Shown piece after piece: positions 1-36,143 of a stretch of 36,143 nucleotides of DNA. This DNA is from Gallionellales bacterium RIFCSPLOWO2_02_FULL_57_47. GTDB taxonomy: Bacteria; Pseudomonadota; Gammaproteobacteria; Burkholderiales; Gallionellaceae. Where the stretch lies: assembly GCA_001801175.1 (NCBI GenBank), contig MGWZ01000023.1, positions 1 through 36,143 of the forward strand, given 5' to 3'. Position numbers and translations under genes: made by a program. How positions within the stretch are numbered: position 1 is the stretch's first letter; the number at the start of each line of letters is the position of its first letter. Below the pieces are notes generated by a model. It saw only the letters and a list, made by a program, of their open reading frames with translations, made no database searches and was not told where the DNA came from.

Positions 1-52
1 CGATTCAGAGTGTCGCAGATGGACTCCTGTAAATGTCAAACTTCTACTGCCA

Positions 53-69
53 CCCCGGCATAGCCGGGG
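53..69. repeat. GC-rich hairpin upstream of tolC
   Basis: A perfect 7-bp stem (ccccggc / gccgggg) with a 3-base loop lies about 165 bp before the tolC start. It is followed by only a weak T stretch (gattt), so it could be a poor terminator for a gene left of the window or another of the window's palindromic repeats. The sequence alone does not decide. Confidence 0.35.
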
Positions 70-233
70 GATTTCCTATGTTGGGTTAAGTGCGCCCCAT
101 CGCACCCGATTGCAGCACAAAGGGCTCCAGGCAATTGAACAGACATGCGGGCGCGAACTTGTCGTTTCCGTTGAACTATTGAAAACACATTGAGTCAGTG
201 ACTGCGTCTTTCCTGCTCATGTATACTGATTTG

Positions 234-1658
234 ATGCGTACAATTTTCTGCACCCTGTTTTGTCTCTGGAGCGGCTTGCTTGCTGCCGCAGAGACTTCCG
301 ATCCGTTTGGCACCGAGGCGATGCTGCCGCTCAAGCCTGCGCTGCGCCCGGACGGCGCAGTTGGCGATCCGTGCGGCGCACAACCGCTGAATCACGCGCT
401 CAATCTTCTGGAAGTAGTCAACCTCGCGTTGTGCAACAACCCGCAAACCCGCGAAGCATGGGCGAATTCGCGCGCCCAGGCAGCGCAGGTCGGCGTGAGC
501 AAGGCGGGTTATCTGCCCGGCGCAGCCGTGAGCGCCTCCGCTGCCCGCAATTTGACGGGAAGCAATGCAGGCGAAGATCAGCGCAGCATCAGCCTGGGCA
601 TTTCCTATCTGTTATACGATTTCGGCTCGCGCTCCGCCAATCTGGAAAATGCGCGCCAGTTGCTCGTTGCCGCAAGTGCGACCCAGGACAGCAGGGTTCA
701 ATCGGTTTTTCTTGCCGCAGTGCAGGCGTTTTATCAGGTGCAGGCGACGATTGGCGCGCTGGATGCCGCGCTCGAATCGGAGCGCGCCGCGAAGGAGAGT
801 TTTGCCGCTGCCGAAGCCCGTTATAACGCCGGAAGCGCAACGCCTGCCGACAAGCTGCAGGCGCAGACCGCCTATTCCCAGGCCACGCTGAACCGCATCA
901 CCGCCGAAGGCAGCGTGAAAAACGCGCAAGGCACGCTGGCAAACATCATCGGGCTGGATGCCAACCGGAATGTGCCGTTGGCAACCGCCAATACAACGGC
1001 AATGCCGGATAATTTCGAGGGCGACATCAATTCGCTGATTGAGGAGGCGCGCCGTCGCCGCCCGGATTTGCAGGCCTCCGCCGCGCAGGTGAAGGCTGCG
1101 GAGGCCAGCGCCGACGCGGCTCGCGCAGCGGGCAGGCCATCCATCTCGCTGACCGCTTCCGCGAACCAGAACAGCATCTCCGGCATTAACCAGAACAACT
1201 CTGTGTTCGGCGTCAATCTGAGCGTGCCGCTTTTTTCCGGCTACGCCACAACCTATCGCGTGCGCGCCGCCGAAGCGCAGGCGGATGCCAGGAATGCCCA
1301 GCTTGAGCAGTTGCGTTTGCAGGTGGCGCTGGATGTCTGGACGTCCTACCAGAATCTCACCACTGCGACGCAGTCGCTGCGCTCCAGTGCCGATTTGCTG
1401 AACAGCGCTGAACAATCGGAACGCGTCGTGCTGGGCCGTTACAAGGCAGGCGTGGGCAGTATGCTGGATGTGCTGAATGCGCAAAGCGCTCTGGCCAGCG
1501 CGCGACAGCAACGCATTCAGTCCACGTTTAACTGGAACACCAGCCGCGCCGCACTGGCGCAGGCGATGGGCAGCCTGGATGCCGGTTTGCTGCAAACCTT
1601 GTCGGATGCCGGTGGCCTGCAATCCGGCAACTATCCACCGCAGAAATCCCGGAAATGA
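234..1658 (+). CDS. TolC-family outer-membrane efflux protein
   Basis: This 474-residue protein is an outer-membrane channel subunit that would form the exit duct for tripartite efflux pumps. The ORF track opens at a GTG at 198, but I choose the ATG at 234 because it gives a clean Sec signal peptide (MRTIFCTLFCLWSGLLAAAE). The rest shows the TolC pattern: two related halves rich in Ala, Gln and Leu heptads (the helical barrel), each ending in a beta-strand segment such as SISLGISYLLYDFGS and NSVFGVNLSVPLFSGY. Its length is normal for the family. Its stop overlaps the adaptor start (ATGA), so it is translationally coupled to the efflux genes downstream. It is the only outer-membrane factor here and may serve both the ABC and the RND system. 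The substrate cannot be read from sequence. Confidence 0.9.
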   Translation: MRTIFCTLFCLWSGLLAAAETSDPFGTEAMLPLKPALRPDGAVGDPCGAQPLNHALNLLEVVNLALCNNPQTREAWANSRAQAAQVGVSKAGYLPGAAVSASAARNLTGSNAGEDQRSISLGISYLLYDFGSRSANLENARQLLVAASATQDSRVQSVFLAAVQAFYQVQATIGALDAALESERAAKESFAAAEARYNAGSATPADKLQAQTAYSQATLNRITAEGSVKNAQGTLANIIGLDANRNVPLATANTTAMPDNFEGDINSLIEEARRRRPDLQASAAQVKAAEASADAARAAGRPSISLTASANQNSISGINQNNSVFGVNLSVPLFSGYATTYRVRAAEAQADARNAQLEQLRLQVALDVWTSYQNLTTATQSLRSSADLLNSAEQSERVVLGRYKAGVGSMLDVLNAQSALASARQQRIQSTFNWNTSRAALAQAMGSLDAGLLQTLSDAGGLQSGNYPPQKSRK

Positions 1659-2932
1659 AAAACCTGTTCCGTACTCAGCTTGCGTTGATCGTCGTTTCCG
1701 TTGCTGTCATCGGCGCGGGCATCGTTGCTTATTGGCAGCTCTACATGACCGCACCGCTGCAATACCGCTCGCAAACCGTGGAAAAAGGCGACATCAGCCA
1801 GACCGTCTCGGCCAACGGCACGATCAATCCGGTGACGCTGGTGAATGTGGGCACACAGGTGTCTGGCACGGTAAAGAAACTCTATGTGGACTTCAACAGC
1901 AAGGTGGATAAGGGCCAGATTCTGCTGGAACTCGATGATGCCCTGCTTTCCGCGCAACAAAAGCAGAGCATGGCCAATGTGCAGAACGCCGAAGCCTCGC
2001 TGGAACTGGCGACTGCCAATGAAGCGCGCATGCGCAGCCTGTTCGCCCAGGAATATGTCTCGCGCCAGGAGCTGGATAGCGCGGTGCAGGCGAAGAAATC
2101 CGCCGAGGCGCAATTGAAATTGGCGCAGGCGACAGTGGAAAAAGATCGCGCCAATCTCGCCTACTCGGTGATCCGTTCGCCGGTGTCGGGCGTGGTGGTC
2201 GATCGCTCGGTGGATGTTGGCCAGACCGTTGCCGCCAGTTTGCAGACCCCGACGCTGTTCAAGATCGCGCAGGATTTGTCCAAGATGCAGATCGATTCAA
2301 ATTTCGCCGAGGCGGATATCGGCGGCATCCGCGTTGGCCAGGCTGTGCGCTTTACCGTGGACGCGTTTGCGGAGCGCCGCTTTCAGGGCGAAGTCAAACA
2401 GATACGGCTAAACCCGACCACGGTATCGAACGTGGTCACCTACGACGTGGTGATCAATGTAGACAACCCCGAACAGATTTTATTGCCCGGCATGACCGCT
2501 TATGTGAACATCGCCGTGGCCGAACGCAAGGATGTATTGCTGGTCCCCAATGCCGCGCTGCGTTTCAAGCCCGCCAATGCCGAAAAGCAGAAACCTGCAG
2601 CCAATCAAGGCCCGGTGTCCAGCCAGAAGAACGACGCCCAAAAGAATAATGCGCAGAGCGGCGACCGCCCCGGCGACACATCGGGTGGCGCCAAACCCAT
2701 AGACGAAATGCGTTTGCCCGGGCACCTGCGTGACGGATTTTCCGGCAAGGTGTATGTGCTGGAAAAAGGCGTATTGAAGCCGGTCAGCGTGTCGTTCGGC
2801 ATCACCGACAACCGCAACACCGAAATCATCGGCGGAGAGCTCAAGTCGGGCGACCAGGTCGTGATCGGCGAAGCGCAAACGGCGGACAAACCGTCAGGAT
2901 CGAGCGGCAGGCCGCCGATGAGAATGTTCTGA
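1655..2932 (+). CDS. macA: MacA-type periplasmic adaptor (HlyD family)
   Basis: The membrane-fusion protein of a MacAB-type ABC efflux system links the inner-membrane MacB to TolC across the periplasm. An N-terminal membrane anchor spans about residues 5-30. The lipoyl half-motifs flank an alpha-helical hairpin (about 95-155, with the tip at FAQEYVSRQELDSA), followed by the beta-barrel (VIRSPVSGVVVDRSVDVGQ). At 425 residues it is longer than E. coli MacA (about 370). The excess is mainly a Gln/Asn/Lys/Pro-rich low-complexity insert at about residues 308-356, inside the C-terminal membrane-proximal region. It overlaps tolC upstream (ATGA) and the ATPase downstream (TGATG), so the genes form one operon. 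The family call is secure; the substrate is unknown. Confidence 0.88.
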   Translation: MKNLFRTQLALIVVSVAVIGAGIVAYWQLYMTAPLQYRSQTVEKGDISQTVSANGTINPVTLVNVGTQVSGTVKKLYVDFNSKVDKGQILLELDDALLSAQQKQSMANVQNAEASLELATANEARMRSLFAQEYVSRQELDSAVQAKKSAEAQLKLAQATVEKDRANLAYSVIRSPVSGVVVDRSVDVGQTVAASLQTPTLFKIAQDLSKMQIDSNFAEADIGGIRVGQAVRFTVDAFAERRFQGEVKQIRLNPTTVSNVVTYDVVINVDNPEQILLPGMTAYVNIAVAERKDVLLVPNAALRFKPANAEKQKPAANQGPVSSQKNDAQKNNAQSGDRPGDTSGGAKPIDEMRLPGHLRDGFSGKVYVLEKGVLKPVSVSFGITDNRNTEIIGGELKSGDQVVIGEAQTADKPSGSSGRPPMRMF

Positions 2933-3696
2933 TGGGAACCATGGGCGACCCGGTTATCCGCATCGAAGGCCTGCACAAGTCCTATGAAACATCTGCCGGG
3001 CCATTTCCTGCATTGAAGAATGTCAGCCTCGACATCGCTGCCGGCGAGTTCGTCGCGATCATGGGCCCGTCCGGTTCCGGCAAATCCACCTTCATGAATC
3101 TCCTCGGTTGCCTCGACAAACCCAGTGCCGGGCGTTACGTACTGGATGGCCGCGACGTTGCCGAACTGAGGAAGGATGAACTGGCATCATTGCGCAATCA
3201 CACCATCGGCTTCGTGTTTCAGGGCTTCAACCTGTTGCCGCGCATGACGCTGCTGGAAAACGTGGCTCTGCCGCTGATCTACAGCGGCTTGGGGCGCGAC
3301 GAGCGCCAGCTGCGCGCGCACGACCTGCTCGACAAGGTCGGGCTGGAAGGCTACGCGGGCTCCATGCCCAACAAGATTTCCGGAGGGCAACAGCAGCGCG
3401 TGGCGATTGCGCGCGCCCTGGTTAATCGCCCTCGCCTGCTGCTGGCCGACGAGCCTACCGGCAACCTGGACAGCAAGACCAGTGAAGAAATCATGTCGCT
3501 GTTCGAAGAGCTGAACCGCGAGGGCATCACCATCGTGCTGGTGACCCACGAGGCGGACATTGCGCATCACGCCAAGCGCCAGGTGAGATTCCACGATGGG
3601 CACATCGTCAGCGACCAGGCTACTATTCATCATGATCCCATTACTGGGAGCGCGGGCATCCTGCCCGCTTGCGGGCAGGATGCCCGCGCTCCATGA
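2932..3696 (+). CDS. MacB-type ABC transporter ATPase
   Basis: The nucleotide-binding subunit of a MacB/LolD-type exporter hydrolyses ATP on the cytoplasmic side. Walker A (GPSGSGKST) is at about residues 45-53, the Q-loop at FVFQGFNLLPRM, the ABC signature at SGGQQQRVAIARAL, and Walker B at LLLADEPTGNLDS followed by the H-loop VTHEAD. In E. coli MacB this domain is fused to the permease; here they are separate genes. The last residues (about AGILPACGQDARAP) are encoded by a perfect 22-bp inverted repeat, so the natural C-terminus was probably replaced or extended by a repeat insertion. The stop still overlaps the permease ATG (ATGA). Confidence 0.92.
   Translation: MGTMGDPVIRIEGLHKSYETSAGPFPALKNVSLDIAAGEFVAIMGPSGSGKSTFMNLLGCLDKPSAGRYVLDGRDVAELRKDELASLRNHTIGFVFQGFNLLPRMTLLENVALPLIYSGLGRDERQLRAHDLLDKVGLEGYAGSMPNKISGGQQQRVAIARALVNRPRLLLADEPTGNLDSKTSEEIMSLFEELNREGITIVLVTHEADIAHHAKRQVRFHDGHIVSDQATIHHDPITGSAGILPACGQDARAP
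3647..3692. repeat. 22-bp perfect palindrome forming the ATPase C-terminus
   Basis: Two perfect 22-bp arms (ggagcgcgggcatcctgccc... and its complement) are separated by only 2 bases (tt). The element lies inside the ATPase reading frame and ends one base before the permease ATG. It looks like one of the REP-like repeats scattered through environmental proteobacterial genomes. As RNA it would form a very stable hairpin between two co-transcribed genes and could affect mRNA stability or translation of the permease. Confidence 0.9.
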
Positions 3697-4913
3697 TATT
3701 CGCGATGCTCGGTGAAGCCTGGCGCGCGATGGGTGCTAACCGGCTGCGCACGATGCTCACGATGCTCGGCATGGTGATCGGCGTCGGCGCAGTGGTGCTG
3801 ATGATGGCCATCGGGCAAGGCGCGCAATATGCAATCAAACAGTCCATTGCCGCGATGGGCAGCAACCTGTTCGTGCTGCTTGCCGGACACACGCAGACGA
3901 GCGGCGCGCGTTCCGGCAGCGGCGGCGCTCATACGCTGACGGTCGGCGATGCCGATGCGATCGCCGAACTGCCCGGCGTGCAGGCCGTCGCGCCGATACA
4001 TCCCGGCAGCGCGCAAATCGTGTACGGGCCGAACAACTGGAACACCTCCATCATCGGCACCACCCCGAGCTATCTGGAAGCACGTTCATGGCCGGTGATT
4101 TCCGGGTCTGCTTTCAGCGACTCGGACGTGCGCTCGGCCACGCGCGTAGCACTGATCGGCAGGACTGCCGCGGAAAATCTGTTCGGCGATGAAGATCCGG
4201 TCGGCAAGACCTTCCGCATCCGGCAAAGCCCGTTTGTCATCCTCGGAACCTTGGCAGCCAAAGGCCAGGGCATGGATGGGCGCGACCAGGATGACACCAT
4301 CCTCATTCCGCTGACCACCGCGCAGCGACAGGTGTTCGGCAGCCAATTCCCGGGAACGGTGCGCATGATCATGGTGCAGACCGCTACCCAGGAAATCATG
4401 CCCGCAGTGGAACAATCCATGACCGAACTGCTGCGCCAGCGGCACCGGATACGCGAAGGCATGGACAACGATTTTTTCCTGCGCAATCTCACCGCCGCAG
4501 CGGACTCCGCCGCAGAAAGCACGCGCATCATGTCGCTGCTGCTTGGCGCGATCGCGTCGGTTTCGCTGCTGGTGGGCGGTATCGGTATCATGAATATCAT
4601 GCTGGTTTCGGTAACCGAGCGCACCCGCGAGATCGGCATCCGCATGGCGATCGGCGCGCGCGAACGCGACATCCTGCTGCAATTCCTGCTGGAAGCCATC
4701 ATCATATCGGTGGCCGGCTGCTTCATCGGCCTGCTGTTGGGCATCGGCGGCGCGCTGCTGGCAGAGGAAATTACCGGCACCATGGTTATCATCTCGGCCA
4801 GCTCGGTCGTCGTGGCATTCAGCGTCGCGGCGACGGTGGGCATCTTCTTCGGTTTTTATCCGGCGCTCAAAGCGGCGCAGCTTGATCCGATAGAGGCTTT
4901 GCGCTACCAGTAA
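3693..4913 (+). CDS. macB: MacB-type ABC transporter permease
   Basis: This 406-residue FtsX/MacB-type permease is the mechanotransmitting membrane subunit that pairs with the preceding ATPase. The ORF track opens at a TTG inside the palindrome (3669). I choose the ATG at 3693, which gives the usual MIFAMLGEAWRAMGANRLRT start and overlaps the upstream stop. The architecture is family-typical: TM1 (about residues 18-40), a large periplasmic MacB_PCD-like domain (about 45-270), and three C-terminal helices with the MNIMLVSVTERTREIGIRMA cytoplasmic motif. Its C-terminus, ALKAAQLDPIEALRYQ, is the classic MacB ending. A TolC-dependent role in export of a drug, lipid or peptide is inferred. Confidence 0.9.
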   Translation: MIFAMLGEAWRAMGANRLRTMLTMLGMVIGVGAVVLMMAIGQGAQYAIKQSIAAMGSNLFVLLAGHTQTSGARSGSGGAHTLTVGDADAIAELPGVQAVAPIHPGSAQIVYGPNNWNTSIIGTTPSYLEARSWPVISGSAFSDSDVRSATRVALIGRTAAENLFGDEDPVGKTFRIRQSPFVILGTLAAKGQGMDGRDQDDTILIPLTTAQRQVFGSQFPGTVRMIMVQTATQEIMPAVEQSMTELLRQRHRIREGMDNDFFLRNLTAAADSAAESTRIMSLLLGAIASVSLLVGGIGIMNIMLVSVTERTREIGIRMAIGARERDILLQFLLEAIIISVAGCFIGLLLGIGGALLAEEITGTMVIISASSVVVAFSVAATVGIFFGFYPALKAAQLDPIEALRYQ

Positions 4914-4935
4914 TTCTATCTAAACAATACAAATT

Positions 4936-4994
4936 GTAGGTCGGGCTCTGCCCGACGTGTCTTTAATTCATACGGCGGGCGCAGCCCGCCCTAC
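4936..4994. repeat. Two-hairpin dispersed repeat (gtagg...cctac)
   Basis: The element starts gtaggtcgggctctgcccga and ends cggcgggcgcagcccgccct plus ac. It holds two short hairpins around a central spacer and is bounded by gtagg/cctac. The same style recurs at 26583, 27501, 32887 and 34931. It lies between the ABC permease and the RND adaptor and could act as a processing or attenuation hairpin. Confidence 0.75.
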
Positions 4995-5052
4995 AATAAA
5001 CATACAATTGCGCATCAATAAAAAAATACAGATTCAGGAAAGGTTTTTTTAA

Positions 5053-6252
5053 ATGGAAGTCATGTCACAAACAAAACCGTTGGCGCGCGCCATGCGGCGC
5101 ACAGGGATTGCGCTGGCCGCCATTGTGCTTGTTGCGCTGGCCGTCTGGTTCTGGCGCGCCGGCAGCTCCGCAGCCAAGCCCGGGGGAACGGACGCAGTCC
5201 GGGTGATAAGCGCGGCAACGGCACAAACCGATGTATCGGTCAGGCTCACGGCCAACGGCACGGTGTCGGCGCTGCAAACCGTTGACGTGCGCCCGCAGAT
5301 CAGTGCCACAATCAAGGCGGTGCATATCAGGGAAGGGCAGTTCGTGCGCAAGGGCGACCGGATGTTCACGCTTGATGCCCGCACCGAAGACGCCAATCTC
5401 GGCAAGGCCGAAGCGCAGGTGGTCAAGGACCGCGCCGACCTGATGAATAACGAACGGAATCTGGAACGCCTGCGCGAGTTGTTCAAGCAGGAGTATATCT
5501 CGCGCGCCGAGTTTGAAACTGCGCAAAACCAGGTGGATATCTCGCGCGGCCAGCTTGCAGTCGATCTGGCTTCCCTGGAGGCAAGCCGCGTGACCCGCAG
5601 TTTCAGCGAGATCACCGCGCCGATTTCCGGGCGCACCGGCGCCGTTGCCGTCTACCCGGGAAGCCTGGTGCAGCCGAACGGTGCCGCGCTGGCGAGTATC
5701 ACGCAGATCGATCCGATCAACGTCAGCTTTACGTTGCCTGAACGCGAGCTTGCGGATTTACAGCGGGCGTTTGCCAAGGGAGAAGTGCCTGTCAGCGCGA
5801 AGCCGGATTTGCCCGGCCAGCCTGCACTCCAGGGTCGTCTGGTCTTTATCGACAATTCAGTGGATGCAGCAAGCGGCACGATTCGTCTCAAGGCGGAATT
5901 TCCCAATTCCGGCCATCGCCTCTGGCCGGGCATGTTCGTCACGGTATCATTATCGCCAAGCACATTGACAGGCGCTCTTACGGTACCGGTGCAGGCGGTG
6001 CAGACCGGGCCGGAAAATAAATTTGTTTACGTGGTCGGCAGCGACCTCAAGGCGGAATCCCGGCCGGTCACGGTGCGCCTGGTCCAGGATGGTTTCGCCG
6101 TGATCGAGGGCGTCGCACCGGGTACGCGTGTCGTCGTGGAAGGGGCGCAGAATCTCAGGCCGGGCAGCGTGGTTTCAGAAGACAGCGAACAGAGCACAGA
6201 AGACAGACAAAGCATAAACGGCGCGAAGCTCGACAGCGCGGGCAAACAATGA
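5053..6252 (+). CDS. RND efflux periplasmic adaptor (AcrA/MdtA type)
   Basis: This 399-residue membrane-fusion protein joins an RND pump to a TolC-type channel. A purine-rich ribosome site (aggaaagg) lies about 9 bases before the ATG at 5053; a second in-frame ATG is at 5062. The N-terminal anchor (GIALAAIVLVALAVWFW) is at about residues 17-33. The lipoyl halves (GTVSALQTVDVRPQISATIK and SEITAPISGRTGAVAV) surround a short helical hairpin containing LFKQEYISRAEFETAQ, and beta-barrel and membrane-proximal domains follow. The C-terminus is Ser/Glu/Gln-rich. The stop overlaps the pump start (ATGA). It resembles the MdtA subgroup; exact orthology was not tested. Confidence 0.9.
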   Translation: MEVMSQTKPLARAMRRTGIALAAIVLVALAVWFWRAGSSAAKPGGTDAVRVISAATAQTDVSVRLTANGTVSALQTVDVRPQISATIKAVHIREGQFVRKGDRMFTLDARTEDANLGKAEAQVVKDRADLMNNERNLERLRELFKQEYISRAEFETAQNQVDISRGQLAVDLASLEASRVTRSFSEITAPISGRTGAVAVYPGSLVQPNGAALASITQIDPINVSFTLPERELADLQRAFAKGEVPVSAKPDLPGQPALQGRLVFIDNSVDAASGTIRLKAEFPNSGHRLWPGMFVTVSLSPSTLTGALTVPVQAVQTGPENKFVYVVGSDLKAESRPVTVRLVQDGFAVIEGVAPGTRVVVEGAQNLRPGSVVSEDSEQSTEDRQSINGAKLDSAGKQ

Positions 6253-9200
6253 ACCTCTCCGAGCTGTGTATCCGGCGCCCGGTCATGACGGTGCTGCTGT
6301 CGGCCTCCGCAGTGGTGGCGGGCATCCTTGCCTACGGCAGCATCCCCATAGCCGCATTGCCGAGTTACGACACTCCCACGATCTCGGTCACTGCATCGCT
6401 GCCCGGCGCCAGCCCGGAAACCATGGCCTCTTCGGTAGCCACGCAACTCGAGCGCCAGTTTTCCACGATCTCCGGCCTGGCGGTAATCAGTTCGACGAGC
6501 ACGCTGGGCAATGCGTCGATCACACTGGAATTCGACCAGGACCGCAATATCGACAGCGCCGCCATCGACGTGCAGGCGGCTTTACTGCGCGCGCAACGTT
6601 CGCTGCCGACGGAAATGACCACGCCGCCTTCCTATCAAAAGATCAATCCCGCCGACGCGCCCATCATCTTTCTCTCCCTGACATCGCCCTCGATGCCGCT
6701 GTCGGATTTGAACAGCTTTGCCAGCAACCTTATTTCGCCGACGCTTTCCACCCTTCCCGGCGTGGCGCAGGTCAACATCAACGGGCAGAAAAAATATGCC
6801 GTCAGGGTGCGCGTCAGGCCGGAGTCGCTCACGGCACGGAATCTGACTGTCGACGACATCGCCAACGCGCTGCGCAGCGCCAACGCCAATTCACCGGTCG
6901 GCACGCTCGACGGCCCGCGCCAGACACTCATCATCCAGGCCAATCGCCAGCTTGGCGATGCCGCAGCCTTCGCCAACCTGATTGTGGCAACCGCTCCCGG
7001 CGGCAACCCGGTGCGGCTCTCCGATGTCGCGGTGGTCGAGGACAGCGTGGAATCAGTCAAGACGGCCAGCTGGGCCAACGGCGAACGAGCGATCACGCTT
7101 TCGGTGCAGCGCCAGCCGGGCGCCAACACCGTCGCGACGGTGGATGCGATCAAGGCGGCGATGCCCGGACTCATTGCCCAGATGCCGTCGTCCGTGCAAC
7201 TCAAGCTGCGCAACGACCGCTCGGCGTCGATCCGCAATGCGATTCACGATGTGCAGGTCACGCTGGCAATCACCGTCGCCCTGGTCGTGCTGGTGATGTT
7301 CCTGTTCCTGCGCAAGGCTTCCGCCACGTTCATACCGGCGCTGTCGCTGCCGATTTCGCTGCTGGGCACGGTGGCGCTGATGAGCGCCTTTGGCTACAGC
7401 CTTGACAACATTTCGCTGCTCGCCATTACCCTTGCGGTCGGTTTGGTCGTGGATGACGCCATCGTGGTGCTCGAAAACATCGTGCGCCATGTCGAGAAAG
7501 GCACGCCGCCGCTGCAGGCCGCGCTGCAAGGATCGAAGGAGGTGAGTTTTACGATCATTTCCATTTCAGTTTCACTGGTCGCGGTGTTCATCCCGATCTT
7601 CTTCATGCCCGGCGTGATCGGGCTGCTGTTCCATGAATTCGCTGTAGTGGTGGGGGTCGCCGTGCTGGTGTCGGCCGTGGTTTCGCTCACGCTGATCCCG
7701 ATGCTGGCCAGCCGGTATCTGGCGCAGCATGAAACCGCCCAGAATAGAACAGTAGATCGCGGCCTGAAATGGACAGCATGGTTTGAACGCGGATTCACCA
7801 GGCTACTGGAATCCTACGAACGCGCGCTCGACTGGTCATTGCAACGCAGCCGCATCGTGCTTGGCATCGCGGTCGGCACGCTGGTGGTTACCGTCGCACT
7901 GTTCATGGCATTGCCCAAGGGTTTCTTTCCCAACGAAGATGTCGGTCTGGCACTGATCACAGTGGAGGCGGTCGAGGACATTTCCTTCCCGGCCATGGCC
8001 GAATTGCTGCAGCGCACCGGTGACGTGATCCGCGCCAATCCTGCCGTTGATACGCTTATTGTCAACGCCAGCGGCAGCAACAGCGGGCGCCTGTTCATGA
8101 CTCTCAAACCGCGCAGCGAGCGTCCGCCCATCGACAGGGTGGCCGAACAGCTGCGCGGCGACGTGCGTGCCATCCCGGGCGTCAACGTCTACATCAACCC
8201 CATCCAGAACCTCAGGCTCGGCGGCCGTCTCAGCAAGAGCCGCTATCAGTACGTGATGCGCAGCGTGCGCGCCGAAGAACTGCGCACCGCGTCCGACAGC
8301 CTGATGTCACGCATGCGCGAGGAAGCGATCTTCCGCGATGTCACCAGCGACTCGCAACTGAAAGGCTTGCAGGCGCGCCTCAATATCAACCGCGACAAGG
8401 CCAACCTGCTGGGTGTGCAGATCGGCGATATCCGCTCCGCGCTCTACAGCGCTTTTGGCGAGCGCCAGGTTTCGACGATCTACACTTCCAGCGACAGCTA
8501 TCAGGTCATCATGCAGGTCGCCGCAGAAGACCGCGCCGACGAAACCGCGTTCGGAAAGATACATGTGCGCGCCAGGAACGGCACCCTGGTTTCGCTATCC
8601 AGCGTTGCAACCGTGGAACGCGAAGTCGGCCCAATCTCGATCAATCACGCGGGGCAGCTGGTGGCGGTGACGGTTTCATTCAACCTTGCCCCCGGCGCGT
8701 CACTGGGCGACGCATCCCGGCGCATCGAGCAATTCAGGCGTGAACTCAATATGCCGGTGAGCATACTCACCAGCTACGGCGGCGACGCCGCGGCATTCCA
8801 GTCCTCGCAGACCAGCCAGATGGTGCTGATCGCCGCCGCACTGCTGGTGATCTATGTGCTGCTTGGCGTGCTGTACGAGAGTTATATCCACCCGATCACG
8901 ATCCTTTCCGGGCTGCCGTCGGCTGCGGTTGGCGCGCTGGCGATGCTGTGGCTGTTCAACATGGATCTTTCGATCATCGCGATGATCGGCATCCTGATGC
9001 TGATCGGCATCGTCAAGAAGAATGCCATCATGATGATCGACTTTGCGCTTGATGCGCAGCGCAACGGCATGGCGCCGCATGAGGCGATTCGCACCGCGTG
9101 CCTGCTGCGTTTTCGCCCGATCATGATGACCACTTCGGCGGCGCTGATGGGGGCAATGCCTATCGCCATTGGCATGGGCGCGGGCGCAGAGCTGCGCCAG

Positions 9201-9332
9201 CCGCTGGGTCTCGCTGTAGTCGGGGGATTGCTGTTCTCGCAGGTGATCACGCTTTTTATCACACCGGTGATCTACCTCTATCTCGATCGTTTTTCAGGCA
9301 GCGGACCGCTGAAACTGGCAGGCGACAACTGA
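6249..9332 (+). CDS. RND multidrug efflux permease (AcrB/MdtC-like)
   Basis: This 1027-residue, 12-helix inner-membrane pump should form a trimer and export amphipathic compounds using the proton gradient. It starts with the typical MNLSELCIRRPVMTVLLSAS. The proton-relay Asp pair in TM4 is visible at residues 402-403 (LAVGLVVDDAIVVLENI), and the TM10 lysine motif is present at GILMLIGIVKKNAIMMIDFA. Two duplicated halves each carry large periplasmic loops. Full length indicates an intact pump. The N-terminal sequence style suggests the MdtB/MdtC/MuxB branch, which usually has two pump subunits; only one is present here. It is co-transcribed with its adaptor and, probably, with tolC upstream. 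Confidence 0.93.
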   Translation: MNLSELCIRRPVMTVLLSASAVVAGILAYGSIPIAALPSYDTPTISVTASLPGASPETMASSVATQLERQFSTISGLAVISSTSTLGNASITLEFDQDRNIDSAAIDVQAALLRAQRSLPTEMTTPPSYQKINPADAPIIFLSLTSPSMPLSDLNSFASNLISPTLSTLPGVAQVNINGQKKYAVRVRVRPESLTARNLTVDDIANALRSANANSPVGTLDGPRQTLIIQANRQLGDAAAFANLIVATAPGGNPVRLSDVAVVEDSVESVKTASWANGERAITLSVQRQPGANTVATVDAIKAAMPGLIAQMPSSVQLKLRNDRSASIRNAIHDVQVTLAITVALVVLVMFLFLRKASATFIPALSLPISLLGTVALMSAFGYSLDNISLLAITLAVGLVVDDAIVVLENIVRHVEKGTPPLQAALQGSKEVSFTIISISVSLVAVFIPIFFMPGVIGLLFHEFAVVVGVAVLVSAVVSLTLIPMLASRYLAQHETAQNRTVDRGLKWTAWFERGFTRLLESYERALDWSLQRSRIVLGIAVGTLVVTVALFMALPKGFFPNEDVGLALITVEAVEDISFPAMAELLQRTGDVIRANPAVDTLIVNASGSNSGRLFMTLKPRSERPPIDRVAEQLRGDVRAIPGVNVYINPIQNLRLGGRLSKSRYQYVMRSVRAEELRTASDSLMSRMREEAIFRDVTSDSQLKGLQARLNINRDKANLLGVQIGDIRSALYSAFGERQVSTIYTSSDSYQVIMQVAAEDRADETAFGKIHVRARNGTLVSLSSVATVEREVGPISINHAGQLVAVTVSFNLAPGASLGDASRRIEQFRRELNMPVSILTSYGGDAAAFQSSQTSQMVLIAAALLVIYVLLGVLYESYIHPITILSGLPSAAVGALAMLWLFNMDLSIIAMIGILMLIGIVKKNAIMMIDFALDAQRNGMAPHEAIRTACLLRFRPIMMTTSAALMGAMPIAIGMGAGAELRQPLGLAVVGGLLFSQVITLFITPVIYLYLDRFSGSGPLKLAGDN

Positions 9333-9634
9333 AGTGCCGCAGGATGCGGTGAGGCACGAACCGCATCATTCGCCGACCCGAACGCCGCTCGCAACACGTC
9401 CTTGCGGTCAACGAGCAGGCTGTTTCCCTTGCGTTGCGCGAGGTTTACCGTGAAGAACCAGCTTGCTCCGGGAACATGGGGCGGTATTTGGTCATGAAGG
9501 CTCTGCTTTGTTGTACAGGTTACGCGAGCGATGCGGTTCGTGCCTCACCGCATCCTACCGGGATCGAATATAGCCACAAAAAGGACATAACGTACCATTT
9601 TGTATTGCGCTGCCAGTGACTGTACTAAAACGGG
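9333..9634. other. Gene-free spacer with inverted-repeat element
   Basis: This spacer lies between the convergent RND pump and the minus-strand oxidoreductase. It contains the 27-bp inverted repeat described separately. A 61-codon ORF (9434-9619) in it has no recognisable features and I do not call it a gene. No clear poly-T terminator was seen. Confidence 0.6.
9341..9556. repeat. 216-bp element bounded by perfect 27-bp inverted repeats
   Basis: The left arm aggatgcggtgaggcacgaa+ccgcatc (9341-9367) is the exact reverse complement of the right arm at 9530-9556. The 162-bp interior has no convincing coding sequence. The size and perfect terminal arms resemble a small non-autonomous mobile element (MITE-like) or a remnant of one. 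I saw no clear target-site duplication. Confidence 0.7.
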
Positions 9635-10930
9635 CTAGGTGCCGTAACGTGTTTCCACGCGTATGCCGATTTCTTTGAGCATTGGAATGGGCAAAGTGCC
9701 GCCGGCACAGACGATGACGACATCGCTGGGAATTTCCATTGGATGCCCGTTATGATCCATCAGGACTCGCTCTTTTTCAATTTGGAGCACTTTTGATTTC
9801 ATCAGGACTTTAATCCGGCCATTCTGTTCCGCTGCCTTGATGCGTTCGCGGTTTTTCGGCTTTGCGCCCGCGAAGACTTCACTGCGGTGAGCGAGCGTCA
9901 CTGTCGTACCCGGTTCTTCGGCCAGAGAAAGCGCCGCCTCGAGCGCGGAATCGCCGCCACCGACAACCAGTGCATGTTTGCCCTGATACTGGCTCGGCTC
10001 TACCAGGCGATAGCATACTTTCGCCATCTCCTCTCCGGGGACGTCCAGCTTGCGGGGCGTGCCGCGCCGTCCAATGGCGAGCAGCACGCTCCCGGCTGTG
10101 TATTGCCCTTTCGGTGTCGACACGACGAACTTCCCGTCTTCATGGCGCAGCACATCCATGCGCTCGCTGAAGTTGATCTTGATACCGGTTTTTTTCGCAA
10201 TGTCTTCCCACAGTTCGATCAGCGCTTCCTTGCTGATCTCGGTCAATTTCACTAATCCAATCTGCGGCAGGGTCATCGGTGCGGTCATCACGATCTTCTG
10301 GCGCGGATAATGAAGCGCGGTCCCGCCGATCGCATCCTCCTGTTCAAGGGTAAGGTAGCGCAGGCCGGCTTCCTGTGCCCCCAGCGTGGCGGAGATTCCG
10401 GCCGGTCCCGCGCCGATGATGATGACGTCGTAGTCTGTCCCGGCGACACGCCGCTTCTTGATGTGCGCGATGGCCTGCTTGCCCTGTTCCACTGCCTTGC
10501 GGATCAGCCCCATGCCGCCAAGTTCGCCGGCAATGAACAAGCCCTCGATGTTGGTTTCAAAGCTGGGATAGACGAAGGGGATGTCGACACCGCGTCTCTC
10601 GGTGCCGAAAACAAGGCGGATCGCACCGGACGGGCATGCGGCAGCGCAGGCGCCATGGCCGATGCAGACCGACGGATTGATGAAGAAGCCCTTGTGGTCG
10701 ATGATCCCGATGGCATTCTCGGGACACGCTTTCGCGCACGACACCGCGCCGATGCAGATGGCAGGATCGATCAGCGGGTGCAGCGATGGCGGTTCGGTCA
10801 GACCGGCGGCTTTTACCTCCTGCCATTCAGCCTGGGCAGCTTTTGTGCGCTTGCGGCCCTTTCTCCGGTAGACAATTATCAGGATGATCAGAGGAACCAG
10901 ATAGATTGCGTAAACAAGTAGTTCGTGCAT
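9635..10930 (-). CDS. Ferredoxin-domain FAD/NAD(P) oxidoreductase, membrane-anchored
   Basis: I choose the ATG at 10930 (431 residues) over the upstream TTG of the ORF track. The protein starts with a membrane segment (LLVYAIYLVPLIILIIVY) and a basic stretch. A double ferredoxin domain follows (about residues 52-100), then a thioredoxin-reductase-like fold with an FAD motif (VIIIGAGPAGISA) and an NAD(P) motif (ALVVGGGDSALEAAL). The thioredoxin-reductase CxxC pair is absent, so electron transfer between NAD(P)H, FAD and Fe-S is more likely than disulfide reduction. Both ferredoxin motifs lack their second cysteine: CIGAVSCAKACP has Ala and CIGHGACAAACP has His. The gene is divergent from the Crp/Fnr regulator and near the cytochrome operon, so a role in electron delivery is plausible but inferred. 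Confidence 0.82.
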   Translation of the reverse strand: MHELLVYAIYLVPLIILIIVYRRKGRKRTKAAQAEWQEVKAAGLTEPPSLHPLIDPAICIGAVSCAKACPENAIGIIDHKGFFINPSVCIGHGACAAACPSGAIRLVFGTERRGVDIPFVYPSFETNIEGLFIAGELGGMGLIRKAVEQGKQAIAHIKKRRVAGTDYDVIIIGAGPAGISATLGAQEAGLRYLTLEQEDAIGGTALHYPRQKIVMTAPMTLPQIGLVKLTEISKEALIELWEDIAKKTGIKINFSERMDVLRHEDGKFVVSTPKGQYTAGSVLLAIGRRGTPRKLDVPGEEMAKVCYRLVEPSQYQGKHALVVGGGDSALEAALSLAEEPGTTVTLAHRSEVFAGAKPKNRERIKAAEQNGRIKVLMKSKVLQIEKERVLMDHNGHPMEIPSDVVIVCAGGTLPIPMLKEIGIRVETRYGT

Positions 10931-11310
10931 TTTGTTTTGTGTTGTTTTTGCAACAAGAATTGAATTTTTTAATTTTAGTGTAATTAGCAAGCTAGCGCTA
11001 TTGCTTCGCCATCGACACGCCCACTTCGTTTCCCAACTCCGGGATCAGTTCGTGCTGTATCATAATCGATGTATTTTGTATTGACTGAAAGAGTGGGTCA
11101 GGTCTTTATGGCATTTTCAAATTTGCCTCCGCTGACTTTTAGTTCCCCGGTGAATCATTATGAGAACCAATCGCAGCGTGGACTGTCGAAATGAGCCATT
11201 TCCAGAGTGGTGCCGAATGGAATCCCGGCGTATCCAATTCACAAGTCGCCCGCGCCACCCCCGGCAGGCCGGACAGAACACCATCCAGAATTCATGAAAA
11301 AAATAGTCCT
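10931..11310. other. Divergent intergenic region
   Basis: About 380 bp separate the minus-strand oxidoreductase from the plus-strand Crp/Fnr gene and must hold both promoters. I could not assign convincing -35/-10 boxes. A piece reading gagtgggtcaggtctttatg (about 11090-11110) resembles leader sequences often seen before transposase genes, but no transposase is present, so it may be a remnant. The ORF track's TTG and ATG extensions of the two genes into this region are not supported by family lengths. Confidence 0.4.
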
Positions 11311-11955
11311 ATGGCGATGCAGCAGAACCTTACCCCCTTCCTGAATCTCGACGAAAGCGAGCTGAAGGAATTGATCCCGCAGGGCATGGTGCGAACGTAC
11401 CCCAAGGGCAGCATCATCATTCATGCCGGTGATCTTTCCGACTCGCTTTACGTCATCCTGTCTGGCCGGGTAAAAGTCTTCATCAGCGACGAGAACGGCA
11501 AGGAGTTCATGTTAAGCACGATCAGCCCCGGCGACTATTTTGGTGAGGTGGCGCTGGATGGCGGGCCGCGCACCGCGTCCATCATGACCCAGGATGCATG
11601 CCGCTTCTTCGTCATCCCCAAGGCCGAGGTCAAGGCTCTGATCGAGCACCATCCCGATTTTGCGCGCGATCTGATCGGGCGCCTGATTAGCAAGATACGC
11701 AACCTTGCGGACAGCGTGCACAACCTGGCGCTCCTGAGCGTCTATTGCCGCCTGCTGAAGTTCATCGAGGAACAGGCCACCCGGCGCGAAGACGGGCGCC
11801 TCGCCACCGAACGCGTGACCCAGCAGGAAATCGCCGCGCGCATCGGCGCATCGCGCGAAATGGTCAGCCGCATCATCACCGATCTCACCAACTGCGGCTA
11901 CATCTCCGTCGAAAACAGGCGGATCATTGTGCACAAGGCACTTCCGGAGCACTAA
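11311..11955 (+). CDS. Crp/Fnr-family transcriptional regulator
   Basis: This is a 214-residue DNA-binding regulator. The family start is most likely the ATG at 11311 (or 11317), not the 11191 extension. The N-terminal cyclic-nucleotide-binding-like beta-roll carries GDLSDSLYVILSGRVKVF and PGDYFGEVALDGGPRTAS, followed by the dimer helix (LISKIRNLADSVHNLALLSV) and a C-terminal winged helix (VTQQEIAARIGASREMVSRI). The N-terminal cysteine cluster of oxygen-sensing FNR is missing, so a Crp-like ligand or another signal is more likely. The GE and RTAS elements of the nucleotide pocket are present, but whether it binds cAMP is unknown. It sits directly upstream of the riboswitch and cytochrome operon and is a natural candidate to control it. 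Confidence 0.88.
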   Translation: MAMQQNLTPFLNLDESELKELIPQGMVRTYPKGSIIIHAGDLSDSLYVILSGRVKVFISDENGKEFMLSTISPGDYFGEVALDGGPRTASIMTQDACRFFVIPKAEVKALIEHHPDFARDLIGRLISKIRNLADSVHNLALLSVYCRLLKFIEEQATRREDGRLATERVTQQEIAARIGASREMVSRIITDLTNCGYISVENRRIIVHKALPEH

Positions 11956-11995
11956 TGACGACACGGGCGCTCCCGCTTTCCGGATTATCGTCGAA

Positions 11996-12010
11996 TGTGA
12001 ATATGTCACA
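11996..12010. promoter_or_regulatory. Crp-like palindrome TGTGA-N5-TCACA
   Basis: The sequence tgtgaatatgtcaca is a perfect inverted repeat of the Crp half-site, but with a 5-base instead of the usual 6-base spacer. It lies 41 bp past the Crp/Fnr gene and just before the riboswitch-like element. A second palindrome (cacag-tacgg-ctgtg, 12007-12020) overlaps it. It may be a regulator site for the cytochrome operon, or simply the 5' stem of the RNA element. Confidence 0.35.
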
Positions 12011-12100
12011 GTACGGCTGTGCAATCCGTCATGGAAACGGGGACGCAAAGCGCGTAAATTCTGTTTCGATCAGGCTGGACTGGCAGGGTCGCCCGGCAAG
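12003..12100 (+). ncRNA. Probable cyclic-di-GMP-I (GEMM) riboswitch aptamer
   Basis: The segment contains the GEMM-I core ggacgcaaagc at 12041-12051. It is preceded by gcaat and a short stem (ccgt/acgg) in the place where GEMM has gcaaa plus P2. At the 3' side, ggcagggtcgcc (about 12081-12092) closely matches the conserved GEMM ending gcYgggttgcc. These elements come in the correct order and spacing for a class I c-di-GMP aptamer, a family known to control multiheme cytochromes in Geobacter. P3 and the exact ends were judged by eye. It lies about 220 nt before the cytochrome operon, and I could not identify the expression platform; a run of T follows weak pairing near 12250-12270. Confidence 0.55.
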
Positions 12101-12318
12101 GCATGCTTTCGGGCGGCGCAACATGAACCACATATCTATCGTCACGTTTGGAGTTTCGTCCACAATGCCCGGGTGGTGAGCATGGGCACGCTGACGACTA
12201 TGGACAATATGTTGGGTGACGGACGTGCAGGTTGAACTTGTACAATGCTAGCTTGTCACATACAAAATTTTTTTCACCTGCACCAAGCCATTGATAATTA
12301 CAAGGAAAATAACACGGC

Positions 12319-13203
12319 ATGAACACCCATCAAAAATCTGATACCAGCTTGACTGACAATGCCTTGCGCGTGGCGTGGCATGTCTCTGTCTGGGTGTTTG
12401 TCATCGTTATGGTCGCGCTTGCCTGGTTTGTGGCAACAGAAAGGCCATATAAGGCAGATGACGTTATTGGCTACAACATGGGTCTGGTGGGCGGGAGCAT
12501 GATGCTTTTGCTGCTGATTTACTCCTTGCGCAAACGTTTGGGATTCATGAATAAGGCAGGGCCGGTACGCCATTACTTCGCATTCCATATGTTTCTTGGC
12601 GTTATCGGTCCCATTCTGGTGATATTTCATACCACCTTCAAAATCGGCGCGCTGAATAGCCGTATTGCGCTCTACTCGATGTTGCTGGTAGCGGGCAGCG
12701 GATTGGTCGGGCGTTTTGTTTACCGGCATATTCATCAGGGCCTTTATGGCCGCCAGACAAGTCTGGCCGAAGCGGAGCAACTGTTGAACGAGAGCGCCGA
12801 GAGTGTGCAAAGCATATTGAGCATTGCTCCGGACATAGAAAAAAAGCTGGAAGACTTCCGTTCATATTCCGTTGTTAAATTGAAAGGTATCTGGCCGCGC
12901 AGCTGGCGCTTCATCACCTTGCGTATGCGCGGACACAGCCTTGCGCATGCAGTCCGGAAAGAGGCCAGGCATACCCTTGAACAGGCAGGCCGCGAAAAAA
13001 ACTGGTCGCACGATGAGTTGGCCGCCCAGCAAAAATTGGCAGGCGAACGGATTGATGGCTATGTGGAAGCGGTATGCAGCGCTGCCACCTATGCGACCTG
13101 GGTTCGCCTTTTTGCGCTTTGGCACGTGGTTCATGTGCCATTCCTTTATCTATTAATCATTACGGGCATCGTTCATGTTGTTGCGGTCAATTTCATGTAT
13201 TAG
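12319..13203 (+). CDS. Candidate diheme b-type cytochrome, inner membrane
   Basis: This 294-residue polytopic protein has about five membrane helices (roughly residues 18-38, 51-70, 86-106, 115-135 and 264-290) and a long basic soluble loop between the last two. Two helices carry histidine pairs exactly 14 residues apart: H90/H104 (FHMFLGVIGPILVIFH) and H272/H286 ([15 protein letters not shown]). This H-x13-H spacing is the heme-ligand pattern of cytochrome b and ferric-reductase-type diheme proteins. I infer two stacked b hemes and a quinone-linked role passing electrons to or from the periplasmic cytochrome encoded next. Other His residues (H85, H137, H139, H269) lie at helix ends. Its gene overlaps the 27-heme cytochrome gene by 29 bp, implying coupled translation. 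I do not recognise a named family. Confidence 0.75.
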   Translation: MNTHQKSDTSLTDNALRVAWHVSVWVFVIVMVALAWFVATERPYKADDVIGYNMGLVGGSMMLLLLIYSLRKRLGFMNKAGPVRHYFAFHMFLGVIGPILVIFHTTFKIGALNSRIALYSMLLVAGSGLVGRFVYRHIHQGLYGRQTSLAEAEQLLNESAESVQSILSIAPDIEKKLEDFRSYSVVKLKGIWPRSWRFITLRMRGHSLAHAVRKEARHTLEQAGREKNWSHDELAAQQKLAGERIDGYVEAVCSAATYATWVRLFALWHVVHVPFLYLLIITGIVHVVAVNFMY

Positions 13204-15268
13204 TTTCTTCCGCTGTCTGCTATTGGCAGCCCTGATGCTCTCGTCGCATTGGGCTGCGGCTGATTCCGCCGAAACCGCACTGATGCCGGGCAAGGTGATC
13301 GAGGGCCATGCCAAGTACGAGGACGAATGCAAGAACTGCCACAAGCGCTTCGACAAGGCCGCGCAGACCGGCCTATGCCTCGACTGCCACAAGGAAACCG
13401 CGGCGGATGTTCGCTCGCACAAGGGCTATCACGGGCGCCTTAAGGACAATGAGTGCCGCACCTGCCACACCGACCACAAGGGTCGCAACGCCAAGATAGT
13501 CATCTTCGACAAAACGAGCTTCAAACATGACGAGACCGGCTTCATTCTCGAAGACAAGCACAAGACTGCCAAGTGCGAGGGTTGCCACAAACCCAAGCTG
13601 AAATATCGCGAAACACCCTCCAAATGCGACTCATGCCATCAGAAGGATGACGTTCATAAAGGCAAGCTTGGCCTTGAATGCGGCAACTGCCATGACGCAA
13701 AGGACTGGAAAAAATCAACGTTCGACCACGAGAAATCCAAATTCAAACTGGCCGGCGGTAAACACGCGGATGTTAAATGCGAGAAATGTCACTTTGACAA
13801 GGCGCTCAAGCTTGACAAGACTTTCAAGGAGGCTTCAAAAGAGTGCAATTCCTGCCACCGCAAGGATGACCAGGCCAAGGGACACAAGGGGCGCTATGGG
13901 GAAAAATGCGAAACCTGCCATAACGACCGTAGCTGGAAGGAAATACATTTCGATCACGACAAGGACACCAAATATGTGCTTCTCGACAAGCACGAGAAGG
14001 TGAAATGCGATTCCTGCCATTTGCCGGCAAAGCCGTTGTACAAACAGAATCTTTCGACGACGTGCGTGGCTTGCCATCGCAAGGATGACAAGGAAAAAGG
14101 CCACCAGGGCAAGCTCGGCGACAAGTGCGAAAGCTGCCACACAGAAAAAGACTGGAAAACCACCAAGTTCGATCACGACAAGGATACGAAATACCCGCTC
14201 AAGGGCAAGCATCGCGATGCCAAGTGCGACACTTGCCACAAGAGCGGCGTGGCTGGAATTGCCAGCAAGAAGCCGCTGGAAAAACTGGAGACGGCGTGCG
14301 TCAGCTGCCACCGCAAGGATGACCAGGAGAAAGGCCACAAGGGAACTTATGGCGCCAAGTGCGAATCCTGCCATACCGAGAAAGACTGGAAAACCCTGAC
14401 CTTCGACCATACGCGGGATACGAAATACCCGCTGAAGGAAAAGCACGTTCCGGTCAAATGCAAGTCCTGCCACCTTCCCGACAAACAGTTGTACGGGCAG
14501 AAACTGGAGACCACCTGTGTCAGTTGTCACCGCAAGGTTGACCAGGAGAAAGCCCACAAGGGAACGTATGGCGCCAAGTGCGAATCCTGCCATACCGAGA
14601 AAGACTGGAAAACCCTGACCTTCGACCATACGCGGGATACGAAATACCCGCTGAAGGGCAAGCACATTCCGGTCAAATGCAAATCCTGCCACCTCCCCGA
14701 CAAGCAGTTGTATGGGCAGAAGCTGGAGACCACCTGCATTTCCTGCCACCGCAAGGATGACAAGCACAAGGACCAGCTCGGCACAAAATGCGAAACCTGC
14801 CACACCGAGGAATCCTGGACCAAAACCAGATTCGACCACCAGCGCATGTCGAAATACCCCCTGCTGGGCAGGCATGCGCTGGTGAGCTGCAAGAAGTGCC
14901 ACACTGCCCTGACCTACAAGGATGCAAGCAAGGAGTGCTTCGGCTGCCACGAGAAGGACGACAAGCACAAGCGGCGTCTGGGCACGGAATGCCAGGACTG
15001 CCACTCTGCACGCTCATGGCAGGCGTGGGATTTCGACCACAACAAGACCGATTTCAAACTGGACGGTCCGCACAAGAAGGCAGCAAACAAGTGCTACGAC
15101 TGCCACCAGAAGCCGATGGATAAGAAGGTGCTGGCATCCACTGCGTGCGGCAGCTGCCATGACCGCGAAGACGTGCATAACGGCAGCTATGGCGATCGCT
15201 GCGACCGTTGCCACGACGGCAATGACTGGAAGCAGGTCAAGATGGGTACGATAGTTCCGCAAAAGTAG
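13175..15268 (+). CDS. 27-heme c-type cytochrome
   Basis: This 697-residue secreted multiheme cytochrome has 27 CxxCH heme-binding motifs by manual count. An N-terminal signal peptide ([15 protein letters not shown], cleavage near residue 29) directs it to the periplasm; no lipobox is seen. The body repeats a three-heme unit of about 73 residues: CxxCHRKDD..KGHKG..G.KCxxCH..DWK...FDH..DTKY.L..KH..KCxxCH. The FDH and KH histidines are obvious candidates for distal heme ligands. The protein is very Lys-rich. Two copies of the unit are almost identical at DNA level with a 219-bp period, a sign of recent internal duplication. It lies between the candidate b cytochrome and a second multiheme protein. 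A periplasm-spanning wire or outer-membrane-conduit role is inferred. Confidence 0.92.
14342..14780 (+). repeat. 219-bp tandem repeat inside the 27-heme gene
   Basis: The DNA from 14342 (ggaacttatggcgccaagtg) recurs nearly unchanged at 14561 (ggaacgtatggcgccaagtg). The period is 219 bp, or 73 codons and three hemes. Long stretches are identical, including synonymous positions, indicating a recent in-frame duplication or ongoing homogenisation. More diverged units flank it. Confidence 0.85.
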
Positions 15269-15331
15269 AACTATTGAAGATTCAACCAGTCCTATGCGTT
15301 TGAAAAAATAGCATCTTTTGAGAATAATTGT

Positions 15332-15348
15332 GGAGGAGGTGGATCGTG
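15332..15348 (+). promoter_or_regulatory. Ribosome site fixing a GTG start
   Basis: A strong ggaggagg lies six bases before a GTG at 15346. The ORF track begins at a TTG at 15328, which sits upstream of this site and would place the site inside the coding sequence. The Shine-Dalgarno position therefore selects GTG 15346 as the start of the second cytochrome. Confidence 0.75.
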
Positions 15349-16530
15349 AGACAACTTGAACAAAAAATATGGCGCGGTTTGATTGCGATGACATTAGCGA
15401 TTGCTTCTTTGCAGGCCGTGGCCGCTGAACAATTGGGCGGGCGCGATTTCAACCATATGACCACCGGTTTCCCGCTTTCCGGCGTACATGCCACGGCGGC
15501 ATGCGAGACCTGCCACGTAGGCGGTGTCCTCAAGGGCACGCCGAGGAACTGCGATGGCTGCCATGCGCTCGGCCAGCGCGTCGTGGCAACGCCGAAATCC
15601 ACCAGCCACATCGTGACCGATGCTCCATGCGAAAACTGTCACTTCAATACGGCGACTTTTCTGGGGGCGCGCTATAACCACGGCGCGGCCATGCCTGGAC
15701 AATGCCGGACTTGCCACAACGGGCTGCAGGCAACCGGCAAGCCGGGCAGCCACAACACCGGCAGCAAGGCCACGGCATCCTGCGATCAATGCCACAGGTC
15801 TGTTGCATGGGGCCCCGCATCATGGAACCACACCGGCGTCGCTCCGGGCACCTGTACGACTTGCCACAACGGCAGCACGGCAATCGGCAAACCGGCGGGC
15901 CATAACACGGTCGCCAAGGCTACATTTCAGTGTGATGAATGCCATTCCTTTATCGGCTGGCTCCCCGCCAGATACAAACACACCACGGCCGGAGTTTGCT
16001 CGAGTTGCCACGACGGCGCCACGGCGATCGGCAAGCCGGCAAGCCATAGTCCGGCAGCCATCAAGGGTATAAACCCCTGCAGCGACTGCCATAAAGTAAC
16101 AACAAGCTGGCTCCCCGCAACGTATACGCACAGCGCGTCTGGCACATGCGTGATTTGCCATGACGGCATCAAGGCGGTGGGCAAGAGTGTGGGTCATATC
16201 GCTACGACCGACGACTGCAATAGCTGCCATACATCTACGCTGACCTGGGCGGGTGCGCTTGGCGGCAAACCGGCTAACCACATTCCCTATATTGCCGGGG
16301 TGACGTGCAGTGCCTGCCATATCGGAACCACTGTGGTGAAAGGGGCTCCCTTGCATGCTTATGTTTCTTTACCTTGCACTACCTGTCACTTGAAAGGCAA
16401 TGGATTGCTCGGAAACATGGATACAAAATCAATTGGGCATGAAGGCATGAAGGCAGGAGATGATTGTTCCAAGTCAGGATGCCATAAGCCATTGGGAAGC
16501 CGAGGCACCCTGTATACGAACTGGGATTGA
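15346..16530 (+). CDS. 13/14-heme c-type cytochrome
   Basis: This 394-residue secreted multiheme cytochrome has a signal peptide (IWRGLIAMTLAIASLQAVAA) followed by 13 CxxCH motifs and one CSKSGCH near the C-terminus, which would be an unusual Cx4CH heme site. Its middle is made of repeats of about 35-45 residues with the pattern CxxCHNG..A.GKP..H..., then C..CH...W.PA...H. These differ from the Lys-rich units of the preceding cytochrome, so the two are not simple paralogues. It follows the 27-heme gene after 77 bp. Being next to the porin gene, it is a candidate for the outer-face or in-pore electron carrier; which side it occupies is inferred, not shown. Confidence 0.9.
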   Translation: MRQLEQKIWRGLIAMTLAIASLQAVAAEQLGGRDFNHMTTGFPLSGVHATAACETCHVGGVLKGTPRNCDGCHALGQRVVATPKSTSHIVTDAPCENCHFNTATFLGARYNHGAAMPGQCRTCHNGLQATGKPGSHNTGSKATASCDQCHRSVAWGPASWNHTGVAPGTCTTCHNGSTAIGKPAGHNTVAKATFQCDECHSFIGWLPARYKHTTAGVCSSCHDGATAIGKPASHSPAAIKGINPCSDCHKVTTSWLPATYTHSASGTCVICHDGIKAVGKSVGHIATTDDCNSCHTSTLTWAGALGGKPANHIPYIAGVTCSACHIGTTVVKGAPLHAYVSLPCTTCHLKGNGLLGNMDTKSIGHEGMKAGDDCSKSGCHKPLGSRGTLYTNWD

Positions 16531-16545
16531 ACGACTGCAGCCAAA

Positions 16546-16577
16546 GCCACGCGAGTCAACGCTTGCGTGGCCTTTTT
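16546..16577 (+). terminator. Intrinsic terminator between cytochrome and porin genes
   Basis: The sequence gccacgcgag-tcaacg-cttgcgtggc forms a 10-bp stem (one G-T pair) with a 6-base loop and is followed directly by ctttttat. This is a good rho-independent terminator shape 15 bp after the cytochrome stop and 42 bp before the porin start. It may be partial, lowering porin expression relative to the cytochromes. Confidence 0.7.
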
Positions 16578-16619
16578 ATGTTTGCACCCAGGTAAAACAA
16601 TATTATCAAGGAACAGAAA

Positions 16620-18776
16620 ATGTCTATCTATCAGACTTCACGAGTGAGGCGGATTCTATTGGCGCTATCCATGGTTGCGGGCGCATGTTCGGGCGTTGCC
16701 GTTGCACAGCCGCTGGATGACGTGAGCCTCGAGTACCAGAACCAGGGGATCGTCGCCACCATCCGCCTGACCGGGCCGGTGCAATACCTGCGCCATTTCC
16801 CCGAGAGTCACGGCAAGACGCTGGAGATTTATTACGACCGCGTCCAGGGCGCGGCCAGCACCGAAACCTGGGTGGACAATGAGGTGCGCAAGTCGCCCCC
16901 TTCGGGTCTTATCCCCAGCTTCACGGTGACTTCGCGCGACCAGCAGACCAGGCCGAAACTGGTGATCGAGTTTGCCCGCGAGGCGGAATACAGCGTTGCG
17001 CCGGGCAAGGACAATCGCAGCCTGCTGGTCACGATACGCCCGGAAAAGCGGCCGGTGGGCACCGGTCCCCTGCCTTTCCTGCCGGCGATCAAGCCAGAAG
17101 CCGCGGCTCCCCCCGCTGCAGCGTTGTCAGCGGAAGAAGCAAATCTGGCAGAGAACAACAGGCAGGCGCGTGTCCTGATGGTGCAGGGTCGTGACGCGCT
17201 GGCAGCCAAAACCAATGAAGCTGCGGTGGATGCGTTCAACAAGCTGCTGATGCTGCCGCCCAACGATTACACGCAGGATGGCCAGGAATGGGTCGGCGTG
17301 GCACGCGAGCGCGCCGCGCAAACCGACAAGGCAAGGATCGAGTACGAACTGTATCTGCGACTGTATCCTGAAGGCGAAAGCGCGGAACGGGTGGCGCAGC
17401 GCCTGGCCGGACTGGCCGGACAGGTAAAGGTACCGGCGGTCGCTGCAGCAGAAGAGAAAAAACAGGTTGCCCGCTGGATGACTTTCGGCAACATTTCTTC
17501 GCGCTATTACTACGGCACCAGCAGGATCGACTCGCTGTACACGTTCAACAACGTTGCGACGACCTCTTCGGATTCGTTCAACGACCAATCCATGCTGATC
17601 ACCAGCGTGGATGTATCCGAGCGATATGCGAGCGAAGAATACGACGGGCGCCTGGTGTTCCGCGACGTGAACACCAGGAACTTTCTGTCCAATCAACCCA
17701 GCCAGAACCGGGTGAGTTCTGCCTATGGAGAAATTAAGAACCGCACGCAAGACTACATGCTGCGGCTGGGCCGGCAACCCTCTGCCGGAGCCGGCGTGCT
17801 CGGCCGCTTCACCGGTCTCTCGGGCTCATACGGCTTTGCGCAGGACATGCACGTCAAGGGAGTGGCAGGTTCAATGAGTGATTACTCGCAAGGCAGCCAG
17901 CCCGTATTCGCCGGCGCCAGCCTGGATAAAGGCCCGCTATCGATATACGCCATCAGCCAGCGCGTCGATTCCGCCACGGACCGCCGTGCAGTGGGAACGG
18001 AATATCGCTACTTTGAGGGCAACAAGACTGCGTTCGCCCTGCTGGATTACGACACCTATTTCAAGGAGGTTAACGCGGCGCAAGTGATGGGGACGGTCGG
18101 AACAACCGTTGGGACAGTGAACTTCATGGTGGATCACCGCAAGACACCTTCGTTGAGCATACGCAACGCCCTGGCTGGCGCAAGCACGCCGTCCGTCGAT
18201 GCGTTGTTGCAGACGATGTCTGCCAGCAGTCTGCGGGAGCTGGCGCTGCAGCGCACCGCCCTTTCCAACATGGGACAAGTCGGCATCACTGTCCCTCTGG
18301 CCAAAAAATGGCAGGCGGGCGGCGATTTCCGTTTGTCGAACACAACCGGGCTGCCAGCCAGCGGAACGACCGCACTCGAAGGTATCCTCGCGGCTACTCC
18401 GGGCCGCGGTACCGAAAAGACCGTGACCGGGCAGCTCATCGGCAGCGGACTCTACATGAAGGGAGATATCTGGTCGGGCAGTATTTCCATCAACACCAGC
18501 AGCGTGGTAAGCGGCAGTTCCCTCTTTCTTTACAACCATACTCAGTTCGAAAGCGGCTGGGCAATGGATACCTCGCTGCAAATGTATCGCCAGAAAGACC
18601 AATTTGGCAGTTATATGAGGCGCAATTCGCCGATGGTGCGCGGCGCGTACCGCCTCAAGGAGCAGTTCTATTTCGATGCGGACCTGGGCTATGAATTCAC
18701 TAAATTCACAGGTGCGCAGCAAATCAGCAAAACGAATCGCTACTTCTACTCTGCAGGGCTGCGCTGGGATTTTTAG
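16620..18776 (+). CDS. Outer-membrane beta-barrel (porin of the cytochrome conduit) with periplasmic N-domain
   Basis: This 718-residue protein starts at an ATG preceded by aaggaac. Its signal peptide is cleaved near residue 29 (SGVAVA|QP). Residues about 35-140 look like an AMIN/FimV-type beta domain (VSLEYQNQGIVATIRLTGPV ... RSLLVTIRPEK), then comes a Pro/Ala linker, then a helical TPR-like stretch (about 172-268). From about residue 288 to the end there are alternating aromatic beta-strands, and the protein ends in ...YFYSAGLRWDF, the terminal-Phe signature recognised by the BAM machinery. Its position after two multiheme cytochromes suggests it holds a cytochrome in a transmembrane pore, as MtrB does for MtrA. 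It is not visibly MtrB-like, and the N-terminal periplasmic region is unusual for such porins. Confidence 0.82.
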   Translation: MSIYQTSRVRRILLALSMVAGACSGVAVAQPLDDVSLEYQNQGIVATIRLTGPVQYLRHFPESHGKTLEIYYDRVQGAASTETWVDNEVRKSPPSGLIPSFTVTSRDQQTRPKLVIEFAREAEYSVAPGKDNRSLLVTIRPEKRPVGTGPLPFLPAIKPEAAAPPAAALSAEEANLAENNRQARVLMVQGRDALAAKTNEAAVDAFNKLLMLPPNDYTQDGQEWVGVARERAAQTDKARIEYELYLRLYPEGESAERVAQRLAGLAGQVKVPAVAAAEEKKQVARWMTFGNISSRYYYGTSRIDSLYTFNNVATTSSDSFNDQSMLITSVDVSERYASEEYDGRLVFRDVNTRNFLSNQPSQNRVSSAYGEIKNRTQDYMLRLGRQPSAGAGVLGRFTGLSGSYGFAQDMHVKGVAGSMSDYSQGSQPVFAGASLDKGPLSIYAISQRVDSATDRRAVGTEYRYFEGNKTAFALLDYDTYFKEVNAAQVMGTVGTTVGTVNFMVDHRKTPSLSIRNALAGASTPSVDALLQTMSASSLRELALQRTALSNMGQVGITVPLAKKWQAGGDFRLSNTTGLPASGTTALEGILAATPGRGTEKTVTGQLIGSGLYMKGDIWSGSISINTSSVVSGSSLFLYNHTQFESGWAMDTSLQMYRQKDQFGSYMRRNSPMVRGAYRLKEQFYFDADLGYEFTKFTGAQQISKTNRYFYSAGLRWDF

Positions 18777-18807
18777 AGGCGCCCATATAGAGGCCCATGC
18801 ACATGGC

Positions 18808-18843
18808 GGGGCCGTCGGGCTGAATGCCTGACGGCCCCGTTTC
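18808..18843 (+). terminator. Intrinsic terminator after the porin gene
   Basis: A strong hairpin with stem ggggccgtc / gacggcccc and an inner loop gggctgaatgcct is followed by gtttcatt. It lies about 30 bp past the porin stop and would end the cytochrome operon before map. The T run is short but the stem is very stable. Confidence 0.7.
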
Positions 18844-18925
18844 ATTGAATGACCTGCAAATTCAATCACTGCCCGGGAATCAGGGAGCCATGCTTTCGAT
18901 TGATTTGATGGCTGAGCAATCACGA

Positions 18926-18955
18926 TTGTCGCGGGCCGGAATCGCGTGTTATTCT
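18926..18955 (+). promoter_or_regulatory. Possible sigma-70 promoter for map-glnD
   Basis: A ttgtcg box at 18926 and a tattct box at 18950 are separated by 18 bases, 30 bp before the map ATG. The match to the consensus is moderate (TTG and TAT..T kept). It lies between the porin terminator and map, where a promoter is expected. Confidence 0.35.
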
Positions 18956-18984
18956 CGGTACTCTTTAAAAACGTCCCAAAGGCC

Positions 18985-19779
18985 ATGTCCGTATCCATCA
19001 AAACCCCGCAGGAAATCGAAAAAATGCGCGTGGCAGGCCGTTTGACCAGCGAGGTACTCGATTACATCACCCCGTTTGTCAAAGCAGGCGTGACGACCAA
19101 TGAACTCGACAAGCTGTGCCACGACTTCATCTTCAACGTGCAGCACGGCATTCCCGCCCCGCTCGATTACGCGCCCGGCGGCCACACCCCCTACCCGAAA
19201 TCGATCTGCACCTCGATCAATCATCAGGTATGCCACGGCGTGCCGAGCGACAAGGCGCTCAAGAACGGCGACATCGTCAATCTGGATGTCACCGTCATCA
19301 AGGACGACTATCACGGCGACAGCAGCAGGATGTATTACGTCGGCGAGCCGTCGATTCAGGCCAGACGCCTATGCGAAATCACCTGGCAGTCACTGTGGCG
19401 CGGCATACGCGCAGTCAAGCCTGGAGCGTATCTTGGCGACATCGGCCATGCGATCCAGAGCCTGGTCGAGCCGCTGGGCTACAGTGTGGTGCGCGAATTC
19501 TGCGGGCATGGCATCGGCAGGCAATTTCATGAGGAACCACAGGTGCTGCATTACGGCCGCCCGAAAACCGGTTTGAAACTCGAAGCCGGCATGACCTTCA
19601 CCATCGAGCCGATGATCAATGCCGGCAAGGCGGGGATCAAACACCTCGGCGATGGCTGGACTGTGGTCACCAAAGACCACAGCCTGTCGGCGCAATATGA
19701 ACACACGATACTCGTCACCGATACCGGCTATGAAGTGTTGACAGTTTCCGATGGCTGCCCTCCCCCGCCAAGCCAATAG
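18985..19779 (+). CDS. map: Methionine aminopeptidase, type I
   Basis: This 264-residue cytosolic metalloprotease removes N-terminal Met from new proteins. The family-typical start is the ATG at 18985 (MSVSIKTPQEIEKMRVAGRL). The metal and active-site motifs are present: HxxCHGVPSD around INHQVCHGVPSDKAL, NLDVTVIKDDYHGD, GHGIGRQFHEEPQVLHYG, and MTFTIEPMIN, with the final Glu in QYEHTILVT. Length and order match E. coli Map. Its 3' end overlaps the glnD start by 29 bp; the map-glnD neighbourhood is common in beta- and gammaproteobacteria. Confidence 0.97.
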   Translation: MSVSIKTPQEIEKMRVAGRLTSEVLDYITPFVKAGVTTNELDKLCHDFIFNVQHGIPAPLDYAPGGHTPYPKSICTSINHQVCHGVPSDKALKNGDIVNLDVTVIKDDYHGDSSRMYYVGEPSIQARRLCEITWQSLWRGIRAVKPGAYLGDIGHAIQSLVEPLGYSVVREFCGHGIGRQFHEEPQVLHYGRPKTGLKLEAGMTFTIEPMINAGKAGIKHLGDGWTVVTKDHSLSAQYEHTILVTDTGYEVLTVSDGCPPPPSQ

Positions 19780-22309
19780 TTCAATCGCCGCGTTGCGCGC
19801 GTCCTTGCGCAACGATCGCTCAGCTCTCGAACAGGACTTCCTGCAGCACGGCAATCCAGCACGATTGCTGGAAGCACACAGTCGGCTGATAGACAAATAC
19901 CTTCGCCGCGTATGGAAACAACTAGCCATGCCCGACCGCATCGCATTGGCGGCGGTAGGCGGATATGGGCGCAAGAGACTGTATCCCAAATCGGATATCG
20001 ATCTGCTGATCCTTCTGGATGCAGAACCGGATGACGCGATGCAACAACAATTGCATCAGCTAATCGGGGTGTTGTGGGACATCGGGCTGGAAGTCGGCCA
20101 CAGCACCCGCACCGTGGCGCAATGCCTGAGCGAATCTTCGGACATCACCGTGCAGACCAACCTGCTTGAAGCGCGCCTGCTCTGCGGCAACAAGGAATTG
20201 TTCAGCGAATTGTGCGATAGCGTGCAACAGCACCTCGACCTGCGCGCCTTTTATCTTGCCAAGCTGCAAGAGCAGCAGCGGCGCCACGCACGCTACGCAG
20301 AAGCCGACTACAATCTTGAACCTAATTTGAAGGAAAGCCCCGGCGGCCTGCGCGACCTGCAGACGGTCACCTGGATCGCACGTGCTGCTGGCCTCGGAAC
20401 GCACTGGAGTGAACTCGCACAAATCGGGCTGCTCACTTCTGCCGAGGCGCGCCAGGTTGCGCGTCACAGCGCGCTGTTGGCGACACTGCGCATCCGTCTG
20501 CATTACCTCGCCAAGCGGCACGAAGACCGCTTGCTGTTCGATTTTCAGACGCCGCTTGCGGAGCAGATGGGCATCGCTGACTCGGCCAACCGCCGCGCCA
20601 GCGAGCATTTGATGCAGCGCTACTACCGCTCCAGGCTGGCTATCCGGCAATTCAACACCATCCTGCTGCAAAGCCTGCACAGCTACCTGTTCCGCGAGAC
20701 ACCTTCACGGCACGCGCTGAACGAAAGATTCAGGGTCATCGGCACGCTGCTGGAAATTCGCGACGAGCATTTATTCGAACACACCCCGGAAGCGATCTTT
20801 GAATTGTTCCTGCTGATGGAACAGCATCGCGAGCTGACCGACCTCGGCGCAACAACACTGCGCGCGCTGTGGCGCGCGCAGCGTCTCGTCAATGGGGCAT
20901 TCCGCCGCAACCCGCACAACCGCGCGCGCTTCATGGAAATCCTGCGCCAGCCGCAAGGTGTGCTGCACGCGCTGCGGCGCATGAACCAGTATGGGATACT
21001 CGGACGTTATATCCCCGCGTTCGGGCGCATTGTCGGGCAGATGCAGCACGACCTGTTTCATGTCTACACAGTGGATGAACACATCCTGATGGTGGTGCGC
21101 AACCTGCGCCGTTTTGCCGAGCCGGAATATGCGCACGAAATTCCGCTGTGCAGCAAGCTGCTGAACGAATTCGCCCGCCCGGAAGTGCTGTATATCGCCG
21201 GGTTGTTCCACGATATCGCAAAAGGGCGCGGCGGCGACCATTCGCTGCTGGGCAAGAAAGATGCACGCGCATTTTGCGTACAGCACCTGCTCAGCCGTGA
21301 CGACAGCGACCTGGTCGTGTGGCTGGTGGAACAGCATCTGACCCTGTCCTCCACTGCGCAGAAACAGGATTTGTCCGATCCCGAAGTGATCGCGAATTTC
21401 GCCGGAACAATAAAAAACGACCGCTACCTGGTCGCACTGTACCTGCTGACCGTGGCGGATGTGCGCGGCACCAGCCCGAAAATCTGGAATGCCTGGAAAG
21501 CCAAGCTGATGGAGGACTTGTTCCATCTGACGCGCCGCTACCTGAGCGATGGCAAGTCCACAAATCATCTCGATGATATCCTCCAGCGCGCCGTCACCGA
21601 GCTTAACCTCAATGCGATGGCGCCCGACTCCTATCAATTGCTATGGGCGCAGCTCGACGACAGTTATTTTCTGGATCATGAGGCGCAGGAAATCGCCTGG
21701 CATACCCGTTTGCTCGCGTACAAGGTGAATACCGCAACGCCCATTGTGATGACGCGCTTGAGCCACGCCGGGGAAGGTTTGCAGGTGATGGTGTATTGCC
21801 CGGACCAGCGCGCCCTGTTTGCGCGCATCTGTAATTTTATCGCACGCATGAATTACACCATCGCCGAGGCAAAGATCCACACCACGCGGCACGGCTACGC
21901 GCTGGACAGTTTCCAGGTCATGGAAGCCACGCGCAGCGACACCGCCTATCGCGACATCATGACTTACATTGAATTCGAGCTGGCGCAGCAAATTGCGCAG
22001 GCCAAGCCGATTGCGCTCGCCACATCGGGTCGCGTCAGCCGCCAGCTCAAACATTTCCCCATCGTCACCGAGGTCGAGATCAAACCGGACAACAAGGGAA
22101 TGCACGTACTGTCGCTGGTTACCGGAGACCGTCCCGGCCTGCTGGCGCGCATCGCGCTGATCATGGACACGCACAGGATCCGCCTGCACCGCGCCAAGAT
22201 CAACACGCTGGGCAGCCGCGCCGAAGACGTGTTCTGGATCAGCGGAGATGCGCTCGCCAGCCCGGAGGAAACCAGTGCCTTTCTCAACGAGCTGCTGGAA
22301 AAAATCTAG
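19751..22309 (+). CDS. glnD: Bifunctional PII uridylyltransferase/uridylyl-removing enzyme
   Basis: GlnD (852 residues) senses glutamine and adds or removes UMP on the PII protein GlnB, setting nitrogen regulation. The nucleotidyltransferase motif is at about residues 70-90 (GGYGRKRLYPKSDIDLLILL, with catalytic D82/D84). The HD domain for UMP removal is near residue 485 (LFHDIAKGRGGDHS). Two C-terminal ACT domains (about 680-760 and 785-852; VYCPDQRALFARIC, LVTGDRPGLLARI) bind glutamine. Length and order are normal. It overlaps map upstream. Its last 20 bases (agctgctggaaaaaatctag) are repeated 84 bp after the stop. Confidence 0.96.
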   Translation: MAALPRQANSSIAALRASLRNDRSALEQDFLQHGNPARLLEAHSRLIDKYLRRVWKQLAMPDRIALAAVGGYGRKRLYPKSDIDLLILLDAEPDDAMQQQLHQLIGVLWDIGLEVGHSTRTVAQCLSESSDITVQTNLLEARLLCGNKELFSELCDSVQQHLDLRAFYLAKLQEQQRRHARYAEADYNLEPNLKESPGGLRDLQTVTWIARAAGLGTHWSELAQIGLLTSAEARQVARHSALLATLRIRLHYLAKRHEDRLLFDFQTPLAEQMGIADSANRRASEHLMQRYYRSRLAIRQFNTILLQSLHSYLFRETPSRHALNERFRVIGTLLEIRDEHLFEHTPEAIFELFLLMEQHRELTDLGATTLRALWRAQRLVNGAFRRNPHNRARFMEILRQPQGVLHALRRMNQYGILGRYIPAFGRIVGQMQHDLFHVYTVDEHILMVVRNLRRFAEPEYAHEIPLCSKLLNEFARPEVLYIAGLFHDIAKGRGGDHSLLGKKDARAFCVQHLLSRDDSDLVVWLVEQHLTLSSTAQKQDLSDPEVIANFAGTIKNDRYLVALYLLTVADVRGTSPKIWNAWKAKLMEDLFHLTRRYLSDGKSTNHLDDILQRAVTELNLNAMAPDSYQLLWAQLDDSYFLDHEAQEIAWHTRLLAYKVNTATPIVMTRLSHAGEGLQVMVYCPDQRALFARICNFIARMNYTIAEAKIHTTRHGYALDSFQVMEATRSDTAYRDIMTYIEFELAQQIAQAKPIALATSGRVSRQLKHFPIVTEVEIKPDNKGMHVLSLVTGDRPGLLARIALIMDTHRIRLHRAKINTLGSRAEDVFWISGDALASPEETSAFLNELLEKI

Positions 22310-22413
22310 CCAGCGTAGGGCGGGTCACACCCGCCGTTAAATCCAAAACTCGTAGTTGTATCCCCGGATTCCATTTCATTTCATCCGGGCTACAGCTGCT
22401 GGAAAAAATCTAG
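22290..22413. repeat. 20-bp direct repeat of the glnD end around an 84-bp insert
   Basis: The sequence agctgctggaaaaaatctag, spanning the glnD stop, occurs at 22290-22309 and again exactly at 22394-22413. The 84 bp between hold a gtagggcgggt piece and ccggattccatttcatttca, a common intergenic repeat motif ending in gggctac. This looks like insertion of a repeat element together with duplication of the 20-bp target, leaving glnD intact. Confidence 0.8.
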
Positions 22414-22430
22414 GGAAACGCAGAATAAAT

Positions 22431-22518
22431 CGTCATTGCGAGGAACGTAGCGACGAGGCAATCCAGAAATTCGTTTGATATCAAAAAACTGGATTGCCAC
22501 GCTTCGCTCGCAATGACA
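22431..22518. repeat. Inverted repeat cgtcattgcgag...ctcgcaatgaca
   Basis: An approximately 88-bp imperfect palindrome begins cgtcattgcgaggaacgtag and ends cttcgctcgcaatgaca, with the inner arms caatccag and ctggattg. This unit is a very common dispersed repeat in environmental bacterial genomes. No coding function is seen. Confidence 0.75.
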
Positions 22519-22547
22519 ATTCGCGTAAGGCGCACACCATAGGGCGT

Positions 22548-22622
22548 CAATAAGCGCAGCGCATTGCGCCGTATGAATCTTTTCCCCGCCAAACCATCCG
22601 GTGCAATGCGCTGCGCTTATTG
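22548..22622. repeat. 23-bp inverted repeat with 29-bp loop
   Basis: The left arm caataagcgcagcgcattgc+gcc (22548-22570) pairs with the right arm at 22600-22622 with one mismatch. It is related in content to the element at 26583 (aata.cg.ag.gcattgcgcc). The 29-bp loop has no visible function. Confidence 0.75.
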
Positions 22623-22680
22623 CCCCTGCAAACTACAAGCAAGCGTAGGGGTGAAGCGTAGAGATACCCATCGTGAAAGT

Positions 22681-23604
22681 TTATAGCCCGCTGAGCGCCT
22701 TGATATGCGCCAGCGCGCTGCGTCCCAGCGCGTGCAGTTCATAGCCGCCTTCCAGCGCCGAGACGATGCGGCCATGCGCGTATTTCTCGGCGATGCGCTT
22801 TATCTCCTTCGTCACCCACTCATAGTCCGCTTCGGTGAGCCGCAGCATCGCCATTTCGTCGTCGCGGTGCGCGTCGAAACCCGCCGAGAACAGCAGCAGC
22901 TCCGGCTGGAAACGCTCCAGCGCAGGCAGCCAGTATTGCGTGACGGCGGCGCGGAATCCGGCCCCGTCGGTTCCGGCTTGCAGCGGTACGTTGATGATAT
23001 GGTCGTTGCCGCTGCCGGCACCGGCATAGGGATAGAACGGATGCTGGAAAGTGGAGCACAGCATCACGCGCGGATCGTCGTGAAAGATATTTTCCGTGCC
23101 GTTGCCGTGATGCACGTCGAAATCCGCAATCGCGACGCGCTTCAAACCGTGGTGCGCCAGCGCATGCGCCACGCCGACCGCGACATTGTTGAAAATGCAG
23201 AAACCCATCGCACGCCCCCGCTCGGCATGGTGGCCGGGCGGGCGGATATTGCAGAAGGCATTCCCGGCCTTGCCCGCCATCACCAGGTCGACGCCCAGCA
23301 CCACGGCACCCGCCGCGCGCAATGCGGCCGGATAGCTGAACGGGTTCATCACGGTATCGGGGTCGAGTTGCACCATGCCGTGCTGCGGCGCTGCGGATTC
23401 AATCGAATCGACATAGTCCGCATCATGCACGCGCAACAACTGCTCGCGCGTCGCTTCCGGCGCATCGTGATGCTGCAGATAAGGAAACAATCCAGATGCA
23501 ATCAGCTGATCCTCGATCGCATGAATGCGCGCCGGACATTCCGGATGATGCGCGCCCATGTCGTGCTTGAGGCAGAGCGGATGGCTTATGTAGGCGGTTT
23601 GCAT
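22681..23604 (-). CDS. Histone-deacetylase-family (AcuC/HDAC-like) deacetylase
   Basis: This 307-residue zinc hydrolase of the class II HDAC-like bacterial family probably deacetylates lysine side chains or small acetylated amines such as polyamines. I choose the ATG at 23604 (MQTAYISHPLCLKHDMGAHH); the upstream extension in the ORF track has no family match. Zinc and catalytic motifs are intact: RPPGHHAERGRAMGFCIFNN (His pair), DFDVHHGNGTE and LFSAGFDAHRDD. It is divergent from the acyl-CoA synthetase/GNAT gene, whose family acetylates lysines, suggesting opposing activities. Its stop lies next to the repeat block after glnD. The actual substrate is not visible in the sequence. Confidence 0.9.
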   Translation of the reverse strand: MQTAYISHPLCLKHDMGAHHPECPARIHAIEDQLIASGLFPYLQHHDAPEATREQLLRVHDADYVDSIESAAPQHGMVQLDPDTVMNPFSYPAALRAAGAVVLGVDLVMAGKAGNAFCNIRPPGHHAERGRAMGFCIFNNVAVGVAHALAHHGLKRVAIADFDVHHGNGTENIFHDDPRVMLCSTFQHPFYPYAGAGSGNDHIINVPLQAGTDGAGFRAAVTQYWLPALERFQPELLLFSAGFDAHRDDEMAMLRLTEADYEWVTKEIKRIAEKYAHGRIVSALEGGYELHALGRSALAHIKALSGL

Positions 23605-23680
23605 GGTAAGAACAGGACATTGGTGTGGTGTTATCATATCAAACATAGCTTCAGTCCAGATTGCCAGACCGTTCGTGCCA

Positions 23681-23729
23681 TGCAGGAGCATGCCCTGCGT
23701 GCGAATCGCGGCTTGGAGCCGCTCCTGCA
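23681..23729. repeat. Inverted repeat tgcaggagc...gctcctgca
   Basis: A 9-bp perfect outer arm pair surrounds atgccctgcgtgcgaatcgc and ggcttggagcc. It belongs to the gtaggagcggctt...-like intergenic repeats known in many proteobacteria. It lies in the divergent promoter region between the deacetylase and the acyltransferase genes. Confidence 0.6.
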
Positions 23730-23794
23730 ACGGCGTTCTGACTCAATGGATTATCCCGGTTCAACCAGGATTTAAGATCACAGGATCGAAAATT

Positions 23795-26473
23795 ATGGGC
23801 AAGCACTACCTCAATCCCCTGTTCGCACCCAAATCAGTCGCGGTATTCGGTGCCAGTGACCGGCCCGATTCGGTCGGCAAGATCGTGTTCCAGAACTTGC
23901 TGGAAAGCGGCTTTCAGGGCGAGCTGTATCCGGTCAACATGAAGAACCCCGTGGTGCAAGGCAAGCGCGCTTACGCATCCATCGCCGACATCGGCCTGCC
24001 GGTGGAACTGGCGGTCATCGCCACGCCGCCTCAGACCGTGCCGGGCCTCATCGAGCAGTGCGGCATCCATGGCGTGAAGGCCGCAGTCATCATCACCGCC
24101 GGATTCGGCGAAGCCGGCGCGGCAGGCGCGGCGCTGGAAAAAGAATTGCTGGAGGCCGCGCGCCGCTACAACATCCGCCTGATCGGGCCGAATTGTCTGG
24201 GCATCATGCGCCCGTCGATCGGCCTCAATGCCACCTTCAACAAGGGCGGGGCAAACACCGGCAACATCGCGTTCGTCTCGCAGTCCGGCGCGCTGTGCAC
24301 CGCGATCCTGGACTGGGCGAAGAGCAATGATGTGGGCTTCTCCAGCGTGGTGTCGATGGGCTCCTCGACCGATGTGGATTTCGGCGAGATCCTCGACTAT
24401 CTGGTGTCCGACCCTAATACCCACAGCATCCTGATGTACATCGAAGGCATCCGCAACGCGCGTATTTTCATGAGCGCGATGCGCGCCGCCGCGCGCATCA
24501 AGCCGGTGATCCTGATCAAAGTCGGCCGCCATGCGGCGGGCTCGAAGGCGGCGCTGTCGCACACCGCGTCGCTGGTCGGCGCGGACGACGTGTTCGACGC
24601 GGCGGTGAGCCGCGTCGGCGTGGTGCGCGTGCAGTCCGTCACGCAACTGTTCACCGCCGCCAAGGCGCTGTCATGCGGCTTCCGTCCGGTCGGCAACCGT
24701 CTCGCGATCGTCACCAACGGCGGCGGCCCCGGCGTGATGGCGGTCGACCGCGCCGCCGATCTGGGGCTCGCGATGGCCACGCTGTCGGACGCCACGATCG
24801 AATACCTCAACCAGTACCTGCCGCCGAACTGGCCGCACGGCAACCCGGTGGACGTCATCGGCGACGCGCAGCCGGAGCGCTACCACCATGCCGTCAAGGC
24901 CTGCCTCGAAGACGACAACGTCGACGGCGTGCTGGCGATCCTCACGCCGCAGGCGATGACCAAGCCGCTGGAATCCGCAGAGGTACTGATCGAACTTGCC
25001 AACACCCACAGCAAGCCGCTGCTGACCTGCTGGATGGGCGACGCGCAGGTGGCCGCTGCACGCGATGCATTCAACAAGGCGCACCGCCCGCATTTCCGCA
25101 CGCCGGAACCGGCGGTCGAAGTGTTCTCGCACCTGTCCGCCTACTACCGCAACCAGAAGCTGCTGATGCAGATGCCAGGCCCGTTCTCGCACCATGTCGA
25201 GCCGGATGTGGAAAGCGCGCGCCTGATCATCGAGGGCGCGATGCAGGAACACCGCAAGGTGCTGACCGAGATGGAATCCAAGGCGCTGCTGTCCGCCTTC
25301 CGCATCCCCGTCGCGCGCACGATGGTCGCGCATTCACCCAACGAAGCATTGCTGATCGCAGAGCAGCTGGGCTTCCCGATCGCGATGAAAGTCAATTCGC
25401 CCGACATCACGCACAAGAGCGATGCCGGCGGCGTCGTGCTCAACCTGAACAATGCCCACGAGGTGCGCGCCGCCTACCACCACATCATCGACAACATCCA
25501 GCACAATCGCCCCAACGCCAAGGTGGACGGCATCTCGATCGAGCCGATGATCGTCAAGCCGAATGGGCGCGAACTGATGATAGGCGTGACCAGCGACCCG
25601 GTGTTCGGGCCGGTGATCACCTTCGGCGCGGGCGGTACGGCCGTCGAGATCATGGGCGACCGCGCCGTCGCGCTGCCGCCGCTGAACAATTTCCTGGTGC
25701 GCGAGATGATCCAGGATACGCGCATCTCCAGGATGCTAGTCGCATTCCGCCACCTGGCGCCCGCCAACATGGAAGCGCTGGAGGACGTGTTGCTGCGCGT
25801 CTCGGAAATGGTATGCGAACTGCCGCTGCTCAAGGAAATGGACATCAATCCGCTGATCCTCGACGAGCACGGCGCGCTGGCCGCCGATGCGCGCGTCGTG
25901 GTGGAATACCGCCAGCCCAGCGCCGACCGCTACGCGCACATGGCGATCTATCCCTACCCCACGCAACTGGTCAGCCAGTGGCAGCTCGCCGACGGCACCG
26001 ACATCACGATCCGCCCGATCCGCCCGGAAGATGCCGGACTGGTGCAGGAATTTGTGCGCGGCCTGTCGGAAGAGTCCCGCTACTTCCGCTTCATGAACAG
26101 CATGCACGAGCTGACCGAGACCATGCTGGTGCGCTTCACCCAGATCGACTACAGCCGCGAAATGGCGCTGGTCGCCGTGACGGTCGAGCATGAACAGGAA
26201 GTCGAACTCGGCGTGGCGCGCTACGCCATCAACCCGGACGGCGACACCTGCGAATTCGCGCTGGTGGTTGCGGACAGCATGCAGGGCAAGGGCCTGGGGC
26301 AGAAGCTGATGGTCGCGCTGATGGAAGCCGCGCGCGCCAAGGGGCTGTCGGTGATCGAAGGCGAAGTGCTGAGCAACAACCACAAGATGCTCAAGCTGAT
26401 GACCCGCCTCGGCTTCGCCATCAAGGCCAGCGAAGAAGATCAGGGCATCATGAAGGTGAGCAAGCCGCTGTAG
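23795..26473 (+). CDS. Pat-like NDP-forming acyl-CoA synthetase / GNAT acetyltransferase fusion
   Basis: This 892-residue fusion starts at the ATG at 23795 (MGKHYLNPLFAPKSVAVFGA); the longer ORF start is unsupported. Residues about 1-460 form CoA-binding and ligase domains (SVAVFGASDRPDSVGK, GPNCLGIMRP, FVSQSGAL). About 490-710 is an ATP-grasp domain (FPIAMKVNSPDITHKSDAGG), and about 730-892 is a GNAT domain with the acetyl-CoA loop QGKGLGQKLM. The order matches the protein acetyltransferase Pat/YfiQ, which acetylates metabolic enzymes such as acetyl-CoA synthetase. A SHTASLVG motif in the ligase part keeps the histidine that is phosphorylated in active ADP-forming synthetases, so real acyl-CoA ligase activity is possible. 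It is divergent from a deacetylase gene. Confidence 0.9.
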   Translation: MGKHYLNPLFAPKSVAVFGASDRPDSVGKIVFQNLLESGFQGELYPVNMKNPVVQGKRAYASIADIGLPVELAVIATPPQTVPGLIEQCGIHGVKAAVIITAGFGEAGAAGAALEKELLEAARRYNIRLIGPNCLGIMRPSIGLNATFNKGGANTGNIAFVSQSGALCTAILDWAKSNDVGFSSVVSMGSSTDVDFGEILDYLVSDPNTHSILMYIEGIRNARIFMSAMRAAARIKPVILIKVGRHAAGSKAALSHTASLVGADDVFDAAVSRVGVVRVQSVTQLFTAAKALSCGFRPVGNRLAIVTNGGGPGVMAVDRAADLGLAMATLSDATIEYLNQYLPPNWPHGNPVDVIGDAQPERYHHAVKACLEDDNVDGVLAILTPQAMTKPLESAEVLIELANTHSKPLLTCWMGDAQVAAARDAFNKAHRPHFRTPEPAVEVFSHLSAYYRNQKLLMQMPGPFSHHVEPDVESARLIIEGAMQEHRKVLTEMESKALLSAFRIPVARTMVAHSPNEALLIAEQLGFPIAMKVNSPDITHKSDAGGVVLNLNNAHEVRAAYHHIIDNIQHNRPNAKVDGISIEPMIVKPNGRELMIGVTSDPVFGPVITFGAGGTAVEIMGDRAVALPPLNNFLVREMIQDTRISRMLVAFRHLAPANMEALEDVLLRVSEMVCELPLLKEMDINPLILDEHGALAADARVVVEYRQPSADRYAHMAIYPYPTQLVSQWQLADGTDITIRPIRPEDAGLVQEFVRGLSEESRYFRFMNSMHELTETMLVRFTQIDYSREMALVAVTVEHEQEVELGVARYAINPDGDTCEFALVVADSMQGKGLGQKLMVALMEAARAKGLSVIEGEVLSNNHKMLKLMTRLGFAIKASEEDQGIMKVSKPL

Positions 26474-26843
26474 CTTGCAGCCGCCTGGTACGAATTGCCT
26501 ATGTTTTTTGGCATATTGTTAATGCGGGGTTTTGCTGCTAGCGTGTATCCCCATCCATGATGATGTGGATGAAAAAGCCCGAGTAGGGCGCAATAACCGA
26601 AGGGCATTGCGCCGCATGTGAATCTCATCCGGCGGATAGCTTTGCATAGCCATCTGACTAAGCGATCAAATAACGCTCGCCAAGTCATTGGTTAACGCTG
26701 CGCTAATCCGCCCTACACGCTATCCAAAGTCACCGGAGTCGAATTGATTTGGCAAACCAAGCCAAGGGAGAAGTAAAAAATTTAAGGTGCCATGGTGAGC
26801 TAACCCCATTCATCCCTTAACAAAGGAAAGGCGATGGCATTAC
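26474..26843. other. Intergenic region with repeat, no gene seen
   Basis: These 370 bp lie between the Pat-like gene and the NnrU-like gene. The centre is a dispersed repeat (26583-26716). The last 120 bp must contain the promoter of the next gene, and a caaaggaaaggcgatgg segment lies close before it. No confident terminator or small gene was found. Confidence 0.5.
26583..26716. repeat. Long imperfect palindrome gtagggcg...cgccctac
   Basis: The element opens gtagggcgcaataaccgaag and closes ttaacgctgcgctaatccgc+cctac. Its ends are complementary and the inside carries gcattgcgccgcatgtgaat, similar to the unit at 22548. It belongs to the gtaggg-bounded repeat type of this window. Confidence 0.65.
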
Positions 26844-27494
26844 ATGACTGAATCCGTTTGGCGGGACATGGCGTTGCTGTTATTTTGCTGGATCGGGTAC
26901 TTCGTCCTGCATTCGGTGTTGGCCTCGCTGGCGGTGAAGCGCAGGGTGGCCGCTACCCGCCCGGACCTGATGCCGTATTACCGGCTGGTCTTCAACATCC
27001 TGGCGGTGCTCCTGCTGCTGCCGATCTTGTGGCTCAGCTACCGCGATTCCGGCCCGATGTTGTGGCGCTGGCAGGGAATCGCCGCCTGGCTTGCAAACGG
27101 GCTGGCGCTGGCGGCGGTAGTCGGATTCTGGCTATCGCTTAAAAGCTACGACATGCAGGAATTCCTCGGCTTTCGCCAGTTGAAATTCCACATCCGGCGG
27201 GTCGAGGATCAGGAGCACTTCCATCTTTCCCGGTTTCACCGCTACGTGCGGCACCCTTGGTATTTCTTCGGCTTGGTCATGGTCTGGACGCGCGACATGA
27301 GCGCGGCGACGCTGTTGTCCAGCATGGTGATTACGCTTTATTTCATCGTCGGGTCGCGCCTGGAGGAGAAGAAGCTGCTGGTTTATCACGGCGACACTTA
27401 CCGCCGCTACATGGCGCGCGTTCCCGGCCTGATACCCCTGCCCTGGAAATCACTTACTGCGGAGGAGGCGGAGGCGCTGTTGAAGCAAGCTTAG
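26844..27494 (+). CDS. NnrU/isoprenylcysteine-methyltransferase-like membrane protein
   Basis: This 216-residue membrane protein has four to five hydrophobic helices (for example LLFCWIGYFVLHSVLASLAV, LVFNILAVLLLLPILWL and WLANGLALAAVVGFWLSL). It carries the RHPWYFFGLV motif and a C-terminal LEEKKLLVYHGDTYRRYMAR segment typical of the ICMT/NnrU/PEMT-like S-adenosylmethionine methyltransferase fold. Members act on isoprenyl-cysteine, thiols or phospholipids; the bacterial substrates are mostly unknown, and NnrU itself is linked to denitrification. No neighbour indicates the substrate. The gene stands alone between two repeat elements and is convergent with hoxX. Confidence 0.75.
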   Translation: MTESVWRDMALLLFCWIGYFVLHSVLASLAVKRRVAATRPDLMPYYRLVFNILAVLLLLPILWLSYRDSGPMLWRWQGIAAWLANGLALAAVVGFWLSLKSYDMQEFLGFRQLKFHIRRVEDQEHFHLSRFHRYVRHPWYFFGLVMVWTRDMSAATLLSSMVITLYFIVGSRLEEKKLLVYHGDTYRRYMARVPGLIPLPWKSLTAEEAEALLKQA

Positions 27495-27500
27495 CAAGCG

Positions 27501-27584
27501 TAGGATGGGTTGAGCGTAGCGATACCCGTCAATTCATCAAATGTTATCTCAGAGATGGGTATCGCGATGCTCAACCCATCCTAC
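27501..27584. repeat. Palindrome gtaggatgggttgagc...gctcaacccatcctac
   Basis: Two arms of about 30 bp, starting gtaggatgggttgagc and ending gctcaacccatcctac, enclose a short spacer. The inner parts (tagcgatacccgtc / agatgggtatcgcgat) also pair. It lies between convergent genes and its right arm contains the hoxX stop codon (27571-27573), so the last codons of hoxX come from the repeat. Confidence 0.85.
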
Positions 27585-29472
27585 GATATCTGCCCCCCGC
27601 AATGCGTCGATGCCGCGCCAGATACAGCGGCGTCCAGGCGTGGGGAATCTTGTACACGAAGTTGTAGCGCGCCACATGGTAGCTGGGATCGAAGCCGTAA
27701 AAATTGAGTTTCATGTGTTGCAGTTCTTCGGCGCGGTAGGCATCCAGCGGCTTTTCCCGCTCGTCGCGTTCGCGCCGGGCAATCTTTTCCCGCAATAGCG
27801 CGGAGCATTCCGGACTGGCGGCCAGCCCTTCGGCGATCTGTTCTATCCTTGCCAGAAAATCTTTCCGGTCAGTTCCGAAGCAGCCGTCGATTAATCCCAT
27901 CCCGCGCGCTTCCGCCGCGCCGACCGGCAGGCGGTTCTGCGTCAGCGACGCCGCCCTCGCCTCGCCCACGCGCTTCGGCAGCAGGTAGGTCCAGTATTCC
28001 GAGCCGTACAGGTTGCCCATGCCCTTGTAGTGCGGGTTGAACACCACGCCCTCGCGCGCATAAACGCGATCCGCCGCCAGCGACAGGAACACGCCGCCCG
28101 CGCCGGCATTGCCCTGCAACGCGGCGATGGTTAGCTGGCTGCCGGTGGTGGCGATGGCGCGCGTCAGGTCGTTCATCGCGTTGATATTGCGCCAGGATTC
28201 ATCCGTCGGGCTGGCGGCGGCCTCGATGCAGTTGAGATGGATGCCGTTCGACCAGAAGTCCGCGCCGCCCATCAGCACGATCACCCGCACATCACGTTGC
28301 GTGGCGGTCAGATAAGCGTCGCGCAATCGGTCGCATTGTTCACTGCTCATCGCGCCGTTGTAGAAATCGAAATGCAGATAACCGACGTTGTTCTTTTGCT
28401 CGAACCGGATGTCGCGCCAGGTTTCGCCAGCGCTTGGCGAAAACGGATCGAGCGGCGCTTCCGGTACATCGGCGAGATGCGCTTCCAGCGCCAGTACGGC
28501 GGGTAATTTCAGCCCATACTGTTCATTGGAACTATGACCACAGTCCCTTCCCCCTTGCAGGGGGAAGGATAGGATGGGGGTAGAAGTGCGGGTAAGCAGA
28601 GTTTCTACCCCCTCCCTAACCCTCCCCCTGCAAGGGGGAGGGGATGTTGCGCCTGATGGATTGCTTGTGCTTAACCCCGATCGTTCATTATCCCATTCGT
28701 CCTTGCGCTTCAGATGGCCGATCCAAACCGCGCTGTCGAGTGTGGCGCGGCAGATCGCGCCGTTGCGTTGTGCGATGATTTTGCCAGGCTCGCTGCCGCG
28801 CAGCGTGTCCTCGGCGCAGGCATCGAACAGGTAATACTCACCTCCGCACAGCGTGTCGAGCACTCCGGGAAATCCGTCGGAGGCGTGGATCTTTTTCAGC
28901 ACCGTGCGCGTGTCATCATGACTCCAGTCAATGGCGCGATCGGCCTGTTTGATCGATGCATGCAACCGGCCGCGCACCTCGGGGCGTGAATAATCCAGCG
29001 GCTGCGGTTTGAAATCGCTGGACTGGAAACGCTCCACCGCCACCAGCACCGCGCGCACCGCCGCCTCGATCACTTCGTTGCGGTACAGGCTGCTCTTCTT
29101 CGCCAGCCGCATCGGAAAGGTTTCCGCCGCCCAGATGTCGCCGCCATCCATTTCGCCATTGGCCTGCAACACCGTGACGCCCCATTCCGCGCAATCGCGC
29201 ATGATCGCCCAGTCCAGCGCCGACGGCCCGCGGTCGCCGACGATGCCGGGATGCACCACGAAACAGACATGGTTGCGCCACACCGTCTCGGGGATGGCGC
29301 GCTTGAGGAACGGCGCGACGATGAGCTCGGGGCGATAAAGCTCGACCGCCTGCACCGTGACCGCATCGTTGATGTCGAACTCGATGGACACCTCATGCCC
29401 GCGCCGTGTCAGTTCGATATACAGGCGCTGCGCGAGGCTGTTGAAAGAGTGGGTGAGGAACAGGGTCTTCAT
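27571..29472 (-). CDS. hoxX: Hydrogenase maturation protein HoxX/HypX with in-frame repeat insertion
   Basis: HoxX makes the CO ligand of the [NiFe] centre from formyl-tetrahydrofolate, allowing maturation in air. I choose the ATG at 29472 (MKTLFLTHSFNSLAQRLYIE), giving 633 residues. The N-terminal half is a formyltransferase-like domain (HPGIVGDRGPSALDWAI, QANGEMDGGDIWAAETFPM). The C-terminal half is an enoyl-CoA-hydratase-like domain (ALQGNAGAGGVFLSLAADRV). Between them, at about residues 275-310, sits a foreign-looking SPPPCRGRVREG ... FPLQGG segment encoded by a palindromic repeat; the frame stays open. The C-terminal codons also come from a repeat. It is last in the hyp cluster, after hypE, separated by another repeat. 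Whether the protein works with the insert is unknown. Confidence 0.9.
   Translation of the reverse strand: MKTLFLTHSFNSLAQRLYIELTRRGHEVSIEFDINDAVTVQAVELYRPELIVAPFLKRAIPETVWRNHVCFVVHPGIVGDRGPSALDWAIMRDCAEWGVTVLQANGEMDGGDIWAAETFPMRLAKKSSLYRNEVIEAAVRAVLVAVERFQSSDFKPQPLDYSRPEVRGRLHASIKQADRAIDWSHDDTRTVLKKIHASDGFPGVLDTLCGGEYYLFDACAEDTLRGSEPGKIIAQRNGAICRATLDSAVWIGHLKRKDEWDNERSGLSTSNPSGATSPPPCRGRVREGVETLLTRTSTPILSFPLQGGRDCGHSSNEQYGLKLPAVLALEAHLADVPEAPLDPFSPSAGETWRDIRFEQKNNVGYLHFDFYNGAMSSEQCDRLRDAYLTATQRDVRVIVLMGGADFWSNGIHLNCIEAAASPTDESWRNINAMNDLTRAIATTGSQLTIAALQGNAGAGGVFLSLAADRVYAREGVVFNPHYKGMGNLYGSEYWTYLLPKRVGEARAASLTQNRLPVGAAEARGMGLIDGCFGTDRKDFLARIEQIAEGLAASPECSALLREKIARRERDEREKPLDAYRAEELQHMKLNFYGFDPSYHVARYNFVYKIPHAWTPLYLARHRRIAGGRYRRMG
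28544..28645. repeat. Palindromic repeat inserted in frame within hoxX
   Basis: Two hairpins, ttcccccttgcagggggaa and ctccccctgcaagggggag, are joined by complementary linkers (gatgggggtaga / tctaccccctc) around a central spacer. The roughly 100-bp unit is built like the repeats at 29534, 30714, 31238 and 35905. It lies in the hoxX frame between its two domains without stop codons. Confidence 0.85.
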
Positions 29473-29533
29473 AGATGCGTCGATACTTTTACCAAAATTT
29501 TGCTCATACAACATTTCAATCAAGCGGTCACGC

Positions 29534-29646
29534 TCCCTTCTCCCGCAGGCGGGAGAAGGGCCGGGGATGAGGGGCTGTGAACTCACTAAAACTTTCCATT
29601 GCACAACCCTCACCCCAACCCCTCTCCCGCCTGCGGGAGAGGGACT
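29534..29646. repeat. Two-hairpin repeat, copy 1 (hoxX-hypE spacer)
   Basis: The unit starts cccttctcccgcaggcggga, continues ccggggatgaggggctgtga, and after a variable spacer ends accccaacccctctcccgcc + tgcgggagaggg. Copy 2 (30714) shares this orientation and most of the sequence; copy 3 (31238) is inverted. The spacer in the centre differs between copies. The unit lies between hypE and hoxX. Confidence 0.9.
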
Positions 29647-29654
29647 ATGTAGCC

Positions 29655-30704
<1,050 letters not shown>

Positions 30705-30713
30705 CGCTTTAAC

Positions 30714-30830
30714 TCCCTTCCCCCGCAGGCGGGGGAAGGGCCGGGGATGAGGGGCTGTGAGTTTATACAAACGCAATTCATGCTCGACACCCCTCACCCC
30801 AACCCCTCTCCCGCCTGCGGGAGAGGGGCT
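30714..30830. repeat. Two-hairpin repeat, copy 2 (hypE-DUF559 junction)
   Basis: This copy starts cccttcccccgcaggcgggg, continues ccggggatgaggggctgtga, then has a 31-bp unique spacer and ends with ctctcccgcctgcgggagag. It has the same orientation as copy 1. The DUF559 gene ends inside it, so that protein's last dozen residues (APLPQAGEGLG) come from the repeat. Confidence 0.9.
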
Positions 30831-31216
30831 ATTAGATCTGAATTAGTCTCAACAACAGCCTGATAAATCACTTCCATAACTGCCTCCGTCTCCGCCAGCA
30901 TTTGATTATTCCAGAAACGCAGCACACGAATTCCTTGTGAACGCAGCCAACTATCCCGTTGTTCATCGTAATCAGCAGCCTCACCATGCTGGCCACCATC
31001 AAGCTCAATAGCCAGATTCTTCTCGACGCAATAATAATCGAGGATATATCGCCCCACCGGATGTTGCCGCCTGAATTTTGCGCCAGCGATGCGGCGATTG
31101 CGCAAAAGCATCCACAGCAAGGCTTCCGCATCCGTCATGCGGCTGCGCATTTCTCTGGCCCAGGTTCGGATATCTTCGGGAAGTTTAGCGGGGTGATGTG
31201 GTATGTAATTTTCCAT
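30794..31216 (-). CDS. DUF559 endonuclease-like protein, inserted in the hyp cluster
   Basis: This protein of about 140 residues starts at the ATG at 31216 (MENYIPHHPAKLPEDI); the ATGs at 31225 and 31234 are alternatives. It shows the DUF559 pattern: REMRSRMTDAEALLWMLLRN, then FRRQHPVGRYILDYYC, LAIELDGGQH, YDEQRDSWLRSQGIRVLRFW and N. This fold is related to Vsr/restriction-type nucleases, with the Asp and Glu/Asp residues in DYYC and IELDGGQH as likely metal ligands. It has no known role in hydrogenase maturation. It is flanked by inverted copies of one repeat (30714 and 31238), and its C-terminus (APLPQAGEGLG) is repeat-encoded, so it looks like cargo or an agent of a mobile unit. Confidence 0.85.
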   Translation of the reverse strand: MENYIPHHPAKLPEDIRTWAREMRSRMTDAEALLWMLLRNRRIAGAKFRRQHPVGRYILDYYCVEKNLAIELDGGQHGEAADYDEQRDSWLRSQGIRVLRFWNNQMLAETEAVMEVIYQAVVETNSDLIAPLPQAGEGLG

Positions 31217-31237
31217 GCGGAGCATCTTGATCATTAT

Positions 31238-31355
31238 TCCCCTCTCCCGCAGGCGGAAGAGGGGCTAGGGGTGAGGGGCTGTGTGTACCTGAAATGATGT
31301 TCATATTCGAAGACCCTCATCCCCGGCCCTTCTCCCGCCTGCGGGAGAAGGGAGT
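31238..31355. repeat. Two-hairpin repeat, copy 3 (inverted; DUF559-hypD junction)
   Basis: The reverse complement of this unit starts cccttctcccgcaggcggga and runs into ccggggatgagggtc, matching copies 1 and 2 in order; it ends in the cccctct..cctgcgggagagggg hairpin. It is thus oriented opposite to copies 1 and 2. It lies immediately upstream of the DUF559 gene and just after the hypD stop. Confidence 0.9.
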
Positions 31356-31373
31356 AGCACATATCGCCAGTCA

Positions 31374-32501
31374 TCAAGCTGCCTCCCTGAATCTTCCATA
31401 GCTGTAATGCGCCGCACACGCGCCTTCGGATGAAACCATGCACGAGCCGATCGGATTATCGGGCGTGCAGACCGTGCCGAACAGCTTGCAATCCTGCGGG
31501 CGCTTCACGCCGCGCAGGATCGCGCCGCATTCGCATGCCTTGTTGTCAGCGATCGAAATGTCCGGAATCTGAAAGCGCAATTCGGCATCGTAATCGGCGT
31601 ATTGCTTCTTGATGCGCAGCGCGCTGTAGGGCACCAATCCGAGGCCGCGCCATTCGAACACGCGGCGCAGTTCGAATACTTCCGCGACCAGCAACTGCGC
31701 CTTGACGTTGCCGTCGCGCGTCACCGCGCGCGAGAATTCGTTTTCCACTTCGGCGCGGCCTTGGTTCAACTGGCGCACCAGCATCAATATGGCCTGCATC
31801 ACGTCGAGCGGCTCGAACCCGGCGATCACCACGGGCTTCTGGAACTCCTCGGCAAAATATTCGTAAGGGCGGCTGCCGATCACCGTCGAGACATGTGCCG
31901 GGCCGATGAAGCCGTCCAGCGACAGCACGCCGAGCTGGCGGATTTCGGGCGATTGCAGGATGTGCGAAATCGCCGAGGGGGTCAGCACATGGTTGCAGAA
32001 CACGCTGAAGTTCTTGAGATCAAGCGCCTGCGCCTGTCTGATCGCCACCGCCGTCGGCGGCGTGGTGGTCTCGAAGCCGATCGCGAAAAACACCACCTGC
32101 CGCTGCGGATTCTGCTGCGCGATCTTCACCGCGTCTGCGCTGGAATACACCATGCGCACATCCGCGCCGCGCGCCTTGGCTTTCAGCAGGTTCTTGCCGT
32201 CGGCCGCCGGCACTCGCAGCATGTCGCCGTAACAACACAGGATCAGTCCCGGCATTTGCGCCAGCCGGATGGCATTCTCCACCCGGCCCGCCGGCAGCAC
32301 GCACACCGGGCAGCCGGGGCCATGGATCATGCGCACGTTGGCTGGCAACAGGTCGGCGATGCCGTAGCGCGAAATCGCGTGGGTATGGCCGCCGCAGAAT
32401 TCCATCAGGTGATAACGGCGGCTCGGGTCGGCTTCGCGTGCGATGTTCGCGGCGATGTTTTTCGCCAGCGCGCCGTCGCGGAATTCGTCGACGTATTTCA
32501 T
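31374..32501 (-). CDS. hypD: Hydrogenase maturation protein HypD
   Basis: HypD (375 residues) holds a [4Fe-4S] cluster and, with HypC, is the scaffold on which Fe(CN)2CO is assembled. Family motifs are intact: MEFCGGHTHAISRYG, HGPGCPVCVLP, FFAIGFETTTPPTA and NHVLTPSAI, and the C-terminal cysteine cluster residues ACECGAILRG, CKLFGTVCTP and GSCMVSSEGACAAHY. Length is normal. It follows hypC in the transcription order, separated by about 130 bp containing a repeat (32525-32607), and precedes the inserted DUF559 gene. Confidence 0.96.
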   Translation of the reverse strand: MKYVDEFRDGALAKNIAANIAREADPSRRYHLMEFCGGHTHAISRYGIADLLPANVRMIHGPGCPVCVLPAGRVENAIRLAQMPGLILCCYGDMLRVPAADGKNLLKAKARGADVRMVYSSADAVKIAQQNPQRQVVFFAIGFETTTPPTAVAIRQAQALDLKNFSVFCNHVLTPSAISHILQSPEIRQLGVLSLDGFIGPAHVSTVIGSRPYEYFAEEFQKPVVIAGFEPLDVMQAILMLVRQLNQGRAEVENEFSRAVTRDGNVKAQLLVAEVFELRRVFEWRGLGLVPYSALRIKKQYADYDAELRFQIPDISIADNKACECGAILRGVKRPQDCKLFGTVCTPDNPIGSCMVSSEGACAAHYSYGRFREAA

Positions 32502-32524
32502 GGAGAATTCGCCATACAGGTAAG

Positions 32525-32607
32525 CCGTTCGTGGTGAGCCCTTCGACTTCGCTCAGGAGAGCCTTGTCGAACCATGAAAGGCCCTTCGACAGGCTCAGGG
32601 CGAACGG
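32525..32607. repeat. Inverted repeat ccgttcg...cgaacgg between hypC and hypD
   Basis: The unit begins ccgttcgtggtgagcccttc and closes cgacaggctcagggcgaacg + g. Inner pieces (gtcgaaccatgaa, cttcgacttcgctcagg) match a dispersed repeat very common in proteobacterial genomes. It separates hypD from hypC and could form a hairpin in the hyp transcript. Confidence 0.75.
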
Positions 32608-32634
32608 TCAGGCGAACAATCAACCTATCCAAAT

Positions 32635-32859
32635 TCATGGGGTCATTCCGCCGATTTCCGCGAACAGCGCCAGCGTCTGCGCCGCCTCTTCCGGGTCGAG
32701 CTTCTGCAACGCGAACCCGACATGCACGATCACATAATCGCCCACCGCGACATCCTCGACCAGCGCAAGCGATATTTCCTTGCGCACCCCGCCGAGATTG
32801 ACGATGGCGCTGTCTCCGGCAATGAGTTCTTCGACGCAGGTGGGGATCGCGAGGCACAT
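32635..32859 (-). CDS. hypC: Hydrogenase maturation chaperone HypC
   Basis: This 74-residue chaperone binds HypD during Fe(CN)2CO assembly and delivers the iron to the hydrogenase large subunit. It starts with the diagnostic MCLAIP, whose Cys2 is essential, and has the typical core [22 protein letters not shown] and [14 protein letters not shown]. Length is usual. It starts 2 bp after the hypF stop, so they are co-transcribed. Confidence 0.96.
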
Positions 32860-32861
32860 TT

Positions 32862-34109
32862 TCAGATTCCTTGAGGGATAGTACCCGTAGGGTGGGCTGC
32901 GCCCACCATGTCGGGCATAGCCCGACCTGCATTTTGTTCTGGCTCACCCGGCTTGTGTTCCTTGATGGATTGCAGCGCGACCCACGCCTGCCCGAGCGAG
33001 ATTGCGCTGTCGTTTGGCTGCATCCGCTGCGCAGTCAGCACCCGCAGCCCTTGTGCGGCAAGCCTGCCGGACAGTTCACGCAGCAAAATGTCATTGTGAA
33101 AGCAGCCGCCGCCCAGCACGACATGAGCGATGTTGTGTTGGCGGGCGGCACGTTCCACCCACTCGGCCAGACCCGCGGCGAGTGTGGCATGAAACAGCGC
33201 AGCACCGAAGCCTGCGCCATTGTTTTCTTTTGGGCTATCGGCCAGCACCGCGAGCAACGGCGAAAAATCCAGCACGCTGTCTTCGGTAATCCGCCAGCCA
33301 TCCTCCAGCGGCGCGACCTGCCCTTGGCGCTGCGCCAGTTCCTGCAACCGGATCGCGGCCTGCGCCTCGAAAGCTTGTACCTCGTTCACGCCGAGCAATC
33401 CTGCGACGGCATCGAACAACCGCCCGGTGCTGGTGGTAATCGGGCAGTTCAAATCCCGTTGCAACATTTCTGCCACCGTCTGCGCTCCCGGTTGATTGGG
33501 AAAGCGCTGCGCGATCTCGTCACCCCTGCCCAGTTGAAACAACACCGCCGCCGCCATGCGCCACGGCTCGCGCGCGGCACGGTCGCCGCCGGGCAGGCGG
33601 AGCGGAGCCAAATGCCCCAGGCGCTCGAAACCCGCACCCTCCACACGCAGCAGTTCGCCGCCCCACGGCGTGTCATCGGTACCCAGCCCCACGCCATCCA
33701 GCGCCAGTCCAAGCACTGCATCAATGGGCACTGCTTCGCCGATGTGGTGTTCGGCGCAGACTGCGGCGATATGCGCATGGTGATGCTGCACGGCAACTAC
33801 CGGCAAGCCGCGCTGTGCGGCATAATTTTGGGCGAACTGGGTGCTGTAAAAATCGGGGTGCAGATCGTGCGCCACGATCTCGGGCTGCACATCGAGTGAA
33901 TTGCACAGGCGCGCCACGGTAGCGTCGAGCATCTGCCGCGCGTCGGCGCTGTCCAGGTCGCCGATCAGCTGCGAAACATGCGCCTCGTTGCCGCGCGTAA
34001 CACAGACGGTGTTTTTCAGCCAGGCCCCGCAGGCCAGGATCGATGGCCCGGAAAATGGCAACGCGATGGTTTTATCCAAACGATTCTTCCGGTTTCGCGG
34101 CAACTGCAT
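32862..34109 (-). CDS. hypF: Short HypF (Kae1-like carbamoyltransferase part only)
   Basis: This 415-residue protein matches only the C-terminal part of HypF, which transfers a carbamoyl group to HypE. The metal-binding [50 protein letters not shown] and [15 protein letters not shown] motifs are present. The N-terminal acylphosphatase, zinc-finger and YrdC-like domains of the normal HypF (about 750 residues) are absent, and hypB lies directly upstream with overlap. Short HypF forms are known, as I recall, in Ralstonia (HypF1). The start is uncertain: ATG 34109 overlaps hypB by 38 bp, and a TTG near 34079 is possible. The last 20 or so residues ([16 protein letters not shown]) come from a dispersed repeat. 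Confidence 0.85.
32887..32930. repeat. Two-hairpin repeat encoding the HypF C-terminus
   Basis: Hairpins gtgggctgcgcccac and gtcgggcatagcccgac lie side by side after gtag, the same design as the element at 4936. It lies inside the 3' end of hypF and supplies its final codons. Confidence 0.75.
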
Positions 34110-34890
34110 TGCTGCAACCGTCCTTGATCCACTCCAGCCATTCCGCCATGCCTTCGCCGCTGCTTGCCGAGATGCGGATCACCCGCAGCTTGGGGTTGAT
34201 GCGGCGCGCGTACTCGATGGCAAGATCGGCATCGAAGTCCAGGTACGGCAACAGGTCGCATTTGTTGAGCAGCATCACGTCCGCCGCGCGGAACATGTCG
34301 GGATACTTGAGCGGCTTGTCTTCGCCCTCGGTCACCGACAGGATCACCACCTTATGCGCCTCGCCCAGATCGAAACTCGCCGGGCAAACCAGATTGCCGA
34401 CGTTCTCGATCAGCAGCAGGCTGTTGTGCTGCAAACCCAATTGCTGCACGGCCTGGCCGACCATCTGCGCATCCAGATGGCAGCCCTTGCCGGTGTTGAT
34501 CTGGATGGCCGGCGCACCGGCGGCGCGGATGCGCGCCGCATCGTTGTCGGTCTGCTGGTCGCCCTCGATGACCGCGAGCGGCAGCGTGCCATTCAGGGCG
34601 GCGATGGTCTTCACCAGCAACGTGGTCTTGCCCGAACCGGGGCTCGACATCAGATTGAGCGCAAAAATACCGTGTTTGGACAAGTACCGGCGGTTTGCAT
34701 CGGCGTAGCCGTCATTCTTGGCAAGGAGGTCCTGTTCGAGCTTCACGATGCGGGGAGCGCTTACGTCTGCAACCTGCGCATCTGTTTCGTGCGAACGGAA
34801 GTGCAGCGGCCCATCCGGTTTACGCTGCTGCCGGAGAGCATGCCCGCCGATAATCGTGTGGCCATTACCACATCCGCATGTAACACACAT
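34072..34890 (-). CDS. hypB: Hydrogenase nickel-incorporation GTPase HypB
   Basis: HypB (272 residues) is the GTPase that, with HypA, loads nickel into the hydrogenase large subunit. The N-terminal high-affinity metal motif CVTCGCG is present at residues 2-8, followed by a short linker without the His-rich stretch seen in some species. The P-loop [11 protein letters not shown] is at about residue 82, followed by [13 protein letters not shown], the metal-site segment [27 protein letters not shown] and the NKCD GTP-specificity motif. Length is usual. It overlaps the start of hypF and follows hypA after a repeat-containing spacer. Confidence 0.96.
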
Positions 34891-34930
34891 ATCTGCTCCT
34901 TATTCCATTTTTATATCAGAAGCAAATACC

Positions 34931-34981
34931 GTAGGGTGCATTCCATACACCATTAATATTGGTGCATGGAATGCACCCTAC
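34931..34981. repeat. 21-bp inverted repeat between hypA and hypB
   Basis: Arms gtagggtgcattccatacac + c and ggtgcatggaatgcacccta + c pair with one mismatch around attaatatt. The element lies in the 130-bp hypA-hypB spacer and has the gtaggg boundary common to other repeats here. Confidence 0.85.
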
Positions 34982-35020
34982 ATGGTTATTGCCGCTTTGA
35001 AAGACAAATGGAATCGCCAA

Positions 35021-35362
35021 TTATTCCACCTCAAGTTCTTTGACGCGCATCCCTTCGCCGCCGGTCACGCGTATCTCATAGCTGCCGCAGTCCGGGCATG
35101 GCTCATAAAGCGTAGCGATCGGTATTTCATGCAAACATTTTACACACTGTCCGCGCCCCGCTGTTTCGACGATTTCCAGCCGCGCCTGCTCCGCAATGCT
35201 GCCGCGCGTCACCACGTCGAAGCCGAAGCGCAAGGACTCCTGCTCCACGCAGGCCAGCTGGCCGATTTCCAGCCACACTGTCCTCACCCGGGTAAACCCC
35301 TGCTGGTGCGCCGCATCCTCGATGATACGCAGCATGTTTTCGGCAAGCGACATTTCATGCAT
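35021..35362 (-). CDS. hypA: Hydrogenase nickel-incorporation protein HypA
   Basis: HypA (113 residues) is the nickel chaperone partner of HypB. The N-terminal MHEMSL contains His2, the nickel ligand. The structural zinc site is formed by two CxxC pairs, C73/C76 (CVKC) and C89/C92 (CPDC). The length is typical. It is transcribed after the HoxW-like protease gene with a spacing of 30 bp, which supports one operon. Confidence 0.96.
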   Translation of the reverse strand: MHEMSLAENMLRIIEDAAHQQGFTRVRTVWLEIGQLACVEQESLRFGFDVVTRGSIAEQARLEIVETAGRGQCVKCLHEIPIATLYEPCPDCGSYEIRVTGGEGMRVKELEVE

Positions 35363-35392
35363 GGCCGGCCCCCGGGTTATACGCGCACCCTA

Positions 35393-35887
35393 TCATCTGT
35401 CCGGCTGGCCTTCACGCCAGCGATGCAAGTCCGCCTCGGCACACAATTCACGAACCAGCTTCGCAGCGACCTCCAGGTTGGCTGCTGCCTTGCCGCTCAA
35501 CGGGTTGCCCAGCTCAAAATCATAACCGCGAATGCGCAACAGGAAGGCAGGGGGCGCATCTGTTCCATACACCTGCCGGTAGGTATGCAGCAACGCAAAC
35601 GGGGTCATCACATGACTGGTGTAGCTGCTGTCCTTTTCGGCGGCGATCTCGGAAAAATGAAATGGCTCAGCGCAGGACACATCGGCATCGACAAACAACA
35701 CCGCACTGCGATCAAGCAGGTCGGTAACGTGCTCGACCTGCAACTGGTAATCCTCGACCAGTTCAACCCGCTCACCCAGCCCGGCCGCTTCCGCCCAGCC
35801 TTCCAGGCCTCGCACCAGCAGTGGCGCAAGCGCATCGTCGCCGCGCGATTCGTTGCCGATGGCGAAGACCAGAACAGGGACGGTCAT
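35393..35887 (-). CDS. hoxW: Hydrogenase maturation endopeptidase (HoxW-like)
   Basis: This 164-residue nickel-dependent protease removes the C-terminal peptide of the hydrogenase large subunit after metal insertion. The start motif GNESRGDDALAP (D17) and the VDADV strand (D67/D69) and H92 provide the expected nickel-binding positions. The YQLQVEHVTDLLD segment resembles HoxW, the protease of group 3d (NAD-linked) hydrogenases, rather than HyaD/HoxM. It lies just downstream of the large-subunit gene that enters the window at its right edge and ends in a DPCLSCATH motif, fitting a dedicated protease. Confidence 0.8.
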   Translation of the reverse strand: MTVPVLVFAIGNESRGDDALAPLLVRGLEGWAEAAGLGERVELVEDYQLQVEHVTDLLDRSAVLFVDADVSCAEPFHFSEIAAEKDSSYTSHVMTPFALLHTYRQVYGTDAPPAFLLRIRGYDFELGNPLSGKAAANLEVAAKLVRELCAEADLHRWREGQPDR

Positions 35888-35904
35888 GATTTGCGTTGAA
35901 TTTT

Positions 35905-35977
35905 AACCCCTCCAGACCTCCCCTTGTCAGGGGAGGCCATCATCTCCTCCCCTGACAAGGGGAGGCTGGGAGGGGTT
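35905..35977. repeat. Near-perfect palindrome aacccctcc...ggaggggtt
   Basis: Outer arms aacccctcc / gggaggggtt enclose two hairpins, cctccccttgtcaggggagg and cctcccctgacaaggggagg. It has the same double-hairpin design as the units in hoxX and around DUF559. It lies between the large-subunit and protease genes. Confidence 0.85.
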
Positions 35978-36002
35978 GCTATTCGGTTCATCAAGCATTG
36001 GA

Positions 36003-36143
36003 TCAACTGAATATCCCATCACCTGACCGCGTCAGCACATCGACCCTGCTGCCGGATGCGTCCAGCAACTCCACTTCCAGCGGCATCTTGCCCAGCGCAT
36101 GGGTGGCGCAGGACAGGCACGGATCGAAGGCGCGGATCGCGAC
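36003..36143 (-). CDS. hoxH: [NiFe]-hydrogenase large subunit, C-terminal end (partial)
   Basis: The last 46 codons of a gene continue beyond the window; it is not in the ORF track. The translation contains [18 protein letters not shown], the C-terminal nickel ligand motif DPCxxCxxH. It is followed by a 31-residue extension ending ...RSGDGIFS, which the protease would cut after the His. The LSCATH form is typical of group 3 soluble hydrogenases; group 1 membrane enzymes usually have xACxVH. A group 3d HoxH is my best guess, supported by the HoxW-like protease; the missing 5' part prevents certainty. Confidence 0.85.

Follow-up and report, generated by a model that had tools for sequence, protein, structure and literature searches.

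Four consecutive open reading frames on the + strand occupy positions 12319-18776 of the window (the whole stretch of 36,143 nucleotides that was analysed, one contig, C23, of a genome of 2.81 Mb). They encode, in order, an inner-membrane protein (IMP), two secreted cytochromes and an outer-membrane β-barrel (Table 1), the components of PCC3, an electron-conduit gene cluster that was defined in 2017 by He et al. (PMC5566968) and is thought to wire the cell membrane to the cell exterior via giant heme proteins. An earlier note on this DNA had described a row of just this kind, with a His-rich membrane protein, cytochromes with 27 and 13 ("13/14") CxxCH motifs and a barrel ending in Phe. Its ORF coordinates agree exactly with ours; on recounting, CXXCH occurs 27 times in the first cytochrome and 13 times in the second, which has one CX4CH besides, and the barrel, modelled with AlphaFold2, has 22 strands in a protein that ends in WDF.

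Table 1. Features at and directly upstream of the four-gene locus (positions are those of the window)
Feature	Position	Strand	Remarks
CRP/FNR-family regulator, directly upstream of PCC3 genes	11191..11955	+	90% identical in G052
PCC3 inner-membrane protein (IMP), putative di-heme b cytochrome	12319..13203	+	294 aa; five TM helices, HX13H pairs, SGLVG
27-heme c cytochrome, predicted periplasmic PCC3 subunit	13175..15268	+	697 aa; signal peptide, then nine triheme modules
Triheme-module array of 27-heme cytochrome	about 13286 to 15265	+	
14-site c cytochrome, predicted extracellular PCC3 subunit	15328..16530	+	400 aa; 13 CXXCH + CX4CH
CX4CH site of 14-site cytochrome	16465-16485	+	residue 380
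Terminator-like hairpin, gap between second cytochrome and porin	16546..16571	+	11 pairs, then CTTTTT; consensus match only
PCC3 outer-membrane porin	16620..18776	+	718 aa, C-terminal end WDF
Porin N-terminal β-sandwich domain	16707..17045	+	residues 30-142, AlphaFold2
Porin TPR-like helical domain	17130..17420	+	residues 171-267; weak likeness to BamD/CpoB TPRs
Porin 22-strand β-barrel	17472..18773	+	residues 285-718, AlphaFold2

The end of the IMP gene and the start of the 27-heme cytochrome gene share 29 bases, and the later intergenic gaps are 59 and 89 bases long; the four genes therefore look like a single operon, the terminator-like hairpin before the porin gene notwithstanding. That hairpin may lower porin expression. 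The 14-site cytochrome begins with a TTG codon and the position of its start is uncertain.

Relation to PCC3 and its distribution

PCC3 combines a porin, an extracellular MHC, a periplasmic MHC and a 5-helix membrane protein, for which SGXXG and two WX3HX13H motifs are diagnostic (PMC5566968). As applied here, the definition asks for MHCs with a very high heme density (one heme per 22-39 aa) and for an IMP ~300 aa long that crosses the membrane with five helices, the third and fifth carrying WX3HX13H and the fourth SGXXG. The 27-heme cytochrome has 25.8 aa per heme; for the second cytochrome the figure is 28.6 if all 14 sites are counted and 30.8 if the 13 CXXCH alone are. The IMP (His-rich, with five predicted membrane helices) has HX13H pairs at H90/H104 and H272/H286 and SGLVG at 127-131, and departs from the definition only in having Tyr86 in place of the first motif's Trp; the He 2017 motifs are present in the window and conserved among relatives. 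The 2023 Gallionellaceae survey gives 21, 24 and 27 hemes for periplasmic subunits and 10-18, 15/17 and 26-35 for extracellular ones (PMC10734462), and the window's 27/14 pair agrees with the published classes. Identity with locus L080 of another genome, G123, is 56% for the porin, 53% for MHC1, 47% for MHC2 and 34% for the IMP. The PCC3 clusters of G123 have 17/21 and 24/28 hemes; since these counts are identical to the ones stated for Slit_0867-0870 and Slit_1446-1449 in the S. lithotrophicus ES-1 report (PMC8788666), we take G123 to be ES-1. Motifs, heme counts and homology to ES-1 thus all match a system that has already been described, and we regard the four genes with high confidence as PCC3 genes of a Gallionella-type genome, acting as a putative inner-membrane-to-surface conduit. 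The earlier proposal of a distinct new type has to be given up: in components, order, heme counts and IMP motifs the cluster is PCC3 itself, whose families the earlier note had also listed for comparison.

The PCC3 porin is found in 75 of 158 genomes within the family and in 44 of the 369 genomes of a class-wide draw; no copy was found on plasmids. Wherever contigs are long enough, the order IMP-MHC-MHC-porin is kept across many families, including Proteobacteria outside the Gallionellaceae, so that the co-occurrence of the four homologues on which the earlier note had made its reading depend is indeed seen in other genomes. At a Nitrospira locus (L153) the PCC3 genes are rearranged, in a divergent arrangement.

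This PCC3 cluster is shared by the nearest relative, G052 (JAHFQZ010000005.1). Among porins, the window and G052 branch within a Sideroxydans-type group, and the phylogeny of the 27-heme protein follows that of the porin; in the membrane-protein tree, the same two lie across a branch with 100/100 support, with Gallionella-type proteins. Forcing their IMPs into the Sideroxydans-type clade, a group named after inspection of the tree, is rejected (AU p = 0.0002). Because the trees conflict, the IMP of the window has probably been exchanged and the cluster is probably a mosaic, which suggests that the two sides of the conduit are interchangeable parts; we are unsure of the exact source of the exchanged IMP on account of its long branch.

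The window and G052 also share the upstream CRP/FNR-family regulator gene (90% identical between them), which was seen beside PCC3 in these two only. Between it and the putative operon, at 11996-12010, lies a 15-base palindrome-like sequence, TGTGAATATGTCACA, which is conserved with its flanks in G052 and may be where a regulator binds, its 5-base spacer being unusual. CRP consensus sites, with their 6-base spacer, were found barely above chance and mostly in CXXCH codons, and were discarded. Further upstream, the - strand at 9635-10990 encodes a 2x[4Fe-4S] ferredoxin domain fused to a YpdA/thioredoxin-reductase-like flavoprotein with a hydrophobic N-terminus.

The proteins of the predicted conduit

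The IMP matches no Pfam family, and a fold search (Foldseek) identifies no solved relative (E > 0.3); its PDB profile matches were to fusion GPCRs and designs only, at chance level, and were set aside. It is the histidine pattern that points to heme binding and makes the protein a putative di-heme b cytochrome with two b hemes.

The periplasmic cytochrome has 27 CXXCH motifs, where ~0.4 would be expected from its Cys and His content (hand calculation), arranged as nine triheme modules of 68-82 residues with the pattern KHxxVKCxxCH...CxSCHRKDD...FDH. Periplasmic PCC3 cytochromes generally are arrays of triheme modules of ~68-73 aa, in which heme spacing repeats in threes (median phase 17-18-33), and all 70 complete copies have a heme number divisible by three: 15 (n=1, the relative L116), 18 (1), 21 (28), 24 (31) or 27 (9). 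Since most of these loci are interrelated, the fair measure of this regularity is the number of changes of heme number on the tree of membrane proteins (at least 17) rather than the 70 copies. The passages of the PCC3 papers that give the counts hold no statement of a multiple-of-three rule or of the triheme-module array. Second-type cytochromes do not obey it (38, 19 and 32 of them leave a remainder of 0, 1 and 2, respectively) and range from 9 to 74 heme sites in the same comparison set. The size of the periplasmic subunit is nearly constant and that of the extracellular one widely variable (CV 0.10 versus 0.63), as would be expected of an inner cytochrome that has to fit the periplasm and an outer one without such a constraint.

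In both cytochromes of the window the His residues suffice for bis-His ligation of all hemes (57 His for 27 hemes, with six Met in the whole precursor, in the first; exactly 28 His, two for each of 14 sites, in the second), and phmmer searches of the PDB matched nothing for either. The second, in whose sequence no lipobox is seen, is predicted to be extracellular. Some of its counterparts elsewhere are far larger. At locus L204 (G774:C17, 1022-13234) a single 4071-aa ORF with 133 CXXCH and 10 CX4CH is flanked by a cytochrome of PCC3 type on one side and a PCC3 porin on the other; in 2017, the highest heme number known was 85 (PMC5566968). PCC3 clusters outside the Gallionellaceae at L154 (Novimethylophilus kurashikiensis), L183 and L191 have second-type cytochromes with 67-74 heme sites. 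Two second-type cytochromes per cluster are seen at L085, L087, L096, L098 and L135, one of the two lying downstream of the porin in L135.

The AlphaFold2 model of the porin (mean pLDDT 86.3, pTM 0.57) places a β-sandwich and TPR-like helices before 22 strands within residues 285-717. Profile support for the TPR part is weak (PF13371, BamD-type), and we found no mention of such a domain in two PCC3 genome papers. In fold comparisons the porin resembles generic porins and ushers at a query TM-score of ~0.3 or less; membership of the usher family was rejected at that score. The two N-terminal domains suggest a docking place for the inner wire, and would probably dock the 27-heme rod.

Proposed electron path, direction and partner

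Electron transfer through the outer membrane is a predicted function of PCC3 throughout (PMC12442390). In the scheme that we infer, including its contacts, heme loading, direction and partner, the IMP would bind two b hemes, by its helices 3 and 5, and through them exchange electrons with quinone; the 27-heme cytochrome would carry the electrons across the periplasm as a rod of nine triheme modules. The 22-strand barrel, docking this rod by its periplasmic β-sandwich and TPR domains, would pass the electrons on to the 14-heme cytochrome outside, there to meet an insoluble or bulky redox partner. The earlier note had tied the conduit to the quinone pool; its porin-cytochrome set stands, with a protein on the quinone side that is probably b-type by its His motifs.

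A quite different role for the barrel, as a secretion channel (usher-like or a TPR-barrel exporter) with the cytochromes as cargo, would accord with the FimD usher being the barrel's top Foldseek match and with the TPR domain preceding the barrel, as in polysaccharide exporters. The FimD match, at a query TM-score of ~0.3 and 10% identity, is however at the level of any generic barrel; no chaperone, pilin or synthase genes adjoin the porin, and its partnership with cytochromes is fixed, all of which makes this reading very improbable. Nor could any exporter family be assigned to the barrel by profile or fold searches, so that the earlier note's own reservation about a non-barrel or exporter-type porin falls away. 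An electron conduit being preferred, the 27-heme protein might still, like the Geobacter triheme-module cytochromes in one proposal, serve mainly as a periplasmic store of electrons (a capacitor) rather than as a wire that spans the periplasm; the modular triheme array GSU1996 and GSU2210, which has 27 hemes, count as capacitors there (PMC10138318). We consider this unlikely: the periplasmic cytochrome is constantly encoded beside a quinone-side protein and a porin and varies little in size, which suggests a fitted conductor. Our own tentative proposal, to which we give somewhat less than an even chance, is that the periplasmic cytochrome is a ruler: a single-protein wire of five to nine triheme modules, gained or lost only as entire units, spanning from the quinone-side protein to the TPR dock of the porin and making a continuous wire from inner membrane to surface without a soluble shuttle, with the outer cytochrome free to exceed 100 hemes.

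The direction of flow along such a wire is a separate matter. S. lithotrophicus ES-1 has fewer transcripts of both PCC3 clusters with Fe(II) than with thiosulfate (PMC8788666), and proteomics places PCC3 at low to middling levels on Fe-citrate and magnetite (PMC12016527); for one PCC3 copy of CL21, the membrane protein increased along with iron-oxidising ability (PMC12442390). The latter and the host lineage would speak for a link to iron, and the ES-1 transcript and protein levels against a role with Fe(II). The genome also has its own MtoA, MtoB and tetraheme genes on another contig, C80, so the PCC3 of the window may serve another partner or direction than MtoAB. Outward flow, to an extracellular acceptor (humics, Fe(III), Mn(IV)) when oxygen is short, instead of inward flow for Fe(II) oxidation, would fit the ES-1 transcripts, the presence of PCC3 in many lineages without known iron oxidation and an oxidation role already covered by MtoAB. 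It has against it that PCC3 is common among iron-oxidising Gallionellaceae (PMC10734462), the CL21 increase, and the reversibility in principle of such wires, and on balance it is rather unlikely. PCC3 is widespread and its function a prediction; the triheme rule, together with the contrast between an inner subunit of fixed and an outer one of free size, replaces the loose notion of "many hemes" by a design that can be put to the test.

Comparison with other conduits

With PCC3 as described by He et al. (2017) and in the 2023 survey the window shares its four components, gene order, heme classes, IMP motifs and low number of residues per heme. It differs in the Tyr that replaces Trp in the first WX3HX13H, in an IMP whose lineage is mismatched with that of its porin and in a barrel that, at 22 strands, is small beside published predictions of up to 42 transmembrane regions.

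The likeness to MtoAB, MtrAB and PioAB is one of working principle (a porin and a multiheme cytochrome across the outer membrane), without membership by sequence. Against TIGR03509 (MtrB/PioB) the window porin has no match at E<=0.1, and the cytochromes score 42.8 and 46.8 bits against TIGR03508, for which the cut-off is 192.2 bits; porin and cytochromes are not MtrB- and MtrA-like, just as the earlier note had it. The genome's only TIGR03509 match, its true MtoB, is on C80 (G000:C80, 23846-27769), where MtoA (10 CXXCH), MtoB and a tetraheme gene stand in a row. A further + strand ORF, sensor-like, comes after them.

PCC4 and Uet clusters also join a porin to several multiheme cytochromes, but these are small (3-12 hemes) and come with other accessory proteins in a layout unlike that of the window. 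The Geobacter triheme-module (nanowire) cytochromes, which are periplasmic, resemble the window's 27-heme protein in their tandem triheme modules (GSU1996) and, in GSU2210, in the number of 27 hemes. That protein has too few Met for one His-Met heme per module, is not matched by the nanowire_3heme model at E<=0.1, and is encoded next to a porin and an IMP.
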